From Rhodovibrio salinarum DSM 9154 (lineage in GTDB: Bacteria; Pseudomonadota; Alphaproteobacteria; Kiloniellales; Rhodovibrionaceae): 64,000 bases of DNA. Each line of letters opens with the position of its first letter. Positions within the stretch are counted from its first letter, which is position 1. The translations under genes and the position numbers were made by a program. The notes beneath the pieces are model-generated. The model was not told the origin of the DNA and made no database searches. It saw nothing but the letters and a program-made list of their open reading frames with translations. The stretch is from contig NZ_KI911559.1 of assembly GCF_000515255.1 (NCBI RefSeq), positions 2,925,660 to 2,989,659 of the forward strand, read 5' to 3'. Below, in pieces: positions 1 to 64,000 of this stretch.

Positions 1-765
1 GGCGAAGAAGACGTCGCCAACGCTCAAGCGCTCCCGCCCTCCGGCAGTATCGATGAGCAACGCGCCCGTTTCGTCCATGTCCTGGAACGTGCCATGAACC
101 TCCCGGTTCGGCAGGCGCACGCGCAGGGGCTGGCCCGGCTGGTGGGCATAGGTCAGCCACTGCCGGCGCAGCGGGGCGAAACCATCGTCCAGCCAGCGGT
201 TGACCCAAGCCAGGAAATGCTTCGCCCACGGCGCCAGAAGATCCTCGACGGCAACCCCGTGTCCGCTGCCTTCCCAGTGCAGCGCGGTCGCGGGAAAGGC
301 CGTCTCGTCCGGTGCGTCCGCAACGTTGACGCCCACGCCAAGGAGCAAGGCCTGAAAGCTGCCGTCGGCCCCGATCACCGTTTCCAGCAGGATGCCGGCG
401 ACTTTCCGATCGTTCACCAGCACGTCGTTCGGCCACTTCAGCCGCACCTCGGTCAAAGGCGGCATCAGGTGACCCAGCGCGTCAACCAGCGCGAGCGCGG
501 CGGCGAAGCCAAGTTGCGCGGCCTCTGCGACGGCGCAATCGGGGCGCAGGATAGCGGTGAGGTAGAGGTTGCCGCGCGGGCTACTCCAACTGCGTCCCCG
601 TCGGCCACGCCCAGCGGTTTGCTCCAGCCCCCAGACGAGCGTGCCGTCCTCGGCCGCCTCTTCGAGCACCAGACGGCGCGCCTCGTCATTCGTGCTGGAC
701 AGCGCGTCGTAAGCGCGCAGCCGGTAGGCCGGCGGGAGTTTGAGCGTGCGCGACGCCTCGTTCAT
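1..765 (-). CDS. birA: Biotin--[acetyl-CoA-carboxylase] ligase (partial, C-terminus off the window)
   Basis: BirA attaches biotin to the carrier protein of acetyl-CoA carboxylase in the cytoplasm. Reading the minus strand from ATG at 765 gives 255 uninterrupted codons to the window edge. They contain the family landmarks: an STNDEA segment near residue 25, the biotin-binding motif GRGRRGRSW near residue 60, then LKWPNDV and KVAGILLE. The frame is still open at GDVFFA, which is close to where such proteins normally end, so only a few residues are missing. There is no N-terminal helix-turn-helix, so it looks like a ligase only and not a biotin-operon repressor. Its ATG overlaps the nuoN stop as ATGA, which implies translational coupling to the nuo operon. 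This arrangement is common in alphaproteobacteria. Confidence 0.93.
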
Positions 766-2216
766 CCAGCCGCCAGGAGGGACGATGCCGCCGCCTCGGC
801 TCCGGCGACGATCGGCGACGGGAAGACGAAGAACAGCAAGGTAATCACGCCCGAGGCGCCCATAATCAGGCTCATCTCCCGGCCGAACGGCTGATCGAAG
901 CTCTCCGCCGGCTCATCGAAGTACATCAGCTTGACGATCCGCAGATAGTAGAACGCGCCGATCACGCTGGACAGCACGCCGACCACCGCAAGCGTGTACA
1001 GCTCCGCCTCGATCGCCGCGAGGAAGACGTACAGCTTGGAGAAGAAGCCGGCCAGCGGCGGGATACCCGCCATGGAGAACATGAAGATGCCCATGGCCAG
1101 CGCCATCATCGGATGCGTCCGGGAAAGGCCGCGCAGATCGTCGATGTTCTCCACCATCCGGTCCTTCTGGCGCATGCACAGAATCACCGCGAAGGTGCCA
1201 AGGTTCATGAACAGGTAGATCGCCAGGTAGATCGCCAGACCACGCACCCCGGCCTCGGTCCCGGATGCCAGACCGATCAGCGCGTAGCCGACGTGACCGA
1301 TCGAGGAATAGGCCATCAGGCGCTTGATGTTGGTCTGGCTGATCGCCGCCAGCGCGCCCAACACCATCGACAATAGCGAGATCGCGACCACGACCTGCTG
1401 CCACTGTGCCACCAGATCGGCGAACGGCCCCATCAGGACGCGGACGAACAGCGCCATCGCGGCGATCTTGGGCGCACTGGCGAAGAACGCGGTGACCGGG
1501 GTAGGCGCGCCCTCGTAGACGTCCGGCGTCCACATGTGGAACGGCACGCCGCCGACCTTGAACGCCAAGCCGGCCATGATGAATACGACGCCCACGATCA
1601 GGCCGATCGACGGCACCTCGCCCGCCTGCGCGGCCTGCTGCAGAATCTCCGCCAGGGTGACGAAGTTGGTCGTGCCGGCGAAGCCGTACACCAGCGAGCT
1701 GCCGTAGAGCAGCATACCCGAGGACAGCGCCCCCAGGACGAAGTACTTCAGGCCGGACTCGGTGGAACGCAGCGTATCGCGCCGGAACGCGGCGATGACG
1801 TAGAGGCTCAGGCTCTGCAGTTCCAGGCCGATGTAGAGGCTGATCAGGTCGTTCGCCGACACCATCATCATCATGCCGACGGTGGCGAACAGCATCAGCA
1901 CGGGGAACTCGAAACGGGCCATATTCTCCCGTTCGATGAACCGCCACGCCATGATCAGGCTGACCGTCGAACCGACCAGGATCAGCCCCTTCATGAAGTT
2001 GCCGAAGCCGTCGCGCACGAACAGCCCGCCGAACGCCAACTCGCGGGCGCTTGGCTGGGTCCAGACCAGCGCGAAGGTGATCACGGTCGCCAACGCCGCC
2101 AGCGACAGCACCACCCCGGTCGGGTTGCCCTGCCGGAAGACGCCCACCATCAAAAGCGCGATGGCGCTTAGCAGCAGAAACAGCTCCGGAGCGATCGTGG
2201 CCAGATCGTAGGTCAT
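762..2216 (-). CDS. nuoN: NADH-quinone oxidoreductase subunit N
   Basis: NuoN is one of three antiporter-like proton-pumping subunits of the complex I membrane arm. The 484-residue product is hydrophobic throughout, with about 14 membrane segments. It has the family signature around [15 protein letters not shown] and a conserved lysine in the pumping channel ([10 protein letters not shown], residues about 220-230). The length is normal. It lies 34 bp after nuoM and overlaps birA by four bases. It is the last nuo gene of the operon. Confidence 0.97.
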
Positions 2217-2250
2217 GTGCGCGTTATGCCTCTCGCCGCGATGCGGACCG

Positions 2251-3780
2251 TCAGTTGCCGGACCAGAGGGTGGCCAGGCTCGGGGTATCGGCGTCCGCCA
2301 GGGCCTGTTGATAGTTCGAGATCAGGTTTTCGACGCTGGGCGCCATCACGTCCAGGAAGCTGACCGGATAGATGCCCATCCACAGCACCAGCACGGCCAG
2401 GGGCGCGAACACCGCCTTCTCCCGCCAGCTCAGGTCCGTGATCTTCATCAGCTTCTCCTTGGTCAGCTTGCCGAAGATCACCCGGCGGTAGAGCACCAGC
2501 ATGTAAGCCGCGCCCAGCACCATGCCGGTGGCGACCAGCAACCCGACCCAGGTGTTCACCTGGAAGGCTCCGACGATCACCAGGAACTCGCCGATGAAGC
2601 CGCTGGTTCCCGGCAGACCGACGCTGGCCAGCATGAACAGCATGAACAGCAGGGCGTAGTTCGGCATCCGGTGCACCAGCCCGCCGTAAGCGTCGATCCG
2701 GCGCGTGTGGATGCGGTCGTAGATCACGCCAACGATCAGGAACAGCGCGGCCGAGACGACGCCGTGCGAGAGCATCTGGAAGATCGCGCCCTCCATGCCC
2801 TGCTGCGTCAGGGTGAAGATGCCGGCGGTGACGTAACCCATGTGCGCCACCGAGGAGTAGGCGATCAGCTTCTTCATGTCCTCCTGCGCCAGCGCGACCA
2901 GGGAGGTGTAGATGATCGCCACCACCGACAGCGCGAAGATCAGCGGCGCGAACAGCGCGGTCGCCTCGGGCAGCATCGGCACCGAGAAGCGCAGGAACCC
3001 ATAAGCGCCCATCTTCAGGAGCACGCCCGCCAGGATCACCGACCCGGCCGTCGGCGCCTCGACGTGGGCGTCCGGCAACCAAGTATGCACCGGCCACATC
3101 GGCACCTTCACCGCAAACGAGGCGAAGAAGGCAAGCCACAGCCAGAACTGCATCTCCGGCGAGATGCCGGCGCCGGCCAGCAAGGTCGGGATGTCGGTCG
3201 TGCCGGTCTGGAAGTAGATCGCCAGGATCGCCAGCAGCATCAACACCGAGCCGGCGAGCGTGAACAGGAAGAACTTGAACGCCGAGTAGACGCGCCGCGG
3301 GCCGCCCCAGACACCGATGATCAGGAACATCGGGATCAGGACGCCCTCGAAGAACATGTAGAACAGCACCAGGTCGAGTGCGCAGAACATCCCGACCATC
3401 AGCGTTTCCAGCACGAGGAAGGCGATCATGTACTCCTTCACCCGCTGCTGGATGGCGTCCCACGACGCCAGCACGCAGATCGGGGTGAGCAGCGTCGACA
3501 AGAGGACGAACATCATCGAGATGCCGTCCACGCCCATGTGATAGGTGATCCCGAATTGCGGGATCCAGGGCGCCTCTTCCACGAACTGGAAGGCCGCGGT
3601 GCCGCGATCGAACCCGAACCAGACGAACAGCGACAGTACGAAGGTGATCAGCGAAGTCCACAGCGCCACATAGCGGGCGTTGCGCGCGATCACGTCCGGT
3701 TCGCCGCGGATCATCAGGATGAAGCCCGCGCCCACCAGCGGCAAAAACGTGACGAGCGAGAGCAGTGGCCAGCCGTGCAT
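2251..3780 (-). CDS. nuoM: NADH-quinone oxidoreductase subunit M
   Basis: NuoM is the second antiporter-like subunit of the complex I membrane arm. The 509-residue protein has about 14 membrane segments. The conserved [30 protein letters not shown] stretch (split here: [16 protein letters not shown], then [11 protein letters not shown]) carries the channel lysine. A conserved glutamate in the [10 protein letters not shown] segment marks an earlier helix. It starts 5 bp after the nuoL stop, so tight co-translation is likely. Length and order match other alphaproteobacterial nuo operons. Confidence 0.97.
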
Positions 3781-3785
3781 CGCGC

Positions 3786-5714
3786 TTATCCGATCTGCGT
3801 GACGAGATACCAGGTGACGAACACCACGACGCCCGCGAGCATCACGAACGCGTAGTGGTAGAGATAGCCGGTCTGCAGCCGGCTGGTCCGCCGGGACAAG
3901 CGGCTGGTCAGCGCGGAGATGCCGTCCGGCCCGTAGCCGTCGATCACCGCGCCGTCACCGCTCTTCCAGAAGACGTTGCCGAGCACGCCCGCCGGGCGCA
4001 CGAACAGGAAGTTGTACAGTTCGTCGAAGTACCACTTGTTGTAGACGAACAGCCACACCGGCCTGATCGCACTGACCAGACGGCCCGGCAGGTCGGGCTT
4101 GGCGATGTACATCAGGTAGGCGAGCCCGATGCCGGAGAGCCCCATCAGGAGCGGCAGGAGCTTAACCCACAGCGGCACATGGTGCGCCTCGTGGATCACG
4201 TCGTGCTCGCCCTGAACGATGCTCGCGCCCCAGAACGCCATGCGACCGTCGCCGACGAACGCCTCGTAGCCCAGCCAGCCGGCCAGCACCGCGCCGACCG
4301 AGAGCACGACCAGCGGCCCCAGCATGACCCATGGGCTCTCGTGGGCGTGGTCGAGCACCTTCTTCGGCGCGCGGCTCTTGCCGTGGAAGGTCATGAACAG
4401 CAGCCGCCAGGAGTAGAAGGCGGTCATGAAGGCGGCCAGGATGCCCATCCAGAAGGCGAACTGCCCGGCCCCGCCGTGCGCCGCCCAGGCGGCCTCCAGC
4501 ACGATGTCCTTGGAGAAGTACCCGGCGAACGGCGGCAGGCCGGCGAGCGCCAGGCTGCCGATCCACATCATCGCATAGGTGTAGGGAATCACGCGCCAGA
4601 TGCCACCCATCTTCCGCATGTCCTGTTCCTCGTGCATGGCGTGGATCACCGAGCCCGCGCCGAGGAACAGCAGCGCCTTGAAGAAGGCGTGCGTCATCAG
4701 GTGGAAGATCGCCGCCCCGTAAGCCGACACGCCGATCGCGAACATCATGTAGCCGAGCTGCGAGCAGGTGGAGTAGGCGATCACCCGCTTGATGTCGTTC
4801 TGCGCCATGCCGATCGTCGCAGCGAAGAACGCCGTGGCCGCGCCAACCACCGTGATCAGCGTCAGCGCCACCGGCGCGTACTCCAGGATCGGGGAGACCC
4901 GGCAGAGCATGAAGATGCCCGCCGTCACCATCGTGGCGGCGTGGATCAGCGCGGAAACCGGGGTCGGGCCCTCCATCGCGTCCGGCAGCCAGGTGTGAAG
5001 GCCGAGCTGAGCCGATTTCCCCATCGCGCCGATGAACAGCAGGATGCCGACGACGTCCAGCGCGCTCGCATCCATGCCGAGGAAGGTGAAGGTGCTGTCC
5101 GCCAAGTCTGGAGCGGCCGCGAACGCGCCGTCGAAGGTCACCGCGCCGGTCAGGAAGAACACCGCCGCGATGCCGAGCGCGAAGCCAACGTCGCCGATGC
5201 GGTTCACCAGGAAAGCCTTGATCGCCGCGGCATTGGCGCTCGGCCGGTCGTACCAGAACCCGATCAACAGGTAGGAGGCGACACCGACACCTTCCCAGCC
5301 GAAGAACAGCTGCACGAAGTTGTCCGCCGTCGCCAGCATCAGCATGAAGAAGGTGAACAGCGACAGGTAGCTGAAGAAGCGCGGCTTGGAGGGGTCGTGC
5401 TCCATGTAGCCGACGGAATAGATGTGCACCATCGCCGAGACGACGGTGACGACCGCCAGCATGACCGCGCTCAACGTGTCCATGCGCAGCGCCCAACTGA
5501 GCTCGAAGCTGCCGGAATCGATCCAGGTGAACAGCTCCGTCGTGCGCACATTGCCAGCGACCGCGACGTCGAAGAACACGATGATGGCCAGCAGCGCCGA
5601 CAGCAGCATGGGTGCGATGGTCGCGATCTGGGCCCCGCGGTCGCCCAATTGGCGGGCGAACAAACCGGCGAGGATGGCCCCGATCAGCGGCAGGAAGACG
5701 GCGACGACCTCCAT
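3786..5714 (-). CDS. nuoL: NADH-quinone oxidoreductase subunit L
   Basis: NuoL is the distal, largest antiporter-like subunit of complex I. It has the long C-terminal lateral helix that clamps the membrane arm. The 642-residue product has the expected length. The proton-antiporter core includes [20 protein letters not shown] (around residue 230) and [16 protein letters not shown]. The C-terminal 150 residues are less hydrophobic and end in a final membrane helix, as in the family. The gene lies 7 bp downstream of nuoK. Confidence 0.97.
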
Positions 5715-5721
5715 GGCTGCC

Positions 5722-6033
5722 CTAGCCCTTCATCATGTTGATGTCTTCCACCGCGATCGAGCCGCGGTTGCGGAAGTAGATCACCAGGATCGCCAAGCCG
5801 ATCGCCGCCTCGGCGGCCGCCACGGTGAGCACGAACATCGCGAACACCTGTCCGACCAGATCGTTCAGATGGGTCGAAAAAGCGACCAGATTGATGTTCA
5901 CCGCCAGCAGCATCAGCTCGATCGACATCAGAATGACGATCACGTTCTTGCGGTTCAGGAAGATCCCGAAGATCCCCAACGTGAACAGGATCGCCGCCAC
6001 GCTGAGGTAATGCGACAGACCGATCTCCAGCAT
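5722..6033 (-). CDS. nuoK: NADH-quinone oxidoreductase subunit K
   Basis: NuoK is a small three-helix subunit (103 residues) of the complex I membrane arm. Conserved glutamates in the helices [13 protein letters not shown] and [12 protein letters not shown] belong to the proton path. A longer open frame runs upstream through nuoJ in another phase. I chose the ATG at 6033 because it gives the standard NuoK N-terminus ([11 protein letters not shown]) and overlaps the nuoJ stop by one base (TAATG), a classic coupling junction. Confidence 0.97.
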
Positions 6034-6647
6034 TAGACGCCGCTCCCCGACTGGACCTTCTTGACTTCCACCGATTCGTCGACTGTGCGGAAGGACTGCT
6101 CGCGCAGGTTCTGCCGGAGCACGCCCGTACGCGTCCGCAAGGTCAGCACGATCGCGCCAACCATCGCGACCAGCAGCACGAGGCCTGCGGCCTGAAACAG
6201 GTAGACGTACTTGGTGTACAGCACTTGGCCGAGCGCAGCGGTGTTCGACACCTGCTCCGGCGGCGGGGTCGGAACCTGCGCGACCTGCGCGGCTTCGGGC
6301 GAGATCGCCCAACCGCCCAACACCATGAGCAACTCGACCAGCAGCACGAGGCCAACCAACCCGCCGATCGGCAGGTACTGCAGGAAGCCCTGGCGCATTT
6401 CGGCGACGTTGATGTTCAGCATCATCACGACGAATAGGAACAGCACCGTCACCGCACCGAGGTAGACCACGACCAGCAGCATCCCCAGGAACTCGGCGCC
6501 CATCAGGACGAACAGCCCGGCGGCGTTGAAGAACGCCAGGATCAGGAAGAGCACCGAATGCACCGGGTTGCGCGACGAGATCACCATCACCGCCGAGGCG
6601 ATGGCGACCGCCGAGAAGAGGTAGAAGCAGAGCGCCTGAATGACCAT
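6033..6647 (-). CDS. nuoJ: NADH-quinone oxidoreductase subunit J
   Basis: NuoJ is a five-helix subunit of the complex I membrane arm and contributes a pi-bulged helix near the quinone end. The 204-residue product has the signature [20 protein letters not shown] near residue 30, and [23 protein letters not shown] follows as two blocks. The charged C-terminal tail ([11 protein letters not shown]) is variable in the family. It stops on the first base of the nuoK start. A 218-bp gap separates it from nuoI. Confidence 0.97.
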
Positions 6648-6819
6648 GAGCGAATCTCTGAACCGAGTCTCTGTGCCGGGAGCCGGAGCGGCCCCCGTCG
6701 GTGACGGTGTCTTCTAGCGCGTGCGGCCCCTGACCGTCACGCGTTCGAGGCGGATCGACGTTTCCGGAGCCCCCTGCAAGCCGCAAACGCGCACGCGGCG
6801 CACCGGCCCGGATACGTCT

Positions 6820-6843
6820 GCGCCGGCCCTAGCGGGCCGGCGC
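6820..6843. repeat. Perfect 10-bp inverted repeat (hairpin) between nuoI and nuoJ
   Basis: GCGCCGGCCC, a TAGC loop and GGGCCGGCGC form a perfect stem 23 bp past the nuoI stop, inside the operon. No T-run follows on the minus strand, so it is more likely an mRNA stability or processing element, or a partial terminator, than a full terminator. The rest of the 218-bp gap (6648-6865) holds no gene that I can see. Confidence 0.6.
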
Positions 6844-6865
6844 GGCGTCGTTCGGCCCTTCCGGA

Positions 6866-7354
6866 TCAGCGGTAGGGCGCATCCAGCGTCAAACGCTGGG
6901 CGATCTCCTGTTCCCAGCGGTCGCCGTTCTGGAGCAGTTTCTCTTTATTGTAAAACAGCTCCTCGCGGGTCTCCGCGGCGAACTCGAAGTTCGGTCCTTC
7001 GACGATCGCATCCACCGGGCAGGCTTCCTCGCACAGCCCGCAGTAGATGCACTTCGTCATGTCGATGTCGTAGCGCGTCGTGCGGCGGCTGCCGTCCTCG
7101 CGCGGTTCGGCTTCGATGGTGATGGCGAGCGCCGGGCAGATCGCCTCGCACAGCTTGCAGGCGATACAGCGCTCTTCGCCGTTCGGGTAGCGCCGGAGCG
7201 CGTGCTCGCCGCGGAAGCGCGGGCTGATCACGCCCTTCTCGTAAGGGTAGTTCAGCGTGGTCTTGGGCTTGAACAGGTACCCGAAGGTCTTGCTCAGGCC
7301 CGAGAGCAGCTCCCACAGGAGCCAGGATCGCGCGAACCGGTCGAGGGTTGCCAT
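6866..7354 (-). CDS. nuoI: NADH-quinone oxidoreductase subunit I (8Fe-8S ferredoxin-like)
   Basis: NuoI carries clusters N6a and N6b, which pass electrons from the peripheral arm to NuoB. Both [4Fe-4S] motifs are intact: [12 protein letters not shown] and [12 protein letters not shown], spaced as in the family. The frame is open to 7405, but I prefer the ATG at 7354 ([10 protein letters not shown], 162 residues). It matches the usual length and has a GAGG-type ribosome site upstream. The extra 17 upstream residues do not look like the family. Confidence 0.96.
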
Positions 7355-7520
7355 AGCGTCTTCAACCTCGTCAGTTGGCCTCGCCGCCGTGCGGTGCGCC
7401 TCCAAGCGCGGTTCCGAACGGGGGACGCGGCGGCGCCTACCATAGTCAGGCGGCCCGCCCGTGCAAGGGGGCGTCTGCCTGTGCGCCCGGCGATCGCCGA
7501 GCGGCGCAGGCAGGCCGGGA

Positions 7521-8531
7521 TTACTGCGGCAGCAGGTCGAAGGTGACCAGCACGCCAGCGGTCAGCACGACCCAGCCGAGCGATACCGGTAGGAACACCT
7601 TCCAGCCCAGCCGCATCAGCTGGTCGTAGCGATAGCGCGGCAGCGTCGCGCGCACCCAGATGAACACGAACAAGACCGCGGCGATCTTCAGCGCCAGCCA
7701 GATCTCGCCCGGCACCCAGGTGAATGGCGGTATCCACAGCGGCGGCATCCAGCCGCCCAGGAACAGGACGGAGGTGATCGCCGACAGCAGGATCATGTTC
7801 GCGTATTCGCCCAGGAAGAACAGGGCGAAGGTCATCGAGGAGTACTCGACGAAGTACCCGGCGACGAGCTCCGATTCGCCTTCCGGCAGGTCGAAGGGCG
7901 TGCGGTTCGTCTCTGCCAGGATCGAGATGAAGAAGATCACGAACATCGGCAGCAGCGGGATGGCGAACCAGAGGTTCTGCTGCGCCTCCACGATCTCCGT
8001 CAGGTTCAGCGTCCCCGCGCACAGCACGACCGAGACGATGACGAAGCCCATCGAGACTTCGTAGGACACCATCTGCGCGGCCGATCGGCAAGCGCCCAGG
8101 AACGGATACTTCGAGTTCGACGCCCAGCCGGCCATGATGATGCCGTAGACGCCGAGCGACGAAACCGCGAGGAGATAGAGCACGCCGACGTTGATGTCGG
8201 CGATCACTTGGTTCGGCCCGAAGGGAATCACCGCCCAGGCGACCAGGGCCAGCACGAAGGTCACCATCGGCGCCAGCACGAACACCACGCGGTTCGAGCC
8301 GGCCGGGAGGATGGTTTCCTTGAACAGCAGCTTGACGCCGTCGGCGAGCGGCTGCAGCAGCCCGAACGGGCCCACCACGTTGGGACCGCGGCGCAGCTGC
8401 ATGCCGGCGATCACCTTACGCTCCGCGTAGGTCAGATAGGCCACTGCGATCAGCAGCGGTACCAGAATCGCGACGATCTGCAGAACGATGTAGATCGCCG
8501 GCCAGAGATAGCCTGTCCAGAGGTCAGCCAT
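7521..8531 (-). CDS. nuoH: NADH-quinone oxidoreductase subunit H
   Basis: NuoH (336 residues, about eight membrane helices) forms much of the quinone-binding cavity at the foot of complex I. Seen here are the conserved [19 protein letters not shown] segment near residue 35, the loop [20 protein letters not shown] (around residue 210) and the C-terminal [13 protein letters not shown]. All are family hallmarks. It overlaps the nuoG end by eight bases. A 166-bp gap, containing a GC-rich imperfect hairpin at about 7471-7515, separates it from nuoI. Confidence 0.97.
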
Positions 8532-10587
8532 GAGTGCCCGTCGCTTCGCGTTTCGGCAGGATGAACGCTTCCGTGCAGCGCGCCATCGTCTCGGAGTTCC
8601 GGCTGATCGGGTCGGTCATGTAGAAGTTCGCGACCGGAGAACGGAAGGGCTCGCCGCCGAGCTTACCGCTCTTGCCGAACGTCCCCCACTTGGCCGGCGC
8701 CAACTGGTCGATCCGGGCGAAGGTATCCGCCGTTTCGATCAGTTTCTGGCGCACCTGACCCAGGTTGTCATAGGGCAGCGTCTTGCCGGTGTAGGCCGAC
8801 AGTGCGCGTAGGATCGACCAGTCGTCGCGCGCTTCCCCGGGCGGGAATGCCGCCAGACGGCCGAGCTGCACGCGCCCTTCGGTGTTGACGTAGGTGCCGT
8901 TCTTCTCCGTGTAGGCCGCCCCCGGCAGGATCACATCGGCCGCGTGCGCGCCGGCATCGCCGTGATGGCCCTGGTAGATGACGAACGCCTTGTCCAGCCG
9001 GCTGGTATCCAGCTCGTCGGCGGCCAGCAGGTAGACGGTCTCGACCTCGCCCTGCTCGACGCCCGCCAGGATACCCTCGACGTCGCGGCCGCCCTTGCCG
9101 GGAACCAGACCGAGATCGAGCCCGGCGACCCGCGAGGCCGCGGTGTGCAGGACGTTGAAACCGTTCCACTCGTCCTGGACCATGCCGAAGTTCTCGGCGA
9201 TCTCGCGGCCAAGCGCGAGCACGGCCGCGCCATCCTCACGCGCCAACGCGCCCTGCCCCAGCACGATCATCGGCTTTTCGGCGTTCTTCAGCGTCTCCGC
9301 AAACGGGTGCTTGCCGTCTGCGACCTGCTGCAGCGTCTCCGGCCCCGCCCCGAGATACTCGGTCTCATAGGTCAGGTCCATCTGCTCGCCGACCACGCCA
9401 ACCTTGAAGCCGCCCTTCAGGAAGCGCTTGCGCAGGCGGGCGTTGACCATCGCCGCCTCACGCCGCGGGTTGGTGCCGACCAGCAGGCAGGCGTCCGCCT
9501 CCTCGATCCCGGCGATCGTGGTGTTGAACAGGTAGCCAGAGCGTGCCCCGTCGCCGACCTTGGCACCGTCCTGCCGGCAGTCGATGTTGGGCGAGCCCAA
9601 GGTGCCCATGAAGTCGCGCAGCGCCAACAGGCTCTCGGCGTCGCACTGATCGCCCGCGATCGCGGCGATCTGCTCACCCTTCTTGTTTTTCAGGTGCTTG
9701 GCGATCGCGGTGAACGCCTCGTCCCAACTCGCCTCTTCCAGACGGCCTTTCTTGTTGCGCACAAACGGCCGGTCGAGGCGCTGCCGGCGCAGGCCGTCGC
9801 AAGCGTGGCGCGTCTTGTCGTCGATCCACTCCTCGTTGACGTCCTCGTGCAGGCGCGGCAGCACGCGCATCACGTCACGCCCGCGAGTGTCGACGCGGAT
9901 GTTGGAGCCGACCGCGTCCATGACGTCGATCGACGGTGTCTTGCGCAGCTCCCACGGCCGGGCGGAGAAGGCGTAGGGGCGCGAGGTCAGCGCACCGACC
10001 GGGCAGATGTCGACCAGATTGCCGGAGAGTTCGCTGTTGATCGCGCGCTCCAGCGTACTGATCTCCATGTGCTCGCCGCGCCCGATCGCGCCGATCTCCT
10101 CGACGCCCGCCACCTCGGCGGCGAAACGGATGCAGCGGGTACAGTGGATGCAGCGGGTCATGATCGTCTTGATCAGCGGACCCATCTCCTTCTCCGGCAC
10201 CGCGCGCTTGTTCTCCTCGAAGCGCGAGCGGTCGAAGCCGTAGGCCATCGCCTGGTCCTGCAGATCGCACTCACCGCCCTGATCGCAGATCGGGCAATCC
10301 AGCGGGTGGTTGATCAGCAGGAATTCCATGACCCCGCGCCGGGCCTTCCGGACCATCTCGGTATCGGTCCAGATCTTCATGCCGTCTTGCGCCGGCATAT
10401 GGCAGGACGCGATCGGCTTCGGCGAGCGCTCCATTTCCACCAGGCACATCCGGCAGTTGCCGGCGATCGACAGGCGCTCGTGGTAGCAGAAGCGCGGGAT
10501 CTCCTGGCCAGCGATCTCGCAGGCCTGCAGGACGTTGACGCCCTGCGGGACCGTCACTTCCTTGCCGTCTATCTCCAGGGTAGGCAT
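8524..10587 (-). CDS. nuoG: NADH-quinone oxidoreductase subunit G
   Basis: NuoG (687 residues) is the largest peripheral-arm subunit and carries several iron-sulfur clusters. At the N-terminus are the [2Fe-2S] ligands ([15 protein letters not shown]), a [14 protein letters not shown] motif and the His/Cys ligands around [11 protein letters not shown] molybdopterin-oxidoreductase-like domain that has lost its cofactor follows. The open frame extends 45 codons further upstream into nuoF. The ATG at 10587 gives the standard [11 protein letters not shown] start. Confidence 0.97.
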
Positions 10588-10597
10588 GACGTGGTCC

Positions 10598-11905
10598 TTA
10601 CTCCGCGGCGGTGGCCATGCTGCTGGCCCGCTTGCCGTGCTTGCGCTTGTATTCGACGATCCGGTCTTCCAGTTCGGGCCGGAAGTGGCGGAGCAGCCCC
10701 TGGATCGGCCAGGCAGCCGCATCGCCCAGGGCGCAAATGGTGTGGCCCTCGACTTCCTTGCTGACGTCCCAGAGCTTGTCGATCTCGTCGATCTCGGCCC
10801 GGCCCTGCACCATCCGGGTCATCACCCGCCACATCCAGCCGGTGCCCTCCCGGCAGGGCGTGCACTGGCCGCAGCTTTCGTGCTTGTAGAACAGGGAAAT
10901 CCGGCAGATTGCGTCGATGATGTCGGCGGACTTGTCGATCACAATCACCGCCGCCGTGCCGAGGCCCGTGCGCGAATCCTTCAGCGCGTCGAAGTCCATC
11001 AACTGGTTGTCGGCGATCGACTTGGGGATCAGCGGCACCGACGAGCCGCCCGGAATCACCGCCTGCAGGTTTTCCCAGCCGCCGCGCACGCCCCCGGCGT
11101 GCTTTTCGATCAGATCCTTGAGCGGAATGCTCATGGATTCCTCGACATTGCACGGCTGGTTCACATGGCCGGAGATGCAGAAGACCTTGGTCCCCGTATT
11201 CTTCGGCCGGCCGATCCCGGTCCACCACTCCACGCCGCGACGCAGGATCTCCGGGGCGACCGCGATGGTCTCGACGTTGTTGACCGTCGTCGGACAGCCA
11301 TAGATCCCGACCTGCGCCGGGAACGGCGGCTTCAGGCGCGGCATGCCCTTTTTGCCTTCCAGGCTTTCCAGCAGCGCCGTCTCCTCGCCGCAGATGTAGG
11401 CGCCTGCGCCGCGATGGACGTAGATGTCGAAGGCGTAACCGGAGCCGCAAGTATTGTCGCCGATCAGGCCCGCGTCATAGGCCTCCTGGACGGCTTCTTC
11501 CAGATGATTGGCTTCAAGCCAGAACTCGCCGCGGATGTAGATGTAAGCCGCGCGCGCGCCCATGGCGAAGCCGGCGACCACACACCCCTCGAGCAGGCGG
11601 TGCGGGTCGTAGCGCATGATCTCCCGGTCCTTGCAGGTGCCGGGCTCGGATTCGTCGGCGTTGACCACAAGATAGCTGGGCCGCGGATCGTCCTTGGGCA
11701 TGAACGACCACTTCATGCCGGCCGGGAAGCCGGCACCGCCGCGCCCGCGCAGTTCGGAGTCCTTGACCTTCTGCAGCAGCGTGTCGCGGCCCATGGCGAG
11801 CATGTCACCGGTGCCCATCCACACGCCGCGCTTCTTGGCGCCGGCCAGCTTCCAGTCGTACTGGCCGTACAGGTTGGTAAAGATGCGGTCCTTGTCCTGC
11901 AGCAT
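10598..11905 (-). CDS. nuoF: NADH-quinone oxidoreductase subunit F
   Basis: NuoF (435 residues) binds NADH and FMN and carries cluster N3, making it the electron entry point of complex I. The glycine-rich nucleotide/FMN motif [15 protein letters not shown] lies near residue 55. The [4Fe-4S] motif [12 protein letters not shown] lies near residue 350, with its fourth cysteine in [12 protein letters not shown]. It lies 3 bp from nuoE and 10 bp from nuoG. Confidence 0.98.
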
Positions 11906-11908
11906 GCT

Positions 11909-12661
11909 TTAGCTGCTCCCCTTCTCAGACGAGTTACCCGCCTCGTTCCCCGCCTGCGCGGCCTCGGCGCGCGCATTCTGGACCTCGGCCGGAACAAACT
12001 CGCCATTGGCATAGGGACCGTCGGCCACGCCGTACTCCTTGACGTCCTTCAGCGTGGTCAACCCGCTTTCCGGCTCCGAGCCCTTGCGGCCTTTCTGCGA
12101 GCCGCGCGTCGGCGTCTTGCCGGCGCGCCAATCGTCGATCAACCGTTCGACGATCTCCGGGGTGAGGTCCTCGAAGTATTCCTCGTTGTTCACCTGCATC
12201 ATCGGCGCATTGCAGCAGGCGCCCAGGCACTCGACCTCCATCAGGGAGAACATGCCGTCCTCCGTGACCTCGCCGTCGCCGATGCCGAGCTTGGCCTTCA
12301 CCGTGGAGAGAATGTCGTCGGCGCCGCGCAGCATACAGGGCGTCGTGCGGCAGATCTGCAGTTGGTACTTCCCGGGCTTCTCCAGGTTGTACATCGTGTA
12401 GAACGACGCGATCTCGTGCACGCGGATCGGCGCCATTTCCAGAATCTGCGCGACATACTCGATCGCGCCCTTGCTCAGGTGCCCCTCGTTTTGCCGTTGG
12501 GCGATCCACAGCAGCGGCATCACCGCGCTCGCCTTATGATCCGGCGGATACTTCGCGAGCGCGAACTCGGCCTCCTGCCAACTCGCCTCGGTGAAGGCGA
12601 AGCCGCCCGTTTCGGGCGGGCGGAAGGTGGTGACCTTGGGATGCGTCGTCACGCGGCTCAT
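11909..12661 (-). CDS. nuoE: NADH-quinone oxidoreductase subunit E
   Basis: NuoE carries the [2Fe-2S] cluster N1a. The four cysteine ligands are visible in [10 protein letters not shown] and [10 protein letters not shown] start it at the ATG at 12661 ([10 protein letters not shown], 250 residues), which overlaps the nuoD stop as ATGA. The frame is open further upstream only as a shadow of nuoD. After the cluster domain there is an extension of about 80 residues rich in Lys, Glu, Gly and Ala. It is longer than the compact bacterial core and looks disordered. Confidence 0.96.
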
Positions 12662-13836
12662 CGGTCGATCTCTCCGAACACGATGTCGAGCGAACCCAGA
12701 ATGGCAACGCTGTCGGCCAGCATGTGGCCGTTGCAGACATAGTCCATCGACTGCAGGAAGTGGAAGCCGGGCGCGCGGATGTGGCACTTGTACGGCCGGT
12801 TGCTGCCGTCGGCGACCAGGAACACGCCGAACTCGCCCTTCGGCGCTTCGACCGCGCGATAGGTCTCTCCCGGCGGCACGTGGTAGCCCTCGGTGTACAG
12901 CTTGAAGTGGTGGATCAACGCCTCCATCGAGCGCTTCATCTCGGCGCGCTTGGGCGGCACCACCTTCTGGTCGTCGGCCCTGACCGGTCCCTCGGGCATC
13001 TTGTCCAGGCACTGGCGCATCAGGCTGACCGACTGGCGCATCTCCTCCATGCGGATGAGATAGCGGTCGAAGCAGTCGCCGTTCTTGCCTACCGGCACGT
13101 CGAACTCGAGCTCGTCGTACACCTCGTACGGCTGCGCCTTGCGCAGATCCCACGGCAAACCGGTGGAGCGCAACGCCGGCCCGGAATAGCCCCAGTCGAG
13201 CGCCTCTTCCTGGCTCATGATGCCGATGTCGACGGAGCGCTGACGGAAGATGCGGTTTTCCGTCAGCAGGTCCTCGACGTCGTCGAGCACCTTCTCGAAG
13301 TACTTGCAGAACTCGTAGATGTCGTCGACCAGCCCCGGCGGGATGTCGCGCGCGACGCCCCCAGGCCGGAAGTAGCCGGCGTGGAACCGCGCCCCGCTGG
13401 CGCGCTCATAGAACTCCAGCAGCTTTTCGCGCTCCTCGAAGAACCACAGGAACGGCGTGATCGCACCGATGTCGAGCGCGTAAGTCGAGATGTTCAGCAG
13501 ATGGTTGAGAACCCGCGTGATCTCGGCGTAGAGCACGCGCACGAACTTACCCCGGCGCGGAATCTCCAGCCCCAGCAGGTCCTCGACCGCGAGCGCGTAG
13601 GCGTGCTCCTGGGCCATCGGCGAGACATAGTCCAGGCGGTCGAAATAGTGCACCGCCTGCAGGTAGGTCTTGTACTCGATCAGCTTTTCGGTGCCGCGGT
13701 GCAGCAGGCCGATGTGCGGGTCGACCCGCTCGATCACCTCGCCGTCCATCTCCAGCACCATGCGCAGCACGCCGTGCGCGGCCGGGTGCTGCGGCCCGAA
13801 GTTGAGCGTCAGTGGCTTGATCTGGGACTCGGCCAT
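12658..13836 (-). CDS. nuoD: NADH-quinone oxidoreductase subunit D
   Basis: NuoD (392 residues) is the 49-kDa-type subunit and lines the quinone pocket together with NuoB. It starts with [15 protein letters not shown], the signature of the family, and contains [13 protein letters not shown]. It is a separate gene here and not fused to nuoC. Its ATG shares one base with the nuoC stop, and its stop overlaps the nuoE start by four bases. Confidence 0.98.
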
Positions 13837-14462
13837 CAGCCCTTGTTCTCCTCACCGTGGCCTTCGGCCTTCTCGTCGCCCGGCAGGTGCAACATGCCTT
13901 CCCACGGGCTCATGAAGTCGAAGTTGCGGAACTCCTGGGTCAGCTTGACGGGTTCGTAGACGACGCGCTTTTCGTCCTCGTCGTAGCGCACCTCGACGAA
14001 GCCGGTCAGCGGGAAGTCCTTGCGCAGCGGATGCCCCTCGAAACCGTAGTCGGTCACGATCCGGCGCAGGTCCGGGTGATTGGCGAAGAACACGCCATAC
14101 AGGTCCCAGACCTCGCGCTCGCACCAGCCGGCGTTGGAATAGACCTCGGTCACACTATCAACCGGCGTCTCTTCGCCGGCCGGGAGTTTCACTCGGACGC
14201 GCTGATTGTGCTTGAGCGACAGCAGCGAATAGACCACCTCGAACCGCTCGTCACGCTCGGGATGATCGATCGCGGTGATGTCGACCAGCTGGCGGAAGTG
14301 GCAGTTTTGATCGTCCCGCAGGAAGGACAGCACCTTCACGATCGATGGCCGGGTGACCCAGACGGTCAGTTGCTGGTTCGCGACCGCGGTCTCGGTCACC
14401 TCGTCCATCAAGGCGCTGGCGATGTATTCGCCCAGGTCTTTGAGCGCTTGCGTGTCGGCCAT
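13836..14462 (-). CDS. nuoC: NADH-quinone oxidoreductase subunit C
   Basis: NuoC (208 residues) is the 30-kDa-type structural subunit of the complex I peripheral arm. The family motif is present near residues 115-145: [20 protein letters not shown], then [15 protein letters not shown]. It lies 101 bp downstream of nuoB and is coupled to nuoD by a one-base overlap. Confidence 0.97.
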
Positions 14463-14563
14463 GTCGTCCTCTTTGGGCGCGCCCCAACTTCAGCCCAGCC
14501 CGGTCGCTAACGACTGCCAGGCGGTGGCGACGCGCGGAACTGGCATTCGGGCGCGGCGCGGCG

Positions 14564-15148
14564 TTACGCCGTGGTTCGGTCGAGCTGTCCTTCGCGCCGG
14601 ATCTTCTTCTGCAGCTGCAACACACCATAAAGCAGCGCCTCTGCCGTCGGGGGGCAGCCGGGGACGTAGATGTCCACCGGGATGATCCGGTCGCAGCCAC
14701 GCACGACCGAGTAGGAGTAGTGGTAGTAGCCGCCGCCGTTGGCGCAGGAGCCCATGGAGATGACGTAGCGCGGCTCCGCCATCTGGTCGTACACCTTGCG
14801 CAAGGCGGGCGCCATCTTGTTGCAGACGGTGCCGGCGACGATCATCACGTCAGCCTGACGCGGGCTTGCCATGAACACCGAGCCAAAGCGGTCGAGATCG
14901 TAGCGGCTGGCTCCGGCGTGCATCATCTCGATCGCGCAGCAGGCCAACCCGAAGGTCATCGGCCACATCGAACCGGAGCGTGCCCAGGCGGACAGCTTGT
15001 CCATCTGCGCCACCAGGAACCCCTTGTCCTGCAGCTCGCCGCCCAGATTGTCGAGCAGCTTGCTCTTGTCGAGATCCGCGACGTCGCGGCCACCCGGCTG
15101 GAGGGCTTGCGGGCCGCCCTCGCGTGCGAGAGACGGGTTCACTCCCAT
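14564..15148 (-). CDS. nuoB: NADH-quinone oxidoreductase subunit B
   Basis: NuoB (194 residues from the ATG at 15148) holds cluster N2, the last electron carrier before quinone. Its ligands are seen as the tandem cysteines in GLACCAIEM, then GTVCNKM and [11 protein letters not shown]. An in-frame upstream start at 15169 exists. The 15148 start ([11 protein letters not shown]) overlaps nuoA by 10 bp and has a GAAAGGGG ribosome site. The N-terminal 30 residues are variable in the family. Confidence 0.95.
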
Positions 15149-15504
15149 TCCAGCGCCCCTTTCTTCCACTCGTAGATGAAGCCGACGGTCAGGATCCCAA
15201 GGAACACCATCATCGACCAGAAACCAAACACCCCGATCTCGCTGAGCGAAACCGCCCAGGGAAACAGGAAGGCGACCTCAAGGTCGAAAATGATGAACAG
15301 GATCGAGACCAGATAGAAGCGCACGTCGAAGCGGCTGCGCGCGTCGTCGAACGCCTCGAAGCCGCATTCGTAGGCCGAATCCTTCTCCGGGTCCGGGCTC
15401 TGGCGGGCGACCACATAGCTGGCCCCGACCATCGCCAATGCCAGACCGATGGCGATACCGAAGAAGATCAGGATCGGCAGATACTCGATCAGCAGGCTTT
15501 CCAT
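15139..15504 (-). CDS. nuoA: NADH-quinone oxidoreductase subunit A
   Basis: NuoA (121 residues, three membrane helices) is the first gene of the complex I operon. The family-specific loop [20 protein letters not shown] contains the conserved Cys that senses the active or deactive state in related enzymes. The following [12 protein letters not shown] is also conserved. A GAGGATC ribosome site precedes the ATG. The operon promoter should lie in the 474 bp upstream. Confidence 0.97.
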
Positions 15505-15978
15505 GCCAACGATCCTCGCCAGTGAACCGACCTCCGCCCTTTGGGTTCAGGACTGGAAGTCGGCGTTCGTTCTTTCCGGCCTGGCGTCTCGCCAAGCCGT
15601 GTGCGTGCCGTGCATCTCCGCACGGCCACGCGCTGCCAGGAGCCGGGCGCGGGCAAGGTTTGCCAGCCTAGCCCGGCGCGCGCAATGCCGCGCGTCTTAT
15701 CACGATCCGGTCAGCGCGTCAGGCATTGCCACGACGCCAGCCGGCAATTTCTTACCGAACCGCGCCTTTTCACGGCGATCGTGTCGCATGCGCCACGGTC
15801 CTACTGGACCCGCGATATAGCGCTATTGCCCGGATACGGAAAGTGGTGCGCGACAGCAGATATGTAGCCGCTAACGGGCCGACTCCTGAACCCGATAGCA
15901 TCGTCAGGACCACGACTCGCAGGCGTGGCGAACCATGCCCGCGATTCGACTAACAGGAACTTTCGAGAAAACGGAAAA
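15505..15978. other. Noncoding leader region upstream of the nuo operon
   Basis: No plausible protein gene is seen on either strand, only short frames with biased composition. The stretch separates tRNA-Asp from nuoA, and all of these read leftward. It must therefore hold the nuo promoter and possibly a long 5' leader. I cannot point to a convincing -35/-10 pair or operator by eye. Confidence 0.5.
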
Positions 15979-16055
15979 TGGCGGGAGTGACGGGACTCGA
16001 ACCCGCGACCTCTGGCGTGACAGGCCAGCGCTCTAACCTACTGAGCTACACCCCC
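15979..16055 (-). tRNA. tRNA-Asp (GTC)
   Basis: On the minus strand the sequence folds into a full cloverleaf. The acceptor stem is GGGGGTG/CACTCCC, followed by the TAGCTC start of the D arm. The anticodon arm CTGGC-CTGTCAC-GCCAG has GTC in the loop, and the T arm is GCGGG-TTCGAGT-CCCGT. The discriminator is G and the CCA end is encoded. It sits in the conserved hupB-tRNA-nuo neighbourhood. Confidence 0.96.
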
Positions 16056-16278
16056 GCGAGCCCGCGCTGGGGTAGCCGTCGTGTACTGGACGGCTCCACG
16101 CATGTCAAGCAGATGAAACATCCTCTGGCCCAGCCTCTTCGAAGAGCCACGGAAGAATCGGAGAGAACACCGATTCTTACCGTATTCAGAGGAAGTTAGC
16201 AGCCTGACTGCGCGCCAGAACCTAGTCGTCTCGCCACCCGCTGTCCAGCACTGAAAACGCTTTTTTGTTCCCAGAGGC

Positions 16279-17217
16279 TCAGCGCACCTGGAAGAGGAAC
16301 AGCAAGGCAGAAACGGTCACCAACGACAACGCGGTGGACAGAAGAACGGTCGCCGCCGCGCCCTCCCCGTTGGCGTCGTACTGCTGCCCCAGAACGTAGA
16401 CGTTCACCCCGGCTGGCAGGGCGGCCATAACCACCGCAACTTCAAGCCATAGAGGATCGAGCGAGAAGACGTAGCTGCCCAACACGAACACGAGTGCCGG
16501 CATGGCGATCAGCTTGAACGCACTCAGGGTTAGTGGCTCAAGCGGCAGCCGCCCCATGCGATAGCCGACCAACGAAGCGCCCATGGCAAACAGCGCAACC
16601 GGCACAGCCGCCCGCCCCAGGGTTTTAAGCAGCGACTCCAGCGTGTCCGGCAAGGGCCAACCCGTGGCGTTCCAAAGCAGGCCCATCCCTAATCCCCACA
16701 GGATCGGGTTGCGCACCAACCCACGCGCCGTTGCGATCGGGATCTCGCGCAGCCGCTCTCCCTGCCCACGCCCAATCTCGATCACCACCGTGACCAGCGG
16801 GAACATCAAGGCGGAGTGGAAGGCCACCATCAGGAAAGCCGGCAGGCTCGCCCGCTCGCCAAAGGCCGTTAGTAGCAACGGGATGCCGAGCAGTACGGCG
16901 TTGGAATAGCTGCTGCACAAGCCGCCGATTCCCGACTCCGCAACGGTGCGCGCAAACACCAGCCGGCTTGCCACCGCCCCCACCGCAAACATCGTCACTG
17001 CGGCAATGTAGTAGGACAGCAGAAACGGCCAGGCGACCGAGCCCGCCAGGTCCATCTGCGCCATCGACCGGAACAGCAGCGCGGGAATCGCGAAAGTGAA
17101 GGCGAACGAACTCAAGCCGCGCACGCGCGCCTGATCAAACAACCCCAGCCGACCTGCCAGATAGCCGAATCCGACCAGGCCAAACACCGGGATAATGATG
17201 TCGAGCAAAATGGACAT
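16279..17217 (-). CDS. AEC-family (auxin efflux carrier-like) transporter
   Basis: This is a 312-residue inner-membrane protein with about ten hydrophobic segments. It has the AEC-family opening IIIPVFGLVGFGYLAGRLG and a second repeat beginning PILWGLGMGLLWNATG. Bacterial members export or import small organic acids, and the substrate cannot be told from sequence. It stands alone between tRNA-Asp and tRNA-Val. The 223-bp stretch on its downstream side (16056-16278) shows no gene. Confidence 0.88.
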   Translation of the reverse strand: MSILLDIIIPVFGLVGFGYLAGRLGLFDQARVRGLSSFAFTFAIPALLFRSMAQMDLAGSVAWPFLLSYYIAAVTMFAVGAVASRLVFARTVAESGIGGLCSSYSNAVLLGIPLLLTAFGERASLPAFLMVAFHSALMFPLVTVVIEIGRGQGERLREIPIATARGLVRNPILWGLGMGLLWNATGWPLPDTLESLLKTLGRAAVPVALFAMGASLVGYRMGRLPLEPLTLSAFKLIAMPALVFVLGSYVFSLDPLWLEVAVVMAALPAGVNVYVLGQQYDANGEGAAATVLLSTALSLVTVSALLFLFQVR

Positions 17218-17418
17218 AGGGGCCCGCCGGGAAAATGGACGCGCGCACGCGTGGCGCGGCTAGGATATGCGATGGACGACGGCCACTCTTTTAGCCGCCC
17301 GTGCGCCGACTCGTCGCCCCTCGTTTGCCGATAGCCGCCCTGAAGCGCGTGCAAACCCGCCGCTGATTGGGGGCGCGGAGTTGCGGCCCAGACCTATTAA
17401 CCGACACTGGCGAATATT

Positions 17419-17493
17419 TGGTGGGCGGTGCTGGGGTCGAACCAGCGACCTTCTGGGTGTAAACCAGACGCTCTTCCGCTGAGCTAACCGCCC
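17419..17493 (-). tRNA. tRNA-Val (TAC)
   Basis: A complete cloverleaf is read on the minus strand. The acceptor stem is GGGCGGT/ACCGCCC, and the D arm starts TAGCTCAGCGG. The anticodon arm TCTGG-TTTACAC-CCAGA has the TAC anticodon, and the T arm has the loop TTCGACC. The discriminator is A and CCA is encoded. It lies between the AEC transporter and hupB. Confidence 0.96.
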
Positions 17494-17588
17494 TTATGAA
17501 GACGCCGGCACGCCCGCAATACGAACCGGCCGTCGAAGGCGCGTGCCCGCGACGGCCGGATCGAATTCGGCGAAAGCGCCACGCGCCT

Positions 17589-17861
17589 TTAGTTCAACGC
17601 GTCTTTCAAGCCTTTGCCGGCCTTGAACTTCGGCTGCTTGGTCGCCGGAATCTGGATGCGCTCACCCGTGCGCGGGTTACGGCCTTCGGAGGCCGCCCGG
17701 GTCGCAACGGAGAAGGTGCCGAAGCCAACCAGGCGAACTTCATCCCCTTGCTTGAGAGAATTCGAGATCTCTTCGAATACCCCATCGACGGCTTTAGACG
17801 TATCAGCCTTGGAAAGCCCCGACCTCTTGGCAACGGCGTCGATCAACTCGTTCTTGTTCAC
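17589..17861 (-). CDS. hupB: DNA-binding protein HU
   Basis: This 90-residue histone-like protein bends and compacts DNA as a dimer. It has the typical start MNKNELIDAVAKRSGLSK and the GFGTFSVATRAASEGRNPRTG signature, which leads into the DNA-gripping beta arm. The arm continues IQIPATKQPKFKAGK. The length is exactly that of HU. It follows lon on the same strand after a 174-bp gap and probably has its own promoter, as in other alphaproteobacteria. Confidence 0.97.
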   Translation of the reverse strand: MNKNELIDAVAKRSGLSKADTSKAVDGVFEEISNSLKQGDEVRLVGFGTFSVATRAASEGRNPRTGERIQIPATKQPKFKAGKGLKDALN

Positions 17862-18035
17862 GTCAAACCCCCCAGTCTATTGGGTAAAGTACTGGCATCT
17901 GTTTAAGAAGCACGCTTACGAGTGGGCCGCAGTGTATAGCGCCCTAGAGCGGCCGGTCAATGTGGGAAAGCCCCGAATTCTCAGGGATACGGCCAGTTTC
18001 AGCGCCGAATCCCTGTAGCGCCCCATCGCCATTGG

Positions 18036-20444
18036 TTAATGCCGAATGGTTCCGGGGGCTGTGCCCGGCTCGACCGGCGTGGGCAGGGGATCCAACGACT
18101 CCGAGTCGGTAACTGGCCCCGGATCCAACGGGGCAGCAAGCGCCTGCGCCAAGGCGTGCGCGACATCGCGGACCGGCTGAATCTCCAGGCCACGCTTCAG
18201 CGTCTCGGGCAAATCCACGAGCTCGCCCGCATTGTCCTGTGGGATCAGCACCTTCCGGATACCTGCCCGCTGTGCGGCCAGCAGCTTCTCCTTCAGCCCG
18301 CCGATCGCCAAGACGCGCCCGCGCAGGGTGATCTCCCCGGTCATCGCGACATCGCGGCGAACCGGGATGCCGCTGAAGCAGGAAACGATCGCTGTGATCA
18401 TCGCCAGGCCGGCTGACGGGCCATCCTTCGGCACCGCGCCTTCGGGCAGGTGAACGTGGATATTGCGCCGGGCCATCAATCCGGCGTCGAGTCCCAAGGA
18501 CTCGGCGCGCGCCCGCACGAAAATGTCGGCGGCGGTGATCGATTCCTGCATCACCTCGCCCAGCTTGCCCGTTGCCGTGATCTTGCCGTTGCCGGGCACG
18601 GCGACAGCTTCGATCGTCAACAGTTCGCCGCCCACCTGCGTCCAGGCCAGACCGGTCACCGTACCGACCTTGTCCTCCGCTTCCAGCTCGGCGCTGCGAT
18701 AGCGCGGCAGACCTGCATACCGGGCCAGATTGCGGCGGGTGATTGTCAGCTGCTCAGCCGTCCCCGCCTCGATGGCACGTACCGCCTTGCGGGCCAGTCC
18801 GCCGATTTCGCGCTGCAGGTTGCGCACCCCGGCCTCGCGGGTATAGCCGCGGATCAGCTCGGTGAGCGCCCCCTCGGAGATTCCCCACTGCCCATCCGTC
18901 AAACCGGTCTCGCGCGCTTGCTTGGGAATCAGATAGCGCTTGGCGATCGCCGCCTTCTCCTGCTCCGTGTAGCCCGGCAGGCGGATGATCTCCATCCGAT
19001 CCAACAGCGGCCGCGGCATGTTCAGGGTGTTGGCGGTGGCGATGAACATCACCGCCGAAAGGTCGTAGGGCACGTCCAGGTAATGATCGGCGAAGGCGTT
19101 GTTCTGAGCCGGATCGAGCACCTCGAGCAAGGCAGAGGCCGGATCGCCGCGATGGTCGGCGCCGAGCTTATCAAGCTCGTCCAGCATGATCAGGGGATTG
19201 ACCGTGCCGGCCCGCTTCATCGCCTGGATGATCTTGCCCGGCATCGCCCCGACATACGTGCGCCGGTGGCCGCGTACCTCCGCCTCGTCGCGGACCCCGC
19301 CCAGGCTGATCCGGACGAACTTGCGATTGGTCGCCCGCGCAAGCGACTGACCAAGCGAGGTCTTGCCCACGCCCGGCGGCCCAACCAGGCACAGGATCGG
19401 CCCCTTCAGCTTGCCCACCCGCTGCTGCACGGCAAGGTACTCGACGATCCGGTCCTTCACCTTCTCCAGGCCGAAGTGATCGGCGTCCAGAATTTCCTGC
19501 GCGCCGGCCAGATCGGTCTTGAGCCGGGCACGCTGCGCCCAAGGCAGGTCGAGCAGCCAGCCGAGATAGGTGCGCACAACGCCAGCTTCCGCGGAGGTCG
19601 GGGACATGTTGCGGAACTTCCGCAACTCGCTTTCCACCTTCTCGCGCACCTCGCGCGGCATCTTGGTACTGTGCAGCCGCTGGGCGAACTGGCTCGCCTC
19701 GTCGCCTCCGTCCTCCGCATCACCCAGCTCGCGCTGGATCGCCTTCATCTGCTCGTTCAGGAAGTAGTCGCGCTGTGTCCGCTCCATCTGCTGCTTGACC
19801 CGGCCGCGGATCCGCTTCTCCACCTCCAGAACGCCGATCTCGCCTTCCATATGGGCATAAATTGTCTCCAGCCGCCGGGCGACCGATGGCGTCTCCAGCA
19901 ACGCCTGCTTGTCGGCTAGTGACAGATCGAGATGGGCGGCCAGACTATCCGCCAGACGGTCAGCGCCCTCGATCTGGTTCAGGGAGACCATCACCTCCGG
20001 CGGGATCTTCTTGTTGAGCTTGATATACTGTTCGAAGCGGCCGAGCACGGCGCGCGACAGGGTGGCCAGTTCCTTGGCATCGCTGGGCAGCTCCTGGAAC
20101 GCTTCCACCTCCCCCGCCAGCCAGCGCTGTGCCTCCATGTAGGGGGTCGTGCGTACTCTTGGCCCACCTTCGACCAGCACTTTGACCGTGCCGTCTGGAA
20201 GATCGAGCAGCTGCAAAACGGTGGCGATGCAGCCAACCGTGTGGATGTCGTCCGGTGTGGGCTCATCGCAGGCGCTGTCCCGTTGCGTGAGCAGCAGGAC
20301 CCGCCTGTCCTTGCGCATGGCCTCCTGCAAGGCGGCCACGGAACTCGACCGCCCGACGAACAGCGGCACGATCATGTGCGGAAAGATGACAATGTCGCGC
20401 AGGGGCAGAACAGGATAGGCGCGGAACGAGGTGGCTTCAGACAT
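18036..20444 (-). CDS. lon: ATP-dependent protease La (Lon)
   Basis: Lon (802 residues) degrades misfolded and regulatory proteins. The order is an N-terminal substrate-recognition LON domain (1 to about 210), a coiled-coil region, an AAA+ module with Walker A GPPGVGKTS near residue 355, and a C-terminal serine-lysine protease domain. The catalytic Ser677 lies in PKDGPSAG, and the partner lysine lies in the following GGLKEKLLAA segment. It ends in a Pro/Gly/Thr-rich tail of about 25 residues. It lies in the conserved tig-clpP-clpX-lon-hupB order. Confidence 0.98.
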   Translation of the reverse strand: MSEATSFRAYPVLPLRDIVIFPHMIVPLFVGRSSSVAALQEAMRKDRRVLLLTQRDSACDEPTPDDIHTVGCIATVLQLLDLPDGTVKVLVEGGPRVRTTPYMEAQRWLAGEVEAFQELPSDAKELATLSRAVLGRFEQYIKLNKKIPPEVMVSLNQIEGADRLADSLAAHLDLSLADKQALLETPSVARRLETIYAHMEGEIGVLEVEKRIRGRVKQQMERTQRDYFLNEQMKAIQRELGDAEDGGDEASQFAQRLHSTKMPREVREKVESELRKFRNMSPTSAEAGVVRTYLGWLLDLPWAQRARLKTDLAGAQEILDADHFGLEKVKDRIVEYLAVQQRVGKLKGPILCLVGPPGVGKTSLGQSLARATNRKFVRISLGGVRDEAEVRGHRRTYVGAMPGKIIQAMKRAGTVNPLIMLDELDKLGADHRGDPASALLEVLDPAQNNAFADHYLDVPYDLSAVMFIATANTLNMPRPLLDRMEIIRLPGYTEQEKAAIAKRYLIPKQARETGLTDGQWGISEGALTELIRGYTREAGVRNLQREIGGLARKAVRAIEAGTAEQLTITRRNLARYAGLPRYRSAELEAEDKVGTVTGLAWTQVGGELLTIEAVAVPGNGKITATGKLGEVMQESITAADIFVRARAESLGLDAGLMARRNIHVHLPEGAVPKDGPSAGLAMITAIVSCFSGIPVRRDVAMTGEITLRGRVLAIGGLKEKLLAAQRAGIRKVLIPQDNAGELVDLPETLKRGLEIQPVRDVAHALAQALAAPLDPGPVTDSESLDPLPTPVEPGTAPGTIRH

Positions 20445-20644
20445 GCGACCCTCTTGGTCCGGTCACGGCACCAAGATCGGGCCGGACGCCAGGCGATTCA
20501 CCGGCCCGGGCATGCGGTCATATCGCCAAGCCCACAGCCGGCAGCAGCCTCATCGGGCGGAGCTGCCCACGGGGATACGGATCACCCCGCCCTCGTCTGA
20601 CACGCCCTTCGAACCGCTTGCGCGCGCCCTGTTCCGATGGGGCT

Positions 20645-21916
20645 TTAGGCGCTGGTCCCGAGGTCTTCGCGGCGGTCGGTATAGATATAGAGTGGCTTGG
20701 CCCGGCCTTCCACGACCTCGCGGTTGATCACCATCTCCTCGACCGACTCAAGGCCCGGCAGCTCGTACATCGGCTCCAGCAGAATACCTTCCATGATCGA
20801 GCGCAGGCCGCGCGCGCCGGTCTTGCGCGCAATCGCCTTTTCCGCGATCGCCTTGAGGGCGTCGTCCGTGAACTCCAGGCGGACATCCTCCATCTCGAAC
20901 AGGCGCTGGTACTGCTTGACCAGCGCGTTCTTCGGCTTGGTCAGAATGTCGATCAGCGCGTGCTCGTCCAGGTCGTCAAGCGTCGCCAGCACCGGCACAC
21001 GGCCGACGAACTCCGGGATCAGGCCGAACTTGAGCAGGTCCTCCGGCTCGACCTCGCGCAGGATCTCGCCGGTCTGGCGCTCCTCCGGCGCGCGGACGTC
21101 CGCGCCGAAACCGACCGAGGAGCCCTGATGCCGCCCGGCGATGATCTTCTCCAGCCCGGCGAAGGCCCCGCCGCAGATGAACAGGATATTGGTCGTGTCG
21201 ACCTGCAGGAACTCCTGCTGCGGATGCTTGCGCCCACCCTGCGGTGGCACGGAGGCAACCGTGCCTTCCATGATCTTGAGCAGCGCCTGTTGCACGCCCT
21301 CGCCCGAGACATCGCGGGTGATCGAGGGGTTGTCCGACTTGCGCGAGACCTTATCGACCTCGTCGATGTAGACGATGCCGCGCTGCGCGCGCTCGACGTT
21401 GTAGTCGGCGGCCTGCAGCAGCTTCAGGATGATGTTCTCGACATCCTCGCCGACGTAACCGGCCTCGGTCAGGGTGGTCGCATCGGCCATCGTGAACGGC
21501 ACGTCGAGGATGCGCGCCAACGTCTGCGCCAGCAGCGTCTTGCCGCAGCCGGTCGGGCCCAGCAGCAGGATGTTCGACTTGGACAGTTCGACGTCGTTCG
21601 ACTTCGCCGCGTGGGCAAGGCGCTTGTAGTGGTTGTGCACCGCGACCGACAGCACGCGCTTGGCGTGCCCCTGGCCGATCACGTAATCCTCGAGGATGGT
21701 GTTGATGTCCCGCGGCGTGGGCACCCCGTCGCGCGACTTGACCAGCGTGGTCTTGTTCTCCTCGCGGATGATGTCCATGCACAGCTCGACGCATTCATCG
21801 CAGATGAACACCGTCGGCCCCGCAATCAGTTTACGGACCTCGTGCTGGCTCTTCCCGCAGAAGGAGCAGTACAGGGTGTTCTTGGAATCGCCGCCGCTCG
21901 TTTTGCTCATACCCAC
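20645..21916 (-). CDS. clpX: ATP-dependent Clp protease ATP-binding subunit ClpX
   Basis: ClpX (423 residues) is the hexameric AAA+ unfoldase that feeds ClpP. The N-terminal zinc-binding domain has C17-x2-C20 and C39-x2-C42. Walker A is GPTGCGKT (120-127), Walker B is around IVYIDEVDK, and the sensor/pore loops and IGF-type ClpP contact region follow. It sits between clpP and lon. The 225-bp gap to clpP contains the clpP terminator, so clpX probably has its own promoter. Confidence 0.98.
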
Positions 21917-22075
21917 GCCACGTAACCCGAGTCTAACTTCAGTATGTTAGCGAAGGCGCAGCCAGCCGTACAACGCAAAAAGCCGAGCCGTTGCTGGCCG
22001 CGGCCGCCCGCGATCAGCTGGCGCGCCCCGAAATCCGGCCAAGTCTAGCCCGTCCGCGTCAAGGAAGTCTGAACA

Positions 22076-22122
22076 CGAAAAAGCCGGGACCGGCGCCCGT
22101 TGGCACGCCGATCCCGGCTTTG
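22076..22122 (-). terminator. Rho-independent terminator after clpP
   Basis: On the minus strand, 20 bp past the clpP stop, AAAGCCGGGA and TCGGCG pair with GCGCCGG and TCCCGGCTTT around a short loop. A run of Ts follows before CGTG. The long GC stem plus T-run is a textbook intrinsic terminator and separates clpP from clpX transcription. Confidence 0.8.
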
Positions 22123-22141
22123 GATGCGCAGGAAAGTCGCT

Positions 22142-22783
<642 letters not shown>

Positions 22784-22873
22784 CGCTATCCCGGTGTTGC
22801 GGGCACGCCGGGCGTTTGTGCACCCGGCGTGCGGATCTAAAGGGTCTGCTCGTCGCGCGGGCGCCGCCCGTCC

Positions 22874-24517
22874 TTACGAGTTCTGTTCCGCCTCGGAGCT
22901 GCCCGATTTGCTGCTGCCAGACTTGCTACCAGAGGACTTGCTGCTGGCGGACTTGGAGCCGCCGGACTTGGAACTGGAACTCTTGCTGCTAGAGCTCTTG
23001 GCGCCGCCGCTCTTGGAAGAACTGGTGCTGCTGGACCCCGATTTCGAGCCCTCAGCCTTCTTGGACGAACCGCTCTTGGAGCCGGCGCTTTTGGAGCTGG
23101 TGCTCTTGCTCTTCGAGCCACCGGACTTACTCTTGGTGCCCGACTTGCTCTCCGCGCTCTTGTCCTCACCGCCCTCGGCGCTGTCGCCGGCCTGCTCAGC
23201 CTCCAGCTCCTCGCGCAGTTGATCGGTGGTGACGGCGCGCTCCTCGGTGTTGGCGAGCTCGAGGATGTAGTCGATGACCTTATCCTCGTAGATCGGCGCC
23301 CGGAGGCTCTGCAGGGCGTCCTGGTTGTTCTGGTAGTGCTCGAACACCTCGCGCTCGCGGCCCGGATACCGCTGGACCTCTTCGATCAGCGCCTTGTTGA
23401 GCTCTTCCTGCGTGACGTCGATCTGCTCGTTGCGGCCGACCTCCGAAAGCAGCAGGCCCAGCCGCACGCGCCGTTCGGCGATGCTGCGGTACTCTTCCTT
23501 AAGCTGCTCGTCGGATTTCTCCGCGTCCTCGGCGTCGAGCTGGCCACTCTGGCGATCCTGCTCGATCTGCTGCCAGATCGCGTCGAACTCGCCATCGACC
23601 ATCGACGGCGGCACGTCGAAGCTGTGCCCATCAGCAAGCTGATCGAGCAGCTGGCGCTTGGTGCGCTGGCGGGTCAGGCGCTCGTAGTCCTGACGGATCT
23701 GATCGCGCACCCGCTCCTTCAGCGTACTGAGATCTTCCTCGCCGAACTTCTGCGCGAACTCGTCGTTGATCTCGACCGGCTCGGCCTCGCGCAGTTCCTT
23801 CACCTTAACTTGGAACTGCGCGGTTTTCCCGGAGAGCTGGCTGTTCATGTACTCGTCCGGGAAGGTGACCTCGACGGTCTTTTCCTCGCCCGGCTGCACA
23901 CCGATCAGCTGATCCTCGAAGCCCTCGACGAATCGGTTGGACCCGAGTTCCAGGTGATGGTCCTCGGCTTCCATGCCGGGGTGCTTCTCGCCGTCGACCT
24001 CACCGGAGAAATCGACGACCAGGATATCGCCCTTCCCCGCCGGACGCGGCTCCTCGACCGCCTTGCTCTCCTTCTGCTGGGAAGCCAGGCGTTCCAGCGC
24101 CTCGTCGACTTCGTGGTCGGGGACCTCGACCTTCTGCGTGGTCACCGAAATCTGGCTGAAGTCCATCGGCTCGATGTCGGGCAGCAGCTCCACCTTCATC
24201 CGGTAGACGAGGTCCTGCCCCTGCTCGAAGGACTCCAGGGAGATGTCCGGCTGGCCGGCGGGGCGCAGGCCGCGCTCCTGGACAACCTGCTGCGAGGAGT
24301 CGCTCACCGCGCGCTCCAACACCTCGCCCATCACGGCCTGGCCGAAGCGCTGCTTGAGGATGCTCATAGGCGCTTTACCCGGCCGGAAGCCCGGGATCTT
24401 CTGGTTCTGGCCGATCTCGCGCAGCCGGCTTTCAACCTTCTCGTCGATCTCGTTGGCTTCCAGGGTGACAACGAACTCGCGCTGGAGACCTTCGTTCTTT
24501 TCTTCAGTGACCTGCAT
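22874..24517 (-). CDS. tig: Trigger factor with a Ser/Lys/Gly-rich C-terminal tail
   Basis: Trigger factor is the ribosome-bound chaperone and prolyl isomerase. The ribosome-contact signature GFRPGKAP lies near residue 44. The FKBP-type domain spans about 155-245 (VDFSGEVDG ... FPDEYMNSQLSGKTAQF in parts). The chaperone arms continue to about residue 440. At 547 residues it is about 100 longer than the usual 430-450. Residues 449-547 form a low-complexity tail of repeating SKSG, SSKS and GGSK units with almost no hydrophobic residues, ending EAEQNS. The frame is intact, so the tail is part of the protein. Confidence 0.97.
   Translation of the reverse strand: MQVTEEKNEGLQREFVVTLEANEIDEKVESRLREIGQNQKIPGFRPGKAPMSILKQRFGQAVMGEVLERAVSDSSQQVVQERGLRPAGQPDISLESFEQGQDLVYRMKVELLPDIEPMDFSQISVTTQKVEVPDHEVDEALERLASQQKESKAVEEPRPAGKGDILVVDFSGEVDGEKHPGMEAEDHHLELGSNRFVEGFEDQLIGVQPGEEKTVEVTFPDEYMNSQLSGKTAQFQVKVKELREAEPVEINDEFAQKFGEEDLSTLKERVRDQIRQDYERLTRQRTKRQLLDQLADGHSFDVPPSMVDGEFDAIWQQIEQDRQSGQLDAEDAEKSDEQLKEEYRSIAERRVRLGLLLSEVGRNEQIDVTQEELNKALIEEVQRYPGREREVFEHYQNNQDALQSLRAPIYEDKVIDYILELANTEERAVTTDQLREELEAEQAGDSAEGGEDKSAESKSGTKSKSGGSKSKSTSSKSAGSKSGSSKKAEGSKSGSSSTSSSKSGGAKSSSSKSSSSKSGGSKSASSKSSGSKSGSSKSGSSEAEQNS
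22877..23173 (-). repeat. Low-complexity Ser-Lys-Gly coding repeat in tig
   Basis: These 297 bp encode the tig tail. On the coding strand they are a degenerate repeat of AGC/TCC-AAG-TCC-GGC-type codons. Synonymous codons vary from unit to unit, so this is not a recent simple tandem duplication. The protein has been kept Ser/Lys/Gly-rich while the DNA drifted. Confidence 0.7.
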
Positions 24518-24670
24518 GGACCGCTCGGTCCCTTCCTGTCGCTTGGGCTCGGTGATCGTGTGCGCGCCGGCCGCGCGCGAGGCAGCGCGCAGCGGCGGCG
24601 CGGTGATGTCTCAAATGCGCAGATTCCGGCGCGCCGGAGCCTGGGCCGGGCGATGTGGCATCTGCCGCAA

Positions 24671-24757
24671 TGGTGCGGGCGGAGGGACTTGAACCCCCAC
24701 GGGTTTTCACCCACTAGGACCTAAACCTAGCGCGTCTACCGGTTCCGCCACGCCCGC
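24671..24757 (-). tRNA. tRNA-Leu (TAG)
   Basis: The minus strand folds as a class II tRNA with a long variable arm (GTGGGTGAAAACCCGT region). The acceptor stem is GCGGGCG with its partner CGCCCGC. The anticodon arm CTAGG-TTTAGGT-CCTAG places TAG in the loop. The discriminator is A and CCA is encoded. It lies upstream of tig. Confidence 0.96.
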
Positions 24758-24925
24758 GGCAAAAGGCGCCCCCGTGCGGGTCGGACCGTTTAGACCATCG
24801 CCGCGAGGGACGCAACCGCCCCTAACCTAGCTACGCGCCGTGCGACGTTACAAGGTCTTCCCTCTCCGCCCCGTGGAGCAGGAAGATTGTGTTAAGTGAT
24901 GCTCGATGAACAGCGCGCGTCCTAC

Positions 24926-27385
24926 CTACCGCGGTGTCCCACGTCGCCGCTCGACCAGCGCGGTGGCGCAAGCGTCCAGGATGGCATCTTCGTCGATCCG
25001 GTAGGTCGTGTAGAGGTCTGAGAGCGTGCCCGACTGACCGAAATGTTCGACGCCCAGCGCCTGCACCCGGTGGCCGCGCACGGCCCCAAGCCAGGCGAGC
25101 GTCGCCGGGTGGCCGTCCAACACCGTTACCAGCGCGGCGTCGCGGGCGAGCGGGCTCAGCAGCCGCTCAACCCAGCTGGGGGCATGGCCACCGCTCTGGC
25201 GAGCCTTCTCCGCCGCCGTCCAGCCGGCGTTCAAACGGTCGGCGCTGGTCACCGCCAACAGCCCGACGCCCGGCACCTCCTCGCGGATCGCTTCGAACGC
25301 CGCTTCGGCTTGCGCCGCCGTACTCCCGGTATAAACGATCGCGAGCTCGCCGCCATTGGCAGGCGGATGACGCCAGTAGCCGCCCTGGATAATCTGGTCT
25401 TCCTGCTCGGCGCTCAACGTGCGCGCAGGCTGGTCGATCGCCCGCGTGGTCAAACGCAGATAAACGCTGCCGCCCTCGACATCGCGCAGCCAGTCGCTGG
25501 CCGCCTCGCCACTGCCATCGCGCTGCAGGTAGTCGAAGCCCCAGCGCATGATGACTTCCAACTCGTCGACGAACGCCGGCTCGAAGGCGGCGAGGCCGTC
25601 CTGACTCATGCCGATCAGCGGCGTGCCCACCGACTGGTGGGCGCCCCCTTCCGGCGCCAGCGAGATGCCGGAGGGCGTCGCCACCAGCATGAAGCGCGCA
25701 TCCTGGTAGCAGGCGTAGTTCAGCGCATCGAGCCCGCGCAGGATGAACGGGTCGTACAAGGTCGCGACCGGCAGCAGGCGTTCGCCGAACAAGCTGTGCG
25801 ACAGGCCGAGCGCGGCCAGCAGGGTGAACAGGTTGTTCTCCGCGATGCCCAGTTCGAGGTGCTGACCCTCCGGGCTCATGCCCCACTGGTGGGCGGAGAC
25901 GACCTTTTGCTCCTTGAAGGTATCGGCGCGACGATGACGCGACCAGATGCCCCGCCGGTTCACCCAGCCGGCCAGGTTGGTGGAGACGGTGACGTCCGGC
26001 GAGGTGGTGACGATCCGTTCCGCCAGCGACCCGCTATCCTCTCCCTGGCCGGCGCGGGCGATCTCCGCCAGGATCTTGCCGAAGCCTTCCTGGGTCGACA
26101 TCCGCTCGCCCTCCGGCCGCGGCAAACGGCTTGGCACCGGCACCTTGGCCGCCTGGTAGCGCCGCCGGCCCTGACGGGCGAACGGGACCGCGTCGAGGAA
26201 GGCACGTAGCTGCTCGGCCGAGGCATTGAGGCCGGCGAAACGGTCCCACTCCCGGCCCTCGGGCACGGCGTTCGCCTGCTGGAAGTCCGCCATCTGCTGG
26301 GCGTTCATGATGCCGGCATGGTTGTCCTTGTGACCGGCGAAAGGCAGCCCCTGCCCCTTGATCGTGTAGGCGATGATGCATTTCGGCCGGTCGTCGCCGT
26401 CCAGGCCGTGCAGCGTTTCCAGCACGACGTCCAGGTCGTGGCCGGCCAGGTTGGTCATCAACGCATGCAGTTCGGCGTCGTCGTATTGCGCCAGCAGGTC
26501 CGGCACGCCTGCTACCGCGCCGATGTCGCCCTGCAACTGCGCGCGCCAGGCCGCCCCACCCTGGAACACCAGGGCGGAGTAGAGCGAGTTCGGGCAGTCG
26601 TCGATCCAGGCCCGCAGGGCGTCGCCGCCAGGCTGCGCGAAGGCGGCCTGCAGCTTGCGGCCGTACTTCAGGGTGATGACGTCCCAGCCCATGGTGCGGA
26701 AGAGCTGGTCGATCTGGCCGAACAGCCGGTCGGCCACCACGCTGTCCAGGCTCTGGCGGTTGTAGTCGATGATCCACCAGACGTTCCGGACGTCGTGTTT
26801 CCAGCCTTCCAGCAGGCATTCGTAGATGTTGCCCTCGTCCAGCTCGGCGTCGCCGACCAGCGCCACCATCCGTCCGCGCGGACGTTCGGCCATCAGGCCC
26901 TTGAGCGAGACGTAGTCCTGCACCAGCCCGGCGAAAGCTGTCATCGCCACGCCCAGCCCGACCGAGCCGGTGGAGAAATCGACGTCGTCCTTGTCCTTGG
27001 TGCGCGAGGGATAGGACTGGGCACCGCCGAACGCACGGAAGTCCTGCAACGCCTGTGCGTCCTGCTGGCCGAGCAGGTACTGGATGGCGTGGAACACGGG
27101 GCTGGCGTGCGGCTTGACCGCGACCCGGTCTTCCGGGCGCAGCACGTCGAAGTAAAGCGCGGTCATCAGTGTGGTGAGGGAGGCGCAGGAGGCCTGGTGC
27201 CCGCCGACCTTGAGTCCGTCGGGATTGTCGCGCAGCAGGTTGGCGTTATGGATCGTCCAGGCGGACAGCCAGAGCACCTTGCGTTCCAGCTCCGCCAGCA
27301 GGCGCCGGCGCGCCGCCGCATCCTGCGCGATATCGTCCACCCCACGATCGCCGCGCGCGCTCAACGCCTTGCCGTCTTCGGCCAT
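24926..27385 (-). CDS. AceE-like thiamine-diphosphate enzyme (transketolase / pyruvate dehydrogenase E1 homologue)
   Basis: This 819-residue protein has the domain layout of homodimeric 2-oxoacid dehydrogenase E1 (AceE). It has an N-terminal TPP domain with GDAELDEGNIYE and a closing IIDYN about 30 residues later. A pyrimidine domain follows (QHLELGIAENNLF, with the activating Glu), then a C-terminal domain ending VEHFGQSGTLSDLYTTYRIDED. No lipoyl E2 or E3 gene lies nearby, so it may act as a transketolase or an orphan E1. I start at the ATG at 27385 (MAEDGKAL) because of its GGGAGGGG ribosome site, and not at the upstream in-frame start at 27499. Confidence 0.85.
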   Translation of the reverse strand: MAEDGKALSARGDRGVDDIAQDAAARRRLLAELERKVLWLSAWTIHNANLLRDNPDGLKVGGHQASCASLTTLMTALYFDVLRPEDRVAVKPHASPVFHAIQYLLGQQDAQALQDFRAFGGAQSYPSRTKDKDDVDFSTGSVGLGVAMTAFAGLVQDYVSLKGLMAERPRGRMVALVGDAELDEGNIYECLLEGWKHDVRNVWWIIDYNRQSLDSVVADRLFGQIDQLFRTMGWDVITLKYGRKLQAAFAQPGGDALRAWIDDCPNSLYSALVFQGGAAWRAQLQGDIGAVAGVPDLLAQYDDAELHALMTNLAGHDLDVVLETLHGLDGDDRPKCIIAYTIKGQGLPFAGHKDNHAGIMNAQQMADFQQANAVPEGREWDRFAGLNASAEQLRAFLDAVPFARQGRRRYQAAKVPVPSRLPRPEGERMSTQEGFGKILAEIARAGQGEDSGSLAERIVTTSPDVTVSTNLAGWVNRRGIWSRHRRADTFKEQKVVSAHQWGMSPEGQHLELGIAENNLFTLLAALGLSHSLFGERLLPVATLYDPFILRGLDALNYACYQDARFMLVATPSGISLAPEGGAHQSVGTPLIGMSQDGLAAFEPAFVDELEVIMRWGFDYLQRDGSGEAASDWLRDVEGGSVYLRLTTRAIDQPARTLSAEQEDQIIQGGYWRHPPANGGELAIVYTGSTAAQAEAAFEAIREEVPGVGLLAVTSADRLNAGWTAAEKARQSGGHAPSWVERLLSPLARDAALVTVLDGHPATLAWLGAVRGHRVQALGVEHFGQSGTLSDLYTTYRIDEDAILDACATALVERRRGTPR

Positions 27386-27643
27386 GCTGCCCCTCCCGAT
27401 AACTGCACAGCCCCGCATGAAGCGGGTGGCGGCAGTGTCGCGGGTGGGTTCTGACGTGACAAGACAGGAGGCGCAGCCGCGGCGGGACATGCCCAACACA
27501 GCACTTCAAATCAGGGGTTTATATCTCTGGTTTTTAAATAAAATGCCGACCATTGGATCGACGAATAGCGCGCGGTGCAACTGCATCGACCGCAGCGAGG
27601 GTTCGAGGGTGGCGCCGCTGGTAATGACCGCGAGCGCGCGAAG

Positions 27644-27901
27644 TTAAGCTCCGGCGCGCTCGTGGAAACGCTCGACGAAACTGGCGAGCGAGAGGATGCG
27701 TTCCTCGTCGACGAACTTGGTGTCGCCCCGGGCGATCTGGATGTGGAAGCGGACATGGTCGATGCCCATGTCATCCTTGCCCACCGAATGAACCTCGGCC
27801 GTTTCCACTGTGTGGTCCGGCGCGCGGCGCAAGTAGGTCGAGCCGGCCTCGATGCGGGTGCGCGGACGCCGGGAAAAAATCTCGAGACGATCTGCCAGCA
27901 T
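27644..27901 (-). CDS. Conserved hypothetical protein, 85 aa
   Basis: This is a small basic-to-neutral cytoplasmic protein. It begins MLADRLEIFSRRPRTRIEAG and contains APDHTVETAEVHSVG and VRFHIQIARGDTKFVDEERIL. The composition is that of a real protein, unlike antisense shadows. I recall similar uncharacterised proteins in alphaproteobacteria but know no function. It diverges from the phosphoesterase at 28110 across a 208-bp gap. The 258-bp region before the AceE-like start (27386-27643) is AT-richer around 27510-27545 and probably holds that gene's promoter. Confidence 0.7.
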   Translation of the reverse strand: MLADRLEIFSRRPRTRIEAGSTYLRRAPDHTVETAEVHSVGKDDMGIDHVRFHIQIARGDTKFVDEERILSLASFVERFHERAGA

Positions 27902-28109
27902 GACGATGTTCCTTCATGTCGGCGTGGAACCCCGGAGCAATTATCCGGCCTTTGAGCCGGTTGCCCATAAACTCAGGCTGCATGCGTCAGTTTAAGGGTC
28001 AGTTAACACGTCATGATGGCAAAGCATCAAAAGCCTCCTGGTCGAGAGGCTTAGCCTCCCCACTTACGGTGCCGTGCAATCGGCGCCGTGTAACCGAAGA
28101 GCTCTCGGT

Positions 28110-28637
28110 ATGCCCGAAACATTCCTGATCGCCGACCTGCATTTCGGCCACGCCAACATCCTGCGTTACGAGACCACAAACCGCCCGTTCCCAGACGTGG
28201 CGACGCACGACGCGACGCTGATTGCCCGCTGGAACGCGCGCGTGGGCCCGCGCGACACCGTATGGGTGCTGGGCGACTTCGCCTGGTCGCCGGCAGCCGC
28301 CAAAGCGGCACTCCGGGCGCTTCAGGGTCGGATTCAGCTGGTGATGGGCGATCACGACCGGCGCTGGCTGGGCGGCGACGGGCTCGGGTTCGACGCGGTC
28401 GCGGAAGTTCACGGTGCGGTCAAGATCGCCAAGGACACGCTGCTAACCCACGTGCCCGCCATCCTGGGGCCGAAATACGCCCGCAACATCCACGGCCACA
28501 CCCATAGCCGCGCGGTTGGCGACGGCGCGCACGTCTGCGTGTCGGTCGAGCACACCGGCTTGGCCCCGCTTACCTGGGCAGAAGTGCAGGCACGGTTCCA
28601 GGAGGACGGTCGAGGCGCAAACAGTGCCCCGTCCTGA
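28110..28637 (+). CDS. Metallophosphoesterase family protein
   Basis: This 175-residue calcineurin-type phosphoesterase has DLHFGHANI near the N-terminus (first metal ligands), VWVLGDFAW (second), MGDHDRRW in place of the usual GNHD, and IHGHTHS near the C-terminus. The GNHD-to-GDHD change removes the conserved Asn. This could alter activity, but Asp may still bind metal. I start at the ATG at 28110 because family homology begins there (MPETFLIADLHF). Substrate unknown. Confidence 0.85.
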   Translation: MPETFLIADLHFGHANILRYETTNRPFPDVATHDATLIARWNARVGPRDTVWVLGDFAWSPAAAKAALRALQGRIQLVMGDHDRRWLGGDGLGFDAVAEVHGAVKIAKDTLLTHVPAILGPKYARNIHGHTHSRAVGDGAHVCVSVEHTGLAPLTWAEVQARFQEDGRGANSAPS

Positions 28638-28691
28638 AATACGGGCGTTGGTTCAGGCTCTTCAGATTAAGCCATTGCTTCCAAAGGAAGT

Positions 28692-30179
28692 TTAGGCGTC
28701 TTGCTGCAATGCCACCAACGCGGCCGGCACCCGATCCGGCAGATCATCGGCGATCAGGCCAGGGCCAAAACCGCGGGCGGCTTCCCCGTGTAGCCAGGCA
28801 GCGGCGCAGGTGCCCTCGAACGCCGGCAATCCCTGGGCCAGGGCCCCGGCAACCAGACCCGCAAGCACGTCACCCGCCCCGGCGGTGGCCAGTTCCGGCG
28901 GCGCGTTCGCGTTGATCGCGGCCCGGCCATCGGGCGCGGCGATCACGGTGTCCGCGCCCTTCAACAGCACGACCGCCCCGGTCCGCCGCGCGGCCGTGCG
29001 GGCGCGGGCCAGCTTATCGCCTTCGGTATCTGGAAACAGGCGCGCGAACTCGCCTTCATGCGGGGTCAAAACGGTCGGTCCCCACACGGCTGCCGCCAGT
29101 TCATCGCACGCCCCGGCGAAGCTGGTGAGCGCGTCGGCATCCAGCACGACTGCCCTACCAGTGGCGAGCAGCTTGTGCGCCCGATCCCGCGTCGCGTCGC
29201 CGACCCCGGCACCGGGGCCGAGCAAGAGCGCGTTCAGCCGTGCATCCGACAGCAACCGGTCAAGCTGGACGTCATCGTCGAGCGGCACGGTGATCACGGC
29301 TGCCGTTTCCTGCGCATAAATCGGCAAGGCCGTGGTCGGCGCGGCGATCGTAACCAGCCCGGCCCCGACGCGCAGCGCCGCCCGGCAGGCAAGCCGTCCC
29401 GCCCCGGTCGCGGTCGCGCCGCCCAGAACCAGGGCGTGGCCGAAACGGTACTTATGATCGCCCGTCGCGCGCCAGGGCCAGCGCTCGGCGACCAGCGCCG
29501 GCGCGTTCTCGAAGGTAGCCGGCCCGTCCGTGTCCGCGCAGGCAGTCGCGAGGACGCGCGCCGGGATGCCGATGTCCGCCAGCACCACTGGCCCACAGTA
29601 GCCGCGGCCGGGCAACAGCAGATGACCCGGCTTCTTGCGGAAGAAGGTGACCGTGCAAGCGGCCTGCACCGCAACTTCGCCCAGCACCTGTCCGTCGTCG
29701 CCGGCGAGGCCGCTCGGCACGTCGACCGCCACCGTCGGAAGCACGCGCGCGTTCAACGCTTCCACCACCGCACGCGGCGCGCCGTCCAGCGGCCGGCTGA
29801 GCCCGGCGCCGAACAGCGCATCGACGGCAACGTCCGCGCCGTCCAGCAACTCGGGGGACAGCAGCTCGACCGGGCCGTCCCATAGGCCGGCGTGATGGGC
29901 GGCGTCGCCCCGCAGCTTGTCGACCGACCCCAAAAGGCCAAGGCGTACGGTCCAGCCCATCGCCTTCAGGTGGCGCGCGGCGACAAAGCCGTCGCCGCCG
30001 TTGTTGCCCGGCCCACACAGCACGACGACCGTCCCCTGGGCGAAGCGGGTCCGCACCGCCTCCGCGACGGCGCGTCCGGCATTCTCCATCAACGTGGTCC
30101 CGGGGACGCCGCCGTCGATCGCGGCGCGGTCGGCACGTCCCATCTGGGCGACGGTGAGGAGTTCGTGCCCTTGGCTCAT
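28692..30179 (-). CDS. nnr: Bifunctional NAD(P)H-hydrate epimerase / ADP-dependent NAD(P)HX dehydratase
   Basis: This 495-residue enzyme repairs damaged (hydrated) NADH and NADPH. The N-terminal YjeF_N epimerase domain (about 1-215) has CGPGNNGGDGFVAARHL near residue 55 and VDVPSGLAGDDG near 155. The C-terminal ribokinase-like dehydratase (about 225-490) has LTPHEGEFARLFP and the ATP/ADP site ATAGAGDVLAGLVAG. This fused arrangement is usual in bacteria. It is followed by an aldolase gene upstream on the same strand with 31 bp between them. Confidence 0.95.
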   Translation of the reverse strand: MSQGHELLTVAQMGRADRAAIDGGVPGTTLMENAGRAVAEAVRTRFAQGTVVVLCGPGNNGGDGFVAARHLKAMGWTVRLGLLGSVDKLRGDAAHHAGLWDGPVELLSPELLDGADVAVDALFGAGLSRPLDGAPRAVVEALNARVLPTVAVDVPSGLAGDDGQVLGEVAVQAACTVTFFRKKPGHLLLPGRGYCGPVVLADIGIPARVLATACADTDGPATFENAPALVAERWPWRATGDHKYRFGHALVLGGATATGAGRLACRAALRVGAGLVTIAAPTTALPIYAQETAAVITVPLDDDVQLDRLLSDARLNALLLGPGAGVGDATRDRAHKLLATGRAVVLDADALTSFAGACDELAAAVWGPTVLTPHEGEFARLFPDTEGDKLARARTAARRTGAVVLLKGADTVIAAPDGRAAINANAPPELATAGAGDVLAGLVAGALAQGLPAFEGTCAAAWLHGEAARGFGPGLIADDLPDRVPAALVALQQDA

Positions 30180-30210
30180 TGCGCTCCCGGCTCCATCGGC
30201 ACTCCCCGAC

Positions 30211-31008
30211 TCAGCTCTTGCGGTGCTTCGCCTTCAACGCCTGGAAGCTCTGCACGCTCGCTTCCGCGCCGCGGCGCAGGTGGGCAACGTCGGCATCCGG
30301 GATCAACAGGTCGTAGCCCGCCTTCATCAGTTGCTCGGGCCCGCGCTCGGGCGTGGCGATGCCGCCTAGCAGCTTGCCCGCGTCCTTGGCCGCACGCTCG
30401 ATCCGCTGCACGGCCTTCTGCACCTCCGGATGGTCGGGTTGCCCCAGATAGCCGAGCTGCGCCGACAGATCGAACGGCCCGACGAACAGCATATCGACCC
30501 CGTCAACGGCCGCGATCGCCTCGACGTTGTCCAGGCCCTGCGGGCTCTCGATCTGGCAGATCAGGGTCAGGCGGTTATCGATCTCAGCTAGATAGTCCTG
30601 CCAGAAGGCGCCATAGCCGGTTGCGCGCACAACCGTCGCCGCCAGGCCGCGGCGCCCCTTCGGCGGGTAGTGACAGCCGGCGACCGCCCGTTCGGCGTCG
30701 GCCACGCTATGCACGGCCGGCACCATGACGCCGGTCACGCCGATATCCAGAATGCGCTTGAGGTAGACGGGATCGTTCGCCGGCACACGGGCGAGCGGGG
30801 CGACCGGGAAGCCGCTCAGCGCCCGCAACAGCTCCATCGTCTCACCGAACCCAACGGGGCTGTGTTCCATATCGATCATGACCGCGTCGTAGCCAGCACG
30901 CGCCACCACCTCGGTCACGGCCGTGCTGCCCAGCATCAGCCAGCAGACCAGCCCGGGCCCGTTCGTGCGCAGCGTCTGTTTCAGATCGATCCGCTGGTCC
31001 GCCGTCAT
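30211..31008 (-). CDS. HpcH/HpaI-family class II aldolase
   Basis: This 265-residue TIM-barrel enzyme of the 2-keto-4-hydroxy-acid aldolase family (HpaI, GarL, RhmA) splits such acids to pyruvate plus an aldehyde, using a divalent metal. Seen are DAVMIDMEHSPVG (metal/catalytic region), PLARVPANDP, the ICQIESPQGLDNVEAI metal-binding Glu strand and DMLFVGPFDLSAQLG (second metal ligand). Which substrate it uses cannot be told. It probably forms a short operon with nnr, 31 bp away. Confidence 0.88.
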   Translation of the reverse strand: MTADQRIDLKQTLRTNGPGLVCWLMLGSTAVTEVVARAGYDAVMIDMEHSPVGFGETMELLRALSGFPVAPLARVPANDPVYLKRILDIGVTGVMVPAVHSVADAERAVAGCHYPPKGRRGLAATVVRATGYGAFWQDYLAEIDNRLTLICQIESPQGLDNVEAIAAVDGVDMLFVGPFDLSAQLGYLGQPDHPEVQKAVQRIERAAKDAGKLLGGIATPERGPEQLMKAGYDLLIPDADVAHLRRGAEASVQSFQALKAKHRKS

Positions 31009-31073
31009 ATCGTCCCCTGTGTCGTGTGTTCGCCCCTATGGCCGGGGTCGAAGACGATCCTAGGGGCCGCAGG

Positions 31074-32051
31074 CTAGTAGCGGAAGCCGTGGAAGCGACG
31101 CTTGGGCTGTTTGGTCACGGGATCGATGTCGTCGGGCAACGGGTCGTCGCCGTGCGGCCAGTCGGGCTCATCGTTTGGCTTGGCGAGCTCGCCCAGCGCA
31201 GCAACCCGGTCTTCGGTGGTCGGGTGCGTGCGCAGCATCGACGGCTGGTTGGTCACGCCTTGCCGGCCAAACAGGTTTTCCCAGTAATGCTGCTGCTGAG
31301 TTTCCATCTTCTGCAAGGCGTTCGCCACGCCCTCCGGGTCGCCGGTCAGCATCGCCGCGCCGGCATCCGCATCGAACTCGCGCGTGCGCGACAGCGCCAA
31401 CTGCAGCAGCAGCGACAGCAAAGGTGCCAGCCCCAGAAGCAGGATCACCGGCCACGGGATCACCACATCGCCCGAGCCGATCGACGGCAGGTTAAACAGA
31501 ATCAACAGCATCGCAAGGAAGGCCAGCGTGCGCGTGACCTTGGTCATGAAGTCGGCAAGCGCCATCAACTTCAGGTCGCCGTTGGCGACGTGGGTCAGCT
31601 CGTGGGCCAGTACCCCGGCGATCTCCCGCCCGGTCAGGCGGCGTAGCAGTCCATCCGAAACGGCCAGGTTGACCGAGTCCGTCGACCCCGTGGTGAACGC
31701 CAGCATTAGCCGGCTGGGCACGTAATACAGGGTTGGCCGGACGGTGATCTGCGCGCGCGCACACAGCTCATCGACCGTGTCGTAGAGCAACGGCACTTCG
31801 CGCCGCGCCAGCTTCCGCGCGGAGAACATCTGCAGCATCAGTCGCTGCGACATCTGCGGCCCGAGATAGAGAATGACGGCCGCGAATCCGCCGATCCAGA
31901 CCAACCCGATCGGCCCCGCGATCAGGTAGCCGATCGCCGCCAGCAGCAGCGTCAACGCGCCGATCAAGAGCGCCGCATGGACGACATTCCGCCGATGGTT
32001 CGCGGCAACCCGGTCGGGGTCGATGGTGAACTGCGAGATCATGCTGTGCAT
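31074..32051 (-). CDS. htpX: Zinc metalloprotease HtpX homologue
   Basis: HtpX is an inner-membrane protease for damaged membrane proteins. The 325-residue product has two N-terminal membrane helices (about 25-65), the zinc motif HELTH (about 150-154) and a third zinc ligand in SRTREFDADAGAAML. Another hydrophobic pair lies between them. The upstream in-frame start at 32087 is a TTG. The ATGs at 32051 and 32042 are more plausible, and neither has a strong ribosome site, so the start is uncertain by a few residues. The C-terminus is Asp/Pro-rich. Confidence 0.9.
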   Translation of the reverse strand: MHSMISQFTIDPDRVAANHRRNVVHAALLIGALTLLLAAIGYLIAGPIGLVWIGGFAAVILYLGPQMSQRLMLQMFSARKLARREVPLLYDTVDELCARAQITVRPTLYYVPSRLMLAFTTGSTDSVNLAVSDGLLRRLTGREIAGVLAHELTHVANGDLKLMALADFMTKVTRTLAFLAMLLILFNLPSIGSGDVVIPWPVILLLGLAPLLSLLLQLALSRTREFDADAGAAMLTGDPEGVANALQKMETQQQHYWENLFGRQGVTNQPSMLRTHPTTEDRVAALGELAKPNDEPDWPHGDDPLPDDIDPVTKQPKRRFHGFRY

Positions 32052-32123
32052 GTAGGGTCGACCCACGACACGGGGAAGGTGCCGCAACGAACCTTTCGTT
32101 GCAGATCGGCGCGCCTGACGGCG

Positions 32124-33608
32124 CTACTGGAAGGCCACCTCGGCGAAGGAGCGCAGCTTGCGGGAATGCAGCCGCTCGCGTTCCTGCTGCTGCAGGTTCT
32201 CCAGCGCCTTCAGGCCGATCTCCAGATGCTGCTCGACGCGCTTGCGGTAGAACTCGCCCGCCATGCCGGCCAGCTTGATCTCGCCGTGCAGCGGCTTGTC
32301 GGAGACACACAGCAGAACGCCGTAGGGCACCCGGCAGCGGTAGCCGTTCGCCGCCACGGTGGCGCTTTCCATGTCCAGCCCGACCGCACGCGATTGCGAC
32401 AGGCGCCGCAACATCGCCCGGTGGTCGCCCAACTCCCAATTGCGGTTGTCGACGCTAGCGACCGTGCCGGTCCGCATCACGCTCTTGAGGTCATAGCCCG
32501 CCTGCCCGGTCACGTCCGCGACCGCCTGTTCGAGCGCCTGCTGCACCTCGGCCAGCGCCGGGACCGGGACCCAGGTGGGCAGTTCCTCGTCCAGCACGTG
32601 ATCCTCGCGCGCATAGCCGTGGGCGAGCACGTAATCGCCCAGCTGCTGGGTGTTCCTGAGGCCCGCGCAGTGGCCCAGCATCAGCCAGGCGTGCGGACGC
32701 AGCACGGCGACGTGGTCGGTCATGGTGCGCGCGTTGGACGGCCCGACGCCGATGTTGATCAGGGTAATGCCGCCGCTGTCGGGAGCGACCAGATGGTAGC
32801 CCGGCATCTGCGGCAAGCGGTCGGGCGGCGTCCCCTGCCCCGCCTCGGCACCGTTCGGGGTCACCACCTCACCCGGCTCGACGAACCGGCTGTAACGCGG
32901 GTCGCCCGCCTGCATCAGGCGCCGGCCCAGGCGCACGAAGGCGTCGACGTAGAACTGGTAGTTCGTGAAGATCACGAAGTTCTGGAAGCTGTGCGGCTGG
33001 GTCCCGGTATAGTGCAGCAGGCGCTGCAGGGAGTAGTCGATCCGCGCCGCGCGGAAGGGTGCGAGCGGGCTTGGCTCGTGCTCGTCCAGATGCATCGTGC
33101 CGTCGAGGATCGCGTCGTCCATCCGGGTCAGGTCCGGGACATCGAAAAAGTCGCGCAAAGGGGTGTCCGGAACGCTTTCCTGCGCGCGCAACTCCGCGGT
33201 TTCCTGATTGATGTCGCGCTTGTAGGCGGCATGCACCGCGATCGGCTCGTGCGACTCGCCAACCTCCACCGGAACGCCGTGGTTCTCGATCAACAGCGCG
33301 ATCTGTTCGCGCAGGTAGCGGCCGAACACGTCCGGCCGGGTCACGGTCGTTTCGTGCGCCCCCGGCCGGGCGACGAAGCCGTAGGACAGGCGCGAATCGA
33401 CCTGCGCGTGGGAGCGCGTGGTCACCCGCACGAAGGGATAGGTGGCCCGCACCGCCTGCTTCGGCGGCTGGCCGTTCAGGTATGCTTCGAACTGCCTGCG
33501 CAGGAAAGCGGTATTGCGCTCGTAGATCTCCTCGATCCGCGCGAGCGCGGCGTCTGGATCGCGAAAACTCTCGGTCGCGAACGGCTCGGGCGTAAGCTTA
33601 TCCGGCAT
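32124..33608 (-). CDS. amn: AMP nucleosidase
   Basis: AMP nucleosidase hydrolyses AMP to adenine and ribose 5-phosphate and helps set adenylate pools. The 494-residue product has the Amn N-terminal domain (to about 180, including YPFVRVTT) and a C-terminal nucleoside-phosphorylase-like domain. That domain has NIGVGPSNARTMTDHVAVLRP split across residues 290-310, GHCAGLRNTQ and the catalytic-region DMESATVAANGYR. I use the ATG at 33608 (MPDKLTPEP). Another start lies seven codons upstream. Confidence 0.95.
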   Translation of the reverse strand: MPDKLTPEPFATESFRDPDAALARIEEIYERNTAFLRRQFEAYLNGQPPKQAVRATYPFVRVTTRSHAQVDSRLSYGFVARPGAHETTVTRPDVFGRYLREQIALLIENHGVPVEVGESHEPIAVHAAYKRDINQETAELRAQESVPDTPLRDFFDVPDLTRMDDAILDGTMHLDEHEPSPLAPFRAARIDYSLQRLLHYTGTQPHSFQNFVIFTNYQFYVDAFVRLGRRLMQAGDPRYSRFVEPGEVVTPNGAEAGQGTPPDRLPQMPGYHLVAPDSGGITLINIGVGPSNARTMTDHVAVLRPHAWLMLGHCAGLRNTQQLGDYVLAHGYAREDHVLDEELPTWVPVPALAEVQQALEQAVADVTGQAGYDLKSVMRTGTVASVDNRNWELGDHRAMLRRLSQSRAVGLDMESATVAANGYRCRVPYGVLLCVSDKPLHGEIKLAGMAGEFYRKRVEQHLEIGLKALENLQQQERERLHSRKLRSFAEVAFQ

Positions 33609-33710
33609 GTTTGTCTCCGCGCTGCACATTTGGCCCGGGCGAGCTCAAGCGCGGCACCTCGGCGGCGCGCCGCGTCAAACGTATCACGGCAGGGCGGAAG
33701 AGAGGAAAAC

Positions 33711-33788
33711 TGGGGTGGCCAGCCGGATTCGAACCGGCGACCTCATGGACCACAACCATGCGCTCTAACCGACTGAGCTATGGCCACC
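33711..33788 (-). tRNA. tRNA-His (GTG)
   Basis: A minus-strand cloverleaf. The acceptor stem is GTGGCCA/TGGCCAC with an extra 5' G(-1) opposite discriminator C, the hallmark of tRNA-His. The anticodon arm CATGG-TTGTGGT-CCATG shows GTG, and the T arm is CCGG-TTCGAAT-CCGG. CCA is encoded. Confidence 0.97.
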
Positions 33789-33977
33789 ACAGGAAAATCG
33801 GCAGCGCGCCAGCGCGCTGCACGCCGTGTCTCTAACCCCCGGCAAGGGACGCGTCAAGCGGTTGGATGTGCGGACTTGCGAGGGGCTTGCGCTCACGGCT
33901 AGCATGCCGCGCGCCATCCGGGTCGCTCCCATGCGATCCGGCCCACCCGACAGCCAATCGAGGGATCGTTCGCCCAT

Positions 33978-35156
33978 ATGGTCACCCGCGCCGCCGCCCT
34001 GGACCGTCTTGGCACTGAAAGCGCCTTTCAGGTCCTGGCGCGCGCCAACGCCCTGGTCGCGGAAGGCCGATCGATCATCAACCTGGGAATCGGGCAACCA
34101 GACTTCCGTACGCCCGACCACGTCGTCGAAGCCGCCTGCAAGGCGCTGCGCGACGGGCATCACGGCTACACCCCCGCCAAGGGCATCCCGGAACTGCGCA
34201 CAGCCGTCGCCGAGGACGTGACGGCGCGCACCGGCGCCGCGGTCGACCCGGAACACGTCCTGGTCGTGCCCGGTGGCAAGGTCACGATGTTCTTCGCGAT
34301 CACCATGTTCGGCGAGCCGAGCGCGGAGATCGTCTATCCTGACCCCGGTTTCCCGATCTACGAATCGCTGGTGCGCTATTCCGGCGCGCGCCCCCGCCCC
34401 TTGGCGCTGCGCGAACGCGACGGCTTCGCGGTCACGGCCGATGCACTGGCCGAGACGATCACCCCCGACACCCGCCTGGTCATCCTGAACACCCCCGGCA
34501 ACCCCACGGGCGGCGTCATCCCGCGCGCGGAGATGGACCGGATCGCCGAGGTGCTGGCGCGCAACCCGCAAACCGCGGTGCTGGCGGACGAGATCTACGG
34601 CCGTTTGATCTATGACGGACAGGAACACGTCAGCCTGCTGTCCTACCCCGACCTGCGGGATCAGGTGATCCTGCTGGACGGCTGGTCGAAGACGCATGCG
34701 ATGACCGGCTGGCGGCTCGGCTTCGGTGTCTGGCCGAAGGCCCTGGTCGCGGATGCCGAACGGTTGGCGGTCAACAGCCATTCCTGCGTCAACGCCGCCG
34801 CGCAGCATGCCGGACTCGCCGCGCTGACGGGTAGCCAAGACCATGTGGCGGAGATGCACGCCGCGTTCGACGCGCGACGGCGCGCGCTGGTCGACCGGCT
34901 GAATCAGATCGACGGCATCACCTGCCCCAACCCAGGCGGTGCGTTCTACGCCTTCCCGAACATCACCGGCACCGGCTACGCTGCCAAGGAGCTGGAGACG
35001 GCGCTCTTGGAGGACGCCGGCGTCGCCACCGTCGCCGGCACCTCCTTCGGCGCGGCGGGTGAAGGGTATCTACGCCTGTCCTACGCAAACACGAAAGAGA
35101 ACGTGCTGGCCGCCGCGGCGCGGATCGACGCCTGGCTGAACGGCGCGCGGGACTGA
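33978..35156 (+). CDS. Class I/II pyridoxal-phosphate aminotransferase
   Basis: This 392-residue fold-type I aminotransferase is most like the aspartate/aromatic subgroup 1-gamma. The motif NLGIGQPDFRTPDHV lies near residue 35. NTPGNPTGGVIP (around 170) and DEIYGRLIYDG (around 205) bind the cofactor. The PLP-binding lysine is K238 in SKTHAMTGWRLG. A conserved Arg that binds the substrate carboxylate lies in YLRLSYANT near the C-terminus. It stands alone upstream of glnB. The true amino donor is unknown. Confidence 0.9.
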   Translation: MVTRAAALDRLGTESAFQVLARANALVAEGRSIINLGIGQPDFRTPDHVVEAACKALRDGHHGYTPAKGIPELRTAVAEDVTARTGAAVDPEHVLVVPGGKVTMFFAITMFGEPSAEIVYPDPGFPIYESLVRYSGARPRPLALRERDGFAVTADALAETITPDTRLVILNTPGNPTGGVIPRAEMDRIAEVLARNPQTAVLADEIYGRLIYDGQEHVSLLSYPDLRDQVILLDGWSKTHAMTGWRLGFGVWPKALVADAERLAVNSHSCVNAAAQHAGLAALTGSQDHVAEMHAAFDARRRALVDRLNQIDGITCPNPGGAFYAFPNITGTGYAAKELETALLEDAGVATVAGTSFGAAGEGYLRLSYANTKENVLAAAARIDAWLNGARD

Positions 35157-35182
35157 CGCAGCGCCCGGCCACTGACCAATAG

Positions 35183-35869
<687 letters not shown>

Positions 35870-36009
35870 GCCCGCTTTCGCCCGCGGCGGCCCGCACCGC
35901 CGGTTTCACCTCGCCGCCGAGCGGCGGGCGCCCGCACGCGGGCGCTTAACCGTTCGGCTCAGCCGCAATCGATAATCTGAAATCTCGACCATCGAGAACG
36001 GGGAATGAC

Positions 36010-37419
36010 ATGAGCGACGCGCAGAACGTTCTGCAAATGATCAAAGACAACGAGGTGAAGTACGTCGACTTCCGCTTCACCGACCCGCGGGGCAAGTGGA
36101 TGCACATCGCCCAGCACGTCAACACGGTCGACGAAGACCTGCTGGACGAAGGCATCATGTTCGACGGCTCGTCGATCGAAGGCTGGAAGGTCATCAACGA
36201 GTCCGACATGACCCTGAAGCCGGACCTCTCGACGGCCGTGATGGACCCGTTCGCCGCCCAGCCGCAGCTGATCCTCTACTGCGACGTGCTGGAGCCCTCG
36301 ACCGGTCAGCCGTACGAGCGTGATCCGCGCACCACGGCCAAGCGCGCCGAGGCCTATATGTCGCAGGCCGGCGTCGGCGACACCGCCTTCTTCGGGCCCG
36401 AGGCCGAGTTCTTCGTCTTCGACGACGTGAAGTTCGGCACCGACATGCACCACTGCTTCTACAAGTTCGACAGTGAGGAAGGCCCGTACATGTCGGGCGC
36501 CGAGTTCGAGGGCGGTAACCTCGGCCACCGGCCGCGGGTGAAGGGTGGCTACTTCCCGGTTCCCCCGGTCGACAGCGGCACCGACCTGCGCGCCGAGATG
36601 GTCACCGTGATGGAGGAGATGGGCATCAACGTCGAGAAGCACCACCACGAGGTGGCGCCCTCGCAGCACGAGCTCGGCATCTCCTTCAACACGCTGGTCA
36701 AGTGCGCCGACGACATGCAGATCTACAAGTATGTCGTCCACAACGTCGCGCACGCCTATGGCAAGACCGCGACCTTCATGCCCAAGCCGGTGTTCGGCGA
36801 CAACGGCTCCGGTATGCACTGCCACCAGTCGATCTGGAAGGACGGCAAGCCGGCCTTCGCGGGCGATGGCTACGCCGGCCTGAGCGAGCAGGCGCTCTAC
36901 TACATCGGCGGCATCATCAAGCACGCCCGGGCGCTGAACGCCTTCACCAACCCGACCACCAACTCCTACAAGCGTCTGGTGCCGGGCTACGAGGCGCCGG
37001 TCCTGCTGGCCTATTCCTCTCGCAACCGTTCGGCCGCTTGCCGTATCCCGCACGGCAACTCGCCGAAGTCCAAGCGCGTGGAGGTTCGCTTCCCGGATCC
37101 GACCGCGAACCCGTACCTGGCCTTCTCCGCCATGCTGATGGCCGGCCTGGACGGTATCCGCAACAAGATCCATCCGGGCGACGCGATGGACAAGAACCTG
37201 TACGACCTGCCGCCGGAGGAACTGAAGGACGTTCCGAACGTCGCCGGCTCGCTGCGCGAGGCGCTGACGGCGCTCGAGGCCGACCACGAGTTCCTGCTGC
37301 AGGGCGACGTGTTCACCAAGGACCAGATCGAGGGCTACATGGAGCTCAAGTGGGAAGAGGTCGAGACCTTCGAGACGGCCCCGCACCCGATCGAGTTCCA
37401 CATGTACTACAGCGTGTAA
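36010..37419 (+). CDS. glnA: Glutamine synthetase type I
   Basis: GlnA (469 residues) makes glutamine from glutamate and ammonia in a dodecamer. Seen are the beta-grasp N-domain ([19 protein letters not shown]), metal-binding [23 protein letters not shown] and the adenylylation site near residue 398 in [10 protein letters not shown]. This marks it as the GlnE-regulated beta subtype. The 140-bp gap to glnB carries GC-rich hairpins (for example GCGCCCGC/GCGGGCGC near 35928-35945), which may tune readthrough. Confidence 0.98.
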
Positions 37420-37437
37420 GCGCCGGGCGGCGCGCTA

Positions 37438-37496
37438 GACGCCGGCCAGCCGCGGCGCCCGTGCAGGGGACGGTCGCTTGCGGCCTGGCCGGCGTC
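37438..37496. repeat. Perfect 12-bp inverted repeat downstream of glnA
   Basis: GACGCCGGCCAG (37438-37449) is perfectly complementary to CTGGCCGGCGTC (37485-37496). It can form a large stem with a 35-base loop in the glnA 3' region. There is no T-run. It may protect the mRNA end or belong to a composite terminator with the hairpin at 37533. Confidence 0.55.
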
Positions 37497-37532
37497 GGCC
37501 TTCCGCCTGAAGCTTTCGATCGCTCGATCACT

Positions 37533-37570
37533 GCGCCGTCGCGGCCACCGCGGCGGCGCGGTTTCTGTTT
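37533..37570 (+). terminator. Rho-independent terminator of glnA
   Basis: GCGCCGTCGCG pairs with CGCGGCGGCGC (11 bp with one G-T) around a short loop. GGTTTCTGTTT follows directly. This has the form of an intrinsic terminator and lies 114 bp past the glnA stop. Confidence 0.75.
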
Positions 37571-37587
37571 CAAACCGCCAAACGAGA

Positions 37588-37621
37588 TCCGTTCAATCGG
37601 GCGGCTGCCGGATTGAACGGA
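37588..37621. promoter_or_regulatory. 11-bp perfect inverted repeat upstream of the NDH-2 gene
   Basis: TCCGTTCAATC (37588-37598) and GATTGAACGGA (37611-37621) flank a 12-base spacer. The arms are AT-richer than the surroundings and lie 100 bp before the GTG of the NADH dehydrogenase gene. It could be an operator for that gene or a second stem of the glnA terminator. The function is a guess. Confidence 0.45.
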
Positions 37622-37721
37622 ACCCGCACCTGCCCTACCCCGTTCCTGCCTGTAAGACAGGTCTTAGCGCCGCGCGGTTGCCGCCCAAGCGGCTATTCCT
37701 GGTTTTCAACAAGAGGCTTGC

Positions 37722-39377
37722 GTGTCCGAAAAACCTCGTATCGTCGTCCTGGGCGGTGGCTTCGCCGGCATGTTCGCCGCGCGCAACCTGCGCCGGAAGC
37801 TGGGCGATAGTGCCGAGATCGAGCTGATCAACGCCGAAAATTACTTCGTCTTCCAGCCGCTCCTGCCCGAGGTTGCCGCTGGCCAGATCACCGCGCCGCA
37901 CGCAGCAACCCCGCTGCGCCTATTGCTGAAGGGCGTCTTCGTGCGCAAGGCGATAGTGCACGGCATCGACTTCGAAAAACGCGAAATCACGGTCTTCCAG
38001 GGCGTGCAGCGCCGCCCGACCGTGGTGCGGTACGATCACCTGGTGCTCGCGCTCGGCCAGTCGACGGATCTTTCGATGATCACCGGCCTGTCCGAGCACG
38101 CGATGACGCTGAAGACCCTCGAGGACGGCCGGCTACTGCGCTCGCACGTGATCGAGAAGCTGGAACACGCCGAAATCACCCAGCTGCCGGAGGTCAAGCG
38201 GCAGACCCTCACCTTCACCGTGATCGGTGCCGGCTTCTCCGGCATCGAGACGGTCGGCGAGATGGCGGAGTTCATCGACCGTTCGCTCAAATACTACAAG
38301 AACGTCGACCGCTCCGAGATTCGCATCGTCGTGATCGAAATGGCGGACCGGGCGCTGGCCGAACTGCCAACCACACTCGGCACCTACGCCCGGCGCAAGC
38401 TGGAGGCCCGCGGGATCGAGTTCCAGCTCAACACCGGCGTCACGTCCGCTTCGGGCACCCACCTCGTGACCTCCAAGGGGGAATGGATCGGCACCCGCAC
38501 GATCGTCGCCACGATCGGCAACGCGCCCTCGAAGCTGGTGCGCGAGCTCGGCCTGCCGCTCAAGGCTGGTAAGATCCAGGTCGACCGCTCTTTCCGGGTC
38601 CCCGAAGTGGATAACGTCTGGGCCCTGGGCGATTGCGCGCTGATCCCGATGGTCGACAGTCCGCAGGAAAAGTCCGACTACGCCCCGCCAACCGCCCAGT
38701 TCGCCGTACGCGAAGCCCGGCACTTGGTGAAATGCATCCACGCTTCTTTTCGGGGCAAGCCCCTGAAGCCGTTTTCCTACAGCTCCAAGGGCGCGCTCGC
38801 CTCGCTCGGCGCCCGTCGGGGCGTGGGCGACCTGATGGGGATCAAGATCTCCGGCTTCCCGGCCTGGCTTATCTGGCGGGCCTACTACGTCGCCTTCCTG
38901 CCGGGGATGTCGACGCGTTTCCGCGTGCTGATGAACTGGCTATTGGACATGATCACGCCGCGCAACGTCGCCCAGCTCTCCAAACCCCGCCCGCCGGGCG
39001 CGCGCCACGTGCTGTACCACGCCGGCGACCGGATCTACGAAAAGGGCAACCGGGCCGACGGTGTCTATACGGTCGTCTCCGGCGCGGTCGAGATGATCAC
39101 CGAAGACCCGCAGACCGGCAAGGAGTACCGGCGCCGGCTGGGCCCCGGCGAGCACTTCGGCATGCGGTTAATCCTGGGCGAGGACCGACGCCAGGCAACC
39201 GCCCGGGCGGCCGAGCACACCCGCGTCCTGATCCTGGAGCGCGAGGAAGTGATGAAGATCGCCGACGGCATCGAGGACTTCCGCCATCACTTCGAAACGC
39301 TCATTGAACGCGAACTCGGCCATTACTGGGACTGGCGCGGGACCTCCTCGAAAAACGACGTGTCAGCGGTGGATTAA
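37722..39377 (+). CDS. Type II NADH dehydrogenase fused to a cyclic-nucleotide-binding-type domain
   Basis: NDH-2 is a peripheral inner-membrane flavoenzyme that oxidises NADH with quinone without pumping protons. Residues 1 to about 410 are the NDH-2 core: the FAD motif VVLGGGFAGMFAARNL, the NAD motif VIGAGFSGIETVGE, and VWALGDCA for FAD. Near residues 380-410 lies an amphipathic membrane-binding stretch. Residues about 425-520 form a CAP-type beta barrel (AGDRIYEKGNRADGVYTVVSGAVEMI, in parts, and LGPGEHFG). The phosphate-binding cassette reads FGMRLILG...RRQATARA. The Arg is kept, but the usual Glu of FGE is Met. GTG start with AAGAGG upstream. Confidence 0.9.
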   Translation: MSEKPRIVVLGGGFAGMFAARNLRRKLGDSAEIELINAENYFVFQPLLPEVAAGQITAPHAATPLRLLLKGVFVRKAIVHGIDFEKREITVFQGVQRRPTVVRYDHLVLALGQSTDLSMITGLSEHAMTLKTLEDGRLLRSHVIEKLEHAEITQLPEVKRQTLTFTVIGAGFSGIETVGEMAEFIDRSLKYYKNVDRSEIRIVVIEMADRALAELPTTLGTYARRKLEARGIEFQLNTGVTSASGTHLVTSKGEWIGTRTIVATIGNAPSKLVRELGLPLKAGKIQVDRSFRVPEVDNVWALGDCALIPMVDSPQEKSDYAPPTAQFAVREARHLVKCIHASFRGKPLKPFSYSSKGALASLGARRGVGDLMGIKISGFPAWLIWRAYYVAFLPGMSTRFRVLMNWLLDMITPRNVAQLSKPRPPGARHVLYHAGDRIYEKGNRADGVYTVVSGAVEMITEDPQTGKEYRRRLGPGEHFGMRLILGEDRRQATARAAEHTRVLILEREEVMKIADGIEDFRHHFETLIERELGHYWDWRGTSSKNDVSAVD

Positions 39378-39433
39378 CCGGCCCCGCCCATAGGCGCTTC
39401 AGCACACCGCGTGTCAACGCACCGGCCTAAGGG

Positions 39434-39802
39434 TTACCGGGGCACCGCGACCGTCACTGTCTTGCCGCCGCGGCCGTGAACACTGTCGCGCGCTTCGATG
39501 GTCACCTCGGTAATCCGGGGCGGAATCTCCACGCCGCCCAGCGAGCGGGTGAACGGCTGCTCGTTCTCGTGCGGGTGGTGCAACGTGCGCGTGCCCAGTA
39601 CCGTCCCATCCGGCGCCAAGACGCGCCACTGGTCGGCGTAGTGGTCCCAGCCCTCGTCGGCGTGGCGCACCGTGACGCTCACGCGGTAGCGGTCGGCGCC
39701 ACTCTTGATGATCTCGGCGTCCAGAACGTCCGCCTCACCCGCCGCAACGGCGCTGGCGGTCAGCAGGCTGGCGGCGACGAGCGCCGCGAACAGGTATCGC
39801 AT
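39434..39802 (-). CDS. Secreted hypothetical protein, 122 aa
   Basis: It has a clear signal peptide (MRYLFAALVAASLLTASAVAAG, split here as MRYLFAALVAASLL and TASAVAAG, cut after about residue 21). A beta-rich domain of about 100 residues follows with YRVSVTVRHADEGWDHYAD, WRVLAPDGTVLGTRTL and LHHPHENEQPF. It is probably periplasmic. I recognise similar uncharacterised alphaproteobacterial proteins but no function. The His-rich HHPHENE stretch could bind metal, which is only a guess. Confidence 0.75.
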   Translation of the reverse strand: MRYLFAALVAASLLTASAVAAGEADVLDAEIIKSGADRYRVSVTVRHADEGWDHYADQWRVLAPDGTVLGTRTLHHPHENEQPFTRSLGGVEIPPRITEVTIEARDSVHGRGGKTVTVAVPR

Positions 39803-39878
39803 GGGGCGCAGTCTGGCGCGGACGCGCGGTCGCGACCAGCAACGATCGTGTGAGCACGCCTAGAAAGCCATACGCGCG

Positions 39879-40301
39879 CTACACCTCGACCCCGCCGTCG
39901 CCGGGCGGCACCTGCCGCTTCTGCCCGCTCGGGTCGATCGCGACATAGACCAGCGTGCCCTCGGTGACGCGCACCAGGGTGGCATCGGTGCGCCGGGTCG
40001 CCCAGGTCTCGACCTTGACCGTGATCGAGCTACGCCCGACCCGGTCGATCCAGGCGTACATGCTAACGAGATCGCCGATCAGAACCGGTTTGTGGAAGCG
40101 CACGGCGTCCATCGCCACGGTGGCGATCCGCCCCTGCGCCCGCTCGGTCGCGGGCACCGAACCAGCTAGGTCCATCTGCGCCAGCACCCAGCCGCCGAAG
40201 ATGTCGCCGTTCGGATTGGCGTCCGCCGGCATGGCAAGCGTGCGCAGCGCCGGCGTGATGGCGGGCGGGGAGTCGGGATCGGCGCGGTCGGGCTCGGTCA
40301 T
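39879..40301 (-). CDS. Acyl-CoA thioesterase (hotdog fold, YciA-like)
   Basis: This 140-residue hotdog-fold enzyme hydrolyses acyl-CoA to free acid and CoA. The family motif NPNGDIFGGWVLAQMDLAG (residues about 29-47) includes the catalytic Asp. KPVLIGDLVSMYAWI follows. The length is normal. It lies 76 bp past the secreted-protein gene on the same strand. Chain-length preference cannot be read from sequence. Confidence 0.88.
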   Translation of the reverse strand: MTEPDRADPDSPPAITPALRTLAMPADANPNGDIFGGWVLAQMDLAGSVPATERAQGRIATVAMDAVRFHKPVLIGDLVSMYAWIDRVGRSSITVKVETWATRRTDATLVRVTEGTLVYVAIDPSGQKRQVPPGDGGVEV

Positions 40302-40421
40302 CGCACGCTCCTCGGGCTAAAAACCGGCACAACCAAAACTTTACCAGATTTGGTGCAGCCTTAGATGGGCACTACAGCATCTTCTTGCCCACCCGCAAGC
40401 ACCCCGGCATAGTGCGGCCCC

Positions 40422-42440
40422 ATGAGCGACCTTTTCCAGACTCCCGCAGATCAGAACCCCGACGCCTATTCCGCCAAGGACATCGAGGTCCTGGAGGGCC
40501 TGGAGCCGGTGCGTCGGCGCCCCGGCATGTATGTCGGCGGCACCGACGAGAAGGCGCTGCATCACCTAGTGGCCGAGCTGCTCGACAACGCCATGGACGA
40601 AGCGGTCGCCGGGCACGCCAACCGGATCGAGCTTGCCCTGAGTTCGGACCCGAGCGACGGCGCGACGGTGGTCAAGGTGCACGATAACGGCCGCGGTATC
40701 CCGGTCGACGCACACCCCAAGTACACCGACAAGTCGGCGCTGGAAGTGATCTTCACCACGCTGCACTCCGGCGCGAAGTTCGCGAACAAGGCCTACGCCA
40801 CCGCCGGCGGCCTGCACGGCGTCGGTGTCAGCGTGGTCAACGCGCTCGCCGCCGAATGCACGGTCGAGGTCGCGCGCGAGCGCAAGCTCTACCGCCAGAC
40901 CTTCCGCAAGGGCACGCCGGTGGGCAAGCTGGAAAACCTGGGCCAGACCCAGAACCGCCGCGGCACCACCGTCACCTTCAAGCCGGACCCGGAGATCTTC
41001 GGTCACCTGCGCTTCAAGCCGGTCTCGCTCTACCGGATGGCGCGCTCCAAGGCCTACCTGTTCAAGGGCGTGGAGATCCGCTGGTCCTGCGCGCCCGAGC
41101 TGATCCCGGAGGGCGAGCGCGGCACCAGTTGTCCGGAAAGCGCGACCCTGCACTACCCCGGCGGTCTGCGCGACGCCTTGACCGACCTCCTGGGCGGGCG
41201 CAGCAGCCTGACCCCGGAGCCGTTCGCGGGCGAGGCCAAGCTGGCCGACGACGCGGGCCGCGTGGAATGGGCGGTCACTTGGCCGGCCGACGAGGAAGGC
41301 TTCGCCTCCTCCTACTGCAACACCGTGCCGACGCCCCAGGGCGGCACCCACGAGCAGGGCCTGAAGAACGGCCTGCTGCGGGGGCTGAAGACCTATGGCG
41401 AGATGGTCGGCAACAAGAAGGCGCAGCAGGTCACGGGCGACGATCTGCTGGGCGGCTGCGCGGCGCTGCTGTCGGCCTTCATCCGCAACCCGCAGTTCCA
41501 GGGCCAGACCAAGGAGCGGCTGTCGACCCCGGAAGCCGCGAAGCTGGTCGAGCAGGCGGTCAAGGATCACTTCGACCACTGGCTGGCCGCGCATCCCGAG
41601 CGCAGCAAGGCGCTACTGGAACGCGCGATCGAGCGGGCGGAGGAGCGCCAGCGCAAGCGCAAGGAAAAGGAACTCAACCGCAAGACCGCGACCCGCAAGC
41701 TGCGCCTGCCCGGCAAGCTGGCGGACTGCGCGCGCAACCGCTCCGACGGCACCGAGGTGTTCCTGGTCGAGGGCGACAGCGCCGGCGGCTCCGCCAAGCA
41801 GGCGCGCAACCGGGAGACCCAGGCGGTGTTGCCGCTGCGCGGCAAGATCCTGAACGTCGCCAGCGCCTCGGCCGACAAGATGAAGGCCAACCAGGAGGTC
41901 AACGACATCACCCAGGCGCTCGGCTGCGGCACGCGCCGGACCTATGACCCCGACAAGCTGCGCTATGAGCGGATCATCATCATGTGCGACGCCGACGTCG
42001 ACGGCGCCCACATCGCCAGCCTGCTGATGACCTTCTTCTACAAGGAAATGCCGCAGCTGATCGCCGACGGGCGTCTGTACCTCGCGCAGCCGCCGCTCTA
42101 CCGCCTGTCATCCGGCGGCACGGTGCGCTACGCCCGCGACGACGCGCACAAGGACGAGTTGCTGCAGTCCGAGTTCAAGAAGCCGGAGAAGGTCGAAATC
42201 AGCCGCTTCAAGGGCCTGGGCGAGATGCCGCCGGCGCAGCTCAAGGAAACCACGATGGACCCGAAGAACCGCACGCTGCTTCGGGTCACGATCACCGACG
42301 ACGAGACGCTCGACCTGGAAGCCGCACAGGAAGAGACCGAGAACCGCGTCGAGCAGTTGATGGGCCGCAAGCCCGAACGGCGTTTCGCCTTCATCCAGGA
42401 TCGCGCCCGCTTCGTCGACAACGACGCGCTGGATGTTTAA
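40422..42440 (+). CDS. parE: DNA topoisomerase IV subunit B
   Basis: ParE (672 residues) is the ATPase subunit of topoisomerase IV, which unlinks daughter chromosomes. It has the GHKL ATPase domain (RRRPGMYVGGT, ELLDNAMDEA, DNGRGIPVD), a transducer domain, and TOPRIM (EGDSAGGSAKQARN, DADVDGAHI), ending RFAFIQDRARFVDNDALDV. It is not GyrB: it lacks the gamma-type insertion and matches alphaproteobacterial ParE in length. It diverges from the thioesterase gene across 120 bp. Confidence 0.96.
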   Translation: MSDLFQTPADQNPDAYSAKDIEVLEGLEPVRRRPGMYVGGTDEKALHHLVAELLDNAMDEAVAGHANRIELALSSDPSDGATVVKVHDNGRGIPVDAHPKYTDKSALEVIFTTLHSGAKFANKAYATAGGLHGVGVSVVNALAAECTVEVARERKLYRQTFRKGTPVGKLENLGQTQNRRGTTVTFKPDPEIFGHLRFKPVSLYRMARSKAYLFKGVEIRWSCAPELIPEGERGTSCPESATLHYPGGLRDALTDLLGGRSSLTPEPFAGEAKLADDAGRVEWAVTWPADEEGFASSYCNTVPTPQGGTHEQGLKNGLLRGLKTYGEMVGNKKAQQVTGDDLLGGCAALLSAFIRNPQFQGQTKERLSTPEAAKLVEQAVKDHFDHWLAAHPERSKALLERAIERAEERQRKRKEKELNRKTATRKLRLPGKLADCARNRSDGTEVFLVEGDSAGGSAKQARNRETQAVLPLRGKILNVASASADKMKANQEVNDITQALGCGTRRTYDPDKLRYERIIIMCDADVDGAHIASLLMTFFYKEMPQLIADGRLYLAQPPLYRLSSGGTVRYARDDAHKDELLQSEFKKPEKVEISRFKGLGEMPPAQLKETTMDPKNRTLLRVTITDDETLDLEAAQEETENRVEQLMGRKPERRFAFIQDRARFVDNDALDV

Positions 42441-42503
42441 TCGCTGCTCGGTGCTGCCGGAAGCAGACCGTCGGGGTCCGGAGGAGCCTGTCTAACTCCT
42501 CGC

Positions 42504-43394
42504 TCAACCGCGCAACGCCGCCTGGGTGTCTTCCAGCAGCGACGCGGCGGCGACCGACAGCGACCGCCCGCGCGCGGTCAGCACACCGATCTCGCGTTCG
42601 ACCTGCGGCTCAATAAGCGGGCGCGCGTGCAGGCCATGCACCCGCATCAGCGGCAGGCAGGCCTCCGGCACCGCCGTCAAGCCGCGGCCCTGGGCCACCA
42701 AGGTCGCGGCCGTGGACAGCTGCTCCACCTCGATCACCGGGCGTACGCCGAGATCCGCCTCCGCCACCGCCCGGTCGAATGCCTTGCGCACGCTCGACGC
42801 CCGGCTGAGCGCGATGAAGGGATGCCGGATCAGGTCCCGCGCGGTGACCTGCGCTGTGTCCGCAACCGCATGTTCCGGCGGGTGCACGACCACAAATGAT
42901 TCGGTGAACAGCGGTTCGAACGCCACCTCGGGCTCGCGCTGCGGCCGTACCGATAGGCCAAAGTCGGCCCGCCCCTCGCGCACCAGCGCCAGAATGCGAT
43001 CGGCGATAACGTCGAACATCTCCACGTCGATACGCGGATACCGGGCGGAATAGGCAGCGAGCACAGCCGGCATCTTGCCGGCAGCGAGGCTTGGCAAGGC
43101 CCCCAGCGTCACTCGGCCCCGCTGCATCTCGAACAGACTGCGTACGTCCTCGACCGCGACGTCCCAGTCCGCCAGCAGCCGTGCGGCCGCGGGATAGAAG
43201 GCCGCGCCCTCGCGGGTCAGTTCGAAAGCGCGGCTGTCCCGGTCGATCAGCGGACCGCCCAGACGCTCTTCCAGGCTTTTGATCGCCAAACTAAGCGCCG
43301 GCTGCGACAGGTTGATGCGCTCCCCAGCGGCGCGGAAGGACCGCGTTTCGGCAACCGCGACGAAAGCCTGCATCTGCCGATGCGTGATGGTCAT
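42504..43394 (-). CDS. LysR-family transcriptional regulator
   Basis: This 296-residue regulator has an N-terminal winged helix-turn-helix (TITHRQMQAFVAVAETRSFRAAGERINLSQPALS in parts, residues 2-35) and a periplasmic-binding-protein-like effector domain. It diverges from the AtuA/TRAP operon with only 93 bp between starts. The classic arrangement suggests that it controls that operon in response to the substrate or an intermediate. Confidence 0.93.
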   Translation of the reverse strand: MTITHRQMQAFVAVAETRSFRAAGERINLSQPALSLAIKSLEERLGGPLIDRDSRAFELTREGAAFYPAAARLLADWDVAVEDVRSLFEMQRGRVTLGALPSLAAGKMPAVLAAYSARYPRIDVEMFDVIADRILALVREGRADFGLSVRPQREPEVAFEPLFTESFVVVHPPEHAVADTAQVTARDLIRHPFIALSRASSVRKAFDRAVAEADLGVRPVIEVEQLSTAATLVAQGRGLTAVPEACLPLMRVHGLHARPLIEPQVEREIGVLTARGRSLSVAAASLLEDTQAALRG

Positions 43395-43418
43395 TTGAAT
43401 AGCAAATCATTCCTTTGG

Positions 43419-43435
43419 TTGTTCAAATTTTACAA
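43419..43435. promoter_or_regulatory. Candidate LysR-type operator (T-N11-A)
   Basis: TTGT-N9-ACAA lies in the AT-rich 93-bp gap between the divergent LysR gene and the AtuA operon. It fits the T-N11-A dyad recognised by LysR proteins. A second smaller dyad, CAAA-N7-TTTG, lies about 17 bp closer to the regulator gene. Placement fits autoregulation plus operon control. Confidence 0.5.
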
Positions 43436-43487
43436 ATCGGAAGCCGCCTGTCGAGATAGCAATGGGGAGACATAAAGGGCCAAAACA

Positions 43488-44867
43488 ATGGCAAAACGCC
43501 TGTTGGTCGGATGCGGCGCTGGGTTTTCCGGCGACCGTACGGACGCAGCGGTCCCGGTGGTTCGGGAAATGCTGCATCGCCGCGAACCGGCCGTGCTGTT
43601 TTTCGAATGCTTGGGCGAACGCACGCTCGCGCTGGCGCACTTGCGTCGGCGCCAGGATTTGCGCGCCGGCCATGAACCGCTGCTGGAAGATATGCTGCAG
43701 CCGGTTCTGGGCGACTGCCTGGCCGGCGGGATCGCGATCGTCGGCAACTTCGGCGCTGCCAACCCGCGTGAGGCCGCCCGCCGGATCGCCCGCCTTGCCG
43801 ATGTGGCCGGCTTTTCCAATGCCCGGATCGCCGTTGTCGAGGGCGACGACGTCACCCACTTGGTGCGCGCCGGTGCGCTGGAAGCGTTGGGCATCGACCA
43901 AGGTCTGGATGACCGCCCGCTGATCTGCGCCAACGCGTACCTCGGTGCCGAGCCGATCGCCCGGGCACTCAGCGAAGGCGCCCAGGTGGTGGTGACCGGG
44001 CGCGTCGCCGACCCCGCCATGGTGGTCGGCCCTGCCGTCCAACACTTCGGGTGGTCCTGGAGCGATACCGACCGGATCGCAGCCGGCACGCTTGCCGGCC
44101 ACCTGCTGGAATGCGGGTCGCAGGTCAGCGGCGGCTATTTCGCCGATCCCGGGATGAAGGACGTCCCGGACCCGGCCAACATCGGCTTCCCGATCGCCGA
44201 GATTGCCGAGGACGGCGGCATCGTCATCACCAAGCCAGCCGACACCGGCGGCCTGGTGACGCCGGCGACCGTGAAGGAGCAACTGCTCTACGAAATCCAT
44301 GACCCGGCCGCCTACCTGACCCCCGACGTGGTACTCGACATCACGGGGGTGGATGTTACTCCGGTGGGCCTGGACCGTATTGCCGTAAGCGGCGCCTGCG
44401 GCCACCCACGGCCCGACCGGCTCAAGGTGACGGTAAGCGTCGAAGGCGGCTGGCTCGGCGAAGGCGAGATTTCCTATGCCGGCCCCAATGCCCGCGCCCG
44501 CGCCCAGTTGGCCATCGACATCCTCAAAGCCCGGGTGCCCGAAGGCTTGCGTGTGCGCGGCGACCTGATCGGCGTCACCAGCGTATTCGGCGCCGAAGAT
44601 GGCTCCACGAACACACCCGATACCGCGGCCGAGGACGTCCGCGCCCGGATCGCCGTGGAGGCGCCGACGCGGGAACTGGCGGAGCGTGCGGTCCGCGAAG
44701 TCACGGCGCTTTTGTGCTGTGGCCCGGCAGCCGGCGGCGGCGCCCGGACGCAGGTGCGCCAACGGGTCAATACCTGGTCGGCGACGGCGCCGCGAAGCGA
44801 GGTCGAATCCGGGGTCCAGGTGATCACGCAAGGAGCCCAACAATGGGCGGAGACGGTCGATGCCTGA
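43488..44867 (+). CDS. Acyclic terpene utilization AtuA-like protein (DUF1446)
   Basis: This 459-residue member of the AtuA/DUF1446 family starts LLVGCGAGFSGDRTDAAV and contains FFECLGERTLALAHLRR, VVTGRVADPAMVVGPAV and SGGYFADPGMKDVPD. AtuA is needed for growth on citronellol/geraniol in Pseudomonas, but family members occur in many unrelated catabolic operons and their reaction is not established. It overlaps the next gene by eight bases. Pairing with a TRAP system suggests an acidic substrate rather than a terpene. Confidence 0.85.
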   Translation: MAKRLLVGCGAGFSGDRTDAAVPVVREMLHRREPAVLFFECLGERTLALAHLRRRQDLRAGHEPLLEDMLQPVLGDCLAGGIAIVGNFGAANPREAARRIARLADVAGFSNARIAVVEGDDVTHLVRAGALEALGIDQGLDDRPLICANAYLGAEPIARALSEGAQVVVTGRVADPAMVVGPAVQHFGWSWSDTDRIAAGTLAGHLLECGSQVSGGYFADPGMKDVPDPANIGFPIAEIAEDGGIVITKPADTGGLVTPATVKEQLLYEIHDPAAYLTPDVVLDITGVDVTPVGLDRIAVSGACGHPRPDRLKVTVSVEGGWLGEGEISYAGPNARARAQLAIDILKARVPEGLRVRGDLIGVTSVFGAEDGSTNTPDTAAEDVRARIAVEAPTRELAERAVREVTALLCCGPAAGGGARTQVRQRVNTWSATAPRSEVESGVQVITQGAQQWAETVDA

Positions 44868-45219
44868 AATCGCACTACACCGCTTGGCGCACGGACGCGC
44901 CGGCGACAAGGGCAACCGCCTCAACGTCAGCGTGATCGCCTATGATCCCGCCAACTACGAGCTGCTGCGCGCGCAGGTGACGGCCGAACGGGTGCGTACG
45001 GCCTTCGCCGATCGCCGGCCGTCGCAGGTGCAGCGTTACGAACTGCCGCATCTCGCGGCCCTGAACTTCGTGCTCGACGATGTCCTGGAAGGCGGCGTGA
45101 ACCGCAGCCTGAACCTGGACACCCATGGCAAGACGCTATCGTTCCGCGTGCTTGCCTTAACCATCGATGTCCCAAACGAACATCGTACAACCAAGAACGA
45201 TTCTGGAGGTAATTCATGA
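44860..45219 (+). CDS. AtuA C-terminal-like (ferredoxin-fold) protein
   Basis: This 119-residue protein starts LHRLAHGRAGDKGNRLNVSVIAY, the signature of the small domain that is fused to AtuA in some species and separate in others. It overlaps both neighbours (8 bp with the AtuA-like gene and an ATGA with the TRAP receptor gene), so all are translated together. It probably forms a two-subunit enzyme with the AtuA-like protein, which is inferred from fusions. Confidence 0.82.
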   Translation: MPEIALHRLAHGRAGDKGNRLNVSVIAYDPANYELLRAQVTAERVRTAFADRRPSQVQRYELPHLAALNFVLDDVLEGGVNRSLNLDTHGKTLSFRVLALTIDVPNEHRTTKNDSGGNS

Positions 45220-46187
45220 AGCGCACGATGCTCGCCGCCACGGCGGCAGCCGCCATCGCCTTCACCGGGGCGGCGGCACAGGCCCAAGACGACCAGCAGT
45301 TGCTGATTGGGTCGACCTCGTCCTCGTCCAGCCACTATGGCTACTTCGTCGCCGCCACCCAGCTGATCAACGAGAACGTCGACGGCGTCTCCGCCTCCGT
45401 CGTCGAGACGGGCGCCACGGTCGACAACCTGCGACGCATTTCCCGCGGTCAGGTCGACCTCGGCCTGGTCACCACGAACATCGGCTACCAAGCCTACGCC
45501 GGCACCAATAAGTTCGAGGGCCGGCCGGTCGATACCCGTCTGCTCTGGGTCTACGCGGTCGCGCCGCAGAACGTCGTGGTCCGGAAGGACTCCGGGCTGG
45601 ACGGACTTGCGGATCTTGAGGGCGTGCGCTTCAACCCGGGCATCCGCGGCTCCGCCACCGAGGCGACCTCGGAAGCCGTGCTCGAAACGCTGGGCATCCA
45701 GCCGGACTACGTGCGCGGGTCGACCTCCGACATCGTGGCCTCGATCAAGGACGGCCGGCTTGCCGGCTACGTCAAGTCTGGCGTTGGCGACAAGCTTGAC
45801 GGATCCTCGCTGGACATCGCGACCTTCACCGACATCGAGGTGCTCGGCCTGAGCGACGCGCAGAAGGAAACGCTGCGTGAGGAGATGCCGGACGTTTCGC
45901 TGGTGAGCGTACCGAAGGGCGCAGGCCCGGACATCGGCGCGTTCGACACTTGGGCGTTCGGCGTCGGTGTGGTCGCGCGAACCGATCTGGACCCGGAGGT
46001 CGCCTATCAGATCACCAAGGCGATCAACGAACACGTGCCGCAGCAGGCCAGCGCCTTCGCTTCGCTGAAGGGCAAGGACATCGGTGAGATGACGATGCCG
46101 CTGGCGACCGTGCCGCTGCACCCCGGCGCGATCCGCTACTACGAGGAAGCCGGCTACGATATCCCCAGCAAGGCCCGGCCTGAGTAG
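45216..46187 (+). CDS. TAXI-family TRAP transporter substrate-binding protein
   Basis: This 323-residue periplasmic receptor has a signal peptide (KRTMLAATAAAAIAFTGAAA, cut near AQA-QD). The TAXI-type fold signatures are IGSTSSSSSHYGYFVAA, a GATVDNLRRISRGQVDLGLV segment, and GVRFNPGIRGSATEATSEAVL. TAXI receptors bind carboxylates such as glutamate or 2-oxoglutarate. The ligand here is unknown. The ATG overlaps the previous stop, and an eight-base gap leads to the permease. Confidence 0.92.
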   Translation: MKRTMLAATAAAAIAFTGAAAQAQDDQQLLIGSTSSSSSHYGYFVAATQLINENVDGVSASVVETGATVDNLRRISRGQVDLGLVTTNIGYQAYAGTNKFEGRPVDTRLLWVYAVAPQNVVVRKDSGLDGLADLEGVRFNPGIRGSATEATSEAVLETLGIQPDYVRGSTSDIVASIKDGRLAGYVKSGVGDKLDGSSLDIATFTDIEVLGLSDAQKETLREEMPDVSLVSVPKGAGPDIGAFDTWAFGVGVVARTDLDPEVAYQITKAINEHVPQQASAFASLKGKDIGEMTMPLATVPLHPGAIRYYEEAGYDIPSKARPE

Positions 46188-46195
46188 CCATCCGC

Positions 46196-48109
46196 ATGCA
46201 GGATCTTCGGACCAAAGCCTCCGTGGCGCTGGCTGCGCTGCTCGCCGCCTTCGTGATCTATACGTCGGCGCTGGGGCCATACGAAAGCCTTGTACAACGG
46301 GCGGTGTTCCTGGCGCTCACGGTGTGCCTTGGTCTGACGCTCTACCCGCTCTGGTCCGGCAGCCGGTGGCGCCCGGTCGGGCTCACGCTCGACGTCGCCG
46401 CCGCGCTGGGGACTGTGGGCTCCTGCGGCTACATCGTTCTCAACTACGAACGAATCATGGGCGCCCTGCCCTGGGCTCAGCCCTACGACATGGCCATGAC
46501 GGCGCTGCTGGTCGTGGTCATTCTGGAGCTCTCGCGCCGCGCCATCGGGCTGATCTTTCCCTGCCTCGTCCTGGTCGGACTGGGCTACGCGCTCCTCGGG
46601 CAGCACCTCCCCGGCGTGCTGGGACACCGGGGTTTCGGTCCGGCGTTCGTGACCGAGACGCTGTTTCTCGGGGATCTCGGCATCTGGGGATTGCTGCTTG
46701 GCGTTGCCGCCACCACGATCGCCGCGTTCGTCGTCTTCGGCACCCTGATCCTCAACACTGGCGGTGGGCAGACCTTCATCGATCTGGCGATGCGCCTGGG
46801 CGGTCGCAGCCCGGGCGGGGCCGCCAAGATCGCGGCGATCGCCTCGGCCCTGTTCGGCATGCTGAGCGGCAGCGCCGTTGCGAACACCGCGACCACCGGC
46901 AACTTCACCATCCCGATGATGAAGCGGTTGCGCTATCCCGCCCCCCTGTCCGGCGCCGTCGAGGCGGTGGCCTCGACCGGCGGTCAGATCACCCCGCCGG
47001 TCCTGGGCGCCGCCGCCTTCGTGATGGCCGAGATTCTCGGCGTTAGCTACACGGTGATCGTCGTCGCCGCGCTATTGCCGGCAATCCTGTTCTTCGCCGG
47101 GATGTTCCTGACTATCCATGTGACCGCCGTGCGCCAGGACCTCGGTCTGGTGCCGGAATCCGAGATGCCGAGCTGGGCCGACGTCGTGCGGCCGCACCGT
47201 TTGGTGCCGGTACTGGCAGCCGTGGGCGGTCTCACCTTCGGCGTGCTCACCGGCCATTCCATCCAGACCTCCGCGTTCTACGGCATCGCCGGTCTGACCG
47301 TCGCGTTCCTGCTGTTCGCGGCGATTGCGCGCCGGCCGCTGCGCGAAGTCGGCGACCAACTGGGACGTGGGCTGGTCGACGGCGGACGCGGTCTTGTGAT
47401 CATCGGCGTGCTACTCGCCGGGGCGCAGATTCTGGTATCGATGATCAACCTGACCGGTGTTGGCGTGGCGATCTCCAGCGCCGTGGCCGGCGTGGCTGGC
47501 GGCCATATCCTGCTGTTGGCGCTGATCGTGGCGGTGGTCTGCCTGATCATGGGCATGGGCATTCCCACGACGGCGGCCTACGTGCTGGTCGCCGCGGTGA
47601 TGGCGCCCGCTCTGATCGAAGCTGGCGTCGCGGACATCACGGCGCACATGTTCGTGTTCTACTTCGCGACCCTATCGGTGATCACGCCGCCCGTCTGCGT
47701 GGGGGTGTTCGTCGCCGCCGGCATCGCGCGGGCGCCCTGGGGTCAGGTCGCCCGCGAGGCCTTGCGCCTGGCGAGCGTCGCCTACGTGATCCCCTTCCTC
47801 TTCATCGTGTATCCCGGCACGCTGGCCGACGGCGGTCCCCTGGCGATCCTGCACGCCGCCCTCAGTGGCTGCATCTTCGTGGGCGCCTCCGCCATGCTGT
47901 TCGGCGGCCAGCGCGTGACCGGACAGCGGTGGCTGGACCGCACGCTCTGCGCTCTGACGGCGGTAATGGCATTGGTGCACGCCTGGTACGCCACCGCCCT
48001 GGCCGTCGTGCTCATGGCGGGGCTGCTCGGGATGATCGTCTTGCGACGGCATCGAGCGGACCTTGACGGCACTCGGGAGCCCAGCCGCGGCGCACCGGAA
48101 GCCCGTTAA
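46196..48109 (+). CDS. Fused TRAP transporter permease (4TM/12TM)
   Basis: This 637-residue inner-membrane permease fuses the small (DctQ-like) and large (DctM-like) TRAP subunits, as is usual for TAXI systems. The first 150 residues hold about four helices. The DctM part has GSAVANTATTGNFTIPMM, STGGQITPPVLGAAAFVMAE (in parts) and MGMGIPTTAAYVLVAAVMAP, all TRAP hallmarks. It imports the receptor's ligand using a sodium gradient. It ends the operon and is followed by a strong hairpin. Confidence 0.95.
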   Translation: MQDLRTKASVALAALLAAFVIYTSALGPYESLVQRAVFLALTVCLGLTLYPLWSGSRWRPVGLTLDVAAALGTVGSCGYIVLNYERIMGALPWAQPYDMAMTALLVVVILELSRRAIGLIFPCLVLVGLGYALLGQHLPGVLGHRGFGPAFVTETLFLGDLGIWGLLLGVAATTIAAFVVFGTLILNTGGGQTFIDLAMRLGGRSPGGAAKIAAIASALFGMLSGSAVANTATTGNFTIPMMKRLRYPAPLSGAVEAVASTGGQITPPVLGAAAFVMAEILGVSYTVIVVAALLPAILFFAGMFLTIHVTAVRQDLGLVPESEMPSWADVVRPHRLVPVLAAVGGLTFGVLTGHSIQTSAFYGIAGLTVAFLLFAAIARRPLREVGDQLGRGLVDGGRGLVIIGVLLAGAQILVSMINLTGVGVAISSAVAGVAGGHILLLALIVAVVCLIMGMGIPTTAAYVLVAAVMAPALIEAGVADITAHMFVFYFATLSVITPPVCVGVFVAAGIARAPWGQVAREALRLASVAYVIPFLFIVYPGTLADGGPLAILHAALSGCIFVGASAMLFGGQRVTGQRWLDRTLCALTAVMALVHAWYATALAVVLMAGLLGMIVLRRHRADLDGTREPSRGAPEAR

Positions 48110-48138
48110 GACAGAGATAGGCCGTCGTTTGGAATCAA

Positions 48139-48173
48139 TTGGGGCGGCCCGGGTCATATCCGGGCCGCCCCAA
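48139..48173 (+). terminator. Strong hairpin terminator after the TRAP operon
   Basis: TTGGGGCGGCCCGG and CCGGGCCGCCCCAA form a perfect 14-bp stem with a 7-base loop, 30 bp past the permease stop. No T-run follows, so it may stop transcription only partly or act from both sides between the converging TRAP and DUF6746 genes. Confidence 0.65.
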
Positions 48174-48220
48174 CAGGCCGCCGATCGACGGCAAGATCCT
48201 TCTCTCCGGACAGCTTTCCG

Positions 48221-48601
48221 TTAGTTCTGTCCCAGGATCATGTTCGTGTTCTCAAGGTAAGTCTCGGCGTTGTCCTTGACCGCCTTTTCGTTACGCTTCT
48301 CGCTGGCAAGATGCATGCCCTCGAGGACGCTGGCGATGTTCTTCAGATCCTTGTCCACGCGCTGCAGGGCGTTCTCCAGCGTGTAGCTAAGCTGGTGGAT
48401 CTTCTCCATATTCTCGACGGTCATCTCCTGGGAGAGAAGCTCGTCGAGTTTCTGATTGTATTCGCGCAGATTCTTGACCGCGACCTCAAGGTTCGGGGCC
48501 GGCTTGGCCTTATAGTGCTGCACTTGGCCATCGCTATCCGCCAGGGCGGGACCACCCGCGAGCAGACCAAGGGACAAGACGGCGGCTGCAAGTCGCTTCA
48601 T
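48221..48601 (-). CDS. DUF6746-family periplasmic protein
   Basis: This 126-residue protein has a signal peptide (MKRLAAAVLSLGLLAGGPALA). A helical, charged mature part follows: NLEVAVKNLREYNQKLDELL, MEKIHQLSYTLENALQRVDKDL. It resembles the DUF6746 family, which has no known role. The helix pattern suggests a small coiled-coil or four-helix bundle. It lies 79 bp downstream of pseudoazurin on the same strand and may share its transcript. Confidence 0.75.
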   Translation of the reverse strand: MKRLAAAVLSLGLLAGGPALADSDGQVQHYKAKPAPNLEVAVKNLREYNQKLDELLSQEMTVENMEKIHQLSYTLENALQRVDKDLKNIASVLEGMHLASEKRNEKAVKDNAETYLENTNMILGQN

Positions 48602-48680
48602 GATGATGGCTCTCTGTGGTTTGTGAGACGGTATCTCGCCCTCGCAGAAAGATTGAGCACGAGAGGCGCTGGGCGTGCGG

Positions 48681-49133
48681 TTACGACCCTTCGGCGGCCA
48701 GCAGCGGTTTCAGACGCTTGCGCGCAAGATTGGGGAGATCCGAAACCTTCTTGCGCACCTCATCGAGGTTCTTCGAGGCATCGCCGACCTTCACCACGCC
48801 GACCATCCCGGAATAGACGTGCGGCAGGCACTTGTAGACGTAAGTCCCCTCGACCTCGAACGTGACCTCGAATTCTTCGTTGATCTGGCCCCCGAAACCC
48901 TCGGCTTCTTTAGGGATCATGCCGTCAACGCTCTGCGCATTGTGGCCCTTGTCGACCACCGTGAAATGGACCGTATCCCCCGGCTCGATCGAGACCGACG
49001 CAGGCTCGTAGGCCATGAAGTCACCCGTTTCGCTCTTGTTGAGCATCTTGACCTCAATCGTCTCGGCCGCGGCCGGAGCAGCAACCAGCCCCACCAACAT
49101 GGCAGTAGCCAACAGCGTGTTTTTAATCGGCAT
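48681..49133 (-). CDS. Pseudoazurin (type 1 blue copper protein)
   Basis: This 150-residue periplasmic electron carrier is known in the family to donate electrons to nitrite or nitrous-oxide reductase or to cytochrome peroxidase. Signal peptide cleavage is at AAA-ETIEV (residue 23). The copper ligands are all present: His64 (DKGHNAQSV), Cys102, His105 and Met110 (CLPHVYSGM). The C-terminal helices are typical. I start at the ATG at 49133, since the longer open frame has no signal peptide. No denitrification gene is in the window, so its partner is unknown. Confidence 0.93.
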   Translation of the reverse strand: MPIKNTLLATAMLVGLVAAPAAAETIEVKMLNKSETGDFMAYEPASVSIEPGDTVHFTVVDKGHNAQSVDGMIPKEAEGFGGQINEEFEVTFEVEGTYVYKCLPHVYSGMVGVVKVGDASKNLDEVRKKVSDLPNLARKRLKPLLAAEGS

Positions 49134-49230
49134 TTGACCTCCCAAAGGACGTATTAACCGGCACGAACGCTTGCCAGAACTCGACGTGATCTGTTCGAGC
49201 CTGAGCGGATGTGCCGTGTCGGATGTGTTT

Positions 49231-49258
49231 AAATGCAACTGCACCTCATATGCAATAA
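49231..49258 (-). promoter_or_regulatory. Operator-like 28-bp element upstream of pseudoazurin
   Basis: Read on the minus strand, the core is TGCATATG-N5-CAGTTGCA, an imperfect dyad preceded by TTAT and followed by TTT. Its near edge is 97 bp before the pseudoazurin ATG. It matches the element at 49486-49513 in 25 of 28 bases in the same orientation relative to its gene. It is probably a repressor or activator site shared by both genes. Confidence 0.65.
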
Positions 49259-49485
49259 CAATACGCCGCCAGCGATACCTTGTCGCGGCACGCGATAACG
49301 GACCCCGCACACCCGCAGCACCACACGCTATATCGGCAGGCAGCCTCCCCTAGGTTTGGGAACGGGCCCCTGCGCTCTGCCCTCGCCGTCGTGTCGACGG
49401 TCTCCACGGGCGCGAGGATCGAACGAGAAGGACCGGCGCCAAAGCCCCATCCTCAGCTGCGTCCGATCACCGCAGTACGCCCTAC

Positions 49486-49513
49486 TTATTGCAAATGAGT
49501 TGCAGTTGCATTC
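49486..49513 (+). promoter_or_regulatory. Operator-like 28-bp element upstream of the porin
   Basis: The core is TGCAAATG-N5-CAGTTGCA (49490-49510), a 21-bp dyad with eight of ten outer base pairs complementary. The near edge is 61 bp before the porin ATG. It is a near copy of the element at 49231-49258. The remainder of the 441-bp divergent region (49134-49574) holds no convincing gene. Confidence 0.65.
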
Positions 49514-49574
49514 CTATCGCACCGGGATCCCCTCCGGACTCATGCGCCGGCACGCTAGGTATGAGGAGATATCA

Positions 49575-50687
49575 ATGCCTGCATTCAGAGTTTCGAAAGC
49601 CGCCGTCACGGCCTTGCTCGCCGCCAGCGTCTATCCAATAGCTGGCCATGCCGAAGAAGATACGATCTTCCCACGCGTCGACGTTGAAATACCGATGGAG
49701 CTGGAGAACGACTATACCGCCTCATCAGAAGATGAAGACGCGGAAATAAACGATCTCTTCGCGACGATCGAGCCCGGCATCAGCGTTCGGTTTACAAAGG
49801 AGCTATCGATCGAAAGCTCCTTGGTTTTCGAGCCGGTTCAGGACCCGGATGCAGGTGACGATCGCTTCCTTGAAGATCATGGCCTTTATGCGGAGGAAAT
49901 CTTCGTCAACTACGAAACCGAACGGTTTGCCGCCTATGCCGGTAAATTCAATCCGACCTTCGGGACCGCCTGGGATATCGCCCCCGGCATCTTCGGTACC
50001 GACCTTGCTGAAGATTACGAGATCACCGAGCGCATCGGCGCCGGTGGGGCCATCAAGTTCGGTGGTGACGGGTTCGGGGCCGGCGATTTCGGCGAACACC
50101 GACTCGCCCTGAACGGCTTCTTCGCGGATACCACCGCGCTCAGCGATTCCCTCATTACCAGCCGGGGCGAACTCGATCTGGACGATGGCGGCCCCAGCAA
50201 CACGGAAGATCTGTCGTCCATGTCCGCCACCCTGGATGGCGGCAACATGCCGGGAGTGCCCGTCAACTACCATCTGGGCGTTCAGTTCCAGGAAGGCGGC
50301 CGCGGAACGCCGGAAGACCAGACCGGCTACGTCGTGGGCCTCAACGGCAGCTACCCCCTGACCCCCACCATTACGCTCGAACCGATGGTGGAAAACGCTT
50401 ACTTCGAGGACTTCGGCGGCGTCCAGGAAAACCGCAACTACCTAACCGGCGGCGCTTCCCTGCTCTACGGCCCATGGAATGCCGCTGTTTCCTATACCAA
50501 TCGGCACGTCGACCCAGAAGGCGAGGACTCGTTCAGCGACGATCAGGTGCAGGTTTCCGCAGGCTATGCGTTCGCAAATGGCCTGACCCTCGATGCCGGC
50601 TACAAATACACCGAAGATGCAGGTACGCACGCGCATGTCATCGGCGCGCTACTCACCTATAACTTCGCGTTCTCCTACCCGAACTGA
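49575..50687 (+). CDS. Outer-membrane beta-barrel porin-like protein
   Basis: This 370-residue protein has a signal peptide (MPAFRVSKAAVTALLAASVY, cut near GHA-EED). An acidic barrel with alternating strands follows, for example ISVRFTKELSIESSLVFEP, GYVVGLNGSYPLTPTITLEP and ASLLYGPWNAAVSYTNRHV, ending in a strand ALLTYNFAFSYPN. The EEIFVNYETERFAAYAGKFNP segment is common in proteins annotated as alphaproteobacterial porins. I start at the ATG at 49575 because GAGGAG precedes it and the signal peptide begins there. The frame is open back to 49356. Substrate unknown. Confidence 0.85.
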   Translation: MPAFRVSKAAVTALLAASVYPIAGHAEEDTIFPRVDVEIPMELENDYTASSEDEDAEINDLFATIEPGISVRFTKELSIESSLVFEPVQDPDAGDDRFLEDHGLYAEEIFVNYETERFAAYAGKFNPTFGTAWDIAPGIFGTDLAEDYEITERIGAGGAIKFGGDGFGAGDFGEHRLALNGFFADTTALSDSLITSRGELDLDDGGPSNTEDLSSMSATLDGGNMPGVPVNYHLGVQFQEGGRGTPEDQTGYVVGLNGSYPLTPTITLEPMVENAYFEDFGGVQENRNYLTGGASLLYGPWNAAVSYTNRHVDPEGEDSFSDDQVQVSAGYAFANGLTLDAGYKYTEDAGTHAHVIGALLTYNFAFSYPN

Positions 50688-50711
50688 AGCTGTGTAGGCC
50701 GAGCGCACTTG

Positions 50712-50749
50712 GGCGGACGAGCCGGACACCTGCAACCGGCTCGTCCGCC
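50712..50749 (+). terminator. Hairpin after the porin gene
   Basis: GGCGGACGAGCCGG and CCGGCTCGTCCGCC form a perfect 14-bp stem with a 10-base loop, 25 bp past the porin stop. There is only a weak T-rich stretch (GATTTGTT) further on. Confidence 0.6.
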
Positions 50750-50862
50750 AGCGCACGCGGTTGATTTGTTAAAAGTGGGTCACGAGACCCGGACGCTGTC
50801 CCCTCATCGCCCGGGATGTTTACCGCGCCAAGCGTCTGAAGACGGCAACACTACACACACAG

Positions 50863-50894
50863 AAAACCGGGCGGAATGTCGCCATTCCGCCCGG
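50863..50894 (-). terminator. Rho-independent terminator of the four-cysteine gene
   Basis: Read on the minus strand, CCGGGCGGAATG pairs perfectly with CATTCCGCCCGG (12 bp) around a 4-base loop, and TTTTCTG follows. It lies 29 bp past the stop of the small gene at 50923-51087. This supports that gene being real and transcribed leftward. Confidence 0.88.
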
Positions 50895-50922
50895 CCAAAG
50901 CAGGATTCGTGCTTTGTCGTCG

Positions 50923-51087
50923 TTAGGCCGTCGCGGCCGCCTTGTCTGCTGGCTGGTATTCACCGCACCAGTCGTTCGCGGACACGATCGGCCAATGCGC
51001 GTTCTTGGCATCCGCAGTCGGCTGCGGGGCATACCGACGGCATTGGGTCTGCGCGGCGTGGAAGAAACGGCAGTTGTTGCACTGCAT
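50923..51087 (-). CDS. Small four-cysteine protein, 54 aa
   Basis: ATG at 51087 on the minus strand opens a 54-residue frame: MQCNNCRFFHAAQTQCRRYA, then PQPTADAKNAHWPIVSANDW, then CGEYQPADKAAATA. The cysteines at 3, 6, 16 and 41 sit in a C-x2-C-RFF...C-RR-xAP...WP-x5-DWCGE pattern. I recognise this as a widespread but uncharacterised small-protein pattern, which suggests a zinc or iron-sulfur site. A GGGGG stretch precedes the ATG, and a strong terminator follows the stop. Three Fur-like boxes lie 106-191 bp upstream. It is too short for most ORF callers. Confidence 0.8.
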   Translation of the reverse strand: MQCNNCRFFHAAQTQCRRYAPQPTADAKNAHWPIVSANDWCGEYQPADKAAATA

Positions 51088-51192
51088 GGGAAGATACCCC
51101 CGTTAATTGGTTGGCGCGAATTCTGATTGGCGACCTTCAATATCGGCACTGAGGATGCGGAGGTCAAGTAGTTCCTGCCGATATTTTATAAT

Positions 51193-51278
51193 TGAGAACG
51201 GTTTTCATTATTTCTTTATTGGTGAGAATGAATTTCATCTACCGCCTTTCAAAAAAGTGCCTCTGAGAACGAACTTCA
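51193..51278. promoter_or_regulatory. Cluster of three Fur-like boxes
   Basis: Three 15-bp near-palindromes of the 7-1-7 type: TGAGAACGGTTTTCA (51193-51207), TGAGAATGAATTTCA (51223-51237) and TGAGAACGAACTTCA (51264-51278). Their starts are 30 and 41 bp apart, close to whole helical turns. The pattern resembles the Fur core TGATAAT-N-ATTATCA. The region is strikingly AT-rich for this genome. It lies upstream of the four-cysteine gene. The third box runs into CAGTTGCATT, which is also present in the pseudoazurin and porin elements. Confidence 0.65.
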
Positions 51279-51515
51279 GTTGCATTTTCTAGGCGAACAA
51301 CACATGGACGCCGCAGGCGTGCTCGGGCACAACCCGCATGCTCTCAACGAGGGGATGGTGTGGGCGTGTCAGGACCATCGCCCGCATGCTCGGAGGGTCA
51401 CCGGGGCCGTTCTGCGTCATGGCCGTCGTTCGCGGGCATCGTCGCGCACCGCCAACCGACAGGATTGGTCAGGGACGCGCGGACGTGCAAGCCTGCGGCA
51501 CGCGACCGGACGGAC
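51279..51515. other. Noncoding stretch beyond the Fur-like boxes
   Basis: This stretch lies between the box cluster and the stop of the membrane-protein gene. It holds an 11-bp direct repeat (CCCGCATGCTC, near 51333 and 51381). Short rightward frames exist, but their Arg/His/Gly-rich products look like antisense noise. I see no supported gene. Confidence 0.4.
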
Positions 51516-53234
51516 TCAGGCAGTGACCGGGTGGCCAGCATGGGCCGGCGTCGACGATTGATCGGGGTCGCTCACGTCCAAGCCGCTGCGGATGAAGCTG
51601 CGGAAAAAGACGAAGGCACCCGCGCCGACGGCACACAGGAACCAAGCGACGTTGACCGTCTGCGGCTGGGCGAAAAAGTGCATCAGCCCACCCACGCGCA
51701 ACGCCAGCAGCCAGGCATGCAGGCTCTCGGAGGTCATCAGGACAAGCGTGACGTTGAACACGGCGATCGTCAGCGCGTAAGTCGCCGAGACAGTCACCAC
51801 ACGCCGCGGGGCGAAGTAGACAACAGCGAACCCGGCATCGAACTCCGCCTGCCGATCCCGCTCGATCAGCTTGGCGAAGAACACCAGAATCAGGAACGGC
51901 GTGATCAGATAGGTCAGCAGATACGCCCAGTAGGAAGCATCGTCGACCGGGAAATGGGCGGCCAGGCTGCGGATCCGCTCGGTCTCGGCGATCAAGGCTG
52001 CGGCATCGACAAACGGCGCTATCACGGCTGTGCACACCACGGCAGCCCCGGCGGCGCCCACCTGCTTGGACATGCGCGGGCGGTAGCCAGACGCCGTCAT
52101 GAACCACCGTCGCCGGGCGAGCTGGTGGTTCCGGCGCCAGCAATAGACCGCGAGCATCACATAGGTCGGCACCGCGAAGCTCAGCGCGTAGGTGATCCAG
52201 CGGATAACCGGCACGACTTCACCGGCCCGGGCCGGCGCAACCAAGCCGAACAGCACGTTGACAGCCGCCGAGGCGACGAACACCGCAACGCTGCCCTGGA
52301 GCGTCGCGGATAGCACGCGGTCCTGTACATAGCGACGGATGTTGCGGTTCACGACGAACCCCATCTCATCGAGAATCACGTTGACCTCGCGCTGGCGGGC
52401 CGAAGTCTCGGCAACGATCGCGCAGCTCAGCAGATAGGTCAGGAGATCGTAGGCGTCGCGGATCTCACCACGAACGCTGGGGGCGTGTGCGGCCGCCTCG
52501 TCCGATGCCTGGGCGAGATGCGTGCGCAGCGTCTCCGCGATCGCTTCCACCCGGCGCCGGCCATCCTGAAGCTTGGCATCGAAGGTGTGTGATACCCGCA
52601 CGGTCACGTGATTGACCATGGGATGCTCGCTGGTGACCTGATCCAGTGCACGCACGATCAGGCAGCATTTCAGCAGATCCTTGAGCTCCCGTTCGGATAT
52701 GAGTTGCCGCGCCTCATCCAGCGGCAGTTGCGCGCCCAAGTATGCCTTCAGATCGTCCTTAACGGGCTTCTTGATCTTCGCCTCGGCGATCTTGCGACGG
52801 ATGTAGCTATGATCCGACGGGACGCCGGCAATTCGCTGCGCCAGGCCACGCACCGACTCTTCGGCGTGGGCCAGCAGTTGAACGTTCGGGACGATCCCGG
52901 CAAGCGCGAGCGCGAGGTAGAGCGGGAAGGTGTCTTCCGACACCGTGACGCCAAACAGCTTGTTGAGGACGTTGGGACCGAGGCTCAGCAACAGCACGTA
53001 GATCAGGGCCAGCAGCAGAAAATAGATGGCCAAGCCATGCTGAAACCGCCGAAGCGAGGTCAGATCGCTCAGTTTGAAACTTCGGAACTCCTCGGGAAAC
53101 GGTTCGCCGGCGATGTCGTTGAAACGCGTCCGCAGGTTGAGCACGATGAACAGCAGCCCGACGGTAAAGGCCGTAATCGCCTGCACCGTCGGAATTTTGT
53201 CCAGCACGATCGCCATGACGTCAGAGGCTTGCAT
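51516..53234 (-). CDS. Orphan polytopic membrane protein, 572 aa
   Basis: I do not recognise a family. The predicted layout has helices near residues 12-30 (ITAFTVGLLFIVLNL), 65-85 and 100-120. A soluble part of about 190 residues follows (125-305, with EESVRGLAQRIAGVPSD and TVRVSHTFDAKL). Then come about six more helices (LQGSVAVFVASAAVNVLFGL; YLLTYLITPFLILVFF; VNVAWFLCAVGAGAFVFF). It may be a channel, sensor or receptor. I start at the ATG at 53234 because GAGGGGGGG lies just upstream. The frame opens at 53258. It probably shares a transcript with the small peptide gene upstream. Confidence 0.8.
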   Translation of the reverse strand: MQASDVMAIVLDKIPTVQAITAFTVGLLFIVLNLRTRFNDIAGEPFPEEFRSFKLSDLTSLRRFQHGLAIYFLLLALIYVLLLSLGPNVLNKLFGVTVSEDTFPLYLALALAGIVPNVQLLAHAEESVRGLAQRIAGVPSDHSYIRRKIAEAKIKKPVKDDLKAYLGAQLPLDEARQLISERELKDLLKCCLIVRALDQVTSEHPMVNHVTVRVSHTFDAKLQDGRRRVEAIAETLRTHLAQASDEAAAHAPSVRGEIRDAYDLLTYLLSCAIVAETSARQREVNVILDEMGFVVNRNIRRYVQDRVLSATLQGSVAVFVASAAVNVLFGLVAPARAGEVVPVIRWITYALSFAVPTYVMLAVYCWRRNHQLARRRWFMTASGYRPRMSKQVGAAGAAVVCTAVIAPFVDAAALIAETERIRSLAAHFPVDDASYWAYLLTYLITPFLILVFFAKLIERDRQAEFDAGFAVVYFAPRRVVTVSATYALTIAVFNVTLVLMTSESLHAWLLALRVGGLMHFFAQPQTVNVAWFLCAVGAGAFVFFRSFIRSGLDVSDPDQSSTPAHAGHPVTA

Positions 53235-53292
53235 GGCCGCCCCCCCTCGCAAGCGCACAGATCGGGCAAACGCGCGGATCAGTTGTCCGCGT

Positions 53293-53409
53293 CTAGCACC
53301 GGCTGGGATTGCTGGTGCAGGGACTGGACTGAGCCAGGGAGACCGTCACGGGCCCCACCGCGCCGACAAGCGTGCCAGCCAGAAGTAACATTGCGATCAC
53401 ATGTTTCAT
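53293..53409 (-). CDS. Tiny secreted peptide, 38 aa
   Basis: ATG at 53409 opens a 38-residue frame with a complete signal peptide look: MKH, then a hydrophobic core VIAMLLLAGTLVGAVG, then a cut near SLA-QS. A mature end of about 11 residues with two cysteines follows (SSPCTSNPSRC). GGGAG sits seven bases before the ATG. The stop is 58 bp from the start of the orphan membrane protein on the same strand, so co-expression is likely. It is short, so chance cannot be excluded. Confidence 0.45.
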   Translation of the reverse strand: MKHVIAMLLLAGTLVGAVGPVTVSLAQSSPCTSNPSRC

Positions 53410-53716
53410 GACCGGCTCCCAATTTTACGTGTGTGGTATTTTCTACATACCCTCGTATTCCATGCAAGTACCTCGCGCATACCTCCCTGAGGATTTCTTG
53501 AATCTATGTTGGTTCTTACGGTAGCGGCACCCTCATTCGCACTAGCGATTTAAGCTATAAGATAGAGGTACATCTAAGATATTCGGCGCACCGCGCTGCA
53601 CTCCGGCACAAAATACATCGGCACGCTCCCCTCCACGCCTCGCGGGCGGGCCGATTTGCTTTGCTCGCCTGGCGGTGCCATGTGTGGTCCGCATTCCCAG
53701 GCAGAAGCGAGCCATC
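53410..53716. other. AT-rich divergent intergenic region
   Basis: This region lies between the leftward peptide/membrane-protein genes and the rightward DUF4262 gene. It is much more AT-rich than the genome around 53420-53580. It holds a 17-bp imperfect dyad GGTAT-N7-ATACC (53435-53451), just upstream of the peptide gene's ribosome site. Promoters for both sides are expected. No gene seen. Confidence 0.45.
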
Positions 53717-54223
53717 ATGGATCTGGAAAAAATCCGCAGCGCCATCCTTTCCAACGTCGAACAGCACGGCTGGCATATCGCCGGTGTCAACGAAGACAGC
53801 CGCAACGGCTTTCCACAGTACGCCTACACGGTCGGCTTCGGGGACACGCTGAACCACCCGGAAGTGATCGTGATCGGCCTCAGCCACGAAAGCGCGGGCA
53901 TGCTGCTGAACGCGGTAGGCGAACGTATCCGCCAGCACGGGCCGCTGCAGACCGAAGCACGCTATACCGACCTACTCAGCAACGGTCTCGGCCTCAGTTT
54001 CGTCGAGGCGCCGGAGGCGAAGGCACGCGATCTGATGCGGTTCGCCAACTGGTATTACGAGGCTGTCGGCGACCGGACCGACACGCGCTATGACGCGCTT
54101 CAACTGGTCTGGCCAGACGCGGACGGCCTACTGCCCTGGGAGCCTGGCTTCGACACCCGGTTCAACGATCTGCAGCCCCTGCTCCGCGACGTTCAGCAAC
54201 CGCCGACCAGCAGCCTGCACTGA
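53717..54223 (+). CDS. DUF4262-family protein
   Basis: This 168-residue cytoplasmic protein has the family's opening IAGVNEDSRNGFPQYAYTVGF and HPEVIVIGLSHESAGMLLNAVGERI. The middle and end are FANWYYEAVG and LVWPDADGLLPWEPGF. The role of DUF4262 is unknown, and these proteins often stand alone. I use the ATG at 53717. A GTG at 53675 would add 14 residues that do not match the family. The 210 bp after it show no gene. Confidence 0.8.
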   Translation: MDLEKIRSAILSNVEQHGWHIAGVNEDSRNGFPQYAYTVGFGDTLNHPEVIVIGLSHESAGMLLNAVGERIRQHGPLQTEARYTDLLSNGLGLSFVEAPEAKARDLMRFANWYYEAVGDRTDTRYDALQLVWPDADGLLPWEPGFDTRFNDLQPLLRDVQQPPTSSLH

Positions 54224-54433
54224 GACTGGTATGGATATCGTCGAAACGCGCCACAGCCCTCATTGTATCGGTCATGGCCGCGCCAGACGGATTTGGGGCT
54301 GCCATCTGCGTTGCTTGAACGCGACTTAGCCACCTCCTATACGGCGACAGGACGGATGGCCGACCGGGCGAACCGCGCGTCCGCGCACCATCCCTCCTCC
54401 CATGTTTTCGTTCGATCAGGGAGCCCGGCCACG

Positions 54434-55579
54434 ATGTCCATTCCCGAGACCATGACGGCGATGCTGCTGACCGGCCACGGCGGGCCAGAGAAGCTGGACC
54501 TGCGCCATGACGTGCCGGTGCCCAAACCGGCCGCGGGTGAGGTGCTGGTCGAGGTCAGCGCCTGCGGCATGAACAATACCGACATCAAGGTGCGCGAGGG
54601 CTCCTACGGGGCGGAAGACGATCCCAACGCCGTGTCAACCTGGCGAGCGCGTGCAGGCGAAGAGTCGACGCTGCAGTTCCCGCGCATCCAGGGCGCAGAC
54701 ACGGTCGGCACCATCGTCGCGGTCGGCGACGGCGTGCCGGAAAGCCGGATCGGCGAACGGATCATGGTCGACTTCTGCATCTACAACCGCCCGGAAGGCG
54801 ACGACTCCCTACGCGACATCGACTACTATGGTCATGGCCGCGACGGTGGTTTCGCCGAATACATGACGGTGGAAAGCGGCAACGCGATTAAGGTCGAGTC
54901 CGAAATGGACGACGCCGAACTCGCCACCTTTTCCTGCGCGTACCAGACCGGCGAGCATATGCTGGAGCGTGCCGGCCTTGCCGCCGGCGAGACGGTGCTG
55001 GTCACCGGCGCGGCCGGCGGCGTCGGCTCCGGCATCATCCAACTCGCCCGCGCACGCGGGGCGATCCCCTACGCCATCACCTCCAAGGGCAAGGAGGACG
55101 TGCTCAAGGACCTGGGCGCGGAGGCAACGATCCCGCGCCAGGACTTCCAGGGCCCCAATGGCACCGACGAGCAGGCGTTTATCGACCGGGTCGAACAGGC
55201 GATGGACGGCCGCGAGATCGACGTCGTAGCGGACCTGGTCGGTGGCGATATGTTCAACGGCCTGTTGCGCCTGCTGCGCCCGGAAGGCCGCTACACCACC
55301 GCCGGCACGATCGGCGGTGCGGTGGTCCCGCTCGACACCCGTACGCTCTACCTTAAGCACCTGCAGCTGCACGGCTCCTCCCAGGGGCGCCGACAGGACT
55401 TCCGCCGGGTCGTGCGCTACATCGAGGCGGGCAAGATCAAGTCAATCCTGCACAAGACCTGGAAGCTCTCCGAGCTACGCGAGGCGCAGCACGACTTCGT
55501 CTCCAAGAACTACGTCGGCAAGATGGCCGTGGTGCCGGATTCCAAGTGGGAGCAGGTGGGCGCCAAGCATGGTGGATAA
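54434..55579 (+). CDS. MDR-family dehydrogenase/reductase, zinc-less
   Basis: This 381-residue medium-chain dehydrogenase/reductase binds NAD(P)H through VTGAAGGVGSGIIQLARARG. The catalytic zinc ligands of true alcohol dehydrogenases are absent: the Cys position reads GMNNTDIK and the GHE position reads IQGADTVG. It is therefore closer to quinone-reductase-like members. It contains an unusual insertion near residues 55-80 (REGSYGAEDDPNAVSTWRAR). I start at ATG 54434 (MSIPETMTAML). Its 3' end overlaps the next gene by 11 bp, so the two act together. Confidence 0.88.
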   Translation: MSIPETMTAMLLTGHGGPEKLDLRHDVPVPKPAAGEVLVEVSACGMNNTDIKVREGSYGAEDDPNAVSTWRARAGEESTLQFPRIQGADTVGTIVAVGDGVPESRIGERIMVDFCIYNRPEGDDSLRDIDYYGHGRDGGFAEYMTVESGNAIKVESEMDDAELATFSCAYQTGEHMLERAGLAAGETVLVTGAAGGVGSGIIQLARARGAIPYAITSKGKEDVLKDLGAEATIPRQDFQGPNGTDEQAFIDRVEQAMDGREIDVVADLVGGDMFNGLLRLLRPEGRYTTAGTIGGAVVPLDTRTLYLKHLQLHGSSQGRRQDFRRVVRYIEAGKIKSILHKTWKLSELREAQHDFVSKNYVGKMAVVPDSKWEQVGAKHGG

Positions 55580-56702
55580 GCCAGCCCCCACAAATCCGGC
55601 TGGCGCCAACCCGGCAGGCACCAGCCGTCTGCGTGAGATCGAGGTGATCGATGTCTCGGTCGGCGGCGACGTGCACCGTGTGGTCCTGGACGGCGTGCTG
55701 CCCGTGCCAGGGGCCAGCGTCCACGACCAGATGCGCCATCTGGAGAAGAAGGCCGACGGCCTGCGCCGGCTGCTGATCTCCGAACCCTACGGCGCCGCGC
55801 ACATGTGCGTCGATCTGCTTGTGCCGGCCAAGCGGTCGGACTGTTCGCTCGGCTTCGTGATCATGGAGGTCATGGGCTACCCGGTCTATTCCGGGTCCAA
55901 CTCGCTCGCCACCGGCGCAGCGGTGGTCGAAGCCGGCCTGATCCCCCCGCCCGAGGGGGAGCGCCCCGACGCGGACGGCGTGATCCGCCGACCGGTACGC
56001 CTGGAGGCGCCCGGCGGCCCGGTCGACCTGACGGCGGAGATCGTCGACGGGCGCGTAAGGCGGATGCGCACCGGCGGCGACGACGCCTTCGCCGTCGCAC
56101 TCGACCGCCACGTTCAGGTCCCCGGTCTGGGCGAGATCAGCTACGACCTGATGTACACCGGCGGCTTCTACGTGCTGGTGGACGCGCAGGACCTCGGCCT
56201 GGAGCTAACCTGGGCCAACGAACCGACGCTCAGCGACACCGCATTTCGGATCATGGAGGCGGTGCGCGACGGCTTCACCGACGTCCACCCCACCCTAGGC
56301 GACCTGGGGCCGCCGCCCTTCCTGCATTTCATGGGTCCGTCGGAGACGCGCGACGATGGCGTGATCGCGGCGCGCTGCGCGGCCTACGGCCACCCACGGG
56401 TGATCTGGCGCTGCCCGACCGGCACCGGCACGTCCGCGCGCCTAGCCCGGCTGTACGCTCGGAGAGAGGCGGAGGTAGGCACCCGCCTCGCCTCGATCGC
56501 GCCGACCGGCAACGTCTTCGACGGGACCATCACCGGTACCTCCAAGGTCGGCAACACCCCAGCGATCCGAACCGAGATCGCCGCAAGACCGAGCATCCTC
56601 GCCCGGCTGCGGGTTCAGGTCGACCTGGACGACCCGCTGGTCGCCGATTACCGGCTGGACGACATCCTGGGCGCGGGCCCACAGCTCACACGCAGGTCGT
56701 GA
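55569..56702 (+). CDS. Proline racemase-family protein with both catalytic Cys replaced
   Basis: This 377-residue protein has the proline-racemase/3-hydroxyproline-dehydratase fold: two matching lobes, with DCSLGFVIMEVMGYPVYSGS and RCPTGTGTSARLARLY. In racemases the first general base is Cys in MCGHG. Here the aligned residue is Ser108 (YSGSN). The second, Cys in SPCGTG, is Thr284 (CPTGTG). Loss of the second Cys is known in trans-3-hydroxyproline dehydratases. Loss of both argues against racemase activity. It is translationally coupled to the MDR dehydrogenase gene. Confidence 0.87.
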   Translation: MVDKPAPTNPAGANPAGTSRLREIEVIDVSVGGDVHRVVLDGVLPVPGASVHDQMRHLEKKADGLRRLLISEPYGAAHMCVDLLVPAKRSDCSLGFVIMEVMGYPVYSGSNSLATGAAVVEAGLIPPPEGERPDADGVIRRPVRLEAPGGPVDLTAEIVDGRVRRMRTGGDDAFAVALDRHVQVPGLGEISYDLMYTGGFYVLVDAQDLGLELTWANEPTLSDTAFRIMEAVRDGFTDVHPTLGDLGPPPFLHFMGPSETRDDGVIAARCAAYGHPRVIWRCPTGTGTSARLARLYARREAEVGTRLASIAPTGNVFDGTITGTSKVGNTPAIRTEIAARPSILARLRVQVDLDDPLVADYRLDDILGAGPQLTRRS

Positions 56703-56915
56703 ACGCCCACCACTTGACCAACGGGCATCCGGCCATGAACGCGGCAGCGAAAGTGAGTTAAGGCGCCTGTGCGCCAGAAGACGTCGCGGTTACAATGTCG
56801 CACCCAGACAGGACACTGCACGTTTGACACACGATCCGGGGGCGTCTTTTCGCGCCGGCGTGCCCCGGGCCTCGCCCTAAGCTGTCCCGACCCGCGCGAC
56901 TGGGAATAAGATCCG

Positions 56916-57770
56916 ATGCCGTCCGATTACATCCTCACCCTGTCCTGCGAAGATCGTCCCGGTATCGTCTCGGCGGTGACGACCGAACTGGCCGGGATCG
57001 GCGCCAACATCGCCGAAAGCAACCAGTTCTGGGACCACGCGACCAACCGCTTCTTCATGCGCATCGCGATGCAGACCCAGAAGGGGACTCAGCGCGACGA
57101 CGTCGAACGGGCGCTGAAGCCGGCGATCGAGCGCTTCGACATGCGCACCAGCATCACGACGACCGCGCAGAAACCGCGTGTGATCGTCATGGTCTCCAAG
57201 TTCGACCACGCGATGCGCTACCTGCTCTACCAGATCCAGGTCGGCTGGCTGGAAGCCGAGGTTGTGGCGATCGTCTCCAACCACGAGGACAGCCGCCGCT
57301 TCGCCGAGCAGGAGGGGATTCCCTACTACTACTGGCCGGTGAACAAGGAAAATAAGGCCGAGCAGGAAGAGAAGCTGCTGGGTCTGGTGCAGGAAAGCGG
57401 CGCCGATCTGGTGGTGCTCGCGCGCTACATGCAGGTGCTGTCGGACAAACTGTCCCGCCGGCTGTACGGCAAGGTGATCAACATCCACCACTCCTTCCTG
57501 CCCGCCTTCAAGGGCGCGAAGCCCTATCACCAGGCGCACGAGCGCGGGGTCAAGCTGATCGGCGCAACCGCCCATTACGTCACCCCCGACCTGGATGAAG
57601 GGCCGATCATCGATCAGGAGACCGAGCGCGTCAGCCACGCCATGAGCGTCGACGACTTCGTCGCCACCGGCCGGGACATCGAAAGCCGCGTTCTGGGGCG
57701 CGCGGTACGCCTGCACCTGGAACGCCGGGTCATGCTGAACGCCCACAAAACGGTGGTGTTCCAGCAATAG
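56916..57770 (+). CDS. purU: Formyltetrahydrofolate deformylase
   Basis: PurU hydrolyses 10-formyl-THF to THF and formate and balances one-carbon pools. The 284-residue product has an N-terminal ACT domain (LSCEDRPGIVSAVTTEL) and a formyltransferase-like C-domain. The catalytic Asn/His are in INIHHSFLPAFKGAKPY, and Asp is in TPDLDEGPII. The length is normal. It converges on fghA, with a shared terminator between them. Confidence 0.97.
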   Translation: MPSDYILTLSCEDRPGIVSAVTTELAGIGANIAESNQFWDHATNRFFMRIAMQTQKGTQRDDVERALKPAIERFDMRTSITTTAQKPRVIVMVSKFDHAMRYLLYQIQVGWLEAEVVAIVSNHEDSRRFAEQEGIPYYYWPVNKENKAEQEEKLLGLVQESGADLVVLARYMQVLSDKLSRRLYGKVINIHHSFLPAFKGAKPYHQAHERGVKLIGATAHYVTPDLDEGPIIDQETERVSHAMSVDDFVATGRDIESRVLGRAVRLHLERRVMLNAHKTVVFQQ

Positions 57771-57794
57771 CGGTCTTGTTTTCGCGATAGATCG

Positions 57795-57829
57795 AAGGGC
57801 CCGGAGCTTCGGCTCCGGGCCCTTTTCTT
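57795..57829 (+). terminator. Rho-independent terminator after purU
   Basis: AAGGGCCCGGAGC and GCTCCGGGCCCTT form a perfect 13-bp stem closed by a TTCG tetraloop, and TTCTT follows. It lies 24 bp past the purU stop. It is one of the clearest intrinsic terminators in the window. Confidence 0.92.
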
Positions 57830-57847
57830 GTGCAGCTCCGCCGCCGT

Positions 57848-58696
57848 CTATGCGCCCAACGCAGCCGCGTGGTGACGCAAGTGGTCTTCGACGAAGGTCT
57901 GGATGAAGTAGTAGCTGTGGTCGTAGCCGGGCTGCCGGCGCAGGCGGTAGGGCTGGCCGGCGGCGTCGGCCGCCTGCTCGAAGCGCTCGGGCTGCAGTTC
58001 GCGGGTCAGGAACTGGTCCGCCTCGCCCTGGTCGATCAGGATCTCGGCGCCACTCGCCCCCTGCTTCAGGAGCTCGCAGGCGTCGTGTCGCGCCCAGGCG
58101 TCCCGGTCGTCGCCCAGATAGCCCGCGAACGCCTTCTCGCCCCAGGGCACTTGCATCGGCGCCACGATCGGCGCGAACGCGCTGCAGGAGCGGTACAGGC
58201 GGGGGTGCTTCAGATGCAGCGTGAGCGCGCCATGCCCGCCCATCGAATGGCCCATCACGCCCCGGCGGTTCTCGTCGACCGGGAAATGCGCGGCCACGAG
58301 ATTGGGAAGCTCTCGCGTGACGTAGCTTTCCATCTGGTAGTGGTGGGCCCACGGCTCCTGCGTGGCGTCCAGATAGAAGCCGGCCCCGCTGCCGAAGTCG
58401 TAAGCCTCGTCCTCGCCCGGCAGGTCAACGCCGCGCGGGCTGGTGTCCGGCATCACCAGGATCAGACCAAGCTCCGCCGCGACACGCTGCGCGCCCGCCT
58501 TAATGGTGAAGGTCTCCGGGGTACAGGTCAGGCCGGCCAGGTAGGTCACCGCCGGCAGCCGTGCGCCCGCCTTGGCCTGCGGCGGGCTGTAGACCGCGAA
58601 GGTCATGTCGCAGCCGCACACGTCCGAGCGGTGGCGGTAAAAGCCCTGCACGCCGCCGAAACACGCCTGCTCGCTCACCGTCTCGATGGCGGTCAT
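57848..58696 (-). CDS. fghA: S-formylglutathione hydrolase
   Basis: This 282-residue esterase completes glutathione-dependent formaldehyde oxidation by releasing formate from S-formylglutathione. The nucleophile Ser151 lies in GHSMGGHGA. The Asp and His of the triad are expected near 227 (EADQFL) and 260 (GYDHSYYF). LAGLTCTPETF forms the oxyanion region. It lies 95 bp after adhC on the same strand. Confidence 0.96.
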   Translation of the reverse strand: MTAIETVSEQACFGGVQGFYRHRSDVCGCDMTFAVYSPPQAKAGARLPAVTYLAGLTCTPETFTIKAGAQRVAAELGLILVMPDTSPRGVDLPGEDEAYDFGSGAGFYLDATQEPWAHHYQMESYVTRELPNLVAAHFPVDENRRGVMGHSMGGHGALTLHLKHPRLYRSCSAFAPIVAPMQVPWGEKAFAGYLGDDRDAWARHDACELLKQGASGAEILIDQGEADQFLTRELQPERFEQAADAAGQPYRLRRQPGYDHSYYFIQTFVEDHLRHHAAALGA

Positions 58697-58731
58697 CCGC
58701 TTTTTCCCTTTCGGGTGTTGTTAGGAGAACG

Positions 58732-58773
58732 GGGCGCAGGCGGGCGATCGTTCGCGGCCGTCCGCCTGCGCCC
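58732..58773. repeat. Inverted repeat between adhC and fghA
   Basis: GGGCGCAGGCGG (58732-58743) and CCGCCTGCGCCC (58762-58773) form a perfect 12-bp stem with an 18-base loop in the 95-bp intercistronic gap. Without a T-run, it may uncouple expression or protect the adhC message rather than end it. Confidence 0.55.
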
Positions 58774-58791
58774 TGAGGTCACGTCACGTCG

Positions 58792-59901
58792 CTAGTAGAC
58801 CACGACCGAGCGGATCGACTTGCCTTCGTGCATCAGCTCGAAGCCGTGGTTGATCTCGTCCAGCGACAGCGTATGGGTGATCATCGGGTCGATCTCGATC
58901 TTCCCGTCCATGTACCAGTCGACGATCTTGGGCACATCGGTACGTCCGCGCGCGCCGCCGAAAGCCGTGCCCTTCCAGGTGCGCCCGGTGACCAACTGGA
59001 CCGGCCGGGTGGCGATCTCCTCGCCGGCCGCGGCGACGCCGACGATGATGCTCTCGCCCCAGCCCTTGTGGGCGCATTCCAGGGCCTGACGCATCAGCTT
59101 GACGTTGCCGACGCACTCGAAGCTGTAGTCCGCGCCGCCACCGGTCATTTCGATCAGGTGCTGCACCAGATCGCCGCCGACCTCCTTCGGGTTGACGAAG
59201 TGGGTCATCCCGAAGCGCTCGCCCCAGGCCTTCTTCTCGTCGTTCATGTCAACGCCGATGATCTTGTTGGCGCCGACCATGCGCGCGCCCTGGATCACAT
59301 TGAGGCCGATGCCGCCCAGGCCGAACACCACGATGTTCGACCCCGGCTCGACCTGCGCGGTATTGACCACCGCGCCGATTCCGGTGGTGACGCCGCAGCC
59401 GATGTAGCAGACCTTGTCGAACGGCGCGTCCTTGCGGATCGGGGCTAACGCGATCTCCGGCAGCACGGTGTAGTTGGAGAAGGTCGAGCAGCCCATGAAG
59501 TGATGCAGCTTCTTGCCACCGATCGAGAAGCGCGAGGTCCCGTCCGGCATCACCCCCTGACCCTGCGTCGTGCGGATCGACTGGCACAGGTTGGTCTTGG
59601 GGTTCAGGCAGTATTCGCACTCCCGGCATTCGGGGGTGTAGAGCGGGATGACGTGATCGCCCTTCTGCAGATGCTTCACCTCGGGGCCGACATCGACCAC
59701 CACGCCAGCACCTTCGTGGCCCAGAATCGACGGGAACTGCCCTTCCGGGTCGGCACCGGACAGGGTGTAGGCGTCGGTGTGGCACAGGCCGGTCGCCTTG
59801 ATCTCGACCAGCACCTCGCTAGCTTTCGGGCCTTCCAGGTCGACCTCGGTGACCTCCAGCGGCTTGCCCGCCTCGTACGCGACTGCGGCGCGGGTTTTCA
59901 T
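58792..59901 (-). CDS. adhC: S-(hydroxymethyl)glutathione dehydrogenase (class III alcohol dehydrogenase)
   Basis: This 369-residue NAD enzyme oxidises S-hydroxymethylglutathione, the formaldehyde-glutathione adduct. The catalytic zinc is bound by Cys40 (GLCHTD), His62 (GHEGAG) and a later Cys (YIGCGVTTG). The structural zinc is bound by Cys92, 95, 98 and 106 ([15 protein letters not shown]). The Rossmann motif is [15 protein letters not shown]. It is the first gene of the pair with fghA. Confidence 0.97.
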
Positions 59902-60097
59902 CGTGATCTCAAGCTCCCCTATCGAACGGAATCCGGGCTGCGAGCCTACAGACTCTCAGCCACGCGTACACCCCAGTCCTGCCAGAAGCGCCGGCCCCTC
60001 GACAGGGAACGTCAGAGCGTTCCCGGCCGACGCCTTCCCCACCTCAGCTGGGTCCACTATCCGCCTGAAAGCAGAGATCCGACAGGCGGCGAACGGA

Positions 60098-60901
60098 TCA
60101 CCAGGCCGGCAGCGGCTCCGGACGGAAGGTGCGCCGGGGCGCCGGCGCGGTGTCGGGTACCCCCGCCCAGCGAATCAGTGACAGCTCGCCAGACGGGTCT
60201 TCGACCACGGCCGTACAGCTATCCACCCAGTCGCCGCAATTGACATACAGCAGCCCGTCGACAACCTCCGCGCCGGCGTGGTGGATGTGGCCGCAGACCA
60301 CCCCGTCGCAGCCATGCGCCCGGGCCGCCTGCAGCAGGTTCGCGCGGTAGCGTGCGATCAGGCCGACGTGGGGCAGCAACCGGTCCTTCAGCGCCGCCGA
60401 CAGCGACCAGTAGCCGAGCCCGACGGTCTGCCGCCCGCGCCCGACCAGTTCGCTCGCGCCGACCCCCAGGATATAGGCGGTGCAGCCGGCGACGTACTTC
60501 GCGCTGGCCCGCGGCAGATGCGGCTCCTGCTGGTCGCCGTGGATCACCAGGAGCTTGCGGCCCTGCGCGGTCTCGTGAACCGTATGCGGGACAACCTCAA
60601 TGCCCGGCAAATAGCGGCGCACGCCAAGGCGCGCGTGCAGTTCTGGATCGTGGTTGCCCGGCAGATAGACCAAGCGCGCGCCGTCCCGCGCCTTCTGCCG
60701 CAGCGCCCGGATCACCCGGGCATGACTGCGCGGCCAATAGTACCGACGGCGCAAGCGCTTTAGATCAAAGATATCGCCAACCAGGTACCAGGTGTCGGCG
60801 TCGTGGGCGGCAATGAAGCTCAGCAGTTCGTCTGCCTTCGCCAAACGGGAGCCGAGGTGGAAATCGGATAGAAAGATCGTGCGATAATACTGACGCTGCA
60901 T
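60098..60901 (-). CDS. LpxH-like UDP-2,3-diacylglucosamine diphosphatase family metallophosphoesterase
   Basis: This 267-residue protein carries all five calcineurin-type metal motifs: SDFHLG (13-18), VGDIFD, PGNHD, IHGDQ and GHIHHAG. It belongs to the group often annotated as UDP-2,3-diacylglucosamine diphosphatase (lipid A synthesis). True LpxH usually has GDxxE/DH-specific lid residues that I cannot confirm, so another role remains possible. The 196 bp before adhC (59902-60097) show no gene. Confidence 0.82.
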   Translation of the reverse strand: MQRQYYRTIFLSDFHLGSRLAKADELLSFIAAHDADTWYLVGDIFDLKRLRRRYYWPRSHARVIRALRQKARDGARLVYLPGNHDPELHARLGVRRYLPGIEVVPHTVHETAQGRKLLVIHGDQQEPHLPRASAKYVAGCTAYILGVGASELVGRGRQTVGLGYWSLSAALKDRLLPHVGLIARYRANLLQAARAHGCDGVVCGHIHHAGAEVVDGLLYVNCGDWVDSCTAVVEDPSGELSLIRWAGVPDTAPAPRRTFRPEPLPAW

Positions 60902-61026
60902 CGGGCCTCCAAGCCACCGGGGCCACGGCGCTCCGCCTGGCCGACGGAGACACTATAGCGAAGAGGTTTTACGACTGCTAAATGGCCCGCATCGCCTCCA
61001 AGACAAATCGTACGACATGGCGTCCC

Positions 61027-62442
61027 CTAGAGATAGGGGAGGAACAGGCGGGCGCCGGCATCGCGCAGCTGCTGCCATTTCGGCCGGTTGGCCAGATCGG
61101 ACATGTTGAGCCGACGGGCGCGCGCGATCTTGTCATCGATCAGCGCGTCGATCTCGGCCGTTAACTTGGTGTCATAGGTTTCAAGGTCCAGTTCGAAATT
61201 CAGACGGTGACTGCGCACATCCCAATTCGAGCTGCCGATCAAGCACAGCGCGCCATCCACCGTCATCAGCTTGCTGTGGTCGAACGGCTCGGGCGCCAGG
61301 AAGACGGTGTAGGAGGCGCCTGCAAGCATCCCGAGGTTGGCGCGCACCGCCCAGTCGACCAGACGCTTGTTGGTATGTTCCGGGATTACGATCTCGACAT
61401 CGACCTGCCGCAGCACGGCCAGTGATAGCGCCATCTGCAGATGACGGTCAGGCAGGAAATAGGGGGTCACGATCCGGATACGCCGGCGGGCCTCCACGAC
61501 CGCCGTACCAAGCAGCGTCTCCAGGCTGCCCATGTCCTCGTCCGGGCCGCTGGTGACTCCCCGAACCGCGGCGGTGCCGGCCGTCTCCGTATCCAGATCC
61601 GGCCACCACCGCGCGTCCGAGAGGCTTTCGCCGGTGGTAAAGCGCCAGTCGTCGGCGAATGACTCCATCAGGTGACGCACGGCTGGACCGGTCAACTCCG
61701 CGTGGACGTCGCGGATCGAGGGGGGCCTGCCCATCGTGTCGTCGGAGATGTTCATCCCTCCGGTGAACGCGCGCCGGCCATCTACGATCAGCACCTTCTT
61801 GTGGTTGCGCAGATTCAGGAAAGACATCTGCCAGGGCAGCCAGAAGTGCAGGAAACTGGCCACCGGCACGCCCATCTTCCGCAGGCGCTTGACCATCGGG
61901 TATTTCAGATAGCCGCCGCCGACCCCATCGATCAGCACGCGCACCTGCACGCCACGGTCCCGCGCCGCGGCAAGCGCGTTGGCGAAGGCCCGGCCCGTGC
62001 GGTCCTCCTCGAAGATATAGGAAGCAAGTGCGACGCTCTCGCGCGCTCCGTTGAGCGCCTCCAACATAGCCTGGGCCGCCTGATCGCCGGTGACGAGCGG
62101 GCGAATCCGGTTGCCGGCGGTCAATCGCCGGCCGGTCACCCGCCGGCCAACCTCCGCGATCCAGCCCACGTTGATCGGGACTTCCAGCTCCGGCCCCGCG
62201 CCCGGTTCAGGCGCAGGCCGGCCGGGGCGGTACAGGTAGGACAGCTGCCCCGCCTTGCGCGCGATCCGGTTGATTCCGAAAGCGCCATAGAGGGCCGAGC
62301 CGATCAGCGGCGACAGCCAGGCAATGCCGATCCAGGCGACCGCGCCGCGGCTGTCTTCCTTGGTCAGCAAGGCATGGCTGGTCACACGCGCGGCGGCGAT
62401 GACATGCGTGATCCCCAGCAGGATCCAGAACAGATCGCTCAT
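61027..62442 (-). CDS. cls: Cardiolipin synthase (phospholipase D superfamily)
   Basis: This 471-residue inner-membrane enzyme makes cardiolipin from two phosphatidylglycerols. Two N-terminal membrane helices (1-55) precede two phospholipase-D motifs: HKD1 with H214, K216 and D221 (NHKKVLIVDG), and HKD2 with H389, K391 and D396 (DHSKLMTVDG). The GGMNISDD and GSSNWD motifs follow each. The length is normal. The 200-bp gap upstream (62443-62642) shows no gene. Confidence 0.95.
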   Translation of the reverse strand: MSDLFWILLGITHVIAAARVTSHALLTKEDSRGAVAWIGIAWLSPLIGSALYGAFGINRIARKAGQLSYLYRPGRPAPEPGAGPELEVPINVGWIAEVGRRVTGRRLTAGNRIRPLVTGDQAAQAMLEALNGARESVALASYIFEEDRTGRAFANALAAARDRGVQVRVLIDGVGGGYLKYPMVKRLRKMGVPVASFLHFWLPWQMSFLNLRNHKKVLIVDGRRAFTGGMNISDDTMGRPPSIRDVHAELTGPAVRHLMESFADDWRFTTGESLSDARWWPDLDTETAGTAAVRGVTSGPDEDMGSLETLLGTAVVEARRRIRIVTPYFLPDRHLQMALSLAVLRQVDVEIVIPEHTNKRLVDWAVRANLGMLAGASYTVFLAPEPFDHSKLMTVDGALCLIGSSNWDVRSHRLNFELDLETYDTKLTAEIDALIDDKIARARRLNMSDLANRPKWQQLRDAGARLFLPYL

Positions 62443-62642
62443 CCGGCCCGCCGCGGGCGTGTCTCAAAAGACGCGTTCATCGCTTTGTGAGGTGGGCATG
62501 CGCGTCTGCCAGTACAATCGGGCTGAACTCTGGGCGCGAGGTCTTCGGAGGACCGCCTTCCCCTCCACCGAACAGCGGGCTGCGCGGGGAGACAGGTCCA
62601 ATCGCCGTAGGCTCGAAACAACCGTGGCCTCGCAGGCGCCCG

Positions 62643-62927
62643 CTACAGCTCCAGTTCCTGGTCCAGGTCCAGCTCGGTTTCGGTGTCGTCGATCACCTCG
62701 CCCTGCCCGCTCAGGCCCTGCGTGTGCGCTTGGCGGACATCGTCGCTCACCACCTTCAGCAGCTTGACCCGTTCCAGGCGCACCGGCTCCCCCTTGTAGC
62801 GCGCCGTGCGCTCGGCCAGACAAGCTCCTTCCAGACGGTAGTAATAGCTGTAGGCGTGATCCGGCTCGTCGAACACACGGGCATCCATGCGCCCATCATC
62901 CAGCTCGAAGCGCACCACGTACTTCAC
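62643..62927 (-). CDS. Hypothetical protein, 94 aa
   Basis: This small cytoplasmic protein starts at a GTG (62927) with GGGAGG upstream. It begins VVRFELDDGRMDARVFDEPD, then HAYSYYYRLEG, and ends in a strongly acidic stretch (EVIDDTETELDLDQELEL). No family recognised. The composition and ribosome site favour a real gene. The 156 bp between it and the next gene upstream show nothing. Confidence 0.65.
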   Translation of the reverse strand: MKYVVRFELDDGRMDARVFDEPDHAYSYYYRLEGACLAERTARYKGEPVRLERVKLLKVVSDDVRQAHTQGLSGQGEVIDDTETELDLDQELEL

Positions 62928-63083
62928 GACCCCATCCTCCCAGCGTTATTGACCTTGTCTGCCACCCGCGGCTGCTTTTACGGCCCAGCATCCATCGTCC
63001 CGCCAACACCGGCACACGTCAAACCTCTCCCATGCACCGGCGTTGGAAAAGAAGCCACCTAATCGGCCAAGCCCGTGGTCGGA

Positions 63084-63428
63084 TCAACGCGAAGCACCGG
63101 CGATCTCGACCAGGCGGTCGTAGAGCGCCTGCTTGTCCGCCGCATACCCCAGATGCAGGCCGATCGCGTGCAACAGATCGCGCTTCCTGCCGCCGGCAGC
63201 GTCTGCCCCGGCCGTCGCCCTGAGCGCCGCCAGCCCACTGGCGTCGCCCCGGTAGAGATACTCGCCGCGCGCCAGATTCTGATCGGCTGTGAACGCCATG
63301 AAACCGGCGTCGCTGAGCTTCCAGTTCTTGGTGAACCAGAGCGTCACCAATAATTCGTCCTGCAGCCTGAAATCGACGGAGGTGCGCAGCATCCCCGCCT
63401 GCACGGCCACAACCTCGCCCGGGTGCAT
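63084..63428 (-). CDS. Hypothetical protein, 114 aa
   Basis: A near-perfect ribosome site (AAGGAGGGG) lies right before the ATG at 63428. The protein reads MHPGEVVAVQAGMLRTSVDF, with VTLWFTKNWKLSDAGFMAFTA and a helical end HAIGLHLGYAADKQALYDRLVEIAG. It has no signal peptide or membrane helix. I do not recognise the family. It may be in an operon with the partial gene upstream, 96 bp away. Confidence 0.68.
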   Translation of the reverse strand: MHPGEVVAVQAGMLRTSVDFRLQDELLVTLWFTKNWKLSDAGFMAFTADQNLARGEYLYRGDASGLAALRATAGADAAGGRKRDLLHAIGLHLGYAADKQALYDRLVEIAGASR

Positions 63429-63524
63429 ATCCCCTCCTTGCGCGATCCGTTCGCTGGCAGCGCTCAGGCCGCTCGCGTCACATGCGCGCTTATCACCCCT
63501 GTGCCCAGCCCGTCGAGGTAGCGG

Positions 63525-64000
63525 TCAGTCGCTCTGGACGGCCTGCAGATTGAGGCTCTGGCTGAGCAGCTTCGGGTCGTCCATCGCCATCTGTGTGATC
63601 TGCTCGAAGGTGACAGGCTCACTCGGCTCGGCCGTGAGCGTGAGCGTGCCGTCCTGCTCGACGAAACGGGCAATTGCCTCGCCCAGCGCGTCGGGGAGCT
63701 GCATCTCCTGTAAGCTTTGACGGATACTCTGCGCCTGCTGTTGACGCACCGCCTCCGGGGACTGGTCGGTCTGCTGCGCGCGCAGCTCGGCGAGCCGGCG
63801 CGCCAACCCCTTGTTCTCCAACCGGACGGTTAAGGCCTGCAACGCGGCCTCGCCCTGCAGCGCTTGCGGGTCCTGCTCCAGCCGCGCGCCCAGATCGCCG
63901 TCCAGCGGGATGCCGACGACCTGTGCGGTCACGTTCAACTGCGCCACATCGCGCAGGTCCATTTCCCACCGGTCGATCGCGAAGGTCCCCGCTTCGGGAT
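63525..64000 (-). CDS. Uncharacterised protein, C-terminal part (N-terminus off the window)
   Basis: The frame is open from the window edge to the stop at 63525, about 158 codons. An ATG at 63962 exists, but the residues before it (PEAGTFAIDRWE) continue smoothly, so the true start is outside the window. The visible part begins LRDVAQLNVTAQVVGIPLDG, then a helical, Gln/Leu-rich section (ENKGLARRLAELRAQQTD, RQQQAQSIRQSLQEMQL), and ends FEQITQMAMDDPKLLSQSL. It looks like an envelope or periplasmic protein of the DUF945/AsmA-like kind, but this is only an impression. Confidence 0.65.
   Translation of the reverse strand, partial: PEAGTFAIDRWEMDLRDVAQLNVTAQVVGIPLDGDLGARLEQDPQALQGEAALQALTVRLENKGLARRLAELRAQQTDQSPEAVRQQQAQSIRQSLQEMQLPDALGEAIARFVEQDGTLTLTAEPSEPVTFEQITQMAMDDPKLLSQSLNLQAVQSD

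What the first reader, a model, noticed from the sequence alone, without database searches (positions are those of the whole stretch)
49231..49513. Pseudoazurin and porin share a nearly identical 28-bp operator in divergent promoters
Seen directly: the elements at 49231-49258 (minus) and 49486-49513 (plus) match in 25 of 28 bases and point the same way relative to their own gene. Each core is a 21-bp dyad, TGCA...TTGCA with an inner TG-N5-CA. A chance match of this quality is very unlikely. Inference: one regulator controls a periplasmic copper electron carrier and an outer-membrane porin together, which suggests a metal- or redox-responsive unit. Pseudoazurin and porin are not an established pair.
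Basis: partly seen in the sequence, partly recalled or inferred. Interest (0 to 1): 0.65.

Follow-up and report, generated by a model that had tools for sequence, protein, structure and literature searches.

The report
Iron-box pair: pseudoazurin and porin promoters
The two nearly identical DNA elements are copies of this bacterium's Fur (iron repressor) binding site, which predicts that a copper electron-carrier operon and an outer-membrane porin switch on together when iron runs short.

Summary
The 28-bp elements at 49231-49258 and 49486-49513 match in 25 of 28 bases, lie 97-125 and 61-89 bp upstream of their own start codons, and are far beyond chance. They are not a private pair. A matrix built only from sites at iron genes elsewhere in the genome ranks them first and second in the window (37.0 and 29.4 bits; maximum in 2 Mb of random sequence 20.1). 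In the whole 4.18-Mb genome a relaxed pattern hits 23 times (reversed control 0), mostly beside fur, fecI/fecR, heme and siderophore receptors and iron ABC transporters. The element is therefore the genome's Fur box, and the signal is iron, not copper. Comparative data agree. The porin's relatives carry the same box and sit in imelysin/di-haem-peroxidase iron clusters. Pseudoazurin genes in several lineages have Fur-like boxes, apparently gained more than once. DUF6746, the gene after pseudoazurin, has a Fur-like box just upstream in all four other alphaproteobacterial genomes found, once as porin <- box -> DUF6746-FTR1 iron permease. Best reading: an iron-starvation-induced periplasmic redox and iron-binding unit with its own porin, feeding iron uptake. 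Iron sparing is the main rival for the pseudoazurin's role. Binding and expression are untested.

The parts
49230..49258 (-). Fur-box-like operator in the pseudoazurin promoter, 97-125 bp upstream of the ATG at 49133
   Evidence: 29.4 bits with a matrix built from other loci; second best in 64 kb
49486..49514 (+). Fur-box-like operator in the porin promoter, 61-89 bp upstream of the ATG at 49575
   Evidence: 37.0 bits; best in 64 kb; one of 10 sites in the whole genome at <=3 mismatches
48681..49133 (-). pseudoazurin, 150 aa, signal peptide, blue-copper ligands His..Cys-x2-His-x4-Met kept
   Evidence: TIGR02375 131 bits, cut-off 109.85; aligns to solved pseudoazurins, E 2e-32
48221..48601 (-). 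DUF6746 protein, 126 aa, 79 bp after pseudoazurin on the same strand; probably co-transcribed
   Evidence: PF20531 137.8 bits; relatives have Fur-like boxes just upstream; invariant ExxH and HxxSE residues
49575..50687 (+). outer-membrane porin, 370 aa
   Evidence: PF13609 22.3 bits, below the 27-bit cut-off; predicted beta-barrel matches porins, Foldseek E 1e-11, prob 1.00
51183..51288 (.). three weaker Fur-like sites in a row, not counted as part of the pair; may serve the small ORF 50923-51087 (-)
   Evidence: 18.3, 17.0 and 16.6 bits

Best explanation
The two elements are Fur operators. When iron is sufficient, the Fur protein (gene at about G000:2480636-2481094, its own upstream region carrying the same box) binds both and represses the divergent pseudoazurin-DUF6746 operon and the porin gene. 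When iron is scarce, repression is lifted and both are made together with TonB receptors, FecI-type sigma factors, iron ABC transporters and an FtrBCD-type permease operon. The products probably work as one iron-acquisition unit: the porin lets small iron complexes or ions through the outer membrane, DUF6746 binds iron in the periplasm, and pseudoazurin moves electrons to or from the iron or its partner redox enzymes. The sequence of the boxes, their genomic company and their conservation are shown here. Repression by Fur is inferred from them, and the division of labour among the three proteins is inference with much lower confidence than the Fur assignment.
For: Matrix from 8 iron-gene sites, window sites left out, puts both elements at 37.0 and 29.4 bits against a random maximum of 20.1 in 2 Mb. 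Genome-wide 10 hits (<=3 mm) and 23 hits (relaxed), control 0 both times. Neighbours are fur, PiuC, FecI/FecR + TonB receptor, Fe3+ SBP, heme receptor/HmuT-like SBP, siderophore receptor + Peripla_BP_2. The fur product is closest to M. gryphiswaldense Fur, 4ray, E 1.1e-27; the other two paralogues are Irr and Zur-like. Porin relatives: all sites >=20 bits in 135 kb of 11 named loci lie directly upstream of the porin (5 loci) or at the head of its gene cluster (2 loci), none elsewhere; neighbours include imelysin PF09375 and di-haem oxidoreductase PF06537. Pseudoazurin-family loci: sites >=14 bits concentrate at -101 to -300 (8 of 49 loci) against at most 1 per other 100-bp bin. DUF6746: 4 of 4 other genomes have a Fur-like box just upstream, one next to an FTR1 permease and divergent from a Porin_O_P porin. 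A. pleuropneumoniae has an iron-ABC operon with pseudoazurin that rises at protein level in iron starvation, log2FC 2.38 (PMC12507848).
Against: No binding or expression data exist for this genome. In the A. pleuropneumoniae study the transcript of that operon fell (log2FC -1.85) while the protein rose. Most pseudoazurins of the class have no such box, so this is not a general trait. No consensus sigma-70 promoter was found around the boxes. Four of 11 porin relatives have no box over 15 bits. The Fur protein here has an altered metal-site motif (ECRHHLVD against EHHDHLID in 4ray). Adjacency of the two genes was not seen elsewhere.
Confidence: 0.8

Rival explanations
1. Iron sparing: Fur controls the pseudoazurin, but its role is to replace haem cytochrome c as periplasmic electron carrier when iron is short, as flavodoxin replaces ferredoxin. 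The porin is a separate member of the regulon.
For: Pseudoazurins are known electron donors interchangeable with cytochrome c in denitrifiers (own knowledge). The Fur box is compatible with this. Repeated gains of boxes by pseudoazurin genes would fit a repeated metabolic advantage.
Against: The operon partner DUF6746 has Fur-like boxes in every genome found and once precedes an FTR1 iron permease. The second pseudoazurin of the genome closes an EitA-like iron ABC operon. No cytochrome c gene under opposite control was looked for.
Confidence: 0.3
2. Another Fur-family regulator (Irr, a Mur-like or Zur-like activity) or a copper regulator uses these sites.
For: The genome has three Fur-family genes, and the Fur metal site is altered, so its metal is not certain.
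Against: The sites flank iron, heme and siderophore uptake genes and fur itself, not zinc, manganese or copper genes. Irr sites are of another sequence type (own knowledge).
Confidence: 0.08
3. Recent duplication of one promoter segment gave two alike copies without shared regulation.
For: 25 of 28 bases match and the copies are inverted and 227 bp apart.
Against: The repeat found ends with the element (27 nt); the porin copy is almost as close to sites at other loci (24 of 28); porin relatives in other genera have the box independently of pseudoazurin.
Confidence: 0.02

Closest known systems
Fur boxes of non-rhizobial alphaproteobacteria (Caulobacter, Magnetospirillum)
   Same: Palindromic box upstream of iron-uptake genes and fur; Fur orthologue of the Magnetospirillum type. 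Rhodospirillales are predicted to have kept Fur as the global iron regulator (PMC3751524).
   Different: Targets a pseudoazurin-DUF6746 operon and this porin family; neither was found in the literature searched as a Fur target.
FtrABCD / EfeUOB cupredoxin-linked iron uptake
   Same: Periplasmic cupredoxin plus iron-binding helical protein plus FTR1 permease under iron control. G305 has DUF6746 next to FTR1; own genome has a cupredoxin-FTR1-Fer4 operon with a Fur box at 2337 kb.
   Different: The window has no permease; its cupredoxin is a true pseudoazurin; an outer-membrane porin is included; DUF6746 is not imelysin.
Fur-regulated imelysin operons (P. aeruginosa PA4370-PA4373; PMC3143127)
   Same: The porin's relatives sit with imelysin and di-haem oxidoreductase under Fur-like boxes.
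   Different: This genome has no imelysin, and that paper's text does not mention a porin.
A. pleuropneumoniae iron ABC-pseudoazurin operon APPSER1_09785-09810 (PMC12507848)
   Same: Pseudoazurin in an iron-starvation-responsive iron transport operon; the second pseudoazurin of this genome has a like layout.
   Different: The window pseudoazurin stands with DUF6746 and a porin, not with an ABC transporter.

Membership tests
Fur operator (Fur box) | Sequence match to the genome's box at independently identified iron genes | tested here: met
   37.0 and 29.4 bits with matrix built without them; random maximum 20.1
[quoted passage not shown]
   61-89 and 97-125 bp upstream of the start codons
Fur operator (Fur box) | Concentrated at iron-related promoters in the genome | tested here: met
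   23 hits in 4.18 Mb, reversed control 0; most beside iron genes, a few neighbours uncharacterised
Fur operator (Fur box) | A Fur protein is encoded | tested here: met
   PF01475 104 bits; closest solved structure M. gryphiswaldense Fur
Fur operator (Fur box) | Bound by metal-loaded Fur; genes derepressed by iron limitation | not testable with these tools
   needs EMSA and expression data
pseudoazurin (TIGR02375) | Score over the curated cut-off | tested here: met
   131 against 109.85 bits
pseudoazurin (TIGR02375) | Type 1 copper ligands His, Cys, His, Met | tested here: met
   GHN and KCLPHVYSGM align to solved pseudoazurins
Gram-negative porin | Pfam Porin_4 over the gathering score | tested here: not met
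   22.3 against 27 bits
Gram-negative porin | Porin beta-barrel fold | tested here: met
   pLDDT 74.5; PDB matches shown are nearly all porins, E 1e-11, but TM only about 0.5
FtrABCD / EfeUOB system | FTR1 permease in the same operon | tested here: not met
   none next to the pair; the genome's only FTR1 is at 2336549-2337316

The most novel reading that the evidence does not exclude
Pseudoazurin, DUF6746 and this porin form a previously undescribed envelope module for iron uptake: a dedicated porin for low-molecular-weight iron, a His/Glu-rich periplasmic iron binder (DUF6746) and a copper protein that oxidises or reduces the iron for an FTR1-type permease. Pseudoazurin would then have a Fur-controlled role in iron acquisition besides denitrification.
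Probability: 0.3. Interest if true: 0.65.

Novelty: new member of a known kind. Interest (0 to 1): 0.42.

Why it matters
Pseudoazurin is usually discussed as an electron donor in denitrification. Its placement under the iron repressor, apparently more than once in evolution, suggests a copper-for-iron role (in uptake or in sparing) that can be tested directly. The analysis also gives DUF6746, a family without known function, a concrete prediction: a periplasmic, Fur-controlled iron-binding protein linked to porins and FTR1 permeases.

Tried and rejected
Private two-gene operator: rejected, the same box is at about 16 genomic places. Promoter duplication: rejected. Consensus sigma-70 promoters around the boxes: none found, so promoter positions stay open. 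RNA structure in the leaders: nothing beyond the box's own dyad, z 0.59 and -1.78. Imelysin in this genome: none. Literature on pseudoazurin with Fur or iron limitation: no paper with 'pseudoazurin' and 'Fur regulon'; P. denitrificans pseudoazurin is described as a putative NtrX target (PMC9409073). The reconstruction paper on alphaproteobacterial iron regulons is not held. DUF6746 has no convincing relative among solved structures. Pseudoazurin genes with a box are not one clade: the label needs 5 changes on the tree. One AT-rich locus (L107, 17 bits) may be a false positive.

Full report
1. The observation. The two elements are at the stated coordinates and match in 25 of 28 bases. They are an inverted pair separated by 227 nt, so each has the same orientation relative to its own gene. 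In the 64-kb window the 21-bp core is found nowhere else at up to 3 mismatches, and shuffles give 0.00. The boxes lie 97-125 bp upstream of the pseudoazurin ATG (49133, with a GGGAGG ribosome site) and 61-89 bp upstream of the porin ATG (49575).

2. What the element is. The window lies in a 4.18-Mb single-contig genome. A generalised pattern hits ten times at up to 3 mismatches, with no hit of the reversed control. The neighbours of these sites, read from ORFs and Pfam, are: a FecI-type sigma factor with FecR and a TonB receptor; an Fe3+-type solute-binding protein; the fur gene, with PiuC next to it; divergent TonB (heme-type) receptor and Peripla_BP_2 genes; a siderophore-type receptor with Peripla_BP_2; and two paralogous operons of unknown function. 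A matrix built from eight of these sites, without the window's two, puts the window elements first (37.0 bits) and second (29.4 bits) in 64 kb; the maximum in 2 Mb of first-order random sequence was 20.1. A more relaxed pattern gives 23 hits at about 16 places, control 0; the new places include more TonB receptors and FecI-type sigma factors, and a few neighbours that I could not assign. The element is thus the Fur box of this genome. Within the regulon the similarity of the two copies is ordinary: the porin copy matches two other sites in 24 of 28 bases.

3. The regulator. Three Fur-family genes exist. The one whose upstream region carries the box is closest to Magnetospirillum gryphiswaldense Fur (4ray, E 1.1e-27). 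The second is Irr (NF045678 over its cut-off) and the third Zur-like. Caulobacter and Magnetospirillum data support Fur as the global iron regulator of these orders (PMC3751524). The Fur protein here reads ECRHHLVD where 4ray has EHHDHLID, so its metal site may differ.

4. The genes. Pseudoazurin is a clear member of TIGR02375 with all four copper ligands. DUF6746 follows after 79 bp on the same strand. The porin misses the Pfam cut-off, but its AlphaFold model (pLDDT 74.5) matches porins among the PDB hits shown, with modest TM scores of about 0.5.

5. Relatives of the porin. Eleven named genomes (Ferruginivarius 58% identical, Rhodovibrionaceae, Kiloniellales, Minwuia, Kordiimonadales and others) hold relatives. 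In 135 kb of their DNA every site of 20 bits or more lies directly upstream of the porin (5 loci) or at the head of its gene cluster (2 loci). Several sit with imelysin and di-haem oxidoreductase genes, the Fur-regulated iron cluster known from P. aeruginosa (PMC3143127). The own genome has no imelysin but has a MauG-like peroxidase and cupredoxin operon with a Fur-like box.

6. Relatives of the pseudoazurin. In 49 pseudoazurin-family loci, sites of 14 bits or more concentrate at -101 to -300 from the domain start (8 loci) against at most one in any other 100-bp bin. On a tree the label needs five changes, so the box was gained or lost repeatedly. The second pseudoazurin of this genome has no box but ends an operon with an EitA-like binding protein, a permease and an ATPase. 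A like layout in A. pleuropneumoniae rises at protein level under iron starvation, although its transcript fell (PMC12507848).

7. DUF6746. It is rare: 5 of 385 alphaproteobacterial genomes. All four others have a Fur-like box just upstream (18.9 to 27.0 bits). In G305 the box lies between a Porin_O_P porin and DUF6746-FTR1, the same divergent porin/DUF6746 plan as in the window but with another family of porins. Five sequences share invariant ExxH, HY and HxxSE residues, which suggests metal binding (inference). The genome's own FTR1 is in a cupredoxin-FTR1-Fer4 operon with a 26.1-bit box, the plan of FtrBCD (own knowledge).

8. Mechanism. Shown here: sequence identity of the boxes, their company, their conservation. 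Inferred: Fur repression in iron sufficiency; joint induction in iron shortage; a porin plus periplasmic iron-binding plus copper electron-transfer unit serving iron uptake. Iron sparing remains the main rival for pseudoazurin itself, and the two are not exclusive.

9. Novelty. The operators are new members of a known kind. The unusual part is the target list: pseudoazurin-DUF6746 and this porin family were not found as Fur targets in the papers searched, which cover open-licence papers only.

Noticed in passing
window 51183-51288: Three weaker Fur-like sites in a row (16.6-18.3 bits) in an AT-rich gap upstream of a 54-aa cysteine-containing ORF (50923-51087, minus) that matches no Pfam family.
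   Followed up: partly
L064 6222-9530 (G000:3899221-3902529): Second pseudoazurin is the last gene of an EitA-like iron ABC transporter operon; a TonB receptor with FecR/FecI and a Fur-like box lies 7-10 kb away.
   Followed up: partly
L140 53-2723 (G000:2335101-2337771): Fur-like box (26.1 bits) before a cupredoxin-FTR1-Fer4 operon that looks like FtrBCD without FtrA.
   Followed up: partly
L078 395-3118: Operon of an unknown protein, a MauG/CCP di-haem peroxidase and a cupredoxin, divergent from PiuC with a Fur-like box between; in Ferruginivarius (L051) the first two are divergent from the porin.
   Followed up: partly
L074 3500-4054 and L075 3456-4073; L056, L059: Paralogous proteins without Pfam match stand under the two strongest Fur-like boxes; a related-looking gene precedes the porin in two Rhodovibrionaceae MAGs.
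   Followed up: no
L078 4137-4595: The Fur protein has ECRHHLVD where Magnetospirillum Fur has EHHDHLID, so its regulatory metal site may be altered.
   Followed up: no
L123 and L124 (G000:117151 and 1688726): Two nearly identical copies of an ECF sigma factor region with the same Fur-like box.
   Followed up: no
window 51516-53258: 580-aa protein, membrane-like, with no Pfam match.
   Followed up: no
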